Source of the DNA: a bacterium SCSIO 12827
GTDB taxonomy: Bacteria; Pseudomonadota; Alphaproteobacteria; Rhodospirillales; Casp-alpha2
Assembly (NCBI GenBank): GCA_024397995.1
Contig: CP073746.1
Span: 3,718,001 to 3,782,000, forward strand
Length of the DNA: 64,000 nt
Direction: 5' to 3'
Shown: in pieces, positions 1 through 64,000 of the stretch
How positions within the stretch are numbered: position 1 is the first letter of the stretch
Layout: the number at the start of each line of letters is the position of its first letter
The notes under the pieces: generated by a model
The model's input: the letters and a program-made list of their open reading frames with translations, nothing else
What the model was told of the DNA's origin: nothing
Database searches by the model: none
Translations under genes and position numbers: made by a program

Positions 1-1194
1 ACTGTGCTGGAGGAAATTCCGACCGATAATTCTCTTGGTTACTTTTACACGCTGATGACCTACTTCCTGGGTTTTGGCGATGGCGACGAATACAAGGTCA
101 TGGGCTTGGCGCCGTATGGTGAGCCGACCGTCGATCTTAATAAGATCATCCGGCCTGTCGACGGCGGGTGGGAATTTGATTGGTCGTTCGTGCGCCGGGA
201 CCCGTCGGTCAAATCACCGTTTGAGCCACTTTACGGCCCCAACTTGGCCGAGGTTTTAGGCCAACCCAGCCGCATTCCGGGAAGCGAGATGACGCCGTTC
301 TACCGAGACTTGGCACGCTCGATTCAGGCCGCCACGGAAGAGTGCCTTTTGAGTCTGCTTAAATCCGCCCGGGCACGCGTCCCCGATACGGCCAATTTCT
401 GTTATGCAGGCGGCGTTGCACTCAATTGCTCGGCCAACCGCCGCGTTGTCACCGACGCGGGGTTCGAGACTTTCTATGTTTCGCCCGTGTGTTCGGATCG
501 CGGCCTCGCTCTTGGCTGCGCCTATTATGGGGCGGTACAGATGGGCGACACGCCGTGGCCGCTGCTCACCCCCTATCTTGGGTCTTCCTATTCCGACGAC
601 CATATTCGCCAGGAACTAACGGGCAATAGCTGCACCTTTGAGGAAGTGGAAGATCCAGCTGAATCAGCGGCAGCACTTCTTGCTGAAGGCAAAATTCTGG
701 GATGGTTTCAAGGCCGGTCAGAAGCCGGGGCGCGGGCGTTGGGTAACCGCTCAATCATTGCCGCAGCCGGAACCGAGGAGATGCGTGACCTTGTGAATGC
801 TCGCATCAAATACCGTGAGGAATTTCGTCCCTTCGCGCCGTCTGCCCTGAAAGAGCGGGCGCAGGATTTCTTCGATATCGATTCCAGAGACTACCCATCC
901 ATGTCGATTACGGTAGATGCCAAAGCCGATGCCGCCGACAAAATTCGCGCCGTTGTCCATACGGACGGAACCGCCCGGCTGCAAACCGTGCGAAGCTCGG
1001 ACAACGAAATTTATTACAACCTGATCCGCGCCTACGATGCGGTCACCGACGTTCCGGTGATACTGAACACCAGCTTCAATCTTAAGGGCCAGCCGATCGT
1101 CGAAACTCCGCGGGATGCCCTTATGACATTCTTCGGATGCGGCTTGGATGCGCTGATGTTGGGCCGTTTTCTGGTTCGAAAGCCCGCCGCGTGA
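1..1194 (+). CDS. Carbamoyltransferase, NodU/CmcH family, C-terminal part (5' end outside window)
   Basis: The reading frame is open at the left edge, so only about the last 397 residues are present. The GTG at position 4 is not a credible start, because the N-terminal metal-binding HxxxD region of this family is missing. Family hallmarks that remain are GGVALNCSANR in the middle and GRSEAGARALGNRS in the C-terminal domain, followed by the conserved LNTSFNLKGQPIVETP stretch. Members transfer a carbamoyl group from carbamoyl phosphate to a sugar or antibiotic hydroxyl, normally in the cytoplasm. Here the likely substrate is a glycan precursor, since a second family member lies at 2039 and sugar genes follow. 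The stop overlaps the GTG start of the next gene, so the two are translationally coupled. The family call is firm; the acceptor is unknown. Confidence 0.88.
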   Translation, partial: TVLEEIPTDNSLGYFYTLMTYFLGFGDGDEYKVMGLAPYGEPTVDLNKIIRPVDGGWEFDWSFVRRDPSVKSPFEPLYGPNLAEVLGQPSRIPGSEMTPFYRDLARSIQAATEECLLSLLKSARARVPDTANFCYAGGVALNCSANRRVVTDAGFETFYVSPVCSDRGLALGCAYYGAVQMGDTPWPLLTPYLGSSYSDDHIRQELTGNSCTFEEVEDPAESAAALLAEGKILGWFQGRSEAGARALGNRSIIAAAGTEEMRDLVNARIKYREEFRPFAPSALKERAQDFFDIDSRDYPSMSITVDAKADAADKIRAVVHTDGTARLQTVRSSDNEIYYNLIRAYDAVTDVPVILNTSFNLKGQPIVETPRDALMTFFGCGLDALMLGRFLVRKPAA

Positions 1195-1976
1195 TTCCTG
1201 TTTCAGCCGGACCGGAAAAGCATATCGCCGGTGCATTTTCTCGATTCGGCGTACCCCGCGACAGCACATTGTTCGTTCACAGTTCATTTAAGGCCTGCGG
1301 CCGCGAGGGTGGCGATCCGGTCAATGTATTGGAAGCAATGCTCGAGTACATGGCGCCCGGCACGTTGATGTTACCGACCATGTCCTGGCGGTTCGTCAAA
1401 CCGTCCGACCCATTTTTTGATGAACTGAAGACACCGTCCAACGTCGGTATCCTGACGGAAATATTTCGCACACGATATGCCGACGGGCGCAGCATTCACC
1501 CAACCCATTCCGTCGCCGCCAAGGGCAAGGATGCCGCAGCGCTGCTTGATGGCCATCACTTGGATGACACGCCGTGTTCCGCCAACAGCCCCTTTGGCCG
1601 CCTTTGCCAGGCGGATGGATGGGTTGTCATGTTCGGCATCTCCATGGATTGCTGCACTCTCATCCATCACGTCGAAGAGATAATCGCACCGGACCTTTAC
1701 CTACAGCCGGTAGAGCGGACCGAACATTATAATTGCCGCCGTCGCAACGGCGAGGAAATCTCCGTTGCCTTGCGTCGCCATTTGTTCTTGCCTCGCGATT
1801 ACTGGCAATTTCAGGACATCATTGCGGCAGACGGAAAGTTATCGGTTTTTGCCATCGGCAACACAGTGATCCGTGCGTTCCGAGCCCGTGATCTTGTTTC
1901 GGCCACAACCCGCGTTCTTGAACATAAGCCCGACGCCGTGATCGCCCGGCCGGGACAACGCTATCGAATGATGTAA
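1191..1976 (+). CDS. AAC(3)-family N-acetyltransferase, probably acting on an amino sugar
   Basis: The 261-residue product belongs to the aminoglycoside 3-N-acetyltransferase (antibiotic_NAT) fold. Visible marks are the N-terminal LFVHSSFKACG strand, the MLPTMSWRF segment, the RSIHPTHSVAAKGKDA block, and a central HHVEE. I chose the GTG at 1191, which overlaps the upstream stop (GTGA); the longer frame back to 1137 would overlap the upstream gene by more than 50 bases and adds nothing conserved. Chromosomal members inside polysaccharide loci are thought to acetylate amino groups of nucleotide sugars or glycans rather than antibiotics, using acetyl-CoA. Its position between two carbamoyltransferases supports a glycan-decoration role. 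The precise substrate cannot be read from sequence. Confidence 0.82.
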   Translation: MIPVSAGPEKHIAGAFSRFGVPRDSTLFVHSSFKACGREGGDPVNVLEAMLEYMAPGTLMLPTMSWRFVKPSDPFFDELKTPSNVGILTEIFRTRYADGRSIHPTHSVAAKGKDAAALLDGHHLDDTPCSANSPFGRLCQADGWVVMFGISMDCCTLIHHVEEIIAPDLYLQPVERTEHYNCRRRNGEEISVALRRHLFLPRDYWQFQDIIAADGKLSVFAIGNTVIRAFRARDLVSATTRVLEHKPDAVIARPGQRYRMM

Positions 1977-2038
1977 ACACGGACATCACGTTTCGATAGG
2001 TTCTGACTCATTTCACAATAATACGGCATAACAAATCC

Positions 2039-4018
2039 ATGATTGTTCTAGGTCTTCATTTCGGCCACGACGCGTCGGTCTCGGTGGTCCGCGACGGCAT
2101 TGTCCTCAACTGCATCGAGAGCGAACGCTTTACCCGCGCCAAGCATGCCATCGGGTTGACCGCTCGCGAGGTCGGTCTGGCCTTGGCAGACGCAGATGTG
2201 GCGGTCGCCGACATCGATTACTGTTCCGTGACGTCGACACAGCGCCTGGAATATTTGTTCGAAGACCCGGCGCGACTGTCCTTCACTGTCGATCTGGCGG
2301 CGCCGCATGCAAAATATTGCACAAGCGGAATCGACGCCGACACCCTTAGCCAGAAATCCCCCAAATATCTTGGTGAGATCCTCGCGCAGGGCCGCTTTCA
2401 TCCCTATCTGAAACGGCTGCCCGAAAGCTTTTTGAATAATTTCCAAGCCCTCGAAAGTGTCGGCGCCATCGAGGACTTCCTGATTCCCGATAAGTGGCTG
2501 AAACCACGCACCTTGACTGAAACCGCCGATATCGACCTGAGCGATGTGCTGAGCGATGAAAATCGGTTTGGCATGCAGGTTCCAGTCACGGTTCAGGTAG
2601 AAGGTCGCGCCATACCGGGCTTCATGATGTCGCACCAATTTGCCCACGCGGCTTACGCATTTTTCGCGTCGGATTTCGATGCGGCCGCGATAATGACCCA
2701 TGATGGCAGCGACCCCGGCACGTCCTACTGGGGTGGCATGTACTACTATGGAGAAGGCACGAACCTGTACTCGGTCGCGCCCCATTTCCTGTCGGCGGGA
2801 AACCTTTATGAGCGCATCGCCTTCTTATTGAATTTGGGTTACGACACAGGCGCCGGCAAACTTATGGGCCTGGCACCCTGGGGCAAGCCGCGGTTCTATG
2901 ATCCAGCCTTTGTCGGCAATTGGTTCGACGGCCTGCAGGCACCCATCGTCGAGCCGGGGGAAAAGGCGGCAGCCGCAATTCCCGACTGGATCACCGACGA
3001 ACGCCACCCGCTGCTTTATCGCTGGCTATGCCATTGTCTCAATCAGGCCGAGACGGAAGGCTACGATTTCGATCCTCTCGGCGACACAGACCGGATTCTC
3101 GAACCCATAAACGCGGATTTGGCCGCGAGTACCCAGCATCTGATCGAAGAAATTCTCCTCCGTGCGGCGGAAAGTCACGCTGTCTTACAGGACCGACTGG
3201 GCAGGCCGACCCCTAATCTGTGCCTAAGCGGCGGTGTTGCGCTCAACTGCCCCGCCAACAGCGTCCTGTCCAATAAGTCGCCGTTCGAACATCTGTTCGT
3301 CCCGCCAGCGGTCAGCGACCGCGGACTTTCCATCGGTGGTGCGCTGGCCGTTACCCACAACATATTTGCCGTTCCGAGGCCTAAAAGAAAATTGGATGCC
3401 CGAGAGTGCGCCTATCTCGGCCCCGCACGCTCAAATGAGGAAGTGCAAGCCGCGCTGACGCGCTTTGCAGACGACATAATCGCAACCGAACTGACCGAGT
3501 ATTGCGACGTTGCCGCCAAGATGTTGGCTGAAAACAAGGTCATCGCCTGGTACGACGGACGATCCGAAACAGGTCCGCGCGCCCTCGGTCATAGATCGAT
3601 CCTGGCGCATCCGGGACACGATGAGAATTGGCGACGGGTCAACGCCATCAAGGGGCGCGAGCACTGGCGACCGTTTGCCCCGGCAGTGTTGGAAGAAGAT
3701 GCCGGCGAATGGTTCGAGGAATGCCCGATTCCTTCCCCGTTTATGCTATTCACGGCCCGTGTTAAAAACGACCGCTTACCCGCGATCACACATGTAGACG
3801 GCAGCTCGCGGATTCAGACTGTGAGCGAATCCGAGGGCGCCTATTTTCATGTTATTAGCGCGTTCAAAACGTTGACGGGGCTGCCCGTAGTCATGAATAC
3901 ATCCCTCAATGGACCGGGAGAGCCCATCGTTGAGACCCCGGATGAAGCACTATTGCTGTTTCTCAACACCGACTTGGACGCTCTATTTTTCCCGGGCGTA
4001 ATGGTTGTTGCATCCTAG
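2039..4018 (+). CDS. Carbamoyltransferase, NodU/CmcH family
   Basis: This is a complete 659-residue member of the family, within the usual 550-660 range. The N-terminal ASKHA-type domain opens with GLHFGHDASVSVVRDG (residues 5-20). The middle carries the PHFLSAGNLYE and GYDTGAGKLMGLAPWGKP segments and GGVALNCPANS, and the C-terminal domain carries YDGRSETGPRALGHRS. The enzyme is expected to make carbamoyl-adenylate from carbamoyl phosphate and ATP and pass the carbamoyl group to a sugar hydroxyl. It is only distantly similar to the partial copy at 1-1194, so this is an old paralogue pair and not a recent duplication. A 62-base gap separates it from the acetyltransferase gene. No obvious Shine-Dalgarno precedes the ATG, which is supported instead by the conserved N terminus. 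Confidence 0.9.
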   Translation: MIVLGLHFGHDASVSVVRDGIVLNCIESERFTRAKHAIGLTAREVGLALADADVAVADIDYCSVTSTQRLEYLFEDPARLSFTVDLAAPHAKYCTSGIDADTLSQKSPKYLGEILAQGRFHPYLKRLPESFLNNFQALESVGAIEDFLIPDKWLKPRTLTETADIDLSDVLSDENRFGMQVPVTVQVEGRAIPGFMMSHQFAHAAYAFFASDFDAAAIMTHDGSDPGTSYWGGMYYYGEGTNLYSVAPHFLSAGNLYERIAFLLNLGYDTGAGKLMGLAPWGKPRFYDPAFVGNWFDGLQAPIVEPGEKAAAAIPDWITDERHPLLYRWLCHCLNQAETEGYDFDPLGDTDRILEPINADLAASTQHLIEEILLRAAESHAVLQDRLGRPTPNLCLSGGVALNCPANSVLSNKSPFEHLFVPPAVSDRGLSIGGALAVTHNIFAVPRPKRKLDARECAYLGPARSNEEVQAALTRFADDIIATELTEYCDVAAKMLAENKVIAWYDGRSETGPRALGHRSILAHPGHDENWRRVNAIKGREHWRPFAPAVLEEDAGEWFEECPIPSPFMLFTARVKNDRLPAITHVDGSSRIQTVSESEGAYFHVISAFKTLTGLPVVMNTSLNGPGEPIVETPDEALLLFLNTDLDALFFPGVMVVAS

Positions 4019-4103
4019 AGCAATCGTTGTTTCAGCATGGAAACTCGCCGTGCAGACATGGAATCACCACAGTTAAACCCACATGGGTTTTACTTGACTC
4101 ACA

Positions 4104-4131
4104 TTGACCGGAAATAAATTTAGATTAGTAT
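4104..4131 (+). promoter_or_regulatory. Putative sigma70-type promoter for the radical SAM gene and downstream operon
   Basis: An AT-rich island in a GC-rich locus contains TTGACC (4104-4109), a 16-base spacer and TAGTAT (4126-4131), ending 27 bases before the ATG at 4159. An overlapping alternative pairs TTGACT (4094-4099) with TAAATT (4115-4120). This is the clearest promoter-like sequence inside the glycan locus, at a 140-base gap where most other junctions overlap. Confidence 0.5.
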
Positions 4132-4158
4132 ATCAACGCGTTATTGGAGACTTACGTC

Positions 4159-5142
4159 ATGGACATGAAAATTGTCGACCCAAAGATCAAGCAGGAGAAT
4201 GAAGGCGTTGTCGCTGACTTCGCCAAGGTGATGGGTATCACCTCAAATCACGAGCTGGAGCGCTTTCCCAAGCGCATTGCGATCGAAGTGACTTCGACCT
4301 GCAATGCCCGCTGCGTGATGTGTCCCATTGAGGAATGGGAGCGCAGCGTCAACTTCATGCCCGATGACATTTTCAACAAGATTGTCGAAGACATGCGCCC
4401 TCACGTCGATTGGATCGAAGAGGTTTCTCTCCATATCGACGGCGAGCCGTTAATGGACAAGAAGCTCGAAGCCAAGCTCATCGTCATGAAGGAGATGGGA
4501 ATCAAGTCGGTGATGATCACGTCAAATGCCGGATTGATGTGGGAACACCGTTCCGAATCTCTTCTGAAAGCAGGCCTTGATCGCGTCGACTTTTCCATCG
4601 ACGGCGCGACCAAAGAGACTTTTGAGGCGATCCGCCTGCGCCTTAATTTTGAAGAATGCGTCACCAATATCGAAAACTTCCTCAAGGTGCGTGACCGTTT
4701 GGGTAAAACGGACGATGTGCATGTCACGATCCGAATGACCGTGTCTGAAACCAACTGCGACGAGTACGAAGATTTCAAGGCCTACTGGAAGCCGTTGTTG
4801 GGGAAGAACGATCGCGTCTACGGAAAGCTTCTGCACAATTGGGGTGCCTGGGCCGAAGAGTTTGCCCCGGGATCCGGGATTGACAAAACCGCCCTGAATA
4901 ATCGCGCCTGTCCGTCCCCCTGGGTTAACTTCAACATCTTCACCGACGGTCGCGTGCCGTTGTGTTGCGTCGACTTTAACGCTGATCTTGAGATGGGCAA
5001 CGTGGTCGACAACACGATTCAGGAAATTTGGCAAAATCCAGTATCGCGCAATGCCCGCCAACAAATGCTTGAGCAGGGCCGAAATTGGAGCGCCAAGTGT
5101 GTCGATTGCCTGGCCTGGGATCAAACGCTGAAACTTTCCTGA
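4159..5142 (+). CDS. Radical SAM/SPASM domain protein
   Basis: The 327-residue product has the radical SAM cluster motif CNARCVMC (Cys48, Cys52, Cys55), which binds the 4Fe-4S cluster that cleaves S-adenosylmethionine. A C-terminal SPASM-type region has Cys251, Cys269, Cys270, Cys314 and Cys317, positioned to bind auxiliary clusters. The ATG at 4159 is chosen because GGAG at 4146-4149 sits at ideal spacing; an earlier TTG at 4144 lies inside that ribosome-binding site. SPASM enzymes modify peptides, sugars or cofactors by radical chemistry. Here the surrounding genes suggest a carbohydrate or nucleotide-sugar substrate, but no peptide or sugar partner is identifiable. It is followed at short distance by a TIGR04372-like glycosyltransferase. 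Family firm, reaction unknown. Confidence 0.85.
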   Translation: MDMKIVDPKIKQENEGVVADFAKVMGITSNHELERFPKRIAIEVTSTCNARCVMCPIEEWERSVNFMPDDIFNKIVEDMRPHVDWIEEVSLHIDGEPLMDKKLEAKLIVMKEMGIKSVMITSNAGLMWEHRSESLLKAGLDRVDFSIDGATKETFEAIRLRLNFEECVTNIENFLKVRDRLGKTDDVHVTIRMTVSETNCDEYEDFKAYWKPLLGKNDRVYGKLLHNWGAWAEEFAPGSGIDKTALNNRACPSPWVNFNIFTDGRVPLCCVDFNADLEMGNVVDNTIQEIWQNPVSRNARQQMLEQGRNWSAKCVDCLAWDQTLKLS

Positions 5143-5183
5143 CGGCTTCGGAATAAGCCGTTTCTCTGCCTTCATCCGCTTTG

Positions 5184-6356
5184 ATGCTCCGCCGCTTGTA
5201 CCGCACGGTTAGATCACTTGCCGTATTTGTGATCAGGAATGCGCTCGTGCGGCCGCTATTTTTCATCGCGTCGCGGTTTTCGCAAATCCACATCATCGTC
5301 ATGCAGGGCCGGATCGGTCCGCTTGCGTGCATACCTGAATACTGCGCCCGGATGGTTCAGATGGGGGGGATCGGTCCAAAGGATCGGTTTGTTTTCATTC
5401 TTGAAAGCCGTGAAAACAACAGCCTGATTGAAATCGTCCGCCGTCGATGGCCTGTCTTTGTTGCCGAAAGATTCAATGAGTTCGTTGCCGATGTGTTTAC
5501 AGGCCTGGAACAGAACGACGGCCAGGCCTTTGCCCTAAAGCCGCTCAACAAGCCATTTGCCTTGGCAAAAGGTGAGACTCAATTCTCTAAGGATGAAGAC
5601 GCGCGCGGTCGCCGGCTTCTCGCGGATATGGGGATTGGGGCAGACCAATGGTTCGTCTGTTTCCATAGCCGTGATCCGTCTTATCTAAACGCACGATTTC
5701 CGAAACAGAATTGGTCTTATCATTCCTACCGCGACACGGACATCACACGGTCCCGCAAGGCAATGGAGTATATCGCCGGGCTGGGGGGCGTCGCTGTCCG
5801 AGTGGGATCTCACCCACATGCCCCCATCGAACCGGGCCCTGGAATCATCGACTACGCAAGCAATTACCGCGATGAGTTCGGCGACATCTATCTTTTGGCC
5901 AAGTGCCGGTTCATGGTTGGCTGCTCGTCCGGGTTGACCGGCGTTGCCACGATGTTCGATGTACCGGTGGCGATGAACAATCTCATTCCATATGCCCCAG
6001 GACCACACGGACCTTGTGACATTTTCACGCCAAAACTTGTCTGGAGCCATGATCAGAAGCGGCATCTGAGCTTTGATGAATGCAGGGATCTGGGATTGTT
6101 CGATCCGTTTTCGAAAGGTGCAACCCAGAGCTTCTACGATGACAACAGGCTTTCTCCCGTCGAAAACAGCGAAGATGAAGTCTTGGACCTTTGCATGGAC
6201 ATGCTCGATAGGCTCGACGGTCGACAACCGGATTCTGAATTGGCCGGCCTTCAAGAACGATTCAACGCCCGCTACTACGCCAATTTCGAGGATATCCAAT
6301 ACAGAACTCGTATCGGCCCTAGGTTTCTCAGCAAGTACAGACATCTGATGGGCTGA
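5184..6356 (+). CDS. Putative glycosyltransferase, TIGR04372-like
   Basis: The product has about 390 residues. The N terminus has a basic, hydrophobic stretch (LYRTVRSLAVFVIRNALVRP) that could associate with the membrane. The central WFVCFHSRDPSYL, the later SYRDTDITRSRKAMEYI with a G-x-V-x-R-V-G strand, and the KCRFMVGCSSGLTGVA region match my memory of the TIGR04372 putative glycosyltransferases, which have a GT-B-like C-terminal half. It would transfer a sugar to the growing glycan in the cytoplasm. No strong ribosome-binding site is visible; ATG 5184 or TTG 5181 are both possible starts. It lies 41 bases after the radical SAM gene and is probably cotranscribed with it. The assignment rests on motif memory, so it is moderate. 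Confidence 0.6.
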   Translation: MLRRLYRTVRSLAVFVIRNALVRPLFFIASRFSQIHIIVMQGRIGPLACIPEYCARMVQMGGIGPKDRFVFILESRENNSLIEIVRRRWPVFVAERFNEFVADVFTGLEQNDGQAFALKPLNKPFALAKGETQFSKDEDARGRRLLADMGIGADQWFVCFHSRDPSYLNARFPKQNWSYHSYRDTDITRSRKAMEYIAGLGGVAVRVGSHPHAPIEPGPGIIDYASNYRDEFGDIYLLAKCRFMVGCSSGLTGVATMFDVPVAMNNLIPYAPGPHGPCDIFTPKLVWSHDQKRHLSFDECRDLGLFDPFSKGATQSFYDDNRLSPVENSEDEVLDLCMDMLDRLDGRQPDSELAGLQERFNARYYANFEDIQYRTRIGPRFLSKYRHLMG

Positions 6357-6445
6357 CGGTTCCGGCATTCTGATATGCCCTCTCCAATTATCGCAACGAT
6401 AGTTCAAGCCTCTATGGCACAGCCGGCTGATGGCAAGGAAATCCG

Positions 6446-7189
6446 TTGACCCTCTGCGCAATCATTCAGGCCCGCATGACTTCGACCCGGCTTCCGGGAA
6501 AAGTCCTGAGCCCGCTATATGGCCAGCCGGTTCTTGCGCGTGTAATCGAGCGGCTCGGCCGGGCGCAAAGCATTGATGCCATCGCGGTTGCCACAACCGT
6601 CAATGCGACCGACGACCCTATTGCCGCTCTCACCGCCGAACTGTCGGTACCGTGTTTTCGCGGAAGCGAGAGTGATGTCTTGTCCCGTTATCTGGGTACG
6701 GCCCGCATGATGCAAGCGGATGCCGTCATCCGCATCACCGCGGACTGTCCCCTCATCGACCCTGCCATCGTCGATTTGGTTGCCTCGGCTTTCGCAAGTT
6801 ACGGCGCGGACTATGCGGCTAATACCCTTACCCGATCCTACCCGATCGGCCTCGATACTGAAATTTTCACCTTTGCCGCCCTGGACCGCGCCCAACAAAG
6901 TGCCACCCGGCCCGATGAACGTGAACACGTGACCCCTTACATCTATCGCCATCCTGAATTTTTTTCGTTACACGGCATCGACGCGCCCCCGGCACACCGC
7001 CATCCCAACCTGCGCCTGACCCTCGACACGCCCGAAGATCTGCAACTCATCACTGCGGTCTATGATGCGCTTTATCCTGAGAACCCGGAGTTCTGCCTGG
7101 ACGATGTCCTGACCCTGTTGGGCTCTCACCCTGACCTTGCCAAGATCAATCAGGATGTGCCGCACAACTGGATCATGGGGCGCCCATGA
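6446..7189 (+). CDS. spsF: SpsF/NeuA-like cytidylyltransferase for a nonulosonic acid or other sugar
   Basis: The 247-residue protein opens with IIQARMTSTRLPGKVL, the nucleotide-binding signature of the cytidylyltransferase family that includes Bacillus SpsF and resembles CMP-sugar synthetases. RITADCPLIDP provides the metal-binding region. The start is a TTG at 6446 with AAGGAA six bases upstream. In spore-coat loci spsF sits with spsE (NeuB-like) and spsG (PseG-like); here the same three families occur together (PseG fusion at 9147, PseI at 10634), so it probably activates the nonulosonic acid they make. The stop overlaps the next start (ATGA). A standard PseF is not seen. The substrate is inferred from context. 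Confidence 0.75.
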   Translation: MTLCAIIQARMTSTRLPGKVLSPLYGQPVLARVIERLGRAQSIDAIAVATTVNATDDPIAALTAELSVPCFRGSESDVLSRYLGTARMMQADAVIRITADCPLIDPAIVDLVASAFASYGADYAANTLTRSYPIGLDTEIFTFAALDRAQQSATRPDEREHVTPYIYRHPEFFSLHGIDAPPAHRHPNLRLTLDTPEDLQLITAVYDALYPENPEFCLDDVLTLLGSHPDLAKINQDVPHNWIMGRP

Positions 7190-9150
7190 CGGCCAAGGCC
7201 CCGTCGGTTGTCGTATTCCGCAAATTGTCGGCGGCCGGCCTTATCGCCGCCGCGGCATTTCGGATTCTCGGACGTCGGGTGATTTATCTCGAGCCGCTCA
7301 ACATGGTCCGTTCCGAACGATGGATCGAACGCCTGGGCAAGGTCGGGATAGATTGGATCGACTATCACGCCTACGACGGGTTCAAGGTCAATGCGGACAT
7401 CGCGGTAAGCGCCCGATACGCGGGAGAACTGGTCGCCGGACAGACGCTTCACCTCGCCCTGGAAACATTGTGCGCGCGTGTGCCCGGTCTTGCCGGCAAT
7501 CCGCAGCGGGCGCGTGCCTTGCTGTTCGATCGCCTCGCCGGGAGCCTGGCGCCCGTAGCGCCCGCCTATGCCTTGGCAGAGCATCTTCGCAACCTGGGCA
7601 ACAAGGCTGATGTGTTTCATCCGGGAACACCGATAGAGGCCCTGATTGCCGCAGAGGGTGTCACGAAGGTCCGCAATCTGTTCCCCGGGTGGCTTGCACT
7701 TCTTGGCCGCGCCGCCACGCTTGGCCGAACGGCCGCGCTGACGCTCCTGTACCGCGCCGCACGGTCGGTGACGCGCGTTGCGTTTCGGGGCGATACCGTA
7801 GCTGCGACACCCAAGATGAATGCAGCCCCCACCGCAGAGACCGTGAACATGCCGGCTGTCCTTCTGTTCCCTCACAAAGGACTGGCTTACGGCAACCTTC
7901 TGGTGAAAGACCAATATTTCTCTTCAGACCCGGACAGCCCGTTTCATCCCTCACGCATGAAAATGATCGAATTGGCCTGGATGCTTTCAGCCGACACCCG
8001 CGAAAGCATTGCCGCCGATTACCGTCGGCGTGGGTTCAGTGTCACCTTTCTTGAACGGTCCCCCGTTTCACTCAAAGAAAAGATGTCGTGCGTAGCCTTT
8101 TATCTTTTCCGAAAACCAAGCCCCCGGAAAGCCTGGGCACAGGCTCTGATTCTCGCTCAATTGGAAACCCAAGTCTGCGCTTGCCGAAAAAGCTTTCAAC
8201 CTTTTGCCGGCGCGGCGCTTGCGCTGATCGATTCTGACAACCTGTTTCCACGGGCCGCCACGGTCGCCCTGCAATCTTTGAACATCACCGTCGCCGCGCT
8301 ACAAGAACGGTTCATGAGCGCCCAACATGAAGTGTTCGTGCCGCTGTTTGATGTTCTATTCGTGCATGGTGACGCAGTCAGACGCCGGATTGCGGCAAAC
8401 CCGAACGCATCCGTGGGGCGGCTTATCGTCACCGGAGATCCGAATGTCGCCAAGATTGCGGCCAATCGCATCACCGCACAAGCCGAACGCAAGGAACGAT
8501 TCGCCAAGTTCTCGCATGTCTGTCTGGTGCTGGACTTTCACAGCCCGGAAAACATCTTTGCCGACGCCCTGAGCTACGGTCCTGACCAGCGGAGCAATCT
8601 CGACTTCTACCGCGTCATCGCGGACTTGGCGGCGGCGGAACCTGATTGCGCCTTCATCATCCGGGGCAAGGACAACAATTGGATGGGCCTGCCCGCGATG
8701 GCTGCCGCCCGTCGGCGTTTTGAACAACTCGCCAACGTTGTCGTGGACGACGAATACGATCGGTTCGATCGATCCTACGAACTTGCCGCCATGTCCGACA
8801 TCGTCATCGCACGTTATACGTCGCTTTGCGACCAGTGCCTGGCAGCGGGTATTCCGGTGCTGATCTACGATGCCCTGCCCAACGGGGATAAGCTGATTTC
8901 CTCATGGCACGATTACGCGCCTTATCCGGTGATCGTGTATGACGCCGAGACCCTGCACGCACGGTTTACAGAGACCGTCTGGAAAGGCCATTACATGGAC
9001 GCCGACCTGTTCACGAGCCTGCGCCGGGATTACTACAACGCGGGCGGCCCAAACCCACGACAACGAATGGATGCGGAACTTGGGGCGTTGCACCAGTCCG
9101 CAACCGAACGCCCCATTCAATCACAGGCAGCCTCCGAGTTTGACCGGTGA
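7186..9150 (+). CDS. Large uncharacterised protein with GT-B-like C-terminal half
   Basis: I do not recognise this 654-residue protein. The N-terminal 170 residues begin with a VVVFRKLSAAGLIAAAAFRI hydrophobic segment and IYLEPLNM, reminiscent of a nucleotide-binding or membrane-proximal domain. A middle region carries VLLFPHKGLAYGNLLVKDQY. The last 230 residues show LVLDFHSPENIFADALSYGP, CAFIIRGKDNNWMG and SDIVIARYTSLCDQCLAAGIPVLIYD, resembling the donor-binding half of GT-B transferases and CDP-glycerol-type transferases. It overlaps spsF upstream and the PseG fusion downstream by four bases each, so it probably serves the nonulosonic acid block, perhaps as the transferase that attaches that sugar. 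Function is unproven. Confidence 0.5.
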   Translation: MTAKAPSVVVFRKLSAAGLIAAAAFRILGRRVIYLEPLNMVRSERWIERLGKVGIDWIDYHAYDGFKVNADIAVSARYAGELVAGQTLHLALETLCARVPGLAGNPQRARALLFDRLAGSLAPVAPAYALAEHLRNLGNKADVFHPGTPIEALIAAEGVTKVRNLFPGWLALLGRAATLGRTAALTLLYRAARSVTRVAFRGDTVAATPKMNAAPTAETVNMPAVLLFPHKGLAYGNLLVKDQYFSSDPDSPFHPSRMKMIELAWMLSADTRESIAADYRRRGFSVTFLERSPVSLKEKMSCVAFYLFRKPSPRKAWAQALILAQLETQVCACRKSFQPFAGAALALIDSDNLFPRAATVALQSLNITVAALQERFMSAQHEVFVPLFDVLFVHGDAVRRRIAANPNASVGRLIVTGDPNVAKIAANRITAQAERKERFAKFSHVCLVLDFHSPENIFADALSYGPDQRSNLDFYRVIADLAAAEPDCAFIIRGKDNNWMGLPAMAAARRRFEQLANVVVDDEYDRFDRSYELAAMSDIVIARYTSLCDQCLAAGIPVLIYDALPNGDKLISSWHDYAPYPVIVYDAETLHARFTETVWKGHYMDADLFTSLRRDYYNAGGPNPRQRMDAELGALHQSATERPIQSQAASEFDR

Positions 9151-10637
9151 CGGATCAACCACATGCCGTTTTTCGGGCCGATGCCAGTGCGGCCATCGGC
9201 GGCGGACATATCATGCGCTGCCTAGTTTTAGCGGATGAACTACAAACCCTCGGCTGGCGTACGACGTTCGCCGTCAACGAGGGAGCCGAGGAAGTTATTG
9301 CATCCAGCATGACGGCAGCAAGTCGCGTCACCCCCCTGCCGCCCGATGTCCTCGCCTGTCGCGCGTCGGTGATTCGCGCCATCGGGGGCAGTTGTGATCT
9401 TATGGTCATAGATCACTATGGGCTGGACACGGCATTCGAAAAAGGCGCCCGCCAGGGTGCCGCCAGAGTGATCGTGTTGGACGACCTGGCGACACGCCCA
9501 CACGATTGCGACTTGCTGCTTGATCCTTCTCCAGGCCGGAAACCATCGGATTACACCGGCTTGGTCCCGGCCAATTGCCGCGTTTTGACCGGACCTCATT
9601 TCGCATTGCTTCGGCGCGAATTTATCTCCGCACGCTCAGGAATGCCCTTACATGACCAGACTGCGGACAACCGGTTCCGGATCGTAATTTCCTTCGGGCT
9701 GACGGACCCTACGAACATGACGGCCCATGCCTTACGTGCGATCACCGGAAGCGGCCTGGATGTCGATATCGACGTGATCCTCGGTGGCAAGGCACCGTAC
9801 CTCGAAGAGATCGTGCAGATTATCGGAACCGTGGACGAAAATATCGTTTTGCATATCGACCCTGAGAATATACCCAGGATATTGGCAGCCGCCGATCTCG
9901 CAATTGGCAGCGCAGGTGGTTCCGCCTTTGAACGCTGCTGCCTAGGCCTGCCTTCCATCGTGCTATCTATCGCCGACAATCAAGAAAGTAACATTCAAGG
10001 GCTTGCAGCGATGAATGCCATCTTCCCGCTAAAGGTAACGGCCGGCGATGAGCAGACATTGATCGCGCACGCTTTCCAAGAGCTCGTAGCCGACCGTCCG
10101 CGTCGGATTGCCATGTCAATAGCAGCGGCACAAATCTGCGACGGCCGTGGTGCAGGAAGAGTTGTGCAATATCTTTTGCCGGAGACAGACACCTGCGGCA
10201 ACACAGTAGCAACCCGGCCTGCCGGAGAAGAAGATATCAACCGCATCTTCGAATGGCAGACAATTCCCGGCATTCGGAAGTACAGCCGAACACCGCATGC
10301 GCCAACGCTCGACGAACATCGGCGCTGGATGCAGCGCCGCTTAGCGAGCACGAAGGGAGTGTTCGAAATTCTTGAATGCGAGTCCTCTCCTTGCGGATTC
10401 ATACGCCTGGACCCCGTTGCAGAGACCAAAAATACATTCGAAGTCTCCATTCTCATTGACCCGGCATTTCAGGGACGTGGGATTGGAACTTGCGCCTTAA
10501 GGCTTGCCCGGCGCCTGATTCCAGACGGAATTTTTCATGCATCTATTCATAAAGACAACGCACCGTCGATGCGGATATTCATGGCTACAGGTTATTGCAA
10601 AGAAGGTGATCGCTTCATAAGTCGGGTGAAGCATTGA
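9147..10637 (+). CDS. pseG: PseG-type UDP-sugar hydrolase fused to a GNAT acetyltransferase
   Basis: The 496-residue protein joins two enzymes. Residues 1-345 are PseG-like: VFRADASAAIGGGHIMRCL holds the glycine-rich loop and the probable catalytic His21, and LAIGSAGGSAFERCCLGLP is the UDP-binding segment. PseG removes UDP from the 2,4-diacetamido-trideoxy hexose in pseudaminic acid synthesis. Residues about 353-496 form a GNAT domain with IDPAFQGRGIGTCALRLA as its acetyl-CoA-binding motif, equivalent to PseH, which N-acetylates the sugar one step earlier. The fusion therefore combines steps 3 and 4 of the pathway. It starts with GTG overlapping the previous stop, and its stop overlaps the TTG start of pseI. 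The acetyl acceptor is inferred from the PseH parallel. Confidence 0.85.
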   Translation: MTDQPHAVFRADASAAIGGGHIMRCLVLADELQTLGWRTTFAVNEGAEEVIASSMTAASRVTPLPPDVLACRASVIRAIGGSCDLMVIDHYGLDTAFEKGARQGAARVIVLDDLATRPHDCDLLLDPSPGRKPSDYTGLVPANCRVLTGPHFALLRREFISARSGMPLHDQTADNRFRIVISFGLTDPTNMTAHALRAITGSGLDVDIDVILGGKAPYLEEIVQIIGTVDENIVLHIDPENIPRILAAADLAIGSAGGSAFERCCLGLPSIVLSIADNQESNIQGLAAMNAIFPLKVTAGDEQTLIAHAFQELVADRPRRIAMSIAAAQICDGRGAGRVVQYLLPETDTCGNTVATRPAGEEDINRIFEWQTIPGIRKYSRTPHAPTLDEHRRWMQRRLASTKGVFEILECESSPCGFIRLDPVAETKNTFEVSILIDPAFQGRGIGTCALRLARRLIPDGIFHASIHKDNAPSMRIFMATGYCKEGDRFISRVKH

Positions 10638-11710
10638 GCGCACGTCGGAGACATCCTGGCTTCGCCATCGCCGGCCGTGCCATCGGCACGGACCATCCCC
10701 CTTATGTGATCGCCGAAATGTCGGGCAACCACAACGGCGACATTGAACGCGCTTTGGCATTGGTCGACATGGCGGCGGACAGGGGCGCCGATGCGCTCAA
10801 GCTACAGACCTACACTGCCGACACCCTGACCATCGACCACGACGGCCCCGGCTTCAGGGTCGAGGGCGGACTGTGGGACGGACGCACGCTCTACGACCTG
10901 TATCAAGAAGCGGCCACACCCTGGGACTGGCACGCCGCGCTGTTCGCGCGCGGCCGCGAACGCGGCATCACTGTGTTTTCATCACCCTTCGACGAGACCG
11001 CTGTCGATTTTCTCGAAACCCTCGACTGCCCAGCCTACAAGATCGCCTCGTTCGAGGCCATGGACCTGCCCCTCATCCGCAAGGCCGCATCGACCGGAAA
11101 ACCATTGATCGTGTCGACCGGAATGGTCACACCCGACGAAATCAATGAACTGATGTCCCTATTGTCGGGCATGGGCGCCGATCAGGTTGCGCTTTTGCAT
11201 TGCGTCAGCGCCTACCCCGCCCCTATCGAGGCCTCGAATATCCGTTCGATCCCGGAGCTCGCGGCCCGTTATGATGTGGTCGTCGGGTTGTCGGATCACA
11301 CTCCCGGCACGGCTGTCGCCGTGGCCGCCGTCAGTCTGGGGGCCGCCATCATCGAAAAACATGTCTGCCTGGCCCGTGCCGACGGCGGGGTCGACAGCGC
11401 GTTTTCTCTGGAACCCTCGGAACTGGGCACCCTCGTGACTGACTCCCGCAACGCCTGGGCGGCCTTGGGTGAAGCCCGCATCGGAAGGCAGAGCGCCGCG
11501 GAACCGAGTGCTGTGTTCCGGCGGTCGCTCTACGCGGTGACCGACATCCCTGCCGGTGGAGAGTTGACGTCCGCGAACGTACGCTCGATCCGCCCGGGTC
11601 ACGGTCTTGCGCCGAAGCATTTTGACGCTGTTCTGGGACGCCGCGCCAAACATGACATCTCACGCGGCACCCCGCTGTCCTGGGAACTGATCGACGGTCC
11701 GCAGGACTGA
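10634..11710 (+). CDS. pseI: Pseudaminic acid synthase (NeuB family)
   Basis: The 358-residue protein has the PseI signature IAEMSGNHNGDIERAL near residue 25, followed by GADALKLQTYTADTLT, which is typical of pseudaminic rather than sialic acid synthases. VFSSPFDETAVDFLE and LLHCVSAYPAP are the barrel motifs that bind phosphoenolpyruvate and metal, and the last 60 residues are the antifreeze-like SAF domain (SLYAVTDIPAGGELTS). It condenses the 6-deoxy hexose released by PseG with phosphoenolpyruvate. The start is a TTG overlapping the previous TGA. PseB and PseC, needed to make the precursor, are absent from the window. A legionaminic-like product cannot be excluded. Confidence 0.85.
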   Translation: MSARRRHPGFAIAGRAIGTDHPPYVIAEMSGNHNGDIERALALVDMAADRGADALKLQTYTADTLTIDHDGPGFRVEGGLWDGRTLYDLYQEAATPWDWHAALFARGRERGITVFSSPFDETAVDFLETLDCPAYKIASFEAMDLPLIRKAASTGKPLIVSTGMVTPDEINELMSLLSGMGADQVALLHCVSAYPAPIEASNIRSIPELAARYDVVVGLSDHTPGTAVAVAAVSLGAAIIEKHVCLARADGGVDSAFSLEPSELGTLVTDSRNAWAALGEARIGRQSAAEPSAVFRRSLYAVTDIPAGGELTSANVRSIRPGHGLAPKHFDAVLGRRAKHDISRGTPLSWELIDGPQD

Positions 11711-11736
11711 ACCACCCCCATCTGAACAGGGTTTCC

Positions 11737-12621
11737 ATGCTCCAATTCACCAAATGCATTCTGGTCACACTGGCCCGCATCCTCACTTGGCCACTGGGCG
11801 CAGGTGGTCGGCGGCGCCTGTTGCGCATCCTCCGCCAAGGCATGAAGACCCATGGATACGACGAGGTCATCGCCGAGATTCCAACGCCGCGTGGGCTGGT
11901 CAAATTTTACTGCCTGGGCGATCTCCCGTTGTGGCGGGCCAAGACCCTGCTGACCAAAGAGCCGGAAACGATCGAATGGATCGACACCATCGAAGACGGT
12001 GCCGTTCTTTACGACATCGGCGCCAATGTCGGCGTCTATACGCTATATGCCGCGATCAATCGCAAGGTGCGCGTGCTGGCGTTCGAGCCGCTGGCCGCCA
12101 ACTATTTTCTGCTCAACCGCAACATCGAAGAGAACGGCCTGTCAGACAACGTGCGCGCCTATTGCCTTGCGCTCAACGACGCGGACATGACCGCCAGCTT
12201 TCACGTGCGGGACACCGGATTCGGATCGGCACTGTCCAGTTTCGCGGAAGCCATCGACCATAACGGGGAGCATTTCGCGGCGCGCTTCGAACAAGGCATG
12301 GTCGGCATGACGCTGGACAGCTTTATCGAGAAGTTCGCGCCGCCCTTCCCCGATCACATCAAAATCGACGTCGACGGCATCGAAGACAAAATCGTCATCG
12401 GTGCAAGGCGCACGTTGGCCGACCCGCGCCTGAAGTCCCTGTCCATCGAACTGGACGCGGCGCGGCCCGACTACACGGATGCCGTCGTTCGCGACATCGA
12501 GGCCGCGGGCCTGGCCCTGATCAGCAAGCGTCGTTCACCGGAACTGGACGGCACACCGTTCGGCAACATCTATAACTATCTGTTCCGGCGCCCGGCCATG
12601 AACGAAGTTCCGAAGACATGA
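11737..12621 (+). CDS. FkbM family SAM-dependent methyltransferase
   Basis: The 294-residue product has YDIGANVGVYTLYAA (around residues 91-105) as the S-adenosylmethionine-binding loop, LAFEPLAANYFLLNRNI as the acidic strand and HIKIDVDGIEDKI as the post-motif typical of FkbM enzymes. They O-methylate sugars or polyketides. The N-terminal 30 residues are hydrophobic and basic, which may mean membrane proximity. It begins 26 bases after pseI and its stop overlaps the next start, so it belongs to the same operon. A terminal methylated sugar is one way O-antigen chain length is capped, but that is speculation here. Confidence 0.85.
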   Translation: MLQFTKCILVTLARILTWPLGAGGRRRLLRILRQGMKTHGYDEVIAEIPTPRGLVKFYCLGDLPLWRAKTLLTKEPETIEWIDTIEDGAVLYDIGANVGVYTLYAAINRKVRVLAFEPLAANYFLLNRNIEENGLSDNVRAYCLALNDADMTASFHVRDTGFGSALSSFAEAIDHNGEHFAARFEQGMVGMTLDSFIEKFAPPFPDHIKIDVDGIEDKIVIGARRTLADPRLKSLSIELDAARPDYTDAVVRDIEAAGLALISKRRSPELDGTPFGNIYNYLFRRPAMNEVPKT

Positions 12622-13658
12622 CCGCCGACAATCAGCCCCTTCGCATCGCCATCGCCGGCTACGGCGTCGTCGGCAAACGTCGGCGGGAATTCATCGACGC
12701 GCATCCGGCACTGAAAACCGTCGCCGTCTGCGACAGGGCCTTCGACGGTAATGGGCAGCTTGAGGACGGCGTTCCCTATTTCCGTACGCCGGACGAACTT
12801 CTGGCTCAGGATTTCGACGCTCTGTTCGTCTGCATGACCAACGACATCGCACCTGACGTGACGATCGCCGGCCTGGAAAAGGGCGTGCATGTGTTCTGTG
12901 AAAAGCCGCCGGGCCGAACGGTCGCCGACATCCGCCGCGTGATCGAGGCCGAGGCAAAAAATCCGAAGCAGGTTCTGAAATACGGGTTCAATCACCGCTA
13001 TCATGAATCCGTCCGCGAGGCCCTCGCCATCGCGCGCAGCGGCGACCTGGGCCGCATCATCAACCTGCGCGGCGTATACGGAAAATCACAGTTCATCAGT
13101 TACGGCCAGCATTCCGACTGGCGCACGGAGCGTGCCATCGCCGGCGGCGGCATCCTCCTTGACCAGGGCATACACATGGTCGATCTGATGCGTCTGTTCG
13201 CCGGTGAATTCACCCAGGTCCACAGTTTCGTCTCCAACGACTACTGGCGCCACGATGTGGAAGACAACGCCTATGCCCTGATGCGCACCGACGCCGGCGT
13301 TGTCGGCATGCTACATTCCAGCGCCACGCAATGGCGCCACCGGTTCTCGCTCGACATCACGTTGGAGAAGGGGGCGCTGATCCTCAGCGGCATCCTGTCC
13401 GGATCGAAAAGCTACGGCGCCGAGACCCTGACCGTGGTTCGTGCCGGCGATGACGACCTCGGCGATCCCATGGAACAGGTGACCCGCTACAATACGGATC
13501 CTTCCTGGGCTGACGAGATCGCCGACTTTGTCGATGCGATCACGACAGGCCGCGAAATTACCGACGGGTCGTCCGACGATGCCCTGCGCACCATGGATCT
13601 CGTCTACCGCATCTATGCCGCCGATCCCGAATGGCGGGAACGCTGGAACCTGGACTGA
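12618..13658 (+). CDS. Gfo/Idh/MocA family NAD(P)-dependent oxidoreductase
   Basis: The 346-residue protein starts with a Rossmann fold (IAIAGYGVVGKRRREF), carries the diagnostic CEKPPGR motif near residue 94 and GGGILLDQGIHMVDLMR in the substrate domain with its catalytic histidine. Family members oxidise or reduce a hydroxyl of a sugar or cyclitol. It starts the second sugar cassette, in which it is coupled by ATGA to the methyltransferase upstream and is followed by a methyltransferase, an aminotransferase and another Gfo/Idh member. Oxidation followed by transamination is the obvious pairing with the HisC-like enzyme at 14461. Substrate unknown. Confidence 0.85.
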   Translation: MTADNQPLRIAIAGYGVVGKRRREFIDAHPALKTVAVCDRAFDGNGQLEDGVPYFRTPDELLAQDFDALFVCMTNDIAPDVTIAGLEKGVHVFCEKPPGRTVADIRRVIEAEAKNPKQVLKYGFNHRYHESVREALAIARSGDLGRIINLRGVYGKSQFISYGQHSDWRTERAIAGGGILLDQGIHMVDLMRLFAGEFTQVHSFVSNDYWRHDVEDNAYALMRTDAGVVGMLHSSATQWRHRFSLDITLEKGALILSGILSGSKSYGAETLTVVRAGDDDLGDPMEQVTRYNTDPSWADEIADFVDAITTGREITDGSSDDALRTMDLVYRIYAADPEWRERWNLD

Positions 13659-13663
13659 CGCCG

Positions 13664-14464
13664 TTGACCAACATCCATTATCAAACGCCCCACTTGGCCG
13701 CGTACTTTGCGGCCCACCGGCGCTGCTGGGATGAATTTTATCCGTCCGAGCGCTGGGTGTTCGAACGCATCGGCGCCGCGCCCGGCGGGTTCGGCCGCCT
13801 GCTCGACGTCGGTTGCGCGGTCGGCGGCCTGGGCCGCGCCCTTGAAGAGAAATTTCCGCTCACCTCTTATGCCGGGCTCGACATCAACGCCGCCGCCATT
13901 GATGCGGCGAAAGAGTTACCGGCGCTGACCGCGCCAGCGCGCTTTGAGTGCGGCGACATCGTCACCGCCGAAGAGATCGCCGACAACGCATTCGACACCG
14001 TTGCCTCTCTGTCCGTCGCCGACTGGAACGTGGAGACCGACGCCATCATCGCCGCCTGCTGGCGCAAGGTCGCACCGGGCGGACGGTTGGTGATCTCCTT
14101 GCGCCTGACCGACCGTGCCGGCACCCGTGACCCAAACGTCAGTTTTCAGCCGATCGTCCCATCCGAAGATTTCGATCTTCCGGACGGGGGCGCGGTCGAA
14201 ACCGCGCCTTATGTCGTGCTCAACGGATCGGAAGCCCTCGGCATGTTTCTCAGCCTGGATCCCGCGCCGGCCGACATCCTGGCCTACGGTTATTGGGGGG
14301 TGCCGTCAAAAACGGCAACAACCCCCTACGACCGTCTGGCCTTTGCCGTGCTGTCCGTCAGCCGTGGCAAGCATGACGGTGCCCAGCGAGACACGCGGCT
14401 GGAGTGCCATCTGCCCGCGGCCGTGTTCGCCGGGCTGTCGATGAAAGGTGACGTGACCAGATGA
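13664..14464 (+). CDS. Class I SAM-dependent methyltransferase
   Basis: The 266-residue protein has LLDVGCAVGGLGRALEEKF as motif I, AGLDINAAAIDAA as motif II and a CWRKVAPGGRLVISLRL post-motif, the usual class I methyltransferase core. I chose the TTG at 13664 (first residues MTNIHYQTPH), five bases after the previous stop, since conserved-looking sequence begins there; an upstream ATG at 13631 would overlap the previous gene by 28 bases. The N-terminal PHLAAYFAAHRRCWDEFYPSE resembles small-molecule methyltransferases of glycan loci. The stop overlaps the next start. It may methylate the sugar made by this cassette. Substrate unknown. Confidence 0.75.
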   Translation: MTNIHYQTPHLAAYFAAHRRCWDEFYPSERWVFERIGAAPGGFGRLLDVGCAVGGLGRALEEKFPLTSYAGLDINAAAIDAAKELPALTAPARFECGDIVTAEEIADNAFDTVASLSVADWNVETDAIIAACWRKVAPGGRLVISLRLTDRAGTRDPNVSFQPIVPSEDFDLPDGGAVETAPYVVLNGSEALGMFLSLDPAPADILAYGYWGVPSKTATTPYDRLAFAVLSVSRGKHDGAQRDTRLECHLPAAVFAGLSMKGDVTR

Positions 14465-15570
14465 CCGCCTCTTTCCCCACCCCCCGCGTCGGCGTACGCG
14501 ATGACGCTTTGGTGCGCCCCGATTGGTCGACCCAGACCACCCGGCCCGATGGCACGCTATGGCTTGATCGCAACGAAAACATCGACCCAGTATTAGCCGA
14601 GGTCACGAAGAGCGTGTTGCGCGATCTCGACGCGACCGCGCTTTATACTTACCCGGACCTGGGTGGGCTTTATGCCAAGCTTGCCCGCACGCTCGACACC
14701 GGCGGCGCCGACCAGCACGTTCTTGCCGCGGGCTCCGATGGTGCCATCCGCGCAACCTTCGAAGCCTTCGTGTCACCCGGCGACGTCGTCATTCACACGG
14801 CCCCGACCTTCGCCATGTATTCCGTTTATGCGCGCATGTACGCCGCCGATGCGCACCCCGCATTGTATGAAACCTCATCCACCGGACCGGTGCTCGACAC
14901 GGAACGCCTGATCCACACGATCGAAACCACATCGCCGCGTCTCGTCTGCCTGCCCAACCCGGATAGCCCGACGGGCACCGTGCTGGACGCCGCCACCCTA
15001 AAGCGCGTGATTAATGCCGCCGGCGCAGCCGGCGCGGTGATGCTGATCGACGAAGCCTATTTTCCGTTCCACCCGGAAACGGCCGTGCCCTGGGTGACCG
15101 AGCACCCGCATCTGATCGTTACCCGCTCCTTCGGCAAGGCCTGGGGCCTGGCCGGCTGCCGGGTCGGTCTGGCGATCGCCCATCCGGACATGGCGCGCAT
15201 CCTGCACAAGGTCCGCCCCATGTATGAAATCGGCGCACTGTCGGCCAACGTGCTGGAGAATATGCTCGACCACGCGGACGCCGTGCAGGCGAGCGTCGCC
15301 CGGATCCTTGGTGGGAAGGATTGGTTCATTGGCGAACTGCGCGCCATGGGCTATGAGGTTCTGGCTGGACACGGCAATTTCATGCATGTCGCCTTCGGTG
15401 AGGACGGTCCGGCGATCCATGCCGCGTTGGCCGACCGGGTGCTCTACCGGCAGGACTTTCCCAATTCGGTGCTGGCCGGTTACAGCCGGTTTTCCACGGC
15501 ACCCAAGGAGATCATGGAACAGGTGGCGGGACCGATCCGTGCCGCCATCGAACAACGGGAACATAAATAA
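14461..15570 (+). CDS. Histidinol-phosphate-aminotransferase-like PLP aminotransferase
   Basis: The 369-residue protein is a fold-type I aminotransferase of the HisC group. LDRNENIDP is the substrate-binding start, CLPNPDSPTG carries the conserved asparagine, LIDEAYFPF the aspartate that holds the pyridine nitrogen, and TRSFGKAWGLAGCRVG the PLP lysine (Lys226). In this setting histidine synthesis is unlikely; the enzyme more probably aminates a keto-sugar, keto-acid or keto-cyclitol. It is flanked by two Gfo/Idh dehydrogenases that could supply the keto substrate. Start and stop are tightly coupled to neighbours (ATGA upstream, 2-base gap downstream). Confidence 0.82.
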   Translation: MTASFPTPRVGVRDDALVRPDWSTQTTRPDGTLWLDRNENIDPVLAEVTKSVLRDLDATALYTYPDLGGLYAKLARTLDTGGADQHVLAAGSDGAIRATFEAFVSPGDVVIHTAPTFAMYSVYARMYAADAHPALYETSSTGPVLDTERLIHTIETTSPRLVCLPNPDSPTGTVLDAATLKRVINAAGAAGAVMLIDEAYFPFHPETAVPWVTEHPHLIVTRSFGKAWGLAGCRVGLAIAHPDMARILHKVRPMYEIGALSANVLENMLDHADAVQASVARILGGKDWFIGELRAMGYEVLAGHGNFMHVAFGEDGPAIHAALADRVLYRQDFPNSVLAGYSRFSTAPKEIMEQVAGPIRAAIEQREHK

Positions 15571-15572
15571 CG

Positions 15573-16670
15573 ATGAGCGATCAGACCTACACTATCGCCC
15601 TGGTCGGATGCGGCCGTATCGCCGGACACCACTGCCGGGCCATCCGGGCAACACCGGGTCTGCGCCTGGCCGCCCTCTGCGACCTCAAGCCCGAAGCCGC
15701 CGAACAGTGGATCGAAGGCGACGACATTCCCGTGTTCACCAATTATCATGAGATGCTGACCACCCTGCCGGAGATCGACATCGTCGCAGTGATCACGCCT
15801 TCGGGCATGCACGCGGAACACGGTGCGGAGATTATCGAGGGATATGGCAAGCATCTGATTCTGGAAAAACCGACGGTCCTGCGCTTTTCCGACCTGCGCC
15901 GCCTGGACGAGATGGCGCGCGCAAAGGGACGCCGTGTGTTTCCGGTCTATCAGAACCGCTACAACAAGGCCGTCGTCCGCACCCGCCAGGCGATCGAGGC
16001 GGGCGAGCTGGGTGATCCACGGGTCATTACCGTGCGCGTGCGCTGGTGCCGCCCGCAACGTTATTACGATCTGGCGCCGTGGCGGGGCACTTATGCGCTC
16101 GACGGCGGGGCGCTGACCAATCAGGGCATCCACCATATGGATTTGCTGCGCCACCTGGGCGGTGAAGTGAAAAGGGTCAATGCGCAGATGCGCACATTGG
16201 GCGCCGACATCGAGGTCGAGGACACCGTGACCGCCGTCATCGAATTTGAATCCGGCGCCGTCGGCACGGTCGAGGTCACGACCGCGGCTCGGCCCATTGA
16301 TTACGAGGCGTCGATTTCCGTCCTGGGCAGCGAGGGCTGCGCCCAGATCGGCGGCATCGCGGTCAACGAACTGCAAATCTTCACGCCGGCCCCCGACGCC
16401 TGCACCGAACACAGCGAGGATTTCTCCGACTGTGTCTATGGCAACGGGCACTACCGGCTTTACGAAGACATGGTGACCGACCTGAACGGCGGCGCGCCGT
16501 ATCCCATGGGCGCGGAAGAGACCGCGAAGACACTAGCACTACTGCACGCTTTCTACGTGTCGGATGAAAAGGGTGACTGGGTGGCGCCGGGTGAGGAATC
16601 CGTCCGCCTGGGCCGCACCGGCGATCCGGTGGCGGACCTGTACCGCACCCCTGCACCCGACGCAGAATAA
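15573..16670 (+). CDS. Gfo/Idh/MocA family oxidoreductase (second in cassette)
   Basis: The 365-residue protein has the Rossmann start IALVGCGRIAGHHCRAIR, the ILEKPTVLRFSDLRR motif and GGALTNQGIHHMDLLRHLG with the catalytic histidine. It shares its fold with the 12618 gene but not close sequence, so the two probably act on different positions or different intermediates. It lies two bases after the aminotransferase and 30 bases before the KdsB-like gene. The natural reading is NAD-linked oxidation of a sugar or cyclitol hydroxyl ahead of transamination. A 3-amino-uronate route (WbpB-like) is an alternative, but that step is already covered by the fusion at 35799. Confidence 0.83.
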   Translation: MSDQTYTIALVGCGRIAGHHCRAIRATPGLRLAALCDLKPEAAEQWIEGDDIPVFTNYHEMLTTLPEIDIVAVITPSGMHAEHGAEIIEGYGKHLILEKPTVLRFSDLRRLDEMARAKGRRVFPVYQNRYNKAVVRTRQAIEAGELGDPRVITVRVRWCRPQRYYDLAPWRGTYALDGGALTNQGIHHMDLLRHLGGEVKRVNAQMRTLGADIEVEDTVTAVIEFESGAVGTVEVTTAARPIDYEASISVLGSEGCAQIGGIAVNELQIFTPAPDACTEHSEDFSDCVYGNGHYRLYEDMVTDLNGGAPYPMGAEETAKTLALLHAFYVSDEKGDWVAPGEESVRLGRTGDPVADLYRTPAPDAE

Positions 16671-16700
16671 AGAAACGCATCGACGTAAACGGAGACATTC

Positions 16701-17468
16701 ATGCCAAAGATCATCGGCATCGTACCCGCGCGCATGAAGGCGTCGCGGTTTCCCGGAAAACCCTTGTTCAAGATTCTGGGCCGCCCCCTGGTAGAGCACG
16801 TTTATCAGCGCGCCAAGAAATTCGACAAGTTCGACGGCCTGTTCCTGGCCACCTGCGATCAGGAAATCGCCGATGCCGCCAAGGATTTTGACGCGCCCGT
16901 CATCATGACCGCCGACACCCATACCCGCGCGCTCGACCGCGTGGCAGAGGCGGCCGCGAACTGTGGCATCGACCTGGCGCCCGACGACATCGTCATCAAC
17001 GTTCAGGGCGATGAGCCGATGATGCAGCCTGACATGATCGAAGCATCCTACCGGCCGCTGCTGGACGACCCCAAGGCTGATTGCACCCTGCTGGCGATGG
17101 CGATCCGGGACGAAGAAACCTATCGCGATCCGAACGCGCTGAAGGTCGTGTGGAACCTGCGTGGCGATGTGCTCTACACCTCACGCACGCCGATCCCCTA
17201 TTGCAAGGAATTCTCGCCGGAACTGGGGGCCGTGCGCATCTACGGCATCTTCGCCTTCCGCTGGCACTTCCTGCAGACCTTCACGAACCTGCCGGAATCT
17301 CCGCTCGAACTGGTCGAGGCCTGTGACAGCAACCGCATCATGGACAACGGCTACATCCAGAAGGTCGCCCATTATCCGTGGCGCAAATCCTATTCCGTCG
17401 ACTCGCGCGAAGACGCCGCCCGCGTCGAAGCGGCGATGAAGGAAGACCCGTTGTGGGGCACCTATTGA
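16701..17468 (+). CDS. kdsB: KdsB-like CMP-sugar synthetase (3-deoxy-manno-octulosonate cytidylyltransferase family)
   Basis: The 255-residue protein has the family signature IIGIVPARMKASRFPGKPL, the INVQGDEPMMQPDMIE segment that binds metal and CTP, and the GIFAFRWHFLQTF and VEACDSNRIMDNG regions. KdsB activates Kdo as CMP-Kdo for lipopolysaccharide core. Here the gene sits among sugar-modifying enzymes without kdsA, kdsC or kdsD, so it may activate a modified octulosonate or another acid made by the cassette instead of core Kdo. A GGAGA ribosome-binding site precedes the ATG. Family membership is strong; the substrate is open. Confidence 0.8.
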   Translation: MPKIIGIVPARMKASRFPGKPLFKILGRPLVEHVYQRAKKFDKFDGLFLATCDQEIADAAKDFDAPVIMTADTHTRALDRVAEAAANCGIDLAPDDIVINVQGDEPMMQPDMIEASYRPLLDDPKADCTLLAMAIRDEETYRDPNALKVVWNLRGDVLYTSRTPIPYCKEFSPELGAVRIYGIFAFRWHFLQTFTNLPESPLELVEACDSNRIMDNGYIQKVAHYPWRKSYSVDSREDAARVEAAMKEDPLWGTY

Positions 17469-17490
17469 TCCGCATGGAAGGAGCCTGAAC

Positions 17491-18210
17491 GTGGCCCAAC
17501 CCCTTGCCGGCCGCAAGGCCCTGGTCACCGGCGGCACGCGCGGCATCGGCCGTGCCATCGCCGAACGCCTTGCCGCCGACGGCGCGGATGTGACCGTGAC
17601 CGGAACCAAACCCGGCGGCACGCCGCCGCCGGGCACGGCCTATCTGGCTTGCGATTTCCTGGACGCCGCGGCGACGGCGGCTTTCGCGGACACGGCCGGG
17701 GCGCTGGGCATCGACATCCTGGTCAACAACGCCGGTATCAACAAGATCGCCCCCTTCGCCGAGATCGACCCCGCCGACTTCGCCGCCATCCAGCAGGTCA
17801 ACGTGACAGCGCCGATGATGCTGTGCCGGGCCGTCATCCCCGGCATGCGCACACGGGGCGGCGGCCGCATCGTCAATATCGCCTCGATCTGGGGCGCGAT
17901 TTCGAAGGCACAGCGTGCATCCTATTCGGCAAGCAAATTCGCGATCGACGGCATGACCAAGGCGCTGGCGGCGGAAGTCGCGGCCGACGGCATCCTCGCC
18001 AACTGCGTCGCGCCCGGCTTCATCGACACGGAGATGACGCGCACCGTTCTGGGTGAACAGGGGATGGCGGATCTTGCCGCCCAGGTGCCCATGAAGCGCG
18101 TCGGAAAGCCTGAGGAAATCGCCGCCCTGGTCGCCTGGCTGGCCGGACCGGACAACACCTATATAAGTGGTCAATCCATCATCATCGACGGCGGCTTCAC
18201 CAATGTCTGA
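17491..18210 (+). CDS. Short-chain dehydrogenase/reductase (FabG-like)
   Basis: The 239-residue protein is a classical SDR: TGGTRGIGRAIAERL binds the cofactor, LVNNAGINKIAPF is the NNAG motif, and the active site is the serine of NIASIW with Y-S-A-S-K in RASYSASKFAIDG. The C terminus ends YISGQSIIIDGGFTNV as usual. The start is GTG with GGAAGGAG about nine bases upstream. Its stop lies inside the first codons of the cyclase gene (overlap ATGTCTGA). In this cassette it probably reduces a keto group of the sugar or cyclitol. It is not likely to be the fatty-acid FabG given its context. Confidence 0.85.
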   Translation: MAQPLAGRKALVTGGTRGIGRAIAERLAADGADVTVTGTKPGGTPPPGTAYLACDFLDAAATAAFADTAGALGIDILVNNAGINKIAPFAEIDPADFAAIQQVNVTAPMMLCRAVIPGMRTRGGGRIVNIASIWGAISKAQRASYSASKFAIDGMTKALAAEVAADGILANCVAPGFIDTEMTRTVLGEQGMADLAAQVPMKRVGKPEEIAALVAWLAGPDNTYISGQSIIIDGGFTNV

Positions 18211-19282
18211 CACCCTTACGATCCAATCCCACAAGGGCCCTTACGACGTTCTGTTGGGGGATGATGCCCGCAGCGGGCTGGCCGCCCTTGCGGCGGGCGA
18301 CCGGCCGCTGCATGTGATCGTCGACGAACGGGTCGCGGCGCTGCACACAGGCCGGCTGGCGCCGCTTCTGGCCGGGCCGTCGGTCCTGCGCCTGGAAGCC
18401 ACCGAAACCAACAAGTCGCTGGAAAAGTTTCCTGCCTACGTCGACCACCTGGTCGGCAAGGGCATCCGGCGCGACCATCTGCTGGTCGCCATCGGCGGCG
18501 GGATCATTCAGGACACGACCTGCTTTCTCGCCGCGACCATGCTGCGCGGTGTCGACTGGGCGTTCTGCCCGACGACGCTGCTGGCCCAGGCCGACAGCTG
18601 CATCGGGTCGAAAAGCTCGATCAATTCGGCATCGGCCAAGAACATCCTCGGCACCTTCACCCCGCCCCGAACGATCTATCTCGACGTGGCGTTTCAGGAC
18701 ACGCTCGACCCGCGCGACGTGCGCTCCGGCGTCGGCGAGATATTGAAGGTGCACGCCATCGACGGGCCCGACAGTTTCGCCGCCCTGGCCGCCGATTACG
18801 ACCGCCTGTTCAATGAACCGGACCTGATGTTGCGCTACGTCCGCCGGGCGTTGGAAATCAAGAAAGCCTACATCGAAGACGACGAATTCGATCGCGGTCC
18901 CCGCAACATCTTCAATTACGGCCATACCTTCGGTCACGCCATCGAGGCAGCGACGGATTTCGCCATCCCCCACGGCATCGCCGTGACCATCGGCATGGAC
19001 ATGGCGAATTTCGTGTCATTGCGCATCGGCGACGGCACGGAGGATCACTTCCGCCGCCTGCACCCGACCCTGGTTTCGAACTATGACGGATTCGAATCCC
19101 ATCCGGTGCCGTTCGATCGCTTCCTGGCGGCGATCCTGAAGGACAAGAAAAATACCGGAACCGGATCGGTGACCATGATCCTGCCCGGCGCCGACGGCCG
19201 CCTGGCCAAGGTGACGCATACCGCCGACGACGGTTTCACGTCCGCCTGCAACACGTTCCTGGACGAAGTCCGCTCCCAGTGA
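18203..19282 (+). CDS. 3-Dehydroquinate-synthase-like sugar phosphate cyclase
   Basis: The 359-residue protein belongs to the AroB family. It has GGGIIQD (98-104) for NAD, TTLLAQADSCIGSK (124-137), and the probable zinc ligands Glu179 (in GVGEILK), His241 and His257 (in NYGHTFGHAIE and PHGIAV). I start it at ATG 18203, overlapping the SDR stop, instead of the longer frame from 18167. AroB-family enzymes turn a seven- or six-carbon sugar phosphate into a carbocycle (dehydroquinate, valiolones, deoxy-scyllo-inosose). Changes such as IIQD for the common VVGD, and its sugar-operon setting, suggest a paralogue with another substrate instead of the shikimate enzyme. The related Fe-alcohol dehydrogenase fold used by KdnB is an alternative relationship, less supported by motifs. 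Confidence 0.8.
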   Translation: MSDTLTIQSHKGPYDVLLGDDARSGLAALAAGDRPLHVIVDERVAALHTGRLAPLLAGPSVLRLEATETNKSLEKFPAYVDHLVGKGIRRDHLLVAIGGGIIQDTTCFLAATMLRGVDWAFCPTTLLAQADSCIGSKSSINSASAKNILGTFTPPRTIYLDVAFQDTLDPRDVRSGVGEILKVHAIDGPDSFAALAADYDRLFNEPDLMLRYVRRALEIKKAYIEDDEFDRGPRNIFNYGHTFGHAIEAATDFAIPHGIAVTIGMDMANFVSLRIGDGTEDHFRRLHPTLVSNYDGFESHPVPFDRFLAAILKDKKNTGTGSVTMILPGADGRLAKVTHTADDGFTSACNTFLDEVRSQ

Positions 19283-20256
19283 CCACCAAGACAATAACGC
19301 CAAAGACCACGGCCGTCGCGGTCACCTCGCGGTCGTTCTCCAAGCATCCCGCGTTGCGGCGGGAGCTGTTGGCGCGCTATCCGAACACGACCTTCAACGA
19401 CGCGGGCGAGAGTCTGCGCGGCGAGACCCTGATCGACTTTCTGAAGGGCCATGAGAAGGCGATCACGGCGTTGGAGCCGCTCGACGCCGCCCTGTTCGAC
19501 GCCGTGCCCGAGCTGCGCATCATCGGCAAATACGGGGTCGGGCTCGACATGATCGACCTTACCGCCATGCAGACCCGCGGGGTAAAGCTGGGATGGACCG
19601 CGGGCGTCAACCGCCGTGCCGTCGCCGAACTGGCGCTCGGCTTCGCGCTCAGCCTGATTCGCCGCGTACCGGAATCCCTCAGCCTCGTCACCGATGGCGG
19701 GTGGCGGCAGGTGTCCGGTCGGCAGCTCAGCGGGCGCATGGTGGGCATCATCGGACTCGGCCATGTCGGCAAGGATCTTGCGACGTTGCTTCGCGCCTTC
19801 GACTGCCCGGTCCTGGCGCACGACATCGTCACCGACAAGGATTTCTGCGCACGGGTCGGTGTCGAGATGACGAGCCTCGAAGACCTTTTGGACAGAAGCG
19901 CCGTCGTTTCCATCCACCTGCCGCTCGACGACAGCACACGCGGCCTGATCGGCGCCGCCCAATTGGCCCGCATGCCGGCGGGCGCGATCCTGATCAACAC
20001 CGCACGCGGGTCGATCGTCGACGAAGCGGCGCTGGCGTCGGAGCTTCGGACCGGTCGTCTCGGCGCCGGCGCTTTCGACGTGTTCGCCGCCGAACCGCCG
20101 ACGGACAATCCGCTGATCGGCCTCGGCAACTTCCTCGCCACACCGCACATCGGTGGCAGCACGGAAGAAGCCATCCTGGCCATGGGCATGGCCGCCATCG
20201 ACGGGCTGGACAACGCGGGCGACCCGGTCGCGGTCGCGCGGGGGCAGAAGCCATAA
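19279..20256 (+). CDS. SerA-like D-2-hydroxyacid dehydrogenase
   Basis: The 325-residue protein is a D-isomer-specific 2-hydroxyacid dehydrogenase. VGIIGLGHVGKDLATLL is the NAD-binding loop. The catalytic triad is visible as Arg in NTARGSIVDE, Glu in FDVFAAEPP and His in ATPHIGGSTEEA. It lacks the C-terminal ACT domain of the long phosphoglycerate dehydrogenases. It starts with GTG overlapping the previous stop. Next to a cyclase and a CMP transferase, it more likely acts on a 2-hydroxy or 2-keto acid sugar intermediate than on serine synthesis. Its stop TAA is adjacent to the unusual start region of the next gene. Confidence 0.83.
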   Translation: MTTKTITPKTTAVAVTSRSFSKHPALRRELLARYPNTTFNDAGESLRGETLIDFLKGHEKAITALEPLDAALFDAVPELRIIGKYGVGLDMIDLTAMQTRGVKLGWTAGVNRRAVAELALGFALSLIRRVPESLSLVTDGGWRQVSGRQLSGRMVGIIGLGHVGKDLATLLRAFDCPVLAHDIVTDKDFCARVGVEMTSLEDLLDRSAVVSIHLPLDDSTRGLIGAAQLARMPAGAILINTARGSIVDEAALASELRTGRLGAGAFDVFAAEPPTDNPLIGLGNFLATPHIGGSTEEAILAMGMAAIDGLDNAGDPVAVARGQKP

Positions 20257-22136
20257 GCGCGCAGATCATCATTGCCGACGCCCGGCGGCTTGCCGATAAC
20301 CCGTCCGCAGTCGGCGATATTTCGACGGCAACCGCATGGTATTTCGGCGACGATCACGCGTGCTACTGCGCGCTGCGTGACCGCCTGCCCGCGACAGTCG
20401 TCTGGGGAAACACCGGGCAGCGCCTGAACGAAATCGCCGAGCGCAACACCGATACCTTCGTGAATCTTGCCGACCAGTTCCGCATCGAAGACTGGGACTG
20501 GTGGGAGAACCGAAACCTGGCGGAACGAGGTCCCCTGTCATCAACCTTCACCGCCGAGTGCTGCCGCATGGTGCTGTTCGGCGAATGCCTGGAAGACGGC
20601 GGCACCCATCTTTTCGTGGTCGAGGCACGCGACCTCGCCCGTCTGCTGGTTGACGAAAGCACGCGCCGGGGTGCGGCCGTTTCCTGGATCGGACCGGGGG
20701 TCCTGTCGCGAGGCATCGGGCGTATCTGCCGCCAAGGCATCGCTGCCCTTCGGTTTGCCCGGACCGCTTTGCGTCGGGCCGGGCGGCTGCGCCGGCTGCA
20801 GGCCCTCAGGCGACGTCATCCGCTCGACCTGCAAAAACTTGCCGGCTGCGACGTGCTGTTGGCCGCATGGACCGCGCCCGGCGATTTTCCGCCACAGGGT
20901 ACGCGGGACACCGCCCATTACATGGGCGCACTCCCCCGCCTGCTTCGTGACGCAGGGCTGAAAGTTGGTTACGTGGCGCTGCCGCTCGATTGGATTTATG
21001 ACGGGGATGCCATTCAAATTGACGTCGCCGCCTGCAACGAGGCCGCGATGCTGGCCGACGATGCCGTGTCCTTGGGCGCGCTTTGGCGTGCCGCTGCTGC
21101 GGGAATGCGATTGCGCGCCCGCGCCAAACCGGACATGGCCATCACCGGACAGAGGCTTGCCGCGGTCGCCGACATGGTGCTGGACCGCGAACGATTCGAT
21201 TGGCGTGCCGTGAATGCGCGGCTGTTGGCCGAGGTCGGCCCGTTCCTCGCGCGGCACGGTTGTCATCCGCAAGCGATCTGCCATGTGTATGAGAACCAGA
21301 CCTGGGAAAAGGGGCTTCGCACCGGGTTGCGCCGCGCCCTGCCCCGGACGCGGATCGCCGGTTTCCACCAATCGCCGTTTTCCAAGATGTATCTCAACAT
21401 GCTGCCATCACGGGCAGAGATTGCGAACGACCGTTGGCCCGACATCGTTTTCACCCACGGTGCGCGCAGCCGTCGGCAACTGACATCGACGGGCGCGCCG
21501 CAAACGCGTGTCCTTAATGCGGGCCTGTTCCGTGAGGGCTCGTTCATTCTTCAGCGCGTGGCGGGGGCGGGATCGCACGGAAAACTGATCGCCGCGACCG
21601 GCGCGGATTTTCAGGAATGCTGCGAACTAGTCGCCAAGGCGGCCGCAGCGACAGCCGGCGGTTCATGGTCATTGCAGGTCAATTTTCATCCGGCGACCCC
21701 GCCGTCGTTCCGTGAAGGCATACGGCGGTTTATCGACATGCGCGGCCTGGCCGGCGCGCATGTGGTCTTTACGGAACAGTCCATCGCAGAACTGCTCAAG
21801 AATGGCGCCGACGCGATCCTCTACGCTGATACCAATGCGGCATTCGAAGCGGTATCCAGCGGGGCACGGGCAATCAATGTTGAGCGCGACCACGCCTTGT
21901 CCTTCGACAAGCTACCCGATGGATTGTCGCGGCAGCTCTATACGGTTACGGAAATCCGCGCCGCGCTGGACGACCTCGCGGACGAAACCGGGTGGCCGGC
22001 CGCGAATGTGGTCGACGCCGCATTGGCGGACGGCTTTAGTTCGCCCGATATTTCCGAGGTTCTTTCAGCTCTGCAACTGGGCGCCGCGCGCGGCCCTCTT
22101 GCACCTTCCGCAACAGACAAGGTGATGGAACGATGA
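20253..22136 (+). CDS. Surface-carbohydrate biosynthesis protein, TIGR04326/LIC13510-like (start uncertain)
   Basis: The protein has up to about 627 residues. The C-terminal half has CHVYENQTWEKGLRTGLRR, RIAGFHQSPFSKMYLNML and PDIVFTHGARSRRQL, a pattern I associate with the Leptospira-type surface carbohydrate family TIGR04326, with a GT-B-like layout. The start is a problem: homologous-looking sequence (IIIADARRLADN) begins directly after the upstream TAA, but no ATG, GTG or TTG lies in frame there. The first codon overlapping the TAA is ATA (20253), ATT occurs at 20271, and the first conventional start is GTG at 20460, which would drop about 69 residues. It overlaps rfbF by four bases. Function is probably glycosyl transfer. 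Confidence 0.6.
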   Translation: MSAQIIIADARRLADNPSAVGDISTATAWYFGDDHACYCALRDRLPATVVWGNTGQRLNEIAERNTDTFVNLADQFRIEDWDWWENRNLAERGPLSSTFTAECCRMVLFGECLEDGGTHLFVVEARDLARLLVDESTRRGAAVSWIGPGVLSRGIGRICRQGIAALRFARTALRRAGRLRRLQALRRRHPLDLQKLAGCDVLLAAWTAPGDFPPQGTRDTAHYMGALPRLLRDAGLKVGYVALPLDWIYDGDAIQIDVAACNEAAMLADDAVSLGALWRAAAAGMRLRARAKPDMAITGQRLAAVADMVLDRERFDWRAVNARLLAEVGPFLARHGCHPQAICHVYENQTWEKGLRTGLRRALPRTRIAGFHQSPFSKMYLNMLPSRAEIANDRWPDIVFTHGARSRRQLTSTGAPQTRVLNAGLFREGSFILQRVAGAGSHGKLIAATGADFQECCELVAKAAAATAGGSWSLQVNFHPATPPSFREGIRRFIDMRGLAGAHVVFTEQSIAELLKNGADAILYADTNAAFEAVSSGARAINVERDHALSFDKLPDGLSRQLYTVTEIRAALDDLADETGWPAANVVDAALADGFSSPDISEVLSALQLGAARGPLAPSATDKVMER

Positions 22137-22921
22137 AAGTCGTAGTTCTCTGCGGCGGCAAGGGCACCCGCATCCGCGGCGTGGCCGACGACCTGCCCAA
22201 ACCCATGATCCCCATCGGCCCTTACCCGATCCTGTGGCACATCATGCGGGGATACGCCGCCGCCGGACACAAGGACTTCGTGCTCTGCCTCGGTCATAAA
22301 AGCGGTGCGATCAAGGATTTCTTCCTCAATTACCGGACCCGCGTCGCTGACTTCACCATCGACTTCGCGCGCGAACGGGCCTTGGAATTTCACGGCGCCG
22401 AGAACGCCATCGACTGGCGTGTGACCATGGCGGAGACCGGTGAGGAAACCCTGACCGGATCACGGGTCAAGCGCATCGAACGCTATATCGGCGACGACGA
22501 GACCTTCATGTTGACCTACGGCGACGGGGTCTCGGATGTCGACATCTCCGAACTGGCGGCCTTTCACAAATCCCATGGCAAGGTAATGACCGTATGCGGC
22601 GTGCGCCCGCCGGGCCGCTTCGGCGAGATGGAACACGACGACACGGGCGCCGTCGTCGAATTCAACGAAAAGCCGCAAGCCACCGGCGGGCGGATTTCCG
22701 GCGGGTTTTTCGTGTGCGACCGCCGCCTGTTCGATTATCTCGACGGCGGCCGTGACGACGTAGTTTTGGAAACCGAACCCATGCGGCGGCTCGCCGCCGA
22801 GGGCGAGATGATGATGTACCGCCACGACGGTTTCTGGCAATGCATGGACACCTTCCGCGACTACGCGCTGCTCAATGACCTGTATGAAACAGGAAAAGCG
22901 CCGTGGCTGAACGGCGCCTGA
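22133..22921 (+). CDS. rfbF: Glucose-1-phosphate cytidylyltransferase
   Basis: The 262-residue protein matches RfbF: VVLCGGKGTRIRG is the nucleotidyltransferase loop, LPKPMIPIG holds the catalytic lysine, and LTYGDGVSDVDI, GRFGEM and FWQCMDTFRDY are family-typical. It makes CDP-glucose from glucose-1-phosphate and CTP, the first step to CDP-6-deoxyhexoses. The gene is coupled by ATGA to the preceding gene and lies four bases before rfbG, whose product uses CDP-glucose. Length is as expected for the family. Confidence 0.93.
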   Translation: MKVVVLCGGKGTRIRGVADDLPKPMIPIGPYPILWHIMRGYAAAGHKDFVLCLGHKSGAIKDFFLNYRTRVADFTIDFARERALEFHGAENAIDWRVTMAETGEETLTGSRVKRIERYIGDDETFMLTYGDGVSDVDISELAAFHKSHGKVMTVCGVRPPGRFGEMEHDDTGAVVEFNEKPQATGGRISGGFFVCDRRLFDYLDGGRDDVVLETEPMRRLAAEGEMMMYRHDGFWQCMDTFRDYALLNDLYETGKAPWLNGA

Positions 22922-22925
22922 TCCG

Positions 22926-23990
22926 ATGACAGATTTCTCCGTTTTCAAGAACCGCCGGATCCTGATCACCGGCTCGACCGGGTTCAAGGGCAGCTGGCTT
23001 TCCGCCTGGCTGGCCGACCTTGGAGCCTGCGTCACGGGCCTCGCCTTGCCACCGGCATCGGATGCGCCGCTGTTCGAGCAGCTCCGTCTGGCTGAGCGCA
23101 TTGATCAGCATTTCATCGACATCCGGAATTTTGATCCCGTCGCCGAACTGTTGGATCAATCCAAGCCTGAGATCATCATCCACCTTGCCGCCCAGGCACT
23201 GGTGCGACGGAGCTATGCGGAACCGCTCGAGACGTTCCAGACCAACGTTACGGGCGGCATCAATCTGCTGGAGGCCGTGCGCCACACACCTTCCGTGCGC
23301 GCCCTCGTCTTCATCACTTCCGACAAATGTTACCGCAACATGGAATGGGAGCGCGGCTATCACGAAGACGACCTTCTGGGCGGACCCGATCCCTATTCCG
23401 CTTCCAAGGGGGCCGTCGAATTGGTCTTCACCGGTTATCAGGAATCCTTTTTCCGCGCACGGCCCGATCTGATCGCCGCAACGGCACGCGCCGGCAACGT
23501 GATCGGCGGTGGCGACATGTCGATGGACCGCATTGTTCCCGACTGCATTCGTGCCCTTCGTGCCGGTGATCCGGTGGTCCTGCGCAATCCCATGGCGACG
23601 CGGCCGTGGCAGCATGTTCTGGAACCCCTGTCCGGATATCTCGCCCTTGCCGCGCGGCAGTTCAGCGGCGACGACGCAGCCGCGGGGGCCTGGAACTTCG
23701 GCCCCGACGCCGAGAACGTACGCCCTGTCCAGGACTTGGCCGAAACCGCCGTCGGTGTCTGGGGGTCGGGCGAGGTCCGCGTCGAACAGGACCCGAACGC
23801 GCCGCACGAGGCGACCCTGCTGATGCTCGACAGCACCAAGGCAAAGGACGGGCTCAACTGGCATCCGCGCTGGGATTTTGCAACCGGCATCACACGCACG
23901 GTGGAATGGTACAAGGCCGTGGACGACGGCGCCGACCCGATCGAGATCACCCGGGCACAGACAGCCGAATACGAAAAGATCAGCGGATGA
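22926..23990 (+). CDS. rfbG: CDP-glucose 4,6-dehydratase
   Basis: The 354-residue extended SDR has RRILITGSTGFKGSWLSAWL as the NAD loop, IHLAAQALVRRSY, FITSDKCYRN and the catalytic YxxxK in PYSASKGAVELV. PWQHVLEPLSGYL is typical of RfbG. It converts CDP-glucose to CDP-4-keto-6-deoxyglucose. It is placed directly after rfbF and overlaps the cupin gene by four bases. With no RfbH (3-dehydrase) in the window, the keto sugar probably goes on to a 6-deoxyhexose, not a 3,6-dideoxyhexose. Confidence 0.93.
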   Translation: MTDFSVFKNRRILITGSTGFKGSWLSAWLADLGACVTGLALPPASDAPLFEQLRLAERIDQHFIDIRNFDPVAELLDQSKPEIIIHLAAQALVRRSYAEPLETFQTNVTGGINLLEAVRHTPSVRALVFITSDKCYRNMEWERGYHEDDLLGGPDPYSASKGAVELVFTGYQESFFRARPDLIAATARAGNVIGGGDMSMDRIVPDCIRALRAGDPVVLRNPMATRPWQHVLEPLSGYLALAARQFSGDDAAAGAWNFGPDAENVRPVQDLAETAVGVWGSGEVRVEQDPNAPHEATLLMLDSTKAKDGLNWHPRWDFATGITRTVEWYKAVDDGADPIEITRAQTAEYEKISG

Positions 23991-24430
23991 GTGGCGCTTC
24001 TATCGACGACGTCATGGTGACGCCACTGAAGATCATCGCCGATGCGCGGGGGGCGGTGATGCACATGCTGCGCGCCGACGCACCGCACTTTGCCGGTTTC
24101 GGCGAGATCTATTTTTCCATCGTCAATCCGGGGGCCGTGAAAGCCTGGAAACGGCACCGGGACATGACCCTGAATCTGTGCTGCGTTTCCGGAGCCATCC
24201 GCTTGGTCGTCGCGGACACGGACGCCGGTACCGTCCATGAAATAAATATCAGCCCTGACAACCCCGAAACCTATGCCCTGGTCACCGTGCCGCCGGGCTT
24301 ATGGACCGGGTTCACCTGCACGGGCGCGGCACCGGCAACCCTGGCCAACTGCGCCAGCATCCCCCACGACCCGGCCGAGGCGGACACCCTGCCCACCGAC
24401 ACGGACCGCATCCCCTATTCCTGGCCCTGA
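23987..24430 (+). CDS. RmlC-like cupin, sugar 3,5-epimerase-type protein
   Basis: The 147-residue protein is a short RmlC-like cupin. GEIYFSIVNPGAVKAWKRHRDMT resembles the substrate and catalytic-histidine strand of dTDP-4-keto-6-deoxyhexose 3,5-epimerases, and VTVPPGLWTGFTC matches their IPPGxxHGF strand. I take ATG 23987, which overlaps the rfbG stop, not the long upstream open frame. Placed after RfbG, it may epimerise CDP-4-keto-6-deoxyglucose at C3 and/or C5, which would give an L- or altro-configured product. Whether the catalytic residues are complete cannot be settled by eye. Confidence 0.72.
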   Translation: MSGASIDDVMVTPLKIIADARGAVMHMLRADAPHFAGFGEIYFSIVNPGAVKAWKRHRDMTLNLCCVSGAIRLVVADTDAGTVHEINISPDNPETYALVTVPPGLWTGFTCTGAAPATLANCASIPHDPAEADTLPTDTDRIPYSWP

Positions 24431-24437
24431 CCCCGTA

Positions 24438-25397
24438 ATGACCCAAACCGCCATCGTCACCGGCACGTCCAGCTTCGTCGGCGCGCATTTGGCGCGCGCC
24501 TTCGCCGACGCGGGTTATGCGGTGACGGCAACTCACAGTAGACCGCGCGATGGCTATGACGGTATCCGCGCTCAACGCCTGGATTTCGCGGCCCAGAGCG
24601 CGCACTTGGCGCAACTTGACGTGACCGATGAAACCGCCGTCAAGGCGCTCGCACGCCAGGTGCGTCCGACAGTCTGGATCCACCACGCGGGGCACGCCGC
24701 CGATTATGCCTCGCCCGATTATGATGCCGCGATGGGCCGGGCCGTGAACGTTCAGCCGCTGGATGCCATCTTCGCCGCCTTGTCGGACAGCGGCGGCGGC
24801 GTGATCATTACCGGATCATCGGCCGAATACCCGTCAAGCGACGACGCCAACCACGAGGACGACACCGGCCAACCGGAAACACCTTATGGCCTTTCCAAAC
24901 GGGCCGAGACGGAACGGGCCCGCACCCTTGCCGCACGGACCGGCGTGCCCACACGGGTCGGTCGGCTCTACATCCCGTTCGGCATTCTCGATCATCCGGC
25001 CAAGCTGCTGGCCCAGGTGATCAGCGGGCTTCGGGCCGGCACGTCGGTCGACCTTTCGTCCTGTACCCAGCGGCGTGATTTCATCGGTGTCGGCGACGTT
25101 ACGGATGCCTGGCTGAAGATGGCGCGTGACCTTACACGCGGCGGCTTTGACATCTTCAACATTTGTTCGGGCGAAGCGACCGAACTGCGCGCCTTGCTGC
25201 TGGCCGTCGCCGATGCCTTGGGGGCGGATGATCGCTTGCTCCGGTTCGGGGCGCGGCCCATGCGGCCGGGCGAACCGCCGGTGTCGTTCGGCGCCAACGC
25301 GAAGGCTGGACGCATGCTCGATTGGACGCCGCGCGCCTTAGACGTGGCGCTCCGCGAAGACTTGATCCAACCCTTGATGGCCGGCGCCCTGTCATGA
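24438..25397 (+). CDS. NAD-dependent epimerase/dehydratase, probable CDP-4-keto-6-deoxyhexose reductase
   Basis: The 319-residue extended SDR has AIVTGTSSFVGAHLARAF (cofactor loop), a catalytic serine in IITGSSAEYP and YxxxK in PYGLSKRAETE. RDFIGVGDVTDAWL is typical of sugar epimerases and reductases. ATG 24438 is the start, seven bases after the cupin stop; the frame extends further upstream without plausible coding. Following RfbF, RfbG and the cupin, it most likely reduces the C4 keto group, finishing the CDP-6-deoxyhexose. Epimerase activity is an alternative. Confidence 0.8.
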   Translation: MTQTAIVTGTSSFVGAHLARAFADAGYAVTATHSRPRDGYDGIRAQRLDFAAQSAHLAQLDVTDETAVKALARQVRPTVWIHHAGHAADYASPDYDAAMGRAVNVQPLDAIFAALSDSGGGVIITGSSAEYPSSDDANHEDDTGQPETPYGLSKRAETERARTLAARTGVPTRVGRLYIPFGILDHPAKLLAQVISGLRAGTSVDLSSCTQRRDFIGVGDVTDAWLKMARDLTRGGFDIFNICSGEATELRALLLAVADALGADDRLLRFGARPMRPGEPPVSFGANAKAGRMLDWTPRALDVALREDLIQPLMAGALS

Positions 25398-26296
25398 CCC
25401 AGCCGAAAGTGACGGTCCTGATGTCGGTTCTCAACGGTGAGGACTATCTACGCGAAGCGATCGACAGCATCCTCGAACAGACATTCACGGACTTTGAATT
25501 CCTGATCATCGACAATGCTTCGACCGACGGCACCACAGCCATCATTGCGTCCTATGATGACGCCCGGATCCGCTGCATCCGAAACGACGAAGTCCTGACA
25601 CTGACCCAATCCCTGAACAAAGGGTTGGAGGCCGCACGCGGTGAGTACATTGCGCGCCTGGATGCTGATGACATCGCTTTTGCCAACCGCCTGGACAAAC
25701 AGGTACGGCACCTCGACGACCATCCTGATGTCGCCTTGGTCGCCTCTGTCGCCACCGATTTCGGCAACGGCACACCGCTGCCGGGCATCCCCGGCCCGAC
25801 ACCGCCGGATAACCATGATGACCTGTTGGTCGCCCTTGCGCGTGATAGCATCATCGCGCATTCGTCGATCATGTTCCGCCATCAAGATGTGATGAAGATA
25901 GGCGGCTACCCTGGGGAATATGCCTATTGCATGGACTATCTGCTTTATTTCCGTCTGGCCCGGCATCATCGGCTGGGATGCTTGCCCGAGCCGCTTGTGG
26001 CGATCCGGAGTCATCCCTCTCAGATCACGTCTTTACCGGCCTGGGGACTGCGCCGGGAGACGGAGGCCGCTGCTGCTTTTCAGGAAATTCTGACCTATCC
26101 TGACCTGCCTGCCGCCGTGCGCCGGGGATTGCTCCGCTACAGGGCATTGACATCGTTGCGCTTGGCCGCTCTGTACGCGCGCGCGCATGCGCCAATGAAA
26201 GCCTTCGCCTGGATCATCCGCGCCTTCGTCCAGGCCCCCTGCACGTTCTCCCGCCTTGTCTGGACCATCGCGGCGAAGCGGGCGGGACAGTCGTGA
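25394..26296 (+). CDS. Family 2 glycosyltransferase
   Basis: The 300-residue protein has a GT-A fold: VTVLMSVLNGEDYLREAIDSIL at the N terminus, FLIIDNASTDGT, and the metal-binding ARLDADDIAF (DADD). The C-terminal third has a basic, partly hydrophobic region (RALTSLRLAALYARAH). It transfers a sugar from a nucleotide donor to a lipid-linked acceptor on the inner face of the membrane. It starts at ATG 25394, overlapping the previous stop, so its donor may be the CDP-sugar made just upstream. Confidence 0.88.
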   Translation: MTQPKVTVLMSVLNGEDYLREAIDSILEQTFTDFEFLIIDNASTDGTTAIIASYDDARIRCIRNDEVLTLTQSLNKGLEAARGEYIARLDADDIAFANRLDKQVRHLDDHPDVALVASVATDFGNGTPLPGIPGPTPPDNHDDLLVALARDSIIAHSSIMFRHQDVMKIGGYPGEYAYCMDYLLYFRLARHHRLGCLPEPLVAIRSHPSQITSLPAWGLRRETEAAAAFQEILTYPDLPAAVRRGLLRYRALTSLRLAALYARAHAPMKAFAWIIRAFVQAPCTFSRLVWTIAAKRAGQS

Positions 26297-26330
26297 CTGC
26301 TTGCCGGAAAACACAAGGACGACACCGACC

Positions 26331-27365
26331 GTGCATCCACAACACCTAAGCCTGTTACGCTGCCCCGCCACGGGCGCGCCGCTTGAATTATCGGATGCCG
26401 TTTTGGAAGACGGTCGTATCCGCTCCGGGCGGCTTGTGCCCGCGGGCGGCGACGAAAGCCTTTCATACCCCATCGTGAATTTTATTCCGCGCTTCGTTTC
26501 GTCAGACAACTACGCGCAAAATTTCGGCTTCGAATGGAACCTGCACGCGCGCACTCAATACGATTCCGAATCCGGACATAACGTGTCAGAGGAACGCCTC
26601 TCCCGCTTCACCGGATGGCCAGATGAACTGCAAGGGGAGCTGGTGCTGGAGGCAGGATCGGGATCGGGCCGCTTCACGGAACCGCTTCTGCGTGCGGGCG
26701 CGACGGTGATCTCGTTCGATTATTCAGATGCGGTCGAGGCAAACGAGAAATCGAACGGCAAGAACCCGAACCTGCTACTGGTGCAGGCAGACATCTACAC
26801 AATGCCGTTCCCCGAGCAGCTGTTCGACAGAGTGCTCTGTTACGGCGTGCTACAGCATACGCCGGACCCGGAAAGAGCGTTTAAGGCTCTCGTCCCCATG
26901 CTGAAGCCGGGCGGCCATCTGGCGACAGACATCTACTTGAAATCTTTGACTTATTATTGGCTTAACACGCGCTACTGGGTGCGCCCCCTGACCCGCGGCA
27001 TGGATTCCGAACGCCTGTACCGCTGGTGCAAGGGTTATGTTTCCTTGATGTGGCCGCTGGTTCGCCTGCTGCGTCGTCTGCCTTATGGGCAGGCCATCAT
27101 CTGGCGCCTGCTGGTCGCCGACCCGATCGACGACATGCCTTCTGCCGACGACGCGACCTTGCGTGAATGGGCGATCCTCGACACCTTCGACATGCTGTCG
27201 CCCAGTTTCGACCTGCCGCAAACCCCGGCCATCTTCGAACGCTGGCATCGGGAGTGCGATCTGGATCATATTGACGTTCGCCTCGGCTCCAACGGCGTCG
27301 CCGGCACGGCACGGCGCCGAGCGATCGACCAGAACGTCATCGGGAAGGAAGCCGTGAACACATGA
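26331..27365 (+). CDS. SAM-dependent methyltransferase with N-terminal Trm112-like segment
   Basis: The 344-residue product begins with HLSLLRCPATGAPLEL and a later SYPIVNFIPRFV, a short Trm112-like lead-in seen in many glycan-locus methyltransferases, though only one cysteine remains. The methyltransferase core follows with LVLEAGSGSGRFTEPLL, VISFDYSDAVEANE and CYGVLQHTPDPERAF. The start is GTG at 26331 with AAGGA eleven bases upstream, 34 bases after the GT2 gene. Its stop overlaps the hisH-like start. The target is presumably a sugar in the repeat unit. Confidence 0.8.
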   Translation: MHPQHLSLLRCPATGAPLELSDAVLEDGRIRSGRLVPAGGDESLSYPIVNFIPRFVSSDNYAQNFGFEWNLHARTQYDSESGHNVSEERLSRFTGWPDELQGELVLEAGSGSGRFTEPLLRAGATVISFDYSDAVEANEKSNGKNPNLLLVQADIYTMPFPEQLFDRVLCYGVLQHTPDPERAFKALVPMLKPGGHLATDIYLKSLTYYWLNTRYWVRPLTRGMDSERLYRWCKGYVSLMWPLVRLLRRLPYGQAIIWRLLVADPIDDMPSADDATLREWAILDTFDMLSPSFDLPQTPAIFERWHRECDLDHIDVRLGSNGVAGTARRRAIDQNVIGKEAVNT

Positions 27366-27982
27366 TCGCCATCGTAGACATCGGCATCGGCAACCTGGGC
27401 GCCATCAAGAACATGCTGCGCAAGGTCGGCGCCCAGGCGGAAATCACCGACAGCGCGGATGCGATTAAAGCCGCTGACAAGATCGTTCTGCCCGGCGTCG
27501 GCGCGTTTGACCACGGCATGGGTGCTCTGGCGGCAAGCGGCCTGATGGATACCTTGAACGAACAGGCACTCGACGCGGGGAAACCCATCCTGGGAATCTG
27601 CCTCGGCGCGCAAATGCTGGGCCGGCGCAGTGAGGAGGGATCCCTGCCCGGGCTGGGGTGGATCGACATGGACATCGTGCGCTTTCCCCGTGACGCCGGC
27701 CTCAAGATTCCGCACATGGGCTGGAACACGGTTGCGCCGACGATGCCGGGCGGAAGGACACACCCGCTGTTTGCCGGCGGTGAAGACGCGCCCCGATTCT
27801 ATTTCGTACATTCCTTCCATTTCGAATGTGACCGGCCCGAAGACGTCACGGCAACCTGCGTATACGGCAAGCCGTTCGCCGCTGCGGTGGCACGTGGAAA
27901 CATCTGGGGGGTACAGTTCCATCCGGAAAAAAGCCATCGCTTCGGCGCGGCGCTGCTGCGTAATTTCGCGGAACATCCCTGA
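27362..27982 (+). CDS. hisH: HisH-like glutamine amidotransferase for acetamidino-sugar synthesis
   Basis: The 206-residue class I glutaminase has the nucleophile Cys80 in LGICLGAQMLG and the partners His187 and Glu189 in VQFHPEKSH. In histidine synthesis HisH feeds ammonia to HisF. Here the pair is followed by an N-acetyl-sugar amidotransferase, the arrangement known from P. aeruginosa WbpG-HisH2-HisF2, where the ammonia converts an N-acetyl to an N-acetimidoyl group. The gene overlaps its neighbours at both ends (ATGA and TGATG). A dedicated paralogue is therefore more likely than the histidine enzyme, and no other his genes are nearby. Confidence 0.88.
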   Translation: MIAIVDIGIGNLGAIKNMLRKVGAQAEITDSADAIKAADKIVLPGVGAFDHGMGALAASGLMDTLNEQALDAGKPILGICLGAQMLGRRSEEGSLPGLGWIDMDIVRFPRDAGLKIPHMGWNTVAPTMPGGRTHPLFAGGEDAPRFYFVHSFHFECDRPEDVTATCVYGKPFAAAVARGNIWGVQFHPEKSHRFGAALLRNFAEHP

Positions 27983-28749
27983 TGAATTTTCCCCGGGTCA
28001 TTCCGATTTTACTTCTGCGGGGGCGCGGCCTGTACAAGACCGTCAAGTTCAAAGACCCCGTCTATGTCGGGGATCCGATGAACACGGTTCGGCTGTTCAA
28101 TGAAAAGGAAGCCAACGAAATCGTGGTCCTGGACATCGGTGCTACCGCCGAGAACCGCGGCCCCAATTTCGATTTTTTGGAAGACCTGGCATCTGAATGC
28201 TTCATGCCTTTTGCCTATGGCGGCGGCATCACGACCGTGGACCAGATCAAGAAGTTGTTTTTTCTCGGCGCGGAAAAGGCCGTGATCAACGCCGCGGCCT
28301 TCGACCAGCCTGGCCTGATCGAGGACGCCGCCCGACAATTCGGCGCCCAAAGCATCGTCGCGTCCATCGACGTCAAGAAGAAGATGCTCGGCGGATACGA
28401 TGTTTTCACCCACAACGGCACCAAAGGCCGAGGGCGGAAGCCGGTAGAACTTGCACGGGAATTGGAAAGTCGAGGCGTCGGCGAAATCCTTATCAACGCC
28501 ATCGACCGTGACGGCACGATGAGCGGTTACGACCTGGACCTCATCGGCGACGTTGCCGCTGCCGTTTCCGTGCCGGTCGTCGCCTGCGGCGGCGCGAGCG
28601 GACCGACTGATTTTCGCGCAGCCATCAACACCGGCGCCGCCGCCGTTTCAGCCGGCGCATACTTCGTTTTTCAAGGGAAGCACCGTGCGGTGCTGATCAG
28701 CTATCCCAGCGAAGATGAGCTGAACACCATCTTCACACCGGAAGAATAA
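27982..28749 (+). CDS. hisF: HisF-like ammonia-channel partner for acetamidino-sugar synthesis
   Basis: The 255-residue beta/alpha barrel is a HisF paralogue. The catalytic Asp11 of true HisF (in CLD) is replaced: this protein reads RVIPILLLRGRGLYKT, with Leu11. The second catalytic aspartate region is kept as SIDVKKKMLGG. Loss of the first aspartate fits a protein that only docks the glutaminase and channels ammonia. VLDIGATAENRGPNF, AYGGGITTVDQ and INAIDRDGTMSGYD retain the barrel motifs. It sits between the HisH-like gene and the amidotransferase fusion, directly abutting both. Confidence 0.88.
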   Translation: MNFPRVIPILLLRGRGLYKTVKFKDPVYVGDPMNTVRLFNEKEANEIVVLDIGATAENRGPNFDFLEDLASECFMPFAYGGGITTVDQIKKLFFLGAEKAVINAAAFDQPGLIEDAARQFGAQSIVASIDVKKKMLGGYDVFTHNGTKGRGRKPVELARELESRGVGEILINAIDRDGTMSGYDLDLIGDVAAAVSVPVVACGGASGPTDFRAAINTGAAAVSAGAYFVFQGKHRAVLISYPSEDELNTIFTPEE

Positions 28750-31038
28750 ATGAACGATATCGAATACCAAGTCTGCACGCGTTGTGTGATGGACACCACG
28801 GACCCGGACATCACTTTCGACGATCAGGGCGTATGCAACCATTGTCGCTCGTTCGACCAAATCGCCGGTACGGACTGGCTTCCGGGTCAGGCGGGAAAAC
28901 CGCATCTGGATGCCTTGCTCGCGGAGATCAAGGCTTGGGGTAAGGGTCGCGAATACGATTGCACGATCGGGCTGTCGGGCGGGGCGGATTCATCCTATCT
29001 GGCCTATCTCGCCGCAAAAGAGTGGGGCCTGCGGCCGCTCGCCGTCCATGTCGATACCGGTTGGAATTCGCCCTTCGCCGTACGTAACATCGAAAATCTG
29101 GTCAAGAAACTGAACATTGACCTCTATACCTTCGTTATCGATTGGGAAGAAATGCGCGATCTTCAGGTCGCGTTCCTGAAATCGGGCGTCGCCAACCAGG
29201 ATACGCCGCAGGATCATGCCATCTTCGCCAAACTTTTCAGCTTCACCGCCGAGAACAAGATTCGCTACGTCCTGTCGGGCCACAACATCGCGACCGAAAG
29301 CGTCCTTCCCGAATCCTGGGAGTACACCGCCCGCGATGACAAGCACATTCGCGCCATCCATCGCCGGTTCGGGACCCGCCCCCTGAAGACGCTGCCGATC
29401 ATGTCCGTCTTCCGCAGTTTTCTGTATGCCCGGCTGGCACCGATCAAATTCCTGCCCGGCATGAAAATCGTCAACCCGCTGGACTTCGTCGACTACACGA
29501 AAGATCAAGCCAAGGAAAACCTGTCCAAAGAAGTCGGCTGGCAGGAGTACGGCGCCAAGCACTTCGAATCCCGCTTCACAAAGTTCTTTCAGGCTTACTG
29601 GCTACCCAAACGGTTCGGATACGACAAACGCCGCGCGCATCTGTCCTCACTTGTTCTCTCCGGCCAAATCAGCCGGGACCATGCGCTGGCCGAACTGGAT
29701 AAACCCATGTACCCGCTCGAAGAGTTGGCGGAAGACATGGAGTTCGTCCGCAAGAAGCTGGAGTTGAGCGAAAGCGAATTCGAGGAGATTTTATCCGCGC
29801 CAACCCGTCATCATTCGGAGTATCCCTCCTATGCGCCGCTGGGACGCATTTGGCGGCGGGTGCAAAAAAGCCTGCAAGCGCTGCGCCGCAGTCTGACGCC
29901 CAAGGCCCGTGCCTTGGCTCCCTTGGGGAAGCTGAACATCTGCATTCTCGGCTCCGCCAGCGACACCCATGTCGTAACCCGTGCCCGCGCCATCGCGCGC
30001 CAAGGCCATATGGTGACGATGATTTCGCGCGTTCCCGGATCGACGAACGAGATTCCCATCCTGGTCCCGAAAGGCTTCAATACGCCCTTCAATGTCGTCA
30101 ACAAGGCACTGATCGTGTTTCCCCTCGCCTGGATGATCTGGCGGCAGCGCGCGGACGTGTTTTATGCCCATTATGCGGCCGAGTACGAATGTTGGCTTGC
30201 GGCCCTGCTGCGCCGTCGGCCCTTTGCCATTAATGCCATGGGGTCGGATATCCTGATCGAAGCAACAGGACGTCGTGGCCCCTTGCGCGCCTGGTTGACC
30301 CGTTTCGCGTTGAAAACGGCCAAAGCCGTCACGGTGAAATCTCCGTATCTGGCACAGACGGTTCTCGACCTTGGGATCGATCCTGGGCGCGTTTCAGAAG
30401 TGATCTGGGGGATTGATCCAAAAAATTATCACCGCGATATGGATAAGCGGCGCGAATGGCGGGCCCGCTGGGGAGTTGATGAGGATACCCTGGTCATCCT
30501 CAGCCCGCGCCCTTTTGAAAAGCTCTATCGTCAGCATCTGGCAATCCAGGCGCTCCCCAAGGTCCTGGAGAAACACCCGAACGCGATTCTCGCATTATCC
30601 GAATTCAAACAGGACCTAAGCTACCGCCGTGAACTGGAAACGCTGGCCCGCAACCTCGGCATCAGCGCCCATGTCGTCTATGTCGCCCCGCAAACCGAGG
30701 AGCACATGCCGGGCCTTTTATCGGCTGCCGATGTCATCGTTAGTCTCGCCTACACAGACGGAACTCCGCAAACGGTCTTGGAAGCCCAAGCCTGCGACAC
30801 ACCGGTGTTGATTGCCGACATTCCCGATATCCGGCACGTTTTCACGGATCGAAAGAATTGTCTTTTTTCGACCGATGACCCCAAGTCGATTGCCGATGGC
30901 TTGGACCTTATTGCGTCGGACGAAACGCTGCGCAATTCGATCATTGCCGGCGGCAGGCAATTGGTCTCGGAAAAGGCCAACCTTCCCCGGGAACTGGAAC
31001 GCGTCGAAGCAATCCTGCGTGACGTCGTTTCCGGTTGA
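28750..31038 (+). CDS. N-acetyl-sugar amidotransferase (WbpG/LegA-like) fused to a family 4 glycosyltransferase
   Basis: The 762-residue protein is about twice the normal WbpG length. Residues 1-375 are the amidotransferase: a four-cysteine zinc-like site (Cys9, Cys12, Cys29, Cys32) and the PP-loop SGGADSS (76-82) that adenylates the N-acetyl group, followed by LSGHNIATESVLPESW and KIVNPLDFVDYTKD. From residue 395 (LNICILGSASDTHVV) a GT-B glycosyltransferase begins, with YAHYAAEYECWLAALL, NAMGSDILIEATG, and a GT4-type donor motif TDGTPQTVLEAQAC near residue 672. The first half makes an acetamidino sugar with HisH/HisF; the second half may attach it. A single open frame with no stop supports a real fusion. 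Confidence 0.85.
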   Translation: MNDIEYQVCTRCVMDTTDPDITFDDQGVCNHCRSFDQIAGTDWLPGQAGKPHLDALLAEIKAWGKGREYDCTIGLSGGADSSYLAYLAAKEWGLRPLAVHVDTGWNSPFAVRNIENLVKKLNIDLYTFVIDWEEMRDLQVAFLKSGVANQDTPQDHAIFAKLFSFTAENKIRYVLSGHNIATESVLPESWEYTARDDKHIRAIHRRFGTRPLKTLPIMSVFRSFLYARLAPIKFLPGMKIVNPLDFVDYTKDQAKENLSKEVGWQEYGAKHFESRFTKFFQAYWLPKRFGYDKRRAHLSSLVLSGQISRDHALAELDKPMYPLEELAEDMEFVRKKLELSESEFEEILSAPTRHHSEYPSYAPLGRIWRRVQKSLQALRRSLTPKARALAPLGKLNICILGSASDTHVVTRARAIARQGHMVTMISRVPGSTNEIPILVPKGFNTPFNVVNKALIVFPLAWMIWRQRADVFYAHYAAEYECWLAALLRRRPFAINAMGSDILIEATGRRGPLRAWLTRFALKTAKAVTVKSPYLAQTVLDLGIDPGRVSEVIWGIDPKNYHRDMDKRREWRARWGVDEDTLVILSPRPFEKLYRQHLAIQALPKVLEKHPNAILALSEFKQDLSYRRELETLARNLGISAHVVYVAPQTEEHMPGLLSAADVIVSLAYTDGTPQTVLEAQACDTPVLIADIPDIRHVFTDRKNCLFSTDDPKSIADGLDLIASDETLRNSIIAGGRQLVSEKANLPRELERVEAILRDVVSG

Positions 31039-31077
31039 TCCTGACATTTGTACAAAAACCGATCTTGATCTGATGCC

Positions 31078-33015
31078 ATGTGCGGCCTGACCGGCATTTT
31101 CGATCCGCGCGGCCGTGCACCGTTGGCAACGGCGGTGCGCGGCATGACGGACCGTCTTGTCCATCGCGGCCCCGATGCAGACGGCGTGTGGACCGATGAT
31201 GCCGCCGGGGTCGCGCTGGGTCATCGACGCTTGTCGATCATCGACTTGAGCCCGGCCGGCGCACAGCCCATGACCTCAGCCTGCGGGCGTTACACCATCG
31301 TCTACAACGGTGAAGTCTATAACGCCGAGGATCTGCGACGCGACCTGGCGACGGCCGGTGCGACGCCGGAGTACCGCGGGCATTCGGACACGGAAGTGAT
31401 TCTTGCCGCTTTCACCTGCTGGGGCGTGCGCGCGGCCGTCGAAAAGCTGATCGGCATGTTCGCCTTCGCGCTTTGGGACCGCGAGGAACGCTGCCTGGTA
31501 TTGGCCCGCGACCGCCTGGGCATCAAGCCGCTGTATTGGGGCGACGCGAACGGTTTGTTCCTGTTCGCGTCGGAACTGAAATCGTTCCATGCCCATCCTG
31601 CCTTTCGGCCCGAGGTCGACCCGGCGGCCCTCGCCGCCTACATGCGCTACAACTACGTGCCGGCCCCTGCATCCATATATAAAGACGTCTTCAAGTTGGA
31701 GCCGGGTTGCCTGCTGTTCAAGCACGCCGATCAGCCCGCCCGCGTTGAACGCTATTGGGACCTGCGGCGCATCGCCCATGATGGGCAGTCCGCGCCGCGT
31801 GGCCTGAGCGATCAGGATGCCGTCGACCAAGCCGACGCCCTGATCGGCGACGCGGTCAAACGGCGCATGGTGGCGGATGTGCCGCTCGGGGCGTTCCTGT
31901 CGGGCGGCATCGATTCCTCGACCGTCGCGGCTCTGATGCAGGCGCAAAGCAACGTGCCCGTGAAAACCTTTTCCATCGGCTTTGACGCAGACGGATATGA
32001 TGAAGCCCCCCATGCCGCCGCCGTCGCCCGGCACCTGGGCACCGACCACACGGAACTTTACGTCGACCCGGGCCAAGCGCTCGACGTCATTCCCCGCCTG
32101 CCCGACTTCTATGACGAGCCCTTCGCCGACTCATCCCAGATCCCGACCTATCTGGTGTCCGCCCTCACCCGCCAACACGTCACCGTGGCACTTTCCGGTG
32201 ACGGCGGCGACGAAGTCTTCGCCGGTTACACCCGCTATACCTGGGGTGATCTGCTGCGCCGACGCACGGGCCGCATTCCTCGCCCGCTGCGCGCCGGCAC
32301 GGCGCGGATGCTTCATTGCCTCAGCGAAGACAGCTGGGACCGGCTGCTGAAGCATCTGCCCCTGGCCAAACGCCTCAGCCACCCCGGCCAGAAAGTTCAC
32401 AAGCTGGCCGATGTTCTGGCGCAGCCCGATGACATGGCGCTTTTCCGGCGTCTGATTACGGCCTGGCGCGATCCGGCCGCCGTGGTCCCCGGGGCGGTGG
32501 AAACACCGACCGTCGCCTGGGACGACAGCGTGCGGGGAGACGTGCCCCAGTTCATGGAACGCATGCAGTTGCTGGACAGCCTGATGTACCTGCCCGACGA
32601 CATCCTGACCAAGGTCGACCGCGCCTCCATGGCCGTCAGCCTGGAAGCCCGCGTGCCACTGCTCGATCACCGTGTCGTAGAATTCGCCTGGTCCCTGCCG
32701 CGCCACATGCGCGTGCGCGACGGCCAGGGAAAATGGATATTGCGTCAGGTGCTCGACCGCTATGTTCCGCGCCAGCTTACCGAGCGCCCGAAGATGGGGT
32801 TCGGCATTCCCGTCGACCGTTGGATCAAGGGCCCGCTGCGCGACTGGGCAGAAGATCTGTTGTCGCCGACGGCGCTGACCGAGGGCGGCCTGCTTGACCC
32901 GGTGCCGATCCGCCATGCCTGGGACGAACACCTGTCCGGCACCCGCAACCGCACGACCGAATTGTGGAGCGTGCTGATGTTTCAGGCCTGGCGCCGCCGT
33001 TGGGGAGGTGCCTGA
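31078..33015 (+). CDS. asnB: Asparagine-synthase-like glutamine amidotransferase, copy 1
   Basis: The 645-residue protein has the complete two-domain AsnB plan. Cys2 of MCGLTGIFD is the glutaminase nucleophile, NGEVYNAEDL and ARDRLGIKPLYW mark the N-terminal domain, and GAFLSGGIDSSTVAAL is the ATP-binding PP-loop. LPDDILTKVDRASMA and RPKMGFGIPVDRW are family-typical at the C-terminal side. AsnB relatives in O-antigen loci amidate the carboxyl of uronic acids. With several uronic and ulosonic acids made in this locus, that is the likely role. A second copy follows after two bases. True asparagine synthesis cannot be excluded. Confidence 0.85.
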   Translation: MCGLTGIFDPRGRAPLATAVRGMTDRLVHRGPDADGVWTDDAAGVALGHRRLSIIDLSPAGAQPMTSACGRYTIVYNGEVYNAEDLRRDLATAGATPEYRGHSDTEVILAAFTCWGVRAAVEKLIGMFAFALWDREERCLVLARDRLGIKPLYWGDANGLFLFASELKSFHAHPAFRPEVDPAALAAYMRYNYVPAPASIYKDVFKLEPGCLLFKHADQPARVERYWDLRRIAHDGQSAPRGLSDQDAVDQADALIGDAVKRRMVADVPLGAFLSGGIDSSTVAALMQAQSNVPVKTFSIGFDADGYDEAPHAAAVARHLGTDHTELYVDPGQALDVIPRLPDFYDEPFADSSQIPTYLVSALTRQHVTVALSGDGGDEVFAGYTRYTWGDLLRRRTGRIPRPLRAGTARMLHCLSEDSWDRLLKHLPLAKRLSHPGQKVHKLADVLAQPDDMALFRRLITAWRDPAAVVPGAVETPTVAWDDSVRGDVPQFMERMQLLDSLMYLPDDILTKVDRASMAVSLEARVPLLDHRVVEFAWSLPRHMRVRDGQGKWILRQVLDRYVPRQLTERPKMGFGIPVDRWIKGPLRDWAEDLLSPTALTEGGLLDPVPIRHAWDEHLSGTRNRTTELWSVLMFQAWRRRWGGA

Positions 33016-33017
33016 GC

Positions 33018-34952
33018 ATGTGCGGGATCGCGGGCATCCTCGCCGGACCGAATCGCACCGTGGACGTGGGAGAATTGGCGCGCCTGTCCGCCGCCGTCGC
33101 CCATCGCGGCCCCGACGACCAGGGGGCCTGTACCTGGACCGCCGAAGGGGGCATCAACGCCGCACCCGATTGCGCGGCGCTGGCCCCCGGGGCCAGGGTC
33201 GGGTTGGCCCACCGCCGCCTGTCGATCATCGACACGGGGCCGGGCGGCCACCAACCGATGATCACGTCCGACGGCCGCCATGTCCTGATCACCAACGGCG
33301 AGATCTACAACTACCTTGAGCTGCGGCGGGAACTGGAAGCCGAGGGTGCCACGTTCCGCAGCCAATCGGATACGGAAGTCCTGTTGATCGCCCTGGCCCG
33401 CTGGGGCGTGGCGCGGACCCTGCCCCGCCTGACCGGGATGTTTGCCTTCGCCTTCGTCGATACAGCGGCCCGGACGCTGACCTTGGGCCGCGACCCCTTC
33501 GGCATCAAGCCGCTGGTCTGGACGCTGCGTGGCGGCGACCTGGCCTTCGCGTCGGAACCGGGGGCGTTGTTGGAACTGACGGGGCTGTCCCGCGCCGTCG
33601 ATCCGCAGGCGCTGTACGATTACCTGCGGTTCGGGCTGACCGACCAGGGAACGGACAGCCTGTTCCGCGAGATACATCATTTGCCGCCGGCGTCCTTCGC
33701 GACGATCGACCTGGACCGTGTCGCGGCCCCCGCGCCCGAAACCTATTGGCGGCCACGCACCGAACAAACATCCGACCTGAGTTTCGATGAGGCGGCGACC
33801 GAACTGGGCCGCCTGTTCCGCCGTTCCGTCGGGCTGCATCTGCGGGCCGACGTGCCGGTCGGCGCGGCCCTGTCGGGCGGGATCGATTCCACCGCCGTGG
33901 TCTGCGCCATGCGCGAGATCGAAGGCAACAACCTGGACCTGCACACCTTTTCCTTCGTCGCCCCCGGCAGCCGCCACGACGAAGAGCACTGGGCCGACAT
34001 TGCCGGTCAAGCCGCGCGGGCGACCATGCATAAGACGACTTCGGATGGGGCGTCCCTGGCTGGCGGGCTGGATGGCCTGATCCGAACCCAGGGCGAACCC
34101 TTCGGATCGACCAGCATCTACGCCCAGAACCGGGTTTACGCCCTGGTCCGAAGCCAAGGCATCAAGGTCACTCTCGACGGCCAGGGGGCCGACGAAATCC
34201 TGGCCGGATATGTTCCCTTCCTGGCCGCGCGCCTGGTCAGCATGCTGCGGCGTGGAAATGCACTGAGCGCCCTGCGATTGCTGAACGCAAGCCGGGGGCA
34301 GGCCGGTCCCGCCGGGATGCTGGCACGGGCGGCGCGGTTCATTCTGCCCGGTGGGATGCAGAGCGCGGCCCGGCGTTTGATCGGCGAAGACCTTGTTCCC
34401 GATTGGATGAACGGCGACTGGCTTGCCGCCAACGGCGTCAATACGCGCGCACCGCAACACCCCCGCAAGGGTCGTGTGCTGATGGGAGAATTGGCGGAAA
34501 GCCTGTCGAGCCGCGTCCTGCCGGCGCTGCTTCGTTATCAGGACCGCAATTCCATGTCCTACACCGTCGAAAGCCGAGTGCCGTTCCTCAACAAGGAAAT
34601 CGTCGATTTCGTCTATGGCCTGCCCGAAGAATTTCTCGTCTCCGACCGGGGTGAGACCAAATCCGTGTTCCGCGCCGCCATGCGGGGCTTGGTGCCCGAC
34701 GCCATTTTGAACCGTCGCGACAAGATCGGCTTCATCACACCACAGGACCAATGGCTGCGCGACGCGGGCGGATGGCTTGAAACCATGATCGACAGCAACG
34801 CGGCACGCGCCGTCCCGGCGCTCAACCACCCCGCCCTGGCAAAACGGATCAAGGGGCTGACCCGCAGCGGCGGGCCGCTCCCGCAACAGGTCTGGCTGGT
34901 CGCGAACCTGATCCGCTGGGCGGAAATTCACGAGGTCGATTTCGCAGCATGA
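33018..34952 (+). CDS. asnB: Asparagine-synthase-like glutamine amidotransferase, copy 2
   Basis: The 644-residue protein starts MCGIAGILAGP at ATG 33018, putting the catalytic cysteine at position 2 as this family requires; the open frame from 32964 is therefore not the start. GAALSGGIDSTAVVCAM is the PP-loop, VTLDGQGADEILAGY the synthetase motif and NRRDKIGFITPQDQW the C-terminal motif. It is clearly diverged from copy 1, so the two probably amidate different sugars or positions. Its stop overlaps the next methyltransferase start by four bases. Confidence 0.85.
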   Translation: MCGIAGILAGPNRTVDVGELARLSAAVAHRGPDDQGACTWTAEGGINAAPDCAALAPGARVGLAHRRLSIIDTGPGGHQPMITSDGRHVLITNGEIYNYLELRRELEAEGATFRSQSDTEVLLIALARWGVARTLPRLTGMFAFAFVDTAARTLTLGRDPFGIKPLVWTLRGGDLAFASEPGALLELTGLSRAVDPQALYDYLRFGLTDQGTDSLFREIHHLPPASFATIDLDRVAAPAPETYWRPRTEQTSDLSFDEAATELGRLFRRSVGLHLRADVPVGAALSGGIDSTAVVCAMREIEGNNLDLHTFSFVAPGSRHDEEHWADIAGQAARATMHKTTSDGASLAGGLDGLIRTQGEPFGSTSIYAQNRVYALVRSQGIKVTLDGQGADEILAGYVPFLAARLVSMLRRGNALSALRLLNASRGQAGPAGMLARAARFILPGGMQSAARRLIGEDLVPDWMNGDWLAANGVNTRAPQHPRKGRVLMGELAESLSSRVLPALLRYQDRNSMSYTVESRVPFLNKEIVDFVYGLPEEFLVSDRGETKSVFRAAMRGLVPDAILNRRDKIGFITPQDQWLRDAGGWLETMIDSNAARAVPALNHPALAKRIKGLTRSGGPLPQQVWLVANLIRWAEIHEVDFAA

Positions 34953-35788
34953 CGACGGCTTCGCGCGACAATCCGTTGAAGATCGCCGATCTGCTGGAGA
35001 ACGGCGGCACCTTGCGCCTGGATGGCGAGGGCAGCCCCGATTGGCGACAGGTTACGGAAGCCTCTCTTGCGGAATACCGCGCCCACCATCAGGCGGAAGA
35101 ATACCCGCAGGCGACCCTGGGCGTAATGGCCATGTTCGAAGGCTTCATCGCTAAATGGGCGTCGGTCTGGGGTGCGGAGACGATGATCGACCTAGGGTGC
35201 GGCATCGGATCAGCGCGCCCCCCTTATGTGCGCGGGCTTGCCCCGATCCTGAAATACGCCGGCCTGGACCCCCTGGACGAAACCCCAAGCCGGGAATATC
35301 CCTTTATCTGCGGGCGACTCGAGGACCTGGCGGCCCACACGCTCGATAAAAAATTCGACTTGGCGTTGTTTGTAACCTCGCTCGATCACTTCGAGGATGC
35401 TAGGAACGCCTTGACGCTGGCCGGAAAGATCACCGGCGGAGGCCATGCGGTCATTTGGTGCGGCCTGCACGATGCACCTCTGATCGCGCAAAACGATTTG
35501 TCTATCCGGATTTCCGATCTATGCCGAACCAACCGGACTTTGCTGACCCGCATTCTCGCGTTCACCGGCCTCGCGCTGTTTACCTGGCCGCGCGTGGCTT
35601 GGGCATTGGCGCGTCGGGAACGCGATCTCGCTGCGGGACGGCCGCTGGACGGACTCCACTTCCACTATTTCACCGAAGCCCGCCTGCGCGCCCTGCTCAA
35701 CGATGCGGGCACCGTCCACGAACTCACCCATTGCCCCGGCACCAACAGCGTTTTTGCCGCTGTCACGCTTTCCTCCGAAACCGAATGA
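34949..35788 (+). CDS. SAM-dependent methyltransferase
   Basis: The 279-residue product has MIDLGCGIGSARPPYV as motif I and DLALFVTSLDHFEDARNAL as motif IV, followed by ITGGGHAVIWCGLHDAP, the usual post-motif strand. The rest is poorly conserved, with an arginine-rich hydrophobic stretch (LALFTWPRVAWALARRERD) that may lie at the membrane. The gene is coupled by ATGA to the second AsnB-like gene and ends ten bases before the WbpB-WbpD fusion. A sugar methyltransferase is likely; the substrate is unknown. Confidence 0.75.
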   Translation: MTTASRDNPLKIADLLENGGTLRLDGEGSPDWRQVTEASLAEYRAHHQAEEYPQATLGVMAMFEGFIAKWASVWGAETMIDLGCGIGSARPPYVRGLAPILKYAGLDPLDETPSREYPFICGRLEDLAAHTLDKKFDLALFVTSLDHFEDARNALTLAGKITGGGHAVIWCGLHDAPLIAQNDLSIRISDLCRTNRTLLTRILAFTGLALFTWPRVAWALARRERDLAAGRPLDGLHFHYFTEARLRALLNDAGTVHELTHCPGTNSVFAAVTLSSETE

Positions 35789-35798
35789 TTGATCCCGC

Positions 35799-37370
35799 AT
35801 GACCTCCGCCGCGAATAACCCGCCCAAGGTTGCCGTCATCGGCTGCGGCCATTGGGGCAAGAACCATGTGCGCAATTTCCATGCGCTTGGGGCGCTGGCC
35901 GCTGTGGCCGACGCCAACCCGGAATTGGCCGCCTCGATGTCGGAAACCTACGACGTTCCGGTCATGGACTATGCCGCCATCCTGGCCGATCCTGCCATTT
36001 CGGGCGTCGTCATCGCCGCCCCGGCCGAGGCCCATGCCGCCCTTGCCATCCAAGCCCTGGAGGCCGGCAAGCATGTGTTCGTGGAAAAGCCCCTGGCGCT
36101 GACCGTCGCCGAGGCCGAGGGCGTGCTGGCCGCCGCCGAGACGGCTGGGCGCATTCTCATGGTCGGCCATCTGCTGCAGTACCATCCGGCCTTCATCAAG
36201 CTGACCGAAATGGTCCGCGCGGGGGAATTGGGCAAGCTGCAGTACCTCTATTCCAACCGACTGAACCTGGGCAAAATCCGGCGCGAGGAAAACGCCCTGT
36301 GGTCCTTCGCGCCGCACGACATTTCCATGATCCTGGCCCTGGTCGGCGATGAGCCGACGACCGTGCGCGCCGAGGGCGGCAGCTATCTGCACGACGTCAT
36401 CGCCGACGTGACAACCACGCATCTGACCTTTCTCGGCGGGGTGCAGGCCCATGTCTTCGTATCCTGGCTGCATCCCTTCAAGGAACAGAAGCTGGTCGTG
36501 GTCGGTGACAAGGCCATGGCCGTGTTCAACGACGGTGAGCCGTGGGAGCGCAAGCTGCTGCTCTATCCTCACCGCATCGACTGGCGCGACGGCGTGCCGA
36601 CCCCGGAAAAGGCCGAAGCCATGCCCGTCGCCCTGGACGAGGGCGAACCCTTAGCGATGGAGTGCGGCCATTTCCTGGACTGCGTCGCGACGGGCGAAAC
36701 GCCCCGCACGGACGGTGCCGAGGGCATGCGGGTATTGAGCATATTGGAACGGGCGGAGACGGACATGAGCGCGACACGCGATGCAATCGGCACGGGCCGG
36801 TTTCCCGGCGCCAAAGTTCACCAGACGGCAGTCGTCGACGACGGCGTGGCCATCGGCAGCGGCACCAAGATCTGGCATTTCTCACATGTGCTGCCGGGCA
36901 CGACGATCGGCACCGGCGTGGTGGTCGGACAGAACGCCTCGATCGGGCCGGACGTGACCATCGGCGACAACTGCAAGATTCAGAACAACGTCAGCGTCTA
37001 CAAGGGCGTGACCTTGGGGCGGGGCGTGTTCTGCGGGCCGAGCTGTGTGTTCACCAACGTGCTGACCCCGCGCGCCGAGGTCGACCGCAAGGACGACTTC
37101 CGGGAAACCCCGGTCGGCGAGGGGGCGACCATCGGCGCCAACGCGACCATCGTCTGCGGCCATGCGCTGGGCGATTACTGCATGATCGCGGCGGGTGCGG
37201 TGGTGACCTCCGACGTGCCGGCCCATGCCCTGATGGCCGGTGTGCCCGCGCGGCACATCGGCTGGGTCAGTCATGCGGGTGAACGCCTGGGCGACGATCT
37301 GGTCTGTCCGCGCGAAGGCCGCAAATATAAAGTCACCGATACCGGCACATTGAAAGAAATCACCTCATGA
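35799..37370 (+). CDS. wbpB: WbpB-like dehydrogenase fused to WbpD-like N-acetyltransferase
   Basis: The 523-residue protein combines two steps. Residues 1-320 are a Gfo/Idh/MocA oxidoreductase ([32 protein letters not shown]) like WbpB, which oxidises UDP-GlcNAcA at C3. From about residue 330 a left-handed beta-helix acetyltransferase begins ([56 protein letters not shown]) like WbpD, which acetylates the 3-amino group. The aminotransferase acting between these steps, WbpE-like, is encoded next and overlaps by four bases. The pair of fused domains brackets that step, which suggests channelling. Fusions of this kind are known in related loci. Confidence 0.88.
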
Positions 37371-38497
37371 CCGCCTCTCCCATCGCTTTCATCGACCTTC
37401 AGGCTCAGCGCGCACGCCTCGGCGACGCGGTGGACCAGGCCATCGCCAAAGTCCTCGACCACGGCCGCTTCATCATGGGGCCCGAGGTCGCCGAGTTGGA
37501 AAAACGCCTGGCCGACATGGGCGGCGCCGCCCATTGCGTGAGCTGTTCCAGCGGCACGGACTCGCTTCTGCTGGTGCTCATGGCCTGGGGCATTGGTCCC
37601 GGCGACGCGGTCATCGTGCCGGCCATGACCTTCGCCTCGACCGCCGAAGTGGTCGCGTTGACCGGCGCAACGCCGGTGTTCTGCGATGTCCTGCCGGATA
37701 CCTTCAACATGGACACGGCGTCCCTTGAAAGCGCCGTCGCCACGGCCAAGGACGCGGGCCTGAACCTGAAGGCCGTGATCCCCGTCGACCTGTTCGGGCA
37801 GCCCGCCGATTATCCGGCGATCCAGAAAATCGCCGACGCCCACGGCCTGAAGGTGATGGCGGATTCCGCGCAAAGCTACGGCGGGGCGCTCGGCGGCAAG
37901 CCGGTCGGGTCCTGGGGCGACGCGACATCCGTCAGCTTTTTTCCCGCCAAGCCGCTCGGTTGTTACGGCGACGGCGGCGCGGTGCTGACCAACGACGCCG
38001 ACCTGGCGGCCCGCATGCGAAGCCTGCGCGTACACGGCCAGGGCACCAACAAATACGACAACGTGGCGGTCGGGCTGAACGCGCGGTTGGACACCATTCA
38101 GGCCGCCGTGCTGCTGGCCAAGCTCGACATTTTCGCGGACGAGATCGAAAAGCGTCAGGCCGTCGCCGCCCGCTATGCCGAGGGGCTCGCCGAGGTCGCG
38201 ACACCGCCCGCCGTGATCGACGGCGCGGTCAGCGCCTGGGCCCAATACACGATCCGCGTGGCCGACCGCGACGCCGTCGCCGCGGCGCTGAAGGAACAGG
38301 GCGTGCCCACGGCGGTTTATTACCCGGTCGCGCTATCGGATCAGCCGGCCTATGCCCATTATCCCCGTGCCGGCAACGGCACGCCGGTATCACAGGCCCT
38401 GGCCCATGACGTGTTGAGCCTGCCCATGCACCCCTATCTGGACGCCGCGACCCAGGATCGCATCCTGGCCGCATTGAAAGAAGCGGTCGGCGCGTGA
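37367..38497 (+). CDS. wbpE: DegT/DnrJ/EryC1 aminotransferase (WbpE-like)
   Basis: The 376-residue protein is a sugar aminotransferase: [12 protein letters not shown] at the start, [36 protein letters not shown], and the PLP lysine in [19 protein letters not shown]. WbpE converts UDP-3-keto-GlcNAcA to the 3-amino sugar with glutamate. The upstream gene supplies the keto sugar and also acetylates the product, so the assignment is well supported by neighbours. The stop overlaps the GTG start of the epimerase gene. Confidence 0.9.
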
Positions 38498-39546
38498 CGC
38501 GTATTGCAACCGTCGTCGGCGCCCGCCCCCAGTTCATCAAGGCGGGACCCGTGTCGCGCGCCTTCCGGGACGCGGGCATCGATGAGGTGCTGATCCACAC
38601 GGGCCAGCATTTCGACGACGGCATGTCCGACGTGTTCTTCCGCGAGCTTGGCCTGTCGACGCCCGACCACAACCTGGGCATCAGCGGCGGCGGCCACGGC
38701 GACATGACCGGACGCATGCTGATCGCGTTGGAACCGGTGCTGACCGCCGACCGGCCCGACGGTCTTCTTATTTACGGCGACACCAATTCAACCCTGGCGG
38801 CCGCATTGGTCGCGGCCAAACTGGACATTCCCGTGTTCCATGTCGAAGCCGGCCTGCGGTCGTTCCGCCGCGCCCAGCCGGAAGAGATCAACCGCCGCGT
38901 CGCCGATCATCTGTCGGCACTGCTGTTCTGCCCAACACCGTTGGCGGTCTCCCACCTGGCCAAGGAGGGCATCTCCGCCGGCGTGATGCTGGTCGGCGAC
39001 GTGATGTTCGACGCGGCCCTGGCCGCCGCCGAACGGCCGGAAGGTTCGGACGTCGTTCAGCGCCTCGGCCTGACCCCCGGTGAATACGAGGTCGCGACCG
39101 TGCACCGGGCCGAGAACACGGACGACGACAAGCAGCTGGCCAGGGTTATCGAATTCCTCAAGGCGCGGCCGGGCACGGTCGTCCTGCCCCTGCACCCCCG
39201 GACAAAGGCGGCCCTCCAGCGGGCCGGCCTGACCCTCGACGGCATGACCGTGACGGACCCGCTCGGCTACCTCGAGATGACCCATCTGGTGAAGGCGAGT
39301 GCGGGCGTGCTGACCGATTCCGGCGGCCTGCAGAAGGAAGCCTATTTCCATCGCGTGCCCTGCATCACGCTGCGCGACGAAACGGAATGGACCGAGACGG
39401 TCGACGCCGGGTGGAACCGCCTGTGGCAATCCCCCGACGCGAACATCCCGCGCCGTGACATTGATGCCTACGGCGACGGCAACGCGGCAACGCGCATCGC
39501 CCAGGCGATCGCCGCCTATCTGGCCAAGGACGGCGGCACGGCGTGA
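38494..39546 (+). CDS. wbpI: UDP-GlcNAc3NAcA 2-epimerase (WbpI-like)
   Basis: The 350-residue protein is a non-hydrolysing UDP-HexNAc 2-epimerase. VVGARPQFIKAG, IHTGQHFDDGMSDVFF, YGDTNSTLAAALVAAKL and FHVEAGLRSFRRAQPEEINR are diagnostic, as is TDSGGLQKEAYFHRVPCITLRDETEW. The YGDTNST and LRDETEW forms are those of WbpI rather than WecB. It would make UDP-ManNAc3NAcA from the product of the upstream fusion. It begins with GTG and is coupled at both ends. Confidence 0.9.
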   Translation: MTRIATVVGARPQFIKAGPVSRAFRDAGIDEVLIHTGQHFDDGMSDVFFRELGLSTPDHNLGISGGGHGDMTGRMLIALEPVLTADRPDGLLIYGDTNSTLAAALVAAKLDIPVFHVEAGLRSFRRAQPEEINRRVADHLSALLFCPTPLAVSHLAKEGISAGVMLVGDVMFDAALAAAERPEGSDVVQRLGLTPGEYEVATVHRAENTDDDKQLARVIEFLKARPGTVVLPLHPRTKAALQRAGLTLDGMTVTDPLGYLEMTHLVKASAGVLTDSGGLQKEAYFHRVPCITLRDETEWTETVDAGWNRLWQSPDANIPRRDIDAYGDGNAATRIAQAIAAYLAKDGGTA

Positions 39547-40658
39547 ACGCGCGCAAGCATCTTCTCTATCTCGCCCTGGAAGCCCCCCGCGAGGGGCAGG
39601 CCTCCTATGCCCATATCCACGAGATCGTGGGCGGGCTGCAGCGCCGGGGCTGGACCGTCGATCTGTTCGTACCGTCCTATTCCGGTCACTGGAAGCGGCC
39701 CGGCCTGGCGCGGCGGATGATGGAATATCTCTGCCTGCAATGGCGGGTGATGCGCGCCTTCGAAGACGGGCAAGCGGTCTACGTACGATCTCACTTCCTG
39801 GCCTTTCCGGCATCGCTTTGGGCGCGGCTGCGGGGTGCGCCCATCGTGCACGAAATCAACGGCCCTTATGAAGACGTCGCCATTGCCTATGCCTGGGCAC
39901 GGCCGCTTGCCGGCATCATCAAATGGATGTGGCGCAAGCAGTTCCAATGGGCCGACCGCCTGATCACGGTAACGCCGCAGCTTGCCGACTGGGTCCGCGA
40001 CCAAGGTGTGGCGACGCCCGTTGATGTGGTGCCCAACGGCGCCAATACGGACCTGTTTCATCCGGACGCCCCCTGTGACGTCGACCTGCCGGAACGCTAC
40101 GCCGTGTTCTTCGGCGGGCTCGCCCGCTGGCAGGGCATTCCCACACTGCTTGCCGCCAAACAATCCTCGGCCTGGCCTTCGGGTGTCGATCTGGTGATCG
40201 TCGGCGACGGGCCCGAACGCCCGGCGGTCGAAGCCGCGGCGGCGCAGGACCCCGGCATCCGCGATCTCGGCCGCCAGCCCTATCGCGTGTTGCCGGGCAT
40301 CGTCGCCAAAAGCATCTGCGGCCTGGTGCCGAAGAACAATCTGGGCGACCGCACGGGTACGGGGCTTTATCCGCTCAAGGTGTTCGAAACCCTGTCCTGC
40401 GGTGTGCCGGCCGTGGTCTCTGACTTTCCGGGTCAGGCCGATCTGGTGCGTGACAACGATTGCGGCCTGGCCGTGCCGGCCGAAAACCCGGACGCGCTCG
40501 CCCGTGCCGTCGCCGATCTGGCTGCGGATCCGGCCCGCGTCAAGGCCATGGGGGCCCGAGGCCGCGCCGCCATCGTCGCCGCCCATTCCTGGGACATCCG
40601 CGCGGGCGGGACCCAGGATGTCTTGACCCATCTGGCGAACCGAGACACCGGAAACTGA
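39543..40658 (+). CDS. Family 4 glycosyltransferase
   Basis: The 371-residue GT-B protein has LYLALEAPREGQASYAHIHEIV at the N terminus (acceptor domain) and VDVVPNGANTDLF, VIVGDGPERPAVEAAA and LYPLKVFETLSCGVPAVVSDFPG in the donor domain, the last containing the nucleotide-binding acidic residue (E in FETLSCG). GRWQ-type loops are seen as GGLARWQGIPTLLAA. It starts with GTG overlapping wbpI and probably uses the mannuronate derivative or another sugar from the cluster. The donor cannot be read from sequence. Confidence 0.87.
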   Translation: MNARKHLLYLALEAPREGQASYAHIHEIVGGLQRRGWTVDLFVPSYSGHWKRPGLARRMMEYLCLQWRVMRAFEDGQAVYVRSHFLAFPASLWARLRGAPIVHEINGPYEDVAIAYAWARPLAGIIKWMWRKQFQWADRLITVTPQLADWVRDQGVATPVDVVPNGANTDLFHPDAPCDVDLPERYAVFFGGLARWQGIPTLLAAKQSSAWPSGVDLVIVGDGPERPAVEAAAAQDPGIRDLGRQPYRVLPGIVAKSICGLVPKNNLGDRTGTGLYPLKVFETLSCGVPAVVSDFPGQADLVRDNDCGLAVPAENPDALARAVADLAADPARVKAMGARGRAAIVAAHSWDIRAGGTQDVLTHLANRDTGN

Positions 40659-41989
40659 TGCGCCTTGCCCCGGCAGTCCGCGCCCTGACGAGCGACCTTC
40701 TGTTCGTCGACGGCGCGAAAATTCTCGTCGTCAATGTGGCGGGGGCCGGCCTGGCCTTTGTTTCACATGTTCTGTTCGCCCGTTGGCTCGGCGTCGCATC
40801 CTACGGCACTTACGTCTTCGCCCTGTCCTGGCTGAGCATCCTGTTCATCCTCATCCAGGCGGGTATGAACCTGTCCATGGTCCGCTTCATCGCCGAGTAC
40901 CGGGCGCAGGGCAACCGCGCGGCCATGACGGCGGTCGTCGGTTTCTCCAACCGGGTCGTTCTGATTTTAGGGGCATGTATCGTGGCCATCGGATGGGCAG
41001 CCGTTACCTGGATGCTGCCGCAATCGGCTGAAGAAATGCGCGGCACCCTGTACGGTGCCTTGGCGTTGACGGTGGTGATGGCCTTGATCCAGCAACGGGC
41101 GGCCGTCTTGCAAGGCCTTGAGCGCGTGGTTCAATCGACTCTGGTGTTCGAGATTGCCCGCCCTCTCGCTTTACTGGCGGCCGTTTTTGCCCTTGCACAA
41201 TTCGCGGTCCTCGACGCGGCCCTAGTGATGGTCGTGAACCTGGGCGTTAGTTTGGGTGTGCTGATCCTGCTCATGGCCTATGCGCGGTCCAGTATCCTCG
41301 CCGAGCCGGCAACCGATGACCGCCCCGCGCCATCATGGCGGGACTGGTTAAAGGTCAGCCTTCCATATGTCGCGGTCACCGGCCTGACCATCCTGCTGAC
41401 GCAAATGGATATCCTGATGATCGGCCATATCCTGGGCACGGAACAGGCGGGGTTGTATGCACCCGCCGCCAAGGTCGCGCTGCTGGCGATTTTTCCGGTG
41501 GTCGCCGTGCGCGCCCGGTTCGGTCCAATGGCCGCCAAGCTGTTCGCCGAGGGCAAGACCGCCGAGCTTCAGAGCCGCATGAACGTGGCGACGTTGCTGT
41601 CAATCGCGGCCTGTACCGCAATGCTGGTGGTGATTCTGCCCGGACGCCCCCTGATCCTTGGGCTGTTCGGTCCGGACTTCCTTCCGGGCGGCGAGGTCGT
41701 TGCAATTCTCACCCTGGCGTACTTTGTCTATTCCCTGATGGGCGCCGTTGAAATGTTCTTTCTTGTCGGTCCTTTTGAGCGCATGAACGCCGTGGTGTCC
41801 GCGCTGACGTTGGGGGTCAATCTGATCCTCAACCTGATCCTGATCCCGCGTTTCGGGATTGAGGGTGCTGCGATGGCGACCGGGGCCGCGATGGTCATCC
41901 GCGCCGGCCTTTCAAGCGCCATTATTTACCGACACACGGGACTGCTGCCCTGGGCCCGCGCCGCCGGCACGCACGGAGCGCAACAATGA
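40658..41989 (+). CDS. wzx: Oligosaccharide flippase (Wzx type)
   Basis: The 443-residue integral membrane protein has about twelve hydrophobic segments spread along its length and the polysaccharide-synthase start (FVDGAKILVVNVAGAGLAFV, FARWLGVASYGTYVFALSW). QMDILMIGHILGTEQAGLYAPAAKVALL and NLILNLILIPRFGIEGAAMAT are typical of the Wzx/MurJ-like MOP superfamily. It would flip undecaprenyl-linked repeat units across the inner membrane. The ATG at 40658 overlaps the previous TGA by one base; an upstream in-frame extension to 40460 is not plausible. It is followed by the polymerase-like gene. Confidence 0.9.
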   Translation: MRLAPAVRALTSDLLFVDGAKILVVNVAGAGLAFVSHVLFARWLGVASYGTYVFALSWLSILFILIQAGMNLSMVRFIAEYRAQGNRAAMTAVVGFSNRVVLILGACIVAIGWAAVTWMLPQSAEEMRGTLYGALALTVVMALIQQRAAVLQGLERVVQSTLVFEIARPLALLAAVFALAQFAVLDAALVMVVNLGVSLGVLILLMAYARSSILAEPATDDRPAPSWRDWLKVSLPYVAVTGLTILLTQMDILMIGHILGTEQAGLYAPAAKVALLAIFPVVAVRARFGPMAAKLFAEGKTAELQSRMNVATLLSIAACTAMLVVILPGRPLILGLFGPDFLPGGEVVAILTLAYFVYSLMGAVEMFFLVGPFERMNAVVSALTLGVNLILNLILIPRFGIEGAAMATGAAMVIRAGLSSAIIYRHTGLLPWARAAGTHGAQQ

Positions 41990-43350
41990 CACCCGCCCTG
42001 ATCCTGAGCGGCGGCCTGATGGTCTTGATGGCCGTTGTTGAGGGCCTGAATTTCTGGCGGACGCGACGCATCACCTTCCTGACCGCCGCACATGCGCTGA
42101 TCGCGGCCGCCTATTGTCTGCCGCCGTTCCTGGTTGCCTTTCTGCCCGGCACCCCTTGGGCGACGGGCCCGCGCGGCGCAGTGGACCCCAACCCATGGGG
42201 GATTCGGCTTTATCTCCTCGATCTCGCCGACCACCTTAGATTGCCGGAAGGGGCCTATATCACCACGGGGGTTATTCTGATCGGTGCTTACGTGGCACTT
42301 CTTGCCGGTTACGGTGCGGCACGCGCCTTTCCCCTGCGCGCCTTTTCCAGCAACGGCGTATCAACCGGCCTTTTGGCGATCTCCGGCGTCGTATTGGGGG
42401 CGATCGCCCTTATGGCCATGACGATTTACACTTCCCAGTACACTGGAATCCGTCAACTCATCGACATGGGCATTCATGTCCGGACGGGCACTTTTCCCGC
42501 GAAATGGGGATACCTGCAGGTCCTGTCGCAGATTGCCTTTCCCGCTTTCCTGATTTTGATCGGCGCGGCCATTCGAATGCGGGGCGGCATGCGTATTCTC
42601 GTTCTGTTGTTGGCTGCTGCTGTTTGGTATGCGGGCTTTCTCCGCGTATTTCATGTCGGCGGACGGCTTGAACTCTGCGCTTTTCTGATCACACCGTTTC
42701 TCGCGGCGATGTTCCTCATGCGCTCGAAGACCGCTGCGATCCTGATCATGCTATGCATCGCGGTGGTCGGTCTTTTCGTCGCCAACCTGCCCCATACTTT
42801 CTCGCGCGACCCCTTGGGCATCGGCATGGCGACGATCCATCAGATGGGCACCGATCTCATCAACCATATCCTGTTCATCATCGCGGATTTCGGTTTTCCC
42901 CATATTGCCGCCGCCCACACCGTTACCGCCACGCCCGACCCGATCCCGTTTCGCTACTTCATCGACCTTCCCCTGGGCCTGGCCTACATGCTGCCCAACT
43001 TCTCAGGCGTCGAAACCCTGCCGCCGATGATCCTGAGCCTGCATGTGAAGATGCTCCCGTGGATCCCGGTCGACCTATTCTCGTTCGGTTATTACAGCCT
43101 GGGGACCGCAGGCGTGCTGATTACCTTCGCCGCCTTCGGCGCGGTGCTGGCCCTATTCGATGGATGGCTGACGGAGAGCGCCGATTGGTTGGGCCAGGCC
43201 TTGCGCGCGGCTTGGCTGTTCTATCTGCCGTTCCGCCTGCTCTACGCGGACCCTTATGCCGTCCTGCAATCCGGCTTCGGGCTGATCACCGGAACAATCC
43301 TTGTCGCAACGCTGGTCTTGTGGACCGCGTGGCGGCGGCGCGGGGCTTAA
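41986..43350 (+). CDS. wzy: O-antigen polymerase-like membrane protein (Wzy type)
   Basis: The 454-residue protein has ten or more hydrophobic segments and a large loop in the second half (roughly residues 285-345, with FPHIAAAHTVTATPDPIPFRYFI). Wzy polymerases are recognised by this topology and not by motifs. An RLELCAFLITPF segment follows YAGFLRVFHVGG, where arginine near a membrane segment is common in this class. Position next to Wzx supports the call. The stop TAA lies in a TTAA that also serves as the stop of the convergent gene on the other strand. Confidence 0.72.
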   Translation: MTPALILSGGLMVLMAVVEGLNFWRTRRITFLTAAHALIAAAYCLPPFLVAFLPGTPWATGPRGAVDPNPWGIRLYLLDLADHLRLPEGAYITTGVILIGAYVALLAGYGAARAFPLRAFSSNGVSTGLLAISGVVLGAIALMAMTIYTSQYTGIRQLIDMGIHVRTGTFPAKWGYLQVLSQIAFPAFLILIGAAIRMRGGMRILVLLLAAAVWYAGFLRVFHVGGRLELCAFLITPFLAAMFLMRSKTAAILIMLCIAVVGLFVANLPHTFSRDPLGIGMATIHQMGTDLINHILFIIADFGFPHIAAAHTVTATPDPIPFRYFIDLPLGLAYMLPNFSGVETLPPMILSLHVKMLPWIPVDLFSFGYYSLGTAGVLITFAAFGAVLALFDGWLTESADWLGQALRAAWLFYLPFRLLYADPYAVLQSGFGLITGTILVATLVLWTAWRRRGA

Positions 43351-44273
43351 CCTGCCGGCGCGATCAGCGGCGCCGCATCCGGATACTTCAAGCCGGTGGA
43401 AATGGTCCCGCCGCCCAATTTGGCGATATCGAACACCCGGTTCTGAACGCCGTCGCCCGCCAGGTGAACGATGCCGAGCGGCTGATGCGGCGCATGCGGT
43501 TCGACAAATAGGCGACGCGCGGGATCGAATTTCAACGTGCCATGGCCGCATAGCCAATTGCAGTAGGCAGGCAGGAAGGTCGCCGGCGCCTTGTCGCCGA
43601 ACACCACATAGTTAAGCGCCGTCTGCTCCGATATCCGGCCATAGAGATCCCGAATGCCGGGCCGAAGGCGCCAGCGGCACAACGCGGCCTTGAGCGCCGC
43701 CTGCCACAACTGCCAATGGGGTGCGTCGCCGCGCAACGCGAAGGCGCCGGAATTTAGGATCGGGTTGCGGCCTAGACGGTCCGCCACCTTCCATCCATAG
43801 GCCCAGCGGTACATGCGGTGGCTGGGCCGCCGCCAATAGGCCCGGGGACGCTTGTAATGGGCGGTATATCCGCGGTCGATTTCCGGAACAATGGCGAGGG
43901 CGCCGCCTGCCGCCGCATCCAGAAATAAGGATATGACCGACGCATCCTGCACCCAGGCGTCGGAATCGATCCACATGTAGGTTTCGTAACCGGGGAAATG
44001 GGTCGGCAGATAGGGCCTGGACACCATCGCCTTGAAATATCCCGGCGTGAGGTCGCGGCCGGGAAAGTCCAAATCCCAGCCGGCGGTCACCACCGAAGCC
44101 GCCACACCCTTCAGAACCGCAACCTGATCCGCCGTCAGTCCGACGTCGAGAATACAGAGATCGGCATTCAATTCCGGCGCCCGTTCCCGCAGGGAACGCA
44201 CGGTTCCCATGAGAAGATCGAAATAATTGGCGTCCGAAGAGATGACAATCGCGGTCTTGGAACCATTGGGCAT
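43347..44273 (-). CDS. Glycosyltransferase-like protein (GT-A fold)
   Basis: This 308-residue product is the only minus-strand gene within the glycan locus. The start is taken at MPNGSKTAIVISSDANYF; the upstream extension of the frame is unlikely. TYMWIDSDAWVQD gives a DxD metal-binding motif, and LNSGAFALRGDAPHWQLWQ and SEQTALNYVVF resemble nucleotide-diphospho-sugar transferases that act on terminal sugars. It is divergent from the dehydrogenase at 44391 and convergent with wzy, so it is expressed from its own promoter. Whether it adds a side branch is a guess. Confidence 0.65.
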   Translation of the reverse strand: MPNGSKTAIVISSDANYFDLLMGTVRSLRERAPELNADLCILDVGLTADQVAVLKGVAASVVTAGWDLDFPGRDLTPGYFKAMVSRPYLPTHFPGYETYMWIDSDAWVQDASVISLFLDAAAGGALAIVPEIDRGYTAHYKRPRAYWRRPSHRMYRWAYGWKVADRLGRNPILNSGAFALRGDAPHWQLWQAALKAALCRWRLRPGIRDLYGRISEQTALNYVVFGDKAPATFLPAYCNWLCGHGTLKFDPARRLFVEPHAPHQPLGIVHLAGDGVQNRVFDIAKLGGGTISTGLKYPDAAPLIAPAG

Positions 44274-44390
44274 ATTCAAGGTCCGGTCGTTCGTGGTCGG
44301 GCGGTTGACGGTGCGCGGCGATCTTATGCGCTGATGCGCCAATGCGGAACCTAGTTGTTTCAATGGCGCGAAGAGGTTAAGAGCCTGAAT

Positions 44391-45674
44391 ATGACGAAAC
44401 GCAGCATTTCCGTAATCGGTCTGGGATACGTCGGCCTTCCCGTCGCCGTGGCGTTCGGGCGCGCCGGGTTTTCCGTCGTCGCCTTCGACATCTCGACTGC
44501 GCGGCTGGATGAACTCCGCGCCGGCCACGACCGCACCCACGAGGTCGAGGCCGCCGACCTGGCCGCAGCAAACCTGACCTTCACCGACAACCCGGCGGAT
44601 CTGGCCAAGGCCGATTTTCACATCGTCACCGTGCCGACGCCGATTGACGGCCTGCGGCGGCCGGACCTGGGGCCGCTGACGGCCGCAACGGAAACACTCG
44701 GCGCCATCCTCAAGAAGGGCGACATCGTCGTCTATGAATCGACCGTCTATCCCGGGGCGACGGAAGAGGAATGTGTGCCGATCCTGGCGGAACGCTCAGG
44801 CCTGGCCTACGGCCGCGATTTCTTCGTGGGCTATTCGCCGGAACGCATCAACCCCGGCGACCGGGAACATCGGTTCGAGACCATCAAGAAGGTCGTGTCG
44901 GGCTGCGATGCGGAAACCGCCGGCATCGTCGCCGACACCTACGGCGCCGTCGTCACGGCGGGCGTACACATGGCGCCGACCATCAAGACCGCCGAGGCCG
45001 CAAAGGTGATCGAGAACACCCAACGCGACCTGAACATCGCGCTGATGAACGAACTGGCCCTGATCTTTGATCGACTGGACATCGACACCTCCGATGTCCT
45101 TGCCGCCGCCGGCACGAAGTGGAATTTCCTGCCGTTCACGCCAGGTCTGGTCGGCGGGCACTGCATCGGGGTTGATCCCTATTATCTGACCCATCGCGCC
45201 GAAATGGCCGGCTACCGACCCGAGGTCATTCTGGCCGGGCGCCGCATCAATGACGAGATGGGCCCCTTCATCGCCCGCGAAACCATGCGCCGCCTGTCCA
45301 AGAGGGGCGGCATCAAATCGTTTCGCGTGACCATCCTGGGTCTGACGTTCAAAGAGAACGTGCCCGACGTGCGCAATACCAAGGTGATCGACATCGCGCA
45401 CGAGTTGGAACGCTTCGGCGCCGACGTGACGCTGCACGATCCGATGGCCGACCGGGCGGAAGTCAAACACGAATTCGGCGTGGAATTGGCGGCGGATGAC
45501 GCCCTTGGCCAAGCGGACGCGGTGATTCTGGCCGTCCCGCATGAGGCCTATCTGGCCCGCGGCTGGGATTGGATCGCCGGGCTTCTCGCCGCCGACGACG
45601 GCCTGGTGGTCGACGTCCGCGCACGGCTGGCGCGTGACGGCCGACCGTCCATGGTCGAGCTGTGGCGACTGTGA
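44391..45674 (+). CDS. wbpA: UDP-N-acetylhexosamine 6-dehydrogenase (WbpA/TviB type)
   Basis: The 427-residue protein is a UDP-sugar dehydrogenase. ISVIGLGYVGLPVAVAFG binds NAD, VYESTVYPGATEEECVP contains a conserved block and the catalytic cysteine is in LVGGHCIGVDPYYLTHRAE. EAAKVIENTQRDLNIALMNELA is typical of enzymes that oxidise UDP-HexNAc. It supplies UDP-GlcNAcA to the WbpB-WbpD fusion, WbpE and WbpI. The ATG at 44391 is preceded by AGAGG and GAG elements. It is separated from those pathway genes by about 5 kb, as in some Pseudomonas loci. Confidence 0.9.
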   Translation: MTKRSISVIGLGYVGLPVAVAFGRAGFSVVAFDISTARLDELRAGHDRTHEVEAADLAAANLTFTDNPADLAKADFHIVTVPTPIDGLRRPDLGPLTAATETLGAILKKGDIVVYESTVYPGATEEECVPILAERSGLAYGRDFFVGYSPERINPGDREHRFETIKKVVSGCDAETAGIVADTYGAVVTAGVHMAPTIKTAEAAKVIENTQRDLNIALMNELALIFDRLDIDTSDVLAAAGTKWNFLPFTPGLVGGHCIGVDPYYLTHRAEMAGYRPEVILAGRRINDEMGPFIARETMRRLSKRGGIKSFRVTILGLTFKENVPDVRNTKVIDIAHELERFGADVTLHDPMADRAEVKHEFGVELAADDALGQADAVILAVPHEAYLARGWDWIAGLLAADDGLVVDVRARLARDGRPSMVELWRL

Positions 45675-45699
45675 CGGCGGGCGGGGCCGGCTGATCGCC

Positions 45700-46893
45700 A
45701 TGCCGGACATGCGGCCCCAGCGCCCGCGGCTACTGTTCATCGTGACCGAGGACTGGGCGTTTCTGCGCCATCGCCTGCCCATGGCACGGGCCGCCTTGGA
45801 CATGGGATTCGATGTCGCCGTCGCGACACGCGTGTCTGAACATACCGACGCCATCCAGGCCCTCGGTTTCACGGTGTTTCATACGCCGGTCGAGCGCGCG
45901 GGCCTGTCGCCCATCGGCGATCTGCGCTACCTGGCCCGGCTGATCTGCACCCTGCGCCGCTTTCGCCCCCAATTGATCCACAACGTCGCCGCCAAGCCGG
46001 TACTTTACGGCACCCTGGCGGCACGGCTTTGCGCACGCGGCGCCAGGGTCATCAACGCCTTCACCGGGCTCGGCATTCTGTTCACCGACGATGGAGCAAA
46101 GCGATCCCTGAAAAGCCGCCTGTTGGGCGGGCTGTTGATGGGAATGCTCCGCCGCCTGTGCGGAAATAAACAAGTTCACATGCTGGTGCAGAACGATGAC
46201 GACCTTAGCTTCCTCGCGGCGCGCGGCATCGGCCGGGCCGGCCACCTGCATCTCATTCCCGGCTCGGGGGTCGACCTTGCGGCGTTTCCAGTAACACCTG
46301 AGCCCCCCACACCGCCTGTGCGTGCCGTTCTGGTCGGCCGGCTGCTGAAAACCAAGGGGGTCGAGGAATTCGTCCAGGCTGCCGGGATATTGAAGGATCG
46401 CGGACGCGACATCCATATGGTCCTGGTCGGCGCCCCGGACCCCGGAAACCCGACGACTATAACCCGGGAGCAGATCGATGCCTGGGTCGCGGAAGGCCTG
46501 GTCGAGTGGACCGGCGAACGGAACGACATCGCCGCCATCTGGGCATCGGCCCATATCGCCGTGCTGCCGTCCTACCGCGAGGGCCTGCCGAAAAGCCTGC
46601 TGGAGGCCGCCGCCTCGGCCCGGCCTTTGATTGCGACTGATGTGCCCGGCTGCCGTGCCCTGGTCCGCGACGGCGAGAACGGTCTGCTGGTGCCGGCCCG
46701 GAACGCGGCGGCGCTGGCCGATGCCATCGACCGCCTGGCCGCCGACGGTGATTTGCGCCGCGCCTACGGGGCGGCCGCACGGGCGGATGTCGAGGCCCGG
46801 CTGTCGCAGGCGAAAATCGGGGCCGCCATACAGACCCTCTACAGTCAGGTGCTGGATGCCTCCGCCCTTTCGTCCGCACCGGGCCGAAGCTAA
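45700..46893 (+). CDS. Family 4 glycosyltransferase
   Basis: The 397-residue protein has the GT-B arrangement: RLLFIVTEDWAFLRHRLPMA at the N terminus with RPQLIHNVAAKPVLYGTLAA, and in the donor half LVGRLLKTKGVEEFVQAAG and VLPSYREGLPKSLLEAAASARPLIATDVPG, which carries the E-x7-E donor motif. I place the start at ATG 45700, 25 bases after the dehydrogenase stop; the frame runs further upstream but overlaps that gene. The sequence resembles FucNAc or hexosamine transferases of Pseudomonas loci, but the donor is unassigned. It is followed by the initiating transferase after eight bases. Confidence 0.87.
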   Translation: MPDMRPQRPRLLFIVTEDWAFLRHRLPMARAALDMGFDVAVATRVSEHTDAIQALGFTVFHTPVERAGLSPIGDLRYLARLICTLRRFRPQLIHNVAAKPVLYGTLAARLCARGARVINAFTGLGILFTDDGAKRSLKSRLLGGLLMGMLRRLCGNKQVHMLVQNDDDLSFLAARGIGRAGHLHLIPGSGVDLAAFPVTPEPPTPPVRAVLVGRLLKTKGVEEFVQAAGILKDRGRDIHMVLVGAPDPGNPTTITREQIDAWVAEGLVEWTGERNDIAAIWASAHIAVLPSYREGLPKSLLEAAASARPLIATDVPGCRALVRDGENGLLVPARNAAALADAIDRLAADGDLRRAYGAAARADVEARLSQAKIGAAIQTLYSQVLDASALSSAPGRS

Positions 46894-46901
46894 AGTCCGC
46901 C

Positions 46902-47894
46902 ATGACCTTGACCATCGATACGATCCTGGCCGCCGCCCTGGTCTTCGGCGGCGTCGCCCTGGGGACGGGGCCGCTGATTTCCTTGCTGCGGCGGTTCCAG
47001 GTGCTCGACCATCCCAACGAACGCAGCAGCCATCAGCGCCCGACACCCGTGGGCGGCGGCGTGCTGATCGTCGCGACGCTGGTCCCGGCCTGGCAGTGGC
47101 TGGAGGGGACGGCGCTTTGGCCTCTGGCTCTGGCCGCCCTTGGGCTGGCGGGCCTGTCATTGGTCGACGATTTCCGCCGCGTGCCGACGGGGGTTCGATT
47201 CATCTGCCATATCATCGCCGTTGCCGCGGTTTTGTCTCTGAACCCGGGGTTGGCCGGCTGGCTGCCGGACGCCATCCCACGGACCGTGGCGCTGATCGGC
47301 GTCGGACTGGGCTGGGTCTGGTTCATCAATCTGTTCAATTTCATGGACGGCATCGACGGTATCAGCGGCGTCGAATGCCTGGGCATCGGGCTGGGCGTTG
47401 CCGTGATTGCCGCCCTGGGCGCAGTGCCGCCAGCCCATGGCAGTCTGGGCATCTGCCTGGCCGCCGCCGCCGCCGGTTTTCTGATCTGGAACTGGCATCC
47501 GGCCAAGGTCTTCATGGGCGATGTCGGCAGCGTGCCGCTCGGCTTTCTCATCGGCTGGCTGTTGCTGGAAATGGCGGCTGCCGGGGCCTGGGCGCCGGCC
47601 GTGATCCTGCCGCTCTATTATCTGGCCGATGCGACGATCACGCTGCTGCGGCGGCTGTTGCGGGGGGAAGCGCCCTGGCAGGCCCATCGCGACCATTTCT
47701 ACCAGCAAGCCACCCGGGCCGGACGCAGTCACGCCCGAGTAGCCTGCCAGATTTTGGCGCTCAATGCCGTGCTGATTGCCCTGGCCGCGCTTGTTCCCTG
47801 GCTGGGGACCTGGCCCGCCCTGGCTGCCGCCGCCGTCGCAACGGGCTGTTTATTGGCCCTGTTCCGTCACCGCGACAGCGCGGCGACCCCTTGA
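46902..47894 (+). CDS. wbpL: Undecaprenyl-phosphate sugar-1-phosphate transferase (WecA/WbpL family)
   Basis: The 330-residue integral membrane protein has about ten hydrophobic segments. The catalytic acidic loops are visible as SLVDDFRRVPTGVRF and NFMDGIDGISGVE, and WNWHPAKVFMGDVGSVPLGF is the C-terminal family motif. It transfers a HexNAc-1-phosphate to undecaprenyl phosphate, the first committed step of repeat-unit assembly at the inner membrane. It precedes the WbpM-like dehydratase, the same neighbour pair as in P. aeruginosa O-antigen loci. Donor specificity (GlcNAc, QuiNAc or FucNAc) cannot be read. Confidence 0.88.
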   Translation: MTLTIDTILAAALVFGGVALGTGPLISLLRRFQVLDHPNERSSHQRPTPVGGGVLIVATLVPAWQWLEGTALWPLALAALGLAGLSLVDDFRRVPTGVRFICHIIAVAAVLSLNPGLAGWLPDAIPRTVALIGVGLGWVWFINLFNFMDGIDGISGVECLGIGLGVAVIAALGAVPPAHGSLGICLAAAAAGFLIWNWHPAKVFMGDVGSVPLGFLIGWLLLEMAAAGAWAPAVILPLYYLADATITLLRRLLRGEAPWQAHRDHFYQQATRAGRSHARVACQILALNAVLIALAALVPWLGTWPALAAAAVATGCLLALFRHRDSAATP

Positions 47895-47973
47895 GGTTCC
47901 GGACAGTGGTGGTAAAAGCAGGGGCGAAACGCTTCACGCCGGACCGCACCACGCCCCGGCGTCACCACAAGCA

Positions 47974-49932
47974 ATGGATTTAGGCTTGTTCAAGTTACCA
48001 AACCGCCGCATTCCGCCGAGAGGATGGATCGCCTACGGCCATGACATCTTCATGGCCGGACTGTCTTTCCCATTGGCCCTCTATCTGCGCCTGGGCGATG
48101 ACATATGGGCACAGCCGGCGGACATTATGCTTATTGCCGGGGTGTTTTTCACGGCCGCCGCGGCGGCGGTTTTCTATGTCGCCGGCCTGTACCGGGGCGT
48201 GTGGCGCTATGCGTCCATCAATGATCTGCTGTCGATCACCAAGGCCGTCAGCCTCGCGGTCCTGATCTTCCTGCTGGCCATGTTCATCTGGGTCCGCCTG
48301 GAGGATTTTCCCCGTTCGGTATTCGCCATCCAGTGGATTTTGCTGATCGGTTTGCTGGGCGGGCCGCGGTTCGTCTATCGCATTCTCAAGGACCGGTCCG
48401 CGTCGTCGCCGTTCCAGGCCGACAACGGCGAACGCATTCCCGTACTGCTGGCCGGGGCCGGGGACGAGGCCGAGCTGTTCATCCGCTCTCTCGCCGCGAC
48501 GGATCATCCCGAATACCGGGTCGTCGGCCTGCTGTCCGAACGCCCGGGCCGGGTCGGCCAATACATTCGCGGCATCGAGATCGTCGGCACCGTGCATGAC
48601 TTGGCCACCGCCGCCGCCCGGTTCACCGGCACGCCGGACCAGCCGCGCCGGGTCGTGCTGACCCGCCCGTCCATGGATGGCGAGATCGTGCGCGGCCTGC
48701 TATCGGAAGCCGAGCGCCTGGGCCTGAATCTGGCCCGCCTGCCCCAGATGACCGATTTCAAGGACGGCATCACCGACAAGCTGGACCTGCGCCCGGTCGC
48801 GGTCGAGGACTTGCTCGGCCGCCCGCAGACGCCGCTCGACCGGGACGCCATGGCAGCGCTGATCGAAGACAAACGCGTCCTGATCACTGGTGCCGGCGGC
48901 TCCATCGGCTCCGAACTGGCGCGCCAGGTCTGCCAACTGAAGCCGAAGAGCATTGTGCTGCTGGATCTGTCGGAATTCGCGCTTTACGAAATCGATATGG
49001 AGCTTTCGCGCAGCTTCCCCGCCATTCCGCGCCATGCGGTGATGGCCGACGTGCGCAATACCGACCACATGGCCCGTGTCTTCGCTGACCACCAACCTCA
49101 GCTGGTGTTCCACGCGGCGGCACGCAAGCATGTGCCGCTGGTCGAAGACAACATGGCCGAAGGCTTGGACACCAACGCCATCGGCACGCTGTGCGTTGCC
49201 CGCGCGGCGCGCGACGCCGGGGCCGCCGCCATGGTGATGATCTCCACGGACAAGGCCGTCAATCCGACCAGCGTCATGGGCGTCAGTAAGCGGCTGGCGG
49301 AAATCGTCTGTCAGGCCATGGATGTGGAAAGCCGCCGCAACAGCCGGGGAACCCGCTTCGTCACCGTGCGCTTCGGCAACGTACTGGGCTCCACGGGCTC
49401 TGTCGTCCCGCTGTTCCAGAAGCAGCTTGCTGCGGGCGGGCCCCTGACCGTGACCGACCCGGAGATGACCCGCTATTTCATGACCATCCGCGAGGCGGTG
49501 GAACTGGTCCTGTCCGCCTCGGCGCTGGGCGTGAAAAGCGACGCCGACGGGCGCATCTTCGTGCTCGATATGGGCAAGCCGGTGAAGATTGTCGATCTGG
49601 CGCGCCAGATGGTCCGCCTGGCCGGGCTGGTTCCCGACCAGGACGTAAAGATCGAATTCACCGGCATCCGCCCCGGCGAGAAATTGTTCGAGGAAATCTT
49701 CCACGGCGACGAAGCGCCGGTGCCGACGGTGCAACCGGGCGTGCTGCTGGCGACGCCCCGCCTGGTCACCCTGGCCGAAGTCGAGACCGCTTTTCGTCGC
49801 CTGTCGGACGCCTGCCACAAGGGCGACCTTGCCGCCGCCGCCGCCGTTGTCGATGCGTTGGTTCCCGAATTCAGCGGAACCATTGCCGCCCCCCCCCCCC
49901 CCCCCCAGGAAAAGAGAGTCGAACAAGCATGA
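47974..49932 (+). CDS. wbpM: WbpM/CapD-type nucleotide-sugar 4,6-dehydratase with poly-C-encoded C-terminal tail
   Basis: The 652-residue protein has four N-terminal membrane segments (residues about 15-125), a first Rossmann domain starting [14 protein letters not shown], and the catalytic domain from [19 protein letters not shown]. The active-site region reads [20 protein letters not shown], with Met where classical SDRs have Tyr, as in WbpM and CapD. It converts UDP-GlcNAc to the 4-keto-6-deoxy sugar for QuiNAc or FucNAc. Near the C terminus an 18-base C run encodes six prolines, followed by eight residues and a stop overlapping the purH start. A length change in that run would alter the tail without touching the catalytic domain. 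Confidence 0.9.
49889..49906 (+). repeat. Homopolymeric poly-C tract, 18 bases
   Basis: An uninterrupted run of 18 C residues lies in the last 15 codons of the wbpM-like gene, starting 40 bases before the purH ATG. In the frame given it is six proline codons. Runs this long are rare in GC-rich chromosomes outside contingency loci and are prone to slippage. It may also be an assembly-length estimate. Confidence 0.9.
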
Positions 49933-51500
49933 CCGAGCCGATCCGCCGCGCCCTGATATCCGTCTCCGATAAAACCGGCCTGGCCGAGCTGGGCGCCTTC
50001 CTGGCCGCCCAAGGGGTCGAGATTCTGTCCACGGGCGGGTCCGCCAAACTGCTGCAGGACGCGGGCGTGCCGGTCATCGAGGTATCCGACTTCACCGGCT
50101 TTCCCGAAATCATGGACGGTCGGGTCAAGACCCTGCAACCCATGATCCACGGCGGTCTGTTGGCCGTGCGCGCCAACGCGGAACATCAGCAGGCCATGAA
50201 AACCCATGGCATCAAGCCGATCGACCTGTTGGTCGTGAACCTGTATCCGTTCGAGGCGACGGTGGCCAAGGGTGCTGAATTCGACGACTGCATCGAAAAC
50301 ATCGACATCGGCGGACCGGCCCTGATCCGCGCCGCCGCCAAGAATCACGGTGACGTCACCGTGGTGGTCGATGCCGGCGACTACGCCAAGCTGATGGACG
50401 AGATGAGCGCCAACAAGGGGGCGACCACGCCGCAATTCCGCAAACAACTGGCGGCCACGGCCTACGCCCGCACGGCGGCCTATGACGCGGCCATTTCCGG
50501 CTGGTTCGCGGGTCAATTGGGCGACACCTTCCCGACCCGCCTGACCTTCGCCGGCGAACGGCGCCAGATTTTGCGCTACGGCGAGAACCCCCACCAGACG
50601 GCGGCGTTCTATGCCGGCGGCCCGACCCGGCCCGGCATCGCCACGGCGGAGCAGCTGCAGGGCAAGGAGCTCAGCTTCAACAACCTGAACGACACGGACG
50701 CGGCCTTCGAATTGGTCGCCGAGTTTGCCGATCAGCCCGCCTGCGTCATCGTCAAGCACGCCAACCCCTGCGGCGTGGCCTTGGGCGATGATCTGTTCGA
50801 CGCCTATCAACGGGCGCTGGCCTGCGACACGGAAAGCGCCTTCGGCGGCATCATCGCCGTCAACCGGCCGCTCGACGCCAAGACCGCCGAGGCCGTGGCC
50901 GACCTGTTCGCCGAGGTCGTCATCGCGCCGGCCATCGACGGCGGCGCCAAGGCCGTGCTGGCCGCCAAGAAGAACCTGCGCGTGCTGGTCACCGGCGCGC
51001 TGCCCGACCCCGCCGCATCCGGCATGACCGTGCGCTCCCTGGCCGGGGGCTATCTGCTGCAGGGCCGGGACGCGGGATTGGTCGGCGATCTCAAAGTCGT
51101 CACCAAGCGGGCCCCCAGTACCGCGGAAATGGCCGACCTGACCTTCGCCTTCACCGTCGCCAAGCATGTGAAGTCCAACGCCATCGTCTATGCCAAAGGC
51201 GGAGCCACCGTGGGTGTGGGTGCCGGGCAGATGAGCCGCGTCAATTCATCGCGCATCGCCGCCTGGAAGGCGCAGGACGCGGCCCGGGTCGCCGGTGACG
51301 CCGACAGCTGGGCGATCGGCTCCGTCGTCGCCTCGGATGCCTTCTTCCCCTTTGCCGATGGCCTGATGGCCGCGGCGGACGCGGGGGCCACGGCGATCAT
51401 CCAGCCCGGCGGCAGCGTGCGCGATGACGAGGTTATCGCCGCCGCCGACGAACGCGGCCTGGCCATGGTGTTCACGGGGATGCGCCACTTCCGGCACTAA
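49929..51500 (+). CDS. purH: Bifunctional AICAR transformylase/IMP cyclohydrolase
   Basis: The 523-residue protein is a full-length PurH. The IMP cyclohydrolase domain opens [19 protein letters not shown] and carries STGGSAKLL and [15 protein letters not shown]; the transformylase domain has [14 protein letters not shown] and the catalytic [11 protein letters not shown]. It performs the last two steps of purine synthesis in the cytoplasm. The ATG overlaps the wbpM stop (ATGA), and its ribosome-binding region (AGGAAAAGAGAG) directly follows the poly-C tract. An intrinsic terminator follows the stop. A housekeeping gene so tightly joined to a glycan gene is unusual. Confidence 0.97.
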
Positions 51501-51527
51501 TCCCCACCATCCCATTCCGAAATGATT

Positions 51528-51556
51528 AAGGGCCGCGAAAGCGGCCCTTTTCTTTT
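51528..51556 (+). terminator. Intrinsic terminator after purH
   Basis: A nine-base-pair stem AAGGGCCGC / GCGGCCCTT with a GAAA tetraloop is followed by TTTTCTTTT. It begins 28 bases after the purH stop and closes the rightward glycan-purH transcript. The same stem could also slow the leftward isomerase transcript, although that strand lacks a clean U run. Confidence 0.88.
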
Positions 51557-51573
51557 GCCCCAAGGGCTTGGCG

Positions 51574-52194
51574 TCAGAACTTGCGGTCTTTGATGAGGTC
51601 CGCGGTCATGTGATCCTGGCGGATGAATTGGGCCAGGATATGCATGAGCGCCTGATGGGTGTCCTCGACGATGCCGTAATTGTCGCCGGTCACATGCAGG
51701 TTGACGTCCGCAAGCCCTTGCGTGCGCCCGCCCGCGAACCCGGTCATGGCGATCACCGCAAGGTCGTTGGTCTTGGCCCATGCGCAGGCCCGCACGACGT
51801 TTTCCGAATCGCCCGAGGATGAGACCGAAATCAACACATCGCCCGGATCGGCCAGGGTCCGCAGTTGATAGACGAAGACCTCGTCGTAGGAGATGTCGTT
51901 GGCGACGGCGGTAATGGTTTCGATGGTCGCCGACAAGGAGACAACCCGGGGGCGCAGGTCCGTGTCCGTCTGGATGCATTTCAGATGGTCGCAGACCAGA
52001 TGGTTGGAGATCGCCGCCGACCCGCCGTTGCCGCAGACATAGATGGTCTTGCGCGCCGCATAAGCCCCGGCCAGCAGGGCCCCGGCCTTGGCCAGCGCGA
52101 CACGGTCGATAGAGGCCTGGGCAACCTGGGAAGCCTGAAAATAGGCCTCGGCGAAGGCGCCGATATCGGTGAACTTTTCGTCGGGGAAGGTCAT
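51574..52194 (-). CDS. SIS-domain sugar isomerase (GmhA-like)
   Basis: The 206-residue protein has a phosphosugar-binding SIS domain: YVCGNGGSAAISNHLVCDHLK, VSLSATIETITAVANDISYDEVF and LISVSSSGDSENVVRAC, with a final EDTHQALMHILAQF block typical of GmhA. GmhA isomerises sedoheptulose-7-phosphate for heptose in lipopolysaccharide core. No other heptose genes are nearby, so a related isomerase or regulatory SIS protein is possible. It is read toward purH and ends 17 bases from the terminator. Confidence 0.8.
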   Translation of the reverse strand: MTFPDEKFTDIGAFAEAYFQASQVAQASIDRVALAKAGALLAGAYAARKTIYVCGNGGSAAISNHLVCDHLKCIQTDTDLRPRVVSLSATIETITAVANDISYDEVFVYQLRTLADPGDVLISVSSSGDSENVVRACAWAKTNDLAVIAMTGFAGGRTQGLADVNLHVTGDNYGIVEDTHQALMHILAQFIRQDHMTADLIKDRKF

Positions 52195-52286
52195 GCGGGA
52201 CTGTCCCCTAATAAGGGCGGAATTTCAACGACGAAAACGCCCGAATATCGCCTCGACATAAGATCAGGCAAGAGAACTTGATTCGT

Positions 52287-52300
52287 ATTACCCCGGTAAT
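52287..52300. repeat. Short perfect inverted repeat between the SIS gene and gdh
   Basis: ATTACC, two bases, then GGTAAT forms a six-base-pair palindrome in the 118-base gap (52195-52312), 13 bases beyond the gdh stop and upstream of the SIS gene. No U run follows it on either strand, so an operator or weak mRNA hairpin is as likely as a terminator. The rest of the gap shows nothing recognisable. Confidence 0.35.
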
Positions 52301-52312
52301 TCGCCGCGAATG

Positions 52313-55300
52313 CTATGCCTGGGCATCCGCCAGGGCACGCAATTGGCGCGAGGCGACGGCGACCATGCTGAGGTCGTTGACCTCGGTCGTCCACAGCTCG
52401 TTCAACAGCACCTCGGTCTGATCGACGGCGGCCTGGTTGCGCACGACCCAGGCGGCGATCGCCTTGTCCGTGTCCTTGCCCGCCTTGCCGAGATGGTCGA
52501 GGGCGTTGGACGCCAGCGCCAGTTGGTGCGCGTAGACTTCCTCGACCAGGGCGGCGACGGCCAACTGCTGCCAGTGATCTTCCGATTCCAGGTTTGACGC
52601 GGCCGCGCGCAGGCGGCCCAGGCGGAACCGGGTGCCGAGCGCGAAATAGACCTTGGCGACCTCGCGCACGTCCATCTTGCGCCGATTGGCCAGGCCCACG
52701 ATATCCGGCGCCGAATACAAGTTCACCAGATGGGCAACCTTATGCGCCAGGGCCGTCGGCACGCCGTCATCAAGGTACGGCTTGGCACGGTTTTTCATGT
52801 CGTCGATGTAGTGCTTGGGCACCACGGCGGAAATGTGATCGGCCAGTTCCGCCATGCCGGCGCCGAATTCAGCAACATGAGCACCGATGTCGAGGCCCTT
52901 TTTACCGTTACGCAGGAACCACAGGGTCACCCATTCCAAGAGCCGGTTGAGATCGGCGAGCATGGAGGTCTGGGCGCGGGTCGGCACCTTGTTGTCGAGG
53001 GCCTCGATCTCGGCCCAGATCAGGCGCGTGCGCAGGACTTCGCGGGCGATGGTATAGGCGCGGGCGATTTCCGCCGGCTGGCGGCCCGTCTTTTCCATGA
53101 ATTCGGTGACGAAGGTATCACCGACCCGGTTGACCATGGAATTGGTGACCCGGGTGGCGATGATTTCGCGTTTGAGCCGATGGGTCTTCATCTCGGGCAG
53201 ATATTTCTGACGCAGATCCGAGGGGAAATACTGCACGATTTCGTCGAGCAGGAAGGGATCGTCCGGCAGATCGCTTTTCAGCAACTCGTCATACAGCCAG
53301 TTCTTGGCATAGGCGATCAGCACCGAGAGTTCCGGGCGGGTCAGGCCCTTGTGCTGGGCGGCGCGCTCGGACAGTTGCTCGTCATCGGGCAGGAATTCGA
53401 CAGCGCGCTCCAACAGGCCGCGCTTTTCCAGAAGCCGCATGAGCCGGATCTGATTGTCGAGGGTGTGGGCCCCCTTGGCCTGGATCGAGGAGATCGCCTG
53501 GGTCTGGTTGTAGTTGTGCTTGAGCACCAGTTCGCCGACCTCGTCGGTCATGCGGGCCAAAAGCTTGTTGCGCTGGGCTTCGGTCAGCCCGCCCTTGGCG
53601 ACGACGGCGCCGAGCAGGACCTTGATGTTGACCTCGTGGTCCGAACAGTCGACGCCGGCGGAATTGTCGATGGAATCCGTGTTCAGCCGGCCGCCCTTCA
53701 TGGCGTATTCGATGCGGCCCTTTTGCGTGCAACCCAGGTTCGCACCCTCGCCGACGACTTGGGCCTGAACCTCCGTGCCGTTGATGCGGATGGCGTCGTT
53801 GGCGCGGTCGCCCACGTCGGCGCTGGATTCCGCCTGACCCTTGATGTAGGTGCCGATGCCGCCGAACCACAGCAGATCGACCGGCGCGCGCAGCATGGCC
53901 TGGATCAGTTCGTTGGGCGAAACGGTGTCCTTGGTCAGGCCGAAACACGCGCGCGCTTCCGGCGACAGCTTGATGGCCTTGGCGCTGCGTTCATAAATGC
54001 CGCCGCCCTTGGACATTTTCTTGGTGTCGTAATCGGACCAGCTTGAGCGCCCCAGGTTGAACAGACGCACCCGTTCGGCATGGGTCTTGGCCGGGTCCGG
54101 ATCGGGGTCGACGAAGATGTGCATGTGGTTGAACGCACCCTGCAGCTTGATGTGCTTGGACAGCATCATGCCGTTACCGAACACGTCGCCCGACATGTCG
54201 CCGACGCCGACCACGGTGAAGTCTTCGTTCTGGATGTCCGTGCCGATTTCGCGGAAGTGGCGCTTGACCGATTCCCAAGCCCCCTTGGCGGTGCTGCCCA
54301 TACCTTTGTGGTCGTAGCCGACCGAGCCGCCGGAGGCGAAGGCATCGCCCAACCAATGGCCGTAATCCATCGACACACCGTTGGCGATGTCGGAAAACGT
54401 CGCCGTGCCCTTGTCCGCCGCGACCACCAGATAGGGATCGTCGTCGTCCCAGCGATAGACGCTTTTCGGCGGCACCACGCGCGTCCCCTTCAGGTTGTCG
54501 GTGACGTCCAGCAACCCGCGGATCAGCGTCTTGTAGCATTCGATGCCTTCGGCCATGAAGGCGTCGCGCCCGCCGTCCGTGGGCGGGCGCTTGACCACGA
54601 AACCACCCTTGGAGCCGACCGGCACGATAACCGCGTTCTTGACCTGCTGCGCCTTGACCAATCCCAGGATTTCCGTGCGGAAATCTTCCGGCCGGTCGGA
54701 CCAGCGCAGACCGCCGCGGGCGACGAAGCCGAACCGCAGGTGCACACCCTCGACCCGCGGGCTGTAGACGAAAATCTCGCGCAGCGGCCGGGGCTTGGGC
54801 AGGTCGTCGATCAAGCGCGAATTGAACTTGAACGAGACATAGGGCTTGTAGCCGCCGTCGGCGGCGGGTTGGAAGAAGTTGGTGCGCAGGGTGGCATCGA
54901 CCAAATTGATGAAGCGGGTCAGGATGCGGTCTTCGTCGGCGCTGGTCACGGCCTCGAGCGCGTCGCGCATCTTGCCGTGCAGGGCGGCCGCCTGCTTGTC
55001 CCGTTCCGCCGCCGACTGCTTCGTGACCGCCATGCGCACCATGAACAGCTGCACGATCATGTTGGCCAGGCCCAGGTGCTTGGCCAGGGTCTGTTCCATA
55101 TAGGTCTGGGAATAGGGGATGCCCATCTGGCGCAGGCAGCGGCAATAGGCGCGCAGGATCAGGACCTCGCGCCAGTCCAGGCCGCCGCGGGCAACCAGGG
55201 CGTTGAAGCCGTCGCTTTCGATCTCGCCGCGCCACACGCGGGCGAAAGCGTCTTCGAATTTGTCCTTGATGGCCGGGATGTCGACGTCGCCGTTGTCGCG

Positions 55301-57178
55301 GGTTTCCAGGCCGAAGTCATGGATCATCAGGGTCTTCACGCCGCCGCCGTTGCCGTCGTCGCAGGAAACCTCGTGCGGGTTCTCATCGATGACCCGGAAC
55401 CCCATGTGTTCGAACACGGGCAGGGCGTCCGACAGGGGCACTGCCGTGTCCGGATGATAAACCTTGAAGCGCACCTGATTGCCGGGCGCCCCTTCGGGCC
55501 GGTACAGGTGCAGGCCGATCCGCTCGGCGGTCAGCGATTCCTCGATCACCTCGATATCGGTGACCGCGTCCTCGGCGCTGTATTGGGCCGTATAGCCCGG
55601 GCCGAAGGCATTCTGGAAACGGCGGGTCAGGCGCAGGCCTTCCGTTTCACCGGCGGCCTTGGTGAGCGCCTCCGCCAGGTCATCGGCCCAGGTCCGGGCG
55701 GCCCGTGTCAGCTTGTTTTCCAGGCCCTTGGCGTAATAGGCCGGAAGCTTGCCCGGTTCCGTCGCGATGATCAGATAGACCCGCGCCAGCGGCGCGTCGC
55801 CCAAGGTGGTCGAGAAGTTGGAGACCCGGCCGTTCAGCGCCTCGCACAGGATGTCCTGCATGCGTTCGCGCATGTTCATGGTGTAGCGGTCGCGCGGCAC
55901 GTAGATCATGCAAGATACGAAGCGCCCGAAATTATCCTGGCGCATGAACAGGGCCACGCGCTGACGGTCCTGCAGATGCAGGATGCCCATGGCCGTTTCC
56001 AATAGCTGTTCCTCGGAAATCTGGAACAGCTCATCCCGTGGATAGGTCTCCAGGATGTTGGTCATGGCCTTGCCGTCGTGGCTGCCGGGCTGCAGGCCGG
56101 CACGGTCCAGCACCTGCTGCAGGCGGCGGCGCAGCAGCGGGATGTCGCGCGGGCTGCGGTTGTAGGCGGCGGAGGTGAACAGGCCGACAAAGATGCGCAG
56201 CCCCGTGACCTTGCCGTCCTTGTCGAAGCTCTTGATGCCGATGGCGTCCATATGCACGGGCCGGTGCACGGTGGACCGCTGGTTCGATTTGGTAACGACG
56301 ATCAGGCCCGGGTCGGAGATGAAGGCGCGCACTTCGGGCGGAATCTTGGAACTGTCCGCCGCATAGGTCAGCACCGACATATCGAGGTCGCGCCGGATGC
56401 CGAGCGCCGATTTCTTATCAACGGCGACCGAGGTCTTGGGGCCAGAACCGGAAATCTTGTAATCGCGGGAGCCCAGGAAGGTGAAGTTGTTATCGTGGAT
56501 CCAGCGCAGGAACTCGCGCACCTCGTTGGCTTCCTCAAGCGGCGCCGGGCCCGAGGTATGGCGGAAATCGTCGATGATCCGCGCCATGCGTTCGCGCATG
56601 GGCCGCCAGTCCTGAACCGACAGGCGCACGTCGTCGAGAACCTTGAGCACGGATTTTTCGATGTCGCGCTGGCCGTCGGGCGTTTCCTCGTCGACCTCGA
56701 TATGCATCCAGGATTCCAGGCGCGCGCCGTCCTCGGGCTCGCCGGGATCGAGGATCCGCTGCAGGCGGCCCAAGGCGTCGCGCTTGACCTTGAGGATCGG
56801 ATGCACCACCAGATGCACGGTCAGGCCGCGGCGGTTCATTTCCGACGACACAGAATCGACCAGGAACGGCATGTCCTCGGTAACGATGTCGACGACCGTG
56901 CGGTTGGCGGTCCAGCCGTCCTTCTTGGCATCGGGCTTGTAGGCGCGGACAGAGGGCTTGCCCTGCTTGTGTTGGGCCGCGGTCTTCCAATGGCTTTTGG
57001 CGATCCCCGCCAGGGTTTCCGCGTCGCGGGCGTGGATGTCCATGGGCGGCATATGGGCGAAATACTGGTCGGCGTAATGGACCAGGGTCGTCGCCTTGGC
57101 ACCCTTGGCGCTGCCCCGCATCAGCTTCGACACCTGCTTCAGCAGCGCATCGGTTTTCAAATCCCGTTTGATTGGCAT
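52313..57178 (-). CDS. gdhB: NAD-dependent glutamate dehydrogenase, large (about 180 kDa) type
   Basis: The 1621-residue protein fits the large GDH class found in alphaproteobacteria and Pseudomonas. I take ATG 57178, preceded by a GGGAGGGG ribosome-binding site, not the 98 extra codons upstream. The N-terminal half holds regulatory ACT-like segments (for example RGLTVHLVVHPILKV). The catalytic region has GGLRWSDRPEDFRTEILGLVKAQQ and PVGSKGGFVVKR, where the lysine binds glutamate, and VGVGDMSGDVFGNGML-like sequence (with GMM) for NAD. It oxidises glutamate to 2-oxoglutarate and ammonia. It is a single-gene transcript by position. Confidence 0.96.
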   Translation of the reverse strand: MPIKRDLKTDALLKQVSKLMRGSAKGAKATTLVHYADQYFAHMPPMDIHARDAETLAGIAKSHWKTAAQHKQGKPSVRAYKPDAKKDGWTANRTVVDIVTEDMPFLVDSVSSEMNRRGLTVHLVVHPILKVKRDALGRLQRILDPGEPEDGARLESWMHIEVDEETPDGQRDIEKSVLKVLDDVRLSVQDWRPMRERMARIIDDFRHTSGPAPLEEANEVREFLRWIHDNNFTFLGSRDYKISGSGPKTSVAVDKKSALGIRRDLDMSVLTYAADSSKIPPEVRAFISDPGLIVVTKSNQRSTVHRPVHMDAIGIKSFDKDGKVTGLRIFVGLFTSAAYNRSPRDIPLLRRRLQQVLDRAGLQPGSHDGKAMTNILETYPRDELFQISEEQLLETAMGILHLQDRQRVALFMRQDNFGRFVSCMIYVPRDRYTMNMRERMQDILCEALNGRVSNFSTTLGDAPLARVYLIIATEPGKLPAYYAKGLENKLTRAARTWADDLAEALTKAAGETEGLRLTRRFQNAFGPGYTAQYSAEDAVTDIEVIEESLTAERIGLHLYRPEGAPGNQVRFKVYHPDTAVPLSDALPVFEHMGFRVIDENPHEVSCDDGNGGGVKTLMIHDFGLETRDNGDVDIPAIKDKFEDAFARVWRGEIESDGFNALVARGGLDWREVLILRAYCRCLRQMGIPYSQTYMEQTLAKHLGLANMIVQLFMVRMAVTKQSAAERDKQAAALHGKMRDALEAVTSADEDRILTRFINLVDATLRTNFFQPAADGGYKPYVSFKFNSRLIDDLPKPRPLREIFVYSPRVEGVHLRFGFVARGGLRWSDRPEDFRTEILGLVKAQQVKNAVIVPVGSKGGFVVKRPPTDGGRDAFMAEGIECYKTLIRGLLDVTDNLKGTRVVPPKSVYRWDDDDPYLVVAADKGTATFSDIANGVSMDYGHWLGDAFASGGSVGYDHKGMGSTAKGAWESVKRHFREIGTDIQNEDFTVVGVGDMSGDVFGNGMMLSKHIKLQGAFNHMHIFVDPDPDPAKTHAERVRLFNLGRSSWSDYDTKKMSKGGGIYERSAKAIKLSPEARACFGLTKDTVSPNELIQAMLRAPVDLLWFGGIGTYIKGQAESSADVGDRANDAIRINGTEVQAQVVGEGANLGCTQKGRIEYAMKGGRLNTDSIDNSAGVDCSDHEVNIKVLLGAVVAKGGLTEAQRNKLLARMTDEVGELVLKHNYNQTQAISSIQAKGAHTLDNQIRLMRLLEKRGLLERAVEFLPDDEQLSERAAQHKGLTRPELSVLIAYAKNWLYDELLKSDLPDDPFLLDEIVQYFPSDLRQKYLPEMKTHRLKREIIATRVTNSMVNRVGDTFVTEFMEKTGRQPAEIARAYTIAREVLRTRLIWAEIEALDNKVPTRAQTSMLADLNRLLEWVTLWFLRNGKKGLDIGAHVAEFGAGMAELADHISAVVPKHYIDDMKNRAKPYLDDGVPTALAHKVAHLVNLYSAPDIVGLANRRKMDVREVAKVYFALGTRFRLGRLRAAASNLESEDHWQQLAVAALVEEVYAHQLALASNALDHLGKAGKDTDKAIAAWVVRNQAAVDQTEVLLNELWTTEVNDLSMVAVASRQLRALADAQA

Positions 57179-57305
57179 AGACCCCTCCCAGAAAGCGCGG
57201 CCCCCGATTTTTTTGAGGGGGCGGCGCGGTGACCTGCCGTGGTCGCCGACCCGCCCGCAGCCGCATGTCCGCCGGGTAAATTGGATCAGCCGATAACAGC
57301 CTATA

Positions 57306-57319
57306 AACAAAGGTTTGTT
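57306..57319. repeat. AT-rich inverted repeat in the gdh/glycosyltransferase intergenic region
   Basis: AACAAA, GG, TTTGTT is a perfect six-base inverted repeat within the only AT-rich part of the 276-base divergent gap (57179-57454). It lies about 130 bases before each start. A regulator site or part of the promoters is plausible; no convincing -35/-10 pair was found. A run of eight G (57444-57451) lies just before the 57455 start. Confidence 0.35.
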
Positions 57320-57454
57320 ATGAAAAGCTAAAGTTTCATGGCCGGTTTGGCGGGCATGGGCCGCCACTTGGCCTTTTCGGGTGGCGGAAAATCGCCCATA
57401 AGGTCGCTCAGGCCCATGGCGTCCGCGCCACGGCCGACGGACCGGGGGGGGCCA

Positions 57455-58930
57455 ATGACAGCCGCAACACAAACCAGGGCCCTATGGGCGATGCTTGTCA
57501 TACTGGCCGCCGTGAAGGCGGGCTTCCTCGCCGTCCTGGGCCCGGTTTTTCTGCCAGACAGTGACGACTACGTGCTGTTCGCCAACGCCGTCCTGACCGG
57601 GGGTGATTGGCTCCGGTCGCTTGACCTGCATGCCGAGCTGTTTCCCCTGACGGCATTTCGGGTCATCGGGTATCCGGCCTTGATCGCCCTGTTCAAGGTG
57701 CTGTTCGGCGGCGCCTGGGATTGGTTTTTGATCGCTCTGCAGATGATCCTGTCGCTCGGCGCGACGGCCATGATCTGGCGCCTGACGCTGCGCCTGACGG
57801 GACGCATATGGCCCGCCGCCGTGGCTGCGGCAGCCCAGGGCCTGGGCCTCGCCTTTGTTCTCGACCAATGCGTTCTGACCGACAGCCTGCACGCGGCCTT
57901 GCTGACCTTCCTGGCCGCGCATATGGCGCTCGGCCTGCTCGACAGGCGGGCGCCGGGCATGGTTGAGGCATTGGGTCTCGGCCTGATTCTGCTCGCCGCC
58001 TTCCTGCTGCGCGAGGCGGGGGCGGTCATGCATCTGGCGCTTTGGCCGCTGATCCTGACCTGGGCCCTGAAGACGGGCGGCGGCCTGCGCCGCACGGTCA
58101 CCGTGTTCGTCCTCTTTCTGTTGCCGCTTATGCTCGGCATCCAGGCCTACAAGTCATGGAACCAGATGCGCAGCGGCGAACGCTTCGTCACCACCGTCGC
58201 GCAGACGGCGATGTACCATCCGGTGCTCGACCTGGCCCGGCGCGGCCAGCCGGTGTTCGCCGAAGACCCCTTGCTGGCCGACGGCCTCGGTCTGCTGCCG
58301 CTTCATCCGATTCCCGGAGTCACCTTCACGGCCATCAACCGCCACCTGAAGACGGCACACGGCATGAGCGCCCTGGCCGTCGCACGCCACGCCGAAACCC
58401 TGTTCTACGACCATTGGCGGCGCTATCCCCTGGAGCGCGCGTCCATCTACCTGGGACGCATGGACCCTCGTTACGCCTACCTTGCGTTCATGCCGCTGAG
58501 CGGACCGGAACGGCTCAGCCTATGGGCGGGCGGAACCACTCCCTTTCCCGGACCGGGTGAAATCCGGCGCAACCTGCTTGAGCACGGCCGCATTGATCAA
58601 GCCCTGCTGCTTGCCGCCAGGACCCTGGCACGTCTGATTTCCACCGTGCTGACGGCCGCCTTCCTGATCGGTGTTCCGATCATGGTGATTCGATCTCTTG
58701 CCCGTGGTGCCTGGCGGCCATCGGCCCTGGAGACGCGCCCACTGGCGTTCGCGGCCCTTTGGCTGTTCGCATTGGCCTGGCCCGCGGTTTATGCCCTGGT
58801 CTATCTCGAAGACCGCTATCTCGCCGTTATGACGCCCTTCGTCGCGGTGATCGGTCTGGCCTTCGTCGCCCCCTGGGCCGAGCGCGCCGTAACATGGCTG
58901 CGCACGCGGATATCCCCCCGTACAGGGTAG
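57455..58930 (+). CDS. Integral membrane protein, GT39/ArnT-like glycosyltransferase
   Basis: The 491-residue protein has about ten membrane segments. Its first loop contains LPDSDDYVLFANAVLTGGDW, an acidic pair after the first membrane segment as in polyprenyl-phosphate-dependent transferases (ArnT, PMT, GT39/83), and FRVIGYPALIALFKVLFG follows. YLEDRYLAVMTPFVAVIGLAF near the C terminus also matches that group. I use ATG 57455; 39 upstream codons are open but unlikely. Such enzymes move a sugar from a lipid carrier to lipid A, core or protein on the periplasmic side. The substrate is unknown. Confidence 0.7.
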   Translation: MTAATQTRALWAMLVILAAVKAGFLAVLGPVFLPDSDDYVLFANAVLTGGDWLRSLDLHAELFPLTAFRVIGYPALIALFKVLFGGAWDWFLIALQMILSLGATAMIWRLTLRLTGRIWPAAVAAAAQGLGLAFVLDQCVLTDSLHAALLTFLAAHMALGLLDRRAPGMVEALGLGLILLAAFLLREAGAVMHLALWPLILTWALKTGGGLRRTVTVFVLFLLPLMLGIQAYKSWNQMRSGERFVTTVAQTAMYHPVLDLARRGQPVFAEDPLLADGLGLLPLHPIPGVTFTAINRHLKTAHGMSALAVARHAETLFYDHWRRYPLERASIYLGRMDPRYAYLAFMPLSGPERLSLWAGGTTPFPGPGEIRRNLLEHGRIDQALLLAARTLARLISTVLTAAFLIGVPIMVIRSLARGAWRPSALETRPLAFAALWLFALAWPAVYALVYLEDRYLAVMTPFVAVIGLAFVAPWAERAVTWLRTRISPRTG

Positions 58931-58981
58931 GTCCCCGACGGCATTGGCCGATATTGTCTTCGGTGGGATGGGAAGAGAAAT

Positions 58982-59056
58982 TGGAGCGGGCGATGAGATT
59001 CGAACTCACGACTTCAACCTTGGCAAGGTTGCGCTCTACCCCTGAGCTACGCCCGC
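58982..59056 (-). tRNA. tRNA-Gly (anticodon GCC)
   Basis: On the minus strand the sequence folds as a tRNA: acceptor GCGGGCG pairs with CGCCCGC, the D arm holds TAGCTCAGGGGTAGAGC, the anticodon loop is CTTGCCAAG with GCC, the T arm has GAGTTCGAATCTC, and CCA is encoded. The discriminator base is U, the usual identity element for bacterial glycine tRNA. Confidence 0.97.
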
Positions 59057-59078
59057 GTCGCTATAAGCGAGGGAGGGA

Positions 59079-59106
59079 TATATACGGGAAGGCAGGGCGA
59101 ATGCAA
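59079..59106 (-). promoter_or_regulatory. Promoter of tRNA-Gly
   Basis: Read on the minus strand, TTGCAT (59106-59101) and TATATA (59084-59079) are separated by 16 bases, and the -10 lies 22 bases before the tRNA 5' end. This is a good sigma70 match at the expected distance. Confidence 0.68.
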
Positions 59107-59199
59107 GGCCCTAAAATAAACTAATGTCCGTTCGGGCCGCCCCTTGGTACTCCCTGGCCGCAGCCGTCCGGCATCGGAAACCACATCAGGCCGCCTAAT

Positions 59200-59225
59200 C
59201 CGCCCGCAAGCCTTGCAGCGGGCGG
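59200..59225. repeat. GC-rich hairpin upstream of the thioredoxin gene
   Basis: CCGCCCGC and GCGGGCGG flank a ten-base loop, giving an eight-base-pair stem about 80 bases before the ATG at 59307. No U run follows, so it is not a standard terminator. The rest of the 250-base gap between the tRNA and 59307 carries the tRNA promoter and no other clear feature. Confidence 0.35.
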
Positions 59226-59306
59226 GACAAACAGCCATCTTTGGGACAGATTGCGGTCCCTGCAGGCGGCCGGACACCCTTAACAGAAACACGACGGAAC
59301 TTCGGC

Positions 59307-60266
59307 ATGGCTTTCATTCTCAATCCCGACGGCACGACCACCCCCAAACCCGACGGCCCGGCCCCCACCGGCGGCGCCACGCCGCCCGCGGGCGCGGACG
59401 GGGCATTGATCAAGGATTCGGACATCCGCACCTTCGTGCAGGATGTGATCGAGGCCTCCAAAGACGTGCCCGTCCTGGTCGATTTCTGGGCCTCCTGGTG
59501 CGGGCCCTGCAAACAGCTGACCCCTGTGTTGGAAAAATTGGTCCTGCAGGCCGGCGGCCTGATCAAGCTGGTCAAGGTCAACGCCGACGAAAACCAGGAT
59601 TTGTGCCAGCAGCTGCGCGTGCAGTCCCTGCCCACGGTCTATGCCTTCAAGAACGGCCAGCCGGTTGACGCCTTCATGGGGGCGCTGCCGGAAAGCCAGG
59701 TCAAGGCCTTCATCGAAAAGCTGACGGACGGCGCCAAGGCGCCGCTCGACCAGGCATTGGAACAGGGGCAGGCGGCACTCGCCGCCGGCGAGAACGATCT
59801 GGCGCTTGAGATCTTCAAGGAAATCCAGGCCCAGGACCCGGCCAACGAGGCCGCCATTTCCGGCATCCTGCGCGCCCAGGTCGCCCTCGGCATGCTGGCC
59901 GAGGCAGAGGAAATCCTGACGTCCCTGCCGGCCAATCTGCGCGTAAAGGCCGATATCGAGGCCGCCGCCTCGGCCCTGGAACTGGCCAAGGAGATCGGCC
60001 AGACCGGCGACCCGGCGGAACTGCGCGCCCGGCTTGACGCCAATCCCAAGGATAACCAGGCGCGCTTCGACCTGGCGTTGGCGCTGTTCGCGCGCAGCGA
60101 CGCCGAAGGGGCGATCGATGAACTGCTGGAACTGGTCCGCCGCGACCGGGCATGGAACGACGAGGCCGCGCGCAAGCAATTGGTCAAGGTGTTCGACACC
60201 CTGGGCGGCGCCCATGAGCTGACCGTTGCCGGGCGACGGCGCCTGTCGTCGGTTCTGTTCTCTTAA
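59307..60266 (+). CDS. cnoX: Thioredoxin-domain co-chaperone CnoX (YbbN type)
   Basis: The 319-residue protein has a thioredoxin domain with VDFWASWCGPCKQLTPVLEKL (about residues 55-75) and a C-terminal alpha-helical TPR-like region (LEQGQAALAAGENDLALEIFKE onward). An E. coli homologue, YbbN/CnoX, lacks the redox CxxC, whereas the Caulobacter one has WCGPC, as here. It protects proteins from oxidative damage and hands them to GroEL/DnaK. The N terminus is proline-rich and disordered-looking. It is followed by a LON-domain gene after 12 bases. Confidence 0.9.
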   Translation: MAFILNPDGTTTPKPDGPAPTGGATPPAGADGALIKDSDIRTFVQDVIEASKDVPVLVDFWASWCGPCKQLTPVLEKLVLQAGGLIKLVKVNADENQDLCQQLRVQSLPTVYAFKNGQPVDAFMGALPESQVKAFIEKLTDGAKAPLDQALEQGQAALAAGENDLALEIFKEIQAQDPANEAAISGILRAQVALGMLAEAEEILTSLPANLRVKADIEAAASALELAKEIGQTGDPAELRARLDANPKDNQARFDLALALFARSDAEGAIDELLELVRRDRAWNDEAARKQLVKVFDTLGGAHELTVAGRRRLSSVLFS

Positions 60267-60278
60267 AAAGGAACCGCC

Positions 60279-60965
60279 ATGGCCTACGGCGCCCATTATC
60301 CGGACACGGGAAAGCTGCCGGACATGCTGCCCATCTTCCCGCTGCCGGGGGCGTTGCTGTTGCCGGGCGGGCAGTTGCCGCTGAACATTTTCGAACCGCG
60401 CTACCTGAACATGATCCTCGACGCCATGGCGGCCGGCCGCGTGATCGGCATGATTCAACCCGCCCCGGTTCAGGGCGAGGCCCCCCGCGACCCGGATCTG
60501 CGCGATGACGCCGCGATCTATCCCGTGGGCTGCCTGGGCCGCATCGTCAGCTTTTCCGAAACCGGCGACGGGCGGTTTCTGATCACTCTGCTGGGCCAGA
60601 CCCGATTCCGCGTTGCCGAGGAACTGACGCCTCGCAATGGCTATCGCCTAGTGCGCCCGGATTTCGGCGAATTCACGGGCGATCTCGATGAAAACGCCGA
60701 GCCGGCCTATGACCGGGACCGTTTGGTCGCGGCGGCGGCCGGGTTTTTCGACGCGCGCGGGCTCGATGCCGATTGGTCGTCCATCGAGGATGCGCCCGAC
60801 ACCCTTCTGGTGACGTCGCTGGCCATGGTCTGCCCGTTCGACCTGCGCGAGAAACAGGCGCTTTTGGAATGCGACGGCCCGACGGCGCGGGCCGCGCTGT
60901 TGATCGACCTACTGGAGATGTCGGCCCGGGGCATGGCGCCCGACCCGGGCGCCGCATCCCACTGA
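60279..60965 (+). CDS. LON N-terminal (PUA-like) domain protein
   Basis: The 228-residue protein consists of the LON substrate-binding domain without ATPase or protease parts. MLPIFPLPGALLLPGGQLPLNIFEPRY is its signature and YPVGCLGRIVSFSETGDGRFLI follows. AAGGAA sits seven bases before the ATG. It is commonly found beside CnoX and Trm112 in alphaproteobacteria. The function is not well defined; a role in protein quality control is possible. Confidence 0.88.
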   Translation: MAYGAHYPDTGKLPDMLPIFPLPGALLLPGGQLPLNIFEPRYLNMILDAMAAGRVIGMIQPAPVQGEAPRDPDLRDDAAIYPVGCLGRIVSFSETGDGRFLITLLGQTRFRVAEELTPRNGYRLVRPDFGEFTGDLDENAEPAYDRDRLVAAAAGFFDARGLDADWSSIEDAPDTLLVTSLAMVCPFDLREKQALLECDGPTARAALLIDLLEMSARGMAPDPGAASH

Positions 60966-61017
60966 CGGAACGCCCGCCCGGGGGTAAGCACCGGGACAAC
61001 TCAAGGAGACGGCATTG

Positions 61018-61221
61018 ATGAACAACGCCCAAGTGGACCCGAAACTGCTGGAAATTCTGGTCTGTCCCGTAACCAAGGGGCCGCTGGATTATGATGCGGC
61101 CAAGGGCGAATTGATCAGCCGCCAGGCGGGCCTGGCCTATCCCATCCGGGACGGCATCCCCATCATGCTGCCGGACGAGGCGCGCCAGATCAAAGCCGAC
61201 GGCGGGAGCGCCCAACCATGA
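61018..61221 (+). CDS. Trm112 family protein
   Basis: The 67-residue protein has [27 protein letters not shown] and [18 protein letters not shown], the Trm112/YcaR domain. AAGGAG at 61003-61008 is nine bases before ATG 61018 and six before TTG 61015; I choose the ATG. Only one of the cysteines normally used for zinc is present. Bacterial members are thought to partner methyltransferases or other enzymes. The stop overlaps the DUF971 start. Confidence 0.87.
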
Positions 61222-61625
61222 CGACCGGAAAGACCTTTCAGTCGCAGACCGCAAGCGGCAACCACGGCAGCCGCCACACGCCGGTGGAGTTGCGCATCAA
61301 GAAACACGACAAGGTCCTGGAAATCGATTTCGACGACGGCGCCAAGTTCCGCATCCCGGCGGAACTGCTGCGCGTGGAAAGCCCCTCGGCCGAAGTCCAG
61401 GGCCACGGCCCCGGGCAGAAGACCGTGATCGCCGGCCGCCGCCATGTGAACATTATCGGTGCCGAGCCCGTGGGCAACTACGCCGTGCGCCTGAAATTCG
61501 ACGACCTGCACGACACCGGCATCTTTTCGTGGGAATTCCTCTACGACATGGGGACGCGGCAGGACGAACTGTGGTCGCGGTATCTGGAGGCCTTGGAAGC
61601 CAAAGGCCTGAAACGCGACCCCTAG
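61218..61625 (+). CDS. DUF971 (gamma-butyrobetaine hydroxylase N-domain-like) protein
   Basis: The 135-residue protein has [40 protein letters not shown] and [23 protein letters not shown], the DUF971 signature. The same fold is the N-terminal domain of gamma-butyrobetaine hydroxylase; stand-alone forms have been linked to iron-sulfur or folding functions. It is coupled by ATGA to the Trm112 gene and converges with tetR. Confidence 0.88.
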
Positions 61626-61640
61626 GTGCCGGCAGGCGGT

Positions 61641-62276
61641 TCACGCCTGGAACAAGTGGCGCAGATAATCCCGGTACAGCAGAATCTGGCGGGCCAGGAG
61701 CGACGTTTCGCCGACAGCCTTCGACAGAATGATGCCGCCGTCGGCGACCACCAACAGCATGTCTGCCACATCGTCCAAGTCCACATCTGCGCGCAGCGGA
61801 TAGCGCGCGGCGATCCGGTCGAGCCGGTCCCGGAACCGCCGGCGCCACCCCAAGGTCGCCCGGGTGTTGAGCTCGCGCACCTCCCGGTCGAACAGGCGAT
61901 CCTGATAGCAATAGGCGGCGATCAGGCAGCCGGGATGCCCCGTGGGCAGGTCCGCCAACAGTTCCGACAGCATCCTGAGGCCGACCAGGAAGCCGTGCAG
62001 GGGGTCCTCGTTCAGTTCGTCCGCGCGGCTGAACAGATCGTCAAACAGAGCGTCCTCACGCGCGATGTAGCGTTCAAGCAACGCCTTCGCTAGCGCGCCC
62101 TTGTCCTTGAAATGATAAAAAAAGCCGCTTTTGGTGATCCCGACGGCGGCGATCAGCTCGTCAATCGACGTGCCGGCGAAGCCCTTTGCCAGGACCGCCG
62201 TTTCCGCGGCGTCGAGAATTTGATCCCGCGTCGTCGCACCTTTGCGTGATGCGGGCGTGTTCATGCCTGAGACCAT
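61641..62276 (-). CDS. TetR/AcrR family transcriptional regulator
   Basis: The 211-residue protein has an N-terminal helix-turn-helix: RDQILDAAETAVLAKGFAGTSIDELIAAVGITKSGFFYHFKDK is the typical pattern (longer than one motif, residues about 17-58). The C-terminal ligand domain, with RHLFQA at the end, is of the TetR_C type. ATG 62276 has GAAGGG eight bases upstream; the alternative at 62264 lacks a site. It is divergent from the homocysteine methyltransferase, with a palindrome between, so it probably represses that gene and itself. Confidence 0.9.
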   Translation of the reverse strand: MVSGMNTPASRKGATTRDQILDAAETAVLAKGFAGTSIDELIAAVGITKSGFFYHFKDKGALAKALLERYIAREDALFDDLFSRADELNEDPLHGFLVGLRMLSELLADLPTGHPGCLIAAYCYQDRLFDREVRELNTRATLGWRRRFRDRLDRIAARYPLRADVDLDDVADMLLVVADGGIILSKAVGETSLLARQILLYRDYLRHLFQA

Positions 62277-62294
62277 CCGCCATACCCTTCGAAG

Positions 62295-62311
62295 CTGTAC
62301 CGTAGGTACAG
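62295..62311. promoter_or_regulatory. Palindromic TetR-type operator
   Basis: CTGTACCGTAGGTACAG is a perfect 7-3-7 inverted repeat, 19 bases upstream of the tetR start and 189 before the methyltransferase. Its spacing and sequence are typical of TetR operators. A possible tetR -35 (TTGTCA, 62333-62328 on the minus strand) would put the -10 inside the palindrome, as in autoregulation. A TTGACA (62326-62331) on the plus strand lacks a clear -10. The rest of the 223-base gap shows nothing else. Confidence 0.78.
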
Positions 62312-62499
62312 TTTTTTCGCGATGATTGACAAGGGCTTCTCACGGCTCGTCAGAAACCGCGTTCACCCCGCTGATATTAAAGACAAAAAGAAAACCCCCC
62401 CGGCAGGACCACAGGTCGCCTGTCGCGGGCCGGACCCAGCCGGTATCCATGCCGCCCTTCATTTAATCCGACCGACAATCATTGAAAAGGATACAAACC

Positions 62500-63447
62500 A
62501 TGGCGACATACCGCAGCCGACTGCCGCAGCTGGACGGCAGGCTCTTTCTCACCGACGGCGGTCTGGAAACCTATCTCTGCTTTCAGCGGGGCATCGACCT
62601 GCCGGAATTCGCATCTTTCCCCTTGCTCGACGACGACACCGGTCGGGCCGAGATCACCAGCTACATGACGCCCTTTATCCTCGCCGCTCTGGCCCAGCAG
62701 GCCGGCTTCATCCTGGAAACGCCGACCTGGCGGGCCCATGCGGACTGGGGGGCGAAACTGGGTTATGGACGCACGGACCTGGCCCGCGTCAACGTCGAGG
62801 CCGTGGCCCTGATGGCCGACATCCGCGCCCGTCACGAAACCCCGCAAAACCCCATGGTGATCAGCGGCAACATCGGCCCGCGCGGCGACGGCTATAACCC
62901 GGCGGAACTGCTGACCCCCAATGCGGCCGAGGCCTATCACACGGCCCAGATCGCAACCTTCGCCGAAACCGATGCCGACCTGGTGACAGCCATGACCATC
63001 ACTCATGTGGGTGAGGCGACGGGCATTGTCCGCGCCGCCGAAAAGGCCGCCCTGCCCGTGGTTATTTCCTTCACCACGGAAACCGACGGCCGCCTGCCCG
63101 AAGGGCGGACCCTGGCCGACGCCGTCAAGGCCGTCGACGACGCGACCGGCGGCGCCGTCGCCTATTACATGATCAACTGCGCCCATCCGACCCATTTCCA
63201 GGACGCCCTTGAACCGGGGGCCGATTGGGTCAGGCGCATCCGGGGCATTCGCGCCAATGCCTCCGTCAAAAGCCATGCGGAACTGGACAACTCGGTGGAA
63301 CTGGACGAAGGCAATCCCCAGGAACTGGGCGGCCAGTACCGCGTCCTGCTGGCGGCGTTTCCGCATATCACGGTGCTGGGCGGCTGCTGCGGCACGGACC
63401 ACCGCCATATCGCCTGCATCGGCCACGCCTGCCGCGACGCCGCCTGA
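62500..63447 (+). CDS. Homocysteine S-methyltransferase family protein
   Basis: The 315-residue protein starts LPQLDGRLFLTDGGLETYL and has GNIGPRGDGYNP. Zinc ligands are visible as Cys227 (MINCAHPTHF) and Cys296-Cys297 (LGGCCGTDHRHI). It would methylate homocysteine from a methyl donor such as S-methylmethionine or betaine. I use ATG 62500 with AAAAGG nine bases upstream; the TTG at 62482 lies before that site. It is likely controlled by the divergent TetR protein. Confidence 0.9.
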   Translation: MATYRSRLPQLDGRLFLTDGGLETYLCFQRGIDLPEFASFPLLDDDTGRAEITSYMTPFILAALAQQAGFILETPTWRAHADWGAKLGYGRTDLARVNVEAVALMADIRARHETPQNPMVISGNIGPRGDGYNPAELLTPNAAEAYHTAQIATFAETDADLVTAMTITHVGEATGIVRAAEKAALPVVISFTTETDGRLPEGRTLADAVKAVDDATGGAVAYYMINCAHPTHFQDALEPGADWVRRIRGIRANASVKSHAELDNSVELDEGNPQELGGQYRVLLAAFPHITVLGGCCGTDHRHIACIGHACRDAA

Positions 63448-63467
63448 TCCACGCGAGGGGCAGGATG

Positions 63468-64000
63468 TCAGCTGGCGGAAGCCCCGTCACCGGGCACCCT
63501 GTCCCCGGCAGCGGCCAGCAGTTCGCCGACGACCCCACCCTTGAGGTCGATGCCGACGCCGCATTTGCAGCCTTTGCAGCCGACGCAGGCGTCGAGGCCC
63601 AGGTCGATCGCCGCATCCAGCGCCGCCTGCCGCCCGTCCTCGCTCACGCAGGGGTCGAGGCGCAGGCGCTGCAGCTTCAACAGCGAAAACGGATTGCCCC
63701 AGCGATAGCCCGTCGCCGCGTCGGGCGCGGCCGCATCGGCGGCATCGTCCCCGAAATTTCGGGCATGCATGGGACAGCCGTCCAGGCAGGCATAGCATTC
63801 GATGCAGGCAGTCAGGTCGTGATAGGCCTCGGGTGCTTCGGCGTTGACGTCCGGGTCGCGGTGGTCCGGCGTCGTGCGGCCCTGTAACTGGCGGGCGATG
63901 CCGTCACGACGCACCACCAGATCGGCCAGCACGGGCAGGGTCGCCATGGGCTCGATGCGGTCGCCCGCGCGCACACGGGCGCGGCAGGCGATGCGCGGGC
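63468..64000 (-). CDS. Succinate dehydrogenase/fumarate reductase-type iron-sulfur subunit (5' end outside window)
   Basis: The frame is open to the right edge; the visible part continues upstream through ACRARVRAGDRIEPM, matching the SdhB pattern before the first cluster, so the GTG at 63974 is not the start. Cluster motifs are CIECYACLDGCP, typical of ferredoxin-type 4Fe-4S binding, and ACVGCKGCKCGVGIDL, a variant second site that lacks the usual final CP. The context suggests a fumarate reductase or heterodisulfide-type protein instead of the core succinate dehydrogenase. It ends 20 bases from the methyltransferase stop. Confidence 0.75.
   Translation of the reverse strand, partial: PRIACRARVRAGDRIEPMATLPVLADLVVRRDGIARQLQGRTTPDHRDPDVNAEAPEAYHDLTACIECYACLDGCPMHARNFGDDAADAAAPDAATGYRWGNPFSLLKLQRLRLDPCVSEDGRQAALDAAIDLGLDACVGCKGCKCGVGIDLKGGVVGELLAAAGDRVPGDGASAS

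Follow-up and report, generated by a model that had tools for sequence, protein, structure and literature searches.

An eighteen-cytosine run at the overlapping junction of a wbpM-like gene and purH in the alphaproteobacterium SCSIO 12827

The closest described counterparts of the locus analyzed here come from the epsilonproteobacterium H. canadensis and from N. gonorrhoeae and N. meningitidis, in which homopolymers act on the C-terminal ends of proteins or join neighboring genes. For H. canadensis, the published account reports C-terminal phase variation in eight coding sequences with homopolymers near their 3' ends, gives the NAD-dependent epimerase/dehydratase gene rfbB a G14 tract at its end with a range of 11–17, and names one case, HCAN_0660/0661, that might merge with the coding sequence that follows (PMC2823697). 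In N. gonorrhoeae, according to PMC5320596, two frames of NGK_1211 lead to differing C-terminal ends and the third fuses the protein to NGK_1212; the same paper cites pglB2 of N. meningitidis, which a poly-A tract fuses with the downstream phosphoglycosyltransferase gene.

The stretch of DNA analyzed in this study, referred to as the window, comprises 64,000 nucleotides (positions 3718001–3782000 of a single-contig genome of 3,933,246 bases). In it, a wbpM-like gene carries 18 uninterrupted C near its 3' end, the count of 18 being that of the assembly consensus, and purH starts on the stop codon of that gene (Table 1). The tract, its location in the last codons of the wbpM-like gene and the placement of the purH start are thus as the original prediction had given them. 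As read from this one genome sequence, the C18 junction is an anatomical match to C-terminal phase-variable genes: the repeat is close to the 3' end, over codons 639–645 of 652, and each frame specifies a distinct C terminus with the main protein intact, the dehydratase match stopping at residue 586. As in the H. canadensis set, three frames would give three C termini, with merger possible; as in the published NGK_1211/NGK_1212 example, two frames would alter the C terminus and the third would fuse the protein to the downstream coding sequence; and, as reported for pglB2, a glycan gene could be fused with its neighbor through a homopolymer. In contrast, the H. canadensis tracts are poly-G and vary in length in the sequenced population, whereas C18 is known from one assembly alone, is poly-C, and lies in an alphaproteobacterium (GC content ~64%, 200 kb measured) with a purine gene downstream and a 4-nt overlap. 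The length of the NGK_1211 tract is described as varying between gonococcal strains, with (G)6 and (G)7, and that gene encodes a membrane protein, not a dehydratase; in the pglB2 case as cited, both fusion partners act in glycosylation, unlike WbpM and PurH. Given these precedents in PMC2823697 and PMC5320596, the novelty originally claimed for placing such a tract at the very end of a dehydratase next to a purine gene is not supported. A literature search, with most subscription papers outside its scope, returned nothing on homopolymer phase variation in Rhodospirillales, homopolymeric phase variation of WbpM, a homopolymeric tract at purH, or the combination of a homopolymeric tract, translational coupling and phase variation.

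Table 1. Features of the wbpM–purH junction (positions are those of the window)
Feature	Position	Strand	Basis or remark
WbpM-like nucleoside-diphosphate-sugar dehydratase gene, 652 aa	47974..49932	+	PF02719 E 4.7e-110, PF13727
C18 tract	49889..49906	+	Ala639 codon bases 2-3, Pro640-644 (CCC x5), Gln645 base 1
AGGAAAAGAGAG, purine-rich, directly 3' of C18	49907..49918	+	presumed purH ribosome-binding region
purH, bifunctional AICAR transformylase/IMP cyclohydrolase, 523 aa	49929..51500	+	PF01808 E 7.1e-122; NF002049/PRK00881, TIGR00355
ATGA overlap, purH start on wbpM stop	49929..49932	+	8/8 genus genomes
TAA ending alternative tail (one C lost or two gained)	49970..49972	+	scripted frames

WbpM-like UDP-sugar 4,6-dehydratases are defined by an N-terminal nucleotide-binding (CoA_binding_3) region and a C-terminal Polysacc_synt_2 domain. 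The protein encoded upstream of purH has both, with PF13727 matching residues 71–215 and Polysacc_synt_2 matching residues 302–586, each over the Pfam cut-off, and the C18 tract lies more than 50 residues past the end of the latter match. The NCBIfam equivalogs PseB and FnlA matched this protein below cut-off only, and its substrate assignment stays general. PurH was assigned on full-length equivalog matches above cut-off, scoring 754.1 bits with NF002049/PRK00881 and 669.9 bits with TIGR00355 (cut-off 528, residues 6–523 of 523).

The reading frames through the tract were checked by a script in which its length was set to 10–24 C and translation was started at the wbpM ATG (47974). With 18 C, the WbpM-like protein has 652 aa and its stop codon ends at 49932. 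With 19 or 16 C, the frame is open past the purH ATG to 51500, which predicts a WbpM-PurH protein of 1175 or 1174 aa, and with 17 or 20 C, the stop codon ends at 49972, for a protein of 665 or 666 aa. The original prediction of a fusion on gain of one C or loss of two, and of an alternative stop at 49972 on loss of one or gain of two, was therefore correct except in the length of the alternative tail, which has 21 residues beyond the last proline and not 22.

The length of C18 is beyond chance. Across its 3.93 Mb, the chromosome contains 25 C/G runs of at least 9 bases; C18 is the longest, followed by two of 12, one of 11, five of 10 and sixteen of 9. A geometric tail fitted to the other 24 runs gives an expectation of ~0.002 runs of at least 18. 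Within the window, C18 amounts to ten overlapping 9-mers of C, a number that none of 100 dinucleotide shuffles reached (mean 2.08, maximum 9). An independent-base model gives ~0.007 runs of at least 18 but is a poor null, because it predicts ~188 runs of at least 9 where 25 exist; the genome as a whole avoids long C/G runs.

The arrangement of the two genes was compared among relatives. Of 61 genomes searched, 57 gave a match; 30 loci were taken, and 28 of these have wbpM followed by purH; the nearest named relatives among the matches listed are metagenome-assembled Rhodospirillaceae/Rhodospirillales genomes. Adding the best 80 of 587 further loci gave 110 WbpM loci (L031 and L032 repeat L002 and L005), of which 52 have purH no more than 400 nt from wbpM, with some loci ending soon after wbpM. 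The 4-nt overlap, in which the purH ATG (49929–49931) meets the wbpM TGA (49930–49932), is conserved in all eight genus genomes and is absent at that size outside the genus among the 110 loci (best 80 of 587 included), where two loci show overlaps of 7 and 10 nt with purH starts that are estimates. Among plasmid records, no near-identical junction was found: the 46 matches were all of 60–80% identity, and none spanned 80% of the query.

Stop-start overlaps of the ATGA type are associated with translational coupling, and by likeness to such systems purH may be coupled to wbpM. The purine-rich stretch next to the tract is presumed to be the purH ribosome-binding region, and a similar stretch is present in the nearest relatives. 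Predicted RNA folding at the purH start gave a mean unpaired probability of 0.48 over positions −22 to −6, compared to 0.37–0.76 in seven relatives, and of 0.56 for the ATG, compared to 0.42–0.76; a special RNA structure due to C18 was rejected since both values are inside the range of the relatives. In all eight genus genomes the purH frame is stop-free for 72–1338 nt 5' of the ATG. Because it is open upstream, a fusion would result in any of the eight genomes from a +1 or −2 indel anywhere within the final 24 wbpM codons. Judged from these frames, the predicted WbpM-PurH fusion would be a consequence of the overlap geometry, poly-C or not, and the idea that it is a special product of the tract is not supported.

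The tract itself was found to be far less conserved than the overlap. The eight genus genomes are separate species, and the pure tract is present in one of them alone. At the same site, G001 (CCCCTCCCCACTCCCCTC) and G004 (CCCCACCCCCTTCCCCTC) have interrupted C-rich stretches of 18 bases and G006 has a stretch of 12 bases with one T, while the remaining four genomes have no C-rich stretch there. In the comparison of tract length among relatives that had been proposed with the prediction, lengths of 18, 18, 18 and 12 (here, G001, G004 and G006) keep the frame in each case, and pure C occurs only here. The normal frame is present in 8/8 genus genomes and a shifted frame in 0/8, and the sequence of the WbpM-like tail is unconserved across the eight. 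Over the last 90 nt of wbpM, the longest homopolymer of this genome has 18 bases, and no homopolymer exceeds 8 in any of the other 107 loci (108 of the 110 loci, best 80 of 587 included, have a stop).

In the comparison with G004, 55 nt to the left and 117 nt to the right of the tract are identical (0 differences in 172 nt), and the tract differs at 4 of its 18 positions. With the rate taken from the low-divergence block around the tract (31/882), which was chosen after the divergence profile had been inspected, the probability of four or more tract differences is 0.003. The tract also differs at 4/18 positions from G001 and at 7/18 from G006, both of which are weak comparisons as the whole locus differs at 401/4956 sites (8.1%) and 732/4956 sites, respectively. 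These data suggest that the tract probably evolved faster than its surroundings with its frame preserved. Its equal length in three genomes is unlike free slippage, and substitutions or local recombination could account for it.

Our preferred explanation, to which we give a probability of about 0.6, is that C18 is a slippage-prone homopolymer in a dispensable proline tail, with the frame held by selection, and that it is tolerated rather than an evolved switch. We infer slippage as its cause, in that the homopolymer would have been expanded or homogenized, in this lineage, from a WbpM-like C-terminal tail that was already C-rich, proline-coding and poorly conserved. It would be tolerated because it is located beyond the catalytic domain, and the normal frame would be kept because the wbpM stop then falls on the purH start, allowing coupling, so that ribosomes terminating at the wbpM stop would re-initiate on purH. 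Changes in tract length probably occur at a low rate. The resulting variants would carry either a fused WbpM-PurH or an extended tail, and would be incidental and mostly counter-selected via the loss of well-coupled PurH.

An evolved contingency locus would be a different matter: frequent slippage of C18 would switch cells between coupled WbpM and PurH, the fused protein, and a state in which WbpM is extended and purH poorly coupled, and would thereby tune purine synthesis or surface glycan. The length of 18 is within the range of the varying tracts of H. canadensis (e.g., 12–20 G in HCAN_0457, G11–17 in rfbB; PMC2823697), and exceeds the (G)6–8 given for ispH and NGK_1211 in the C-terminal variation of N. 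gonorrhoeae (PMC5320596); both sources offer precedents for C-terminal switching with fusion. Moreover, the wbpM-like gene belongs to the surface-glycan class, and another of the longest runs in the same genome, a G12, is in a WbuZ/HisF-like gene (models below cut-off). Against this, the pure tract is confined to one of the eight genomes with no shifted frame in any, the mismatch-repair genes are intact, the RNA folding predicted for the purH start is ordinary relative to the seven relatives, and all frames leave the catalytic part of WbpM unchanged, so no on/off effect on the enzyme is expected. An evolved switch would be expected to show itself in genomes with a shifted frame, in a conserved tract or in some effect on the enzyme, and none of these was found among the eight genomes, with their single pure tract. 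We therefore consider the switch proposed in the original prediction to be unlikely. Very doubtful in our opinion is its most elaborate form, a three-position dial at the stop-start overlap in which slippage would toggle coupled, fused and uncoupled states and a glycan gene would set purine output in subsets of cells.

The other long runs of the genome were surveyed as well. Compared to the 25 runs of at least 9 here, there are 3 in G001, 2 in G002, 3 in G004, 4 in G005 and 8 in G006 (G003 and G007 being outside the comparison), and runs of exactly 7 number 217 here, 178 in G004, 172 in G006 and 103–129 in the others, a small difference. Across the order, C10 matches occurred in 34 of 41 genomes searched, with 196 overlapping matches in G046 versus 22 in this genome; since some genomes of the order have many more such matches, this genome is not exceptional in having long runs. 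The 24 runs other than C18 were compared with G004, and a counterpart was identified for 20 of them (none for L157, L159, L170 and L171), although for L146 only part of the run was aligned, L148 and L158 aligned poorly, and L145, L148, L152 and L153 were gapped. Thirteen gap-free runs of 9–11 bases are in long open frames (L141, L142, L143, L147, L150, L158, L160, L161, L162, L165, L168, L169 and L172), and all thirteen keep their length relative to G004, L158 with its poor alignment included; G004 differs at one run base in eight of them, at two in three and at four in two. Since length in this genome was the criterion by which the runs were selected, ascertainment predicts one replaced interruption. 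L153, which is probably intergenic, has 12 G here versus 4 in G004.

A 200-kb comparison (184,558 three-way aligned sites) showed no clear excess indicative of a general run-making bias up to run length 7. For run lengths of 1 to 8 or more, private changes to G/C numbered 911, 693, 270, 129, 44, 17, 3 and 3 in this genome and 970, 738, 278, 119, 41, 10, 3 and 0 in G004, with a hint of excess only at run lengths 6 and 8 or more, where numbers are small. Loss of mismatch repair as the origin of the long runs was rejected, since mutS and mutL are both full length, their open reading frames spanning 933 and 662 aa, respectively. The options are a greater readiness of long runs to expand in this lineage than in its congeners, or errors of the assembly at long C/G runs.

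The second of these options bears directly on C18, as a true C-rich stretch with interruptions like those of G001 and G004 might have been overwritten by C in the consensus through an assembly or base-calling artefact. The length of C18 equals that of the interrupted versions in those two genomes, and the pattern of an interruption lost with the length kept recurs at other runs, some of them at residues common to relatives, such as the change of VGGG to GGGG in the HisF-like protein (homologues of ~72–74% DNA identity, no match in G001 and G004) and the replacement of MAG by RGG following a CCG motif. The count of 25 runs, where the five congeners counted have 2–8, and the poly-C ends of other assemblies, e.g., of 55 C at the end of G007:C62, point in the same direction. 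The assembly, however, is a single contig and the tract is in frame, and the 13/13 gap-free open-frame runs have no length error relative to G004. Such unchanged frames argue against length errors, but leave overwritten interruptions unaffected. A single-base difference in 8 of the 13 is as ascertainment predicts, the expansion from 4 to 12 G in the probably intergenic run is no substitution artefact, ordinary run lengths have no clear excess of run-making changes, and genomes of the order with as many or more C10 matches indicate that long runs are not odd per se. On balance, we view an artefact as rather unlikely. For the tolerated, slippage-prone tail we counted the interrupted C-rich counterparts at the site (18 bases in G001 and G004, 12 in G006), the tract change against G004 with identical flanks, the frame kept at every tract length, the ATGA overlap in 8/8 genomes, the far shorter homopolymers of the other 107 loci, the survey of runs, the intact mutS and mutL and the unconserved tail; the equal length in three genomes, the weakness of the G001 comparison, the ascertainment of the runs and the null result of the 200-kb survey were counted against it.

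Several individual runs deserve description in their own right. The G12 run (G000:C1:3678056-3678067; L175:2057-2068) lies ~40 kb ahead of the window and within the first half of the WbuZ/HisF-like gene, for which both models were matched below cut-off, and the neighbors of that gene resemble, by eye, HisH and a sugar amidotransferase. Its motif reads GGGGL here and VGGGI in the homologues of three genus genomes, and it is a candidate either for on/off phase variation or for a sign of assembly error. Together with C18 it places two of the four runs of at least 11 in glycan genes, too few to speak of enrichment. A G9 run (G000:C1:3582642-3582650; L169:1501-1509) is in the CCG-motif gene, which encodes CCGRGGAFGY here and CCGMAGAFGY in G001, G004 and G006, with 3–4 of the 9 bases changed to G relative to these relatives. 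A C11 run (G000:C1:3092334-3092344; L176:1835-1845), which has an A inside it in G004, is near the start of a FecR-like gene whose neighbors resemble, by eye, a sigma factor and a TonB-dependent receptor; it is a possible candidate for 5'-end phase variation. Lastly, the 55-C run of G007 (C62:10907-10961; L123) is exactly at a contig end and is most likely an assembly artefact, and poly-C in draft genomes needs caution.

It is also conceivable that what matters is the protein and that the DNA run is a by-product. Ribosomes can stall at consecutive prolines in an EF-P-dependent manner, and the five prolines encoded by the tract could stall the ribosome just over the presumed purH ribosome-binding region, damping or timing re-initiation. 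The codon of the fifth proline closes at 49905, which leaves a single nucleotide up to AGGAAAAGAGAG and 23 nt up to the purH ATG, and at this site PPP is encoded in G004 and G006 and PP in G001 (DNA read by eye). The other four genus genomes, however, share the overlap yet have no adjacent proline pair in the tail, and we judge this explanation highly improbable.

With a tolerated, slippage-prone tail as the preferred explanation, the C18 junction now mainly illustrates the origin of tracts in dispensable tails and the latent fusions that arise from overlap geometry alone. If the tract slips, a GC-rich alphaproteobacterial lineage and a core metabolic gene would be added to the known range of C-terminal or fusion phase variation, and the idea that homopolymers serve as expression dials where coupled genes meet could be put to a clean test.
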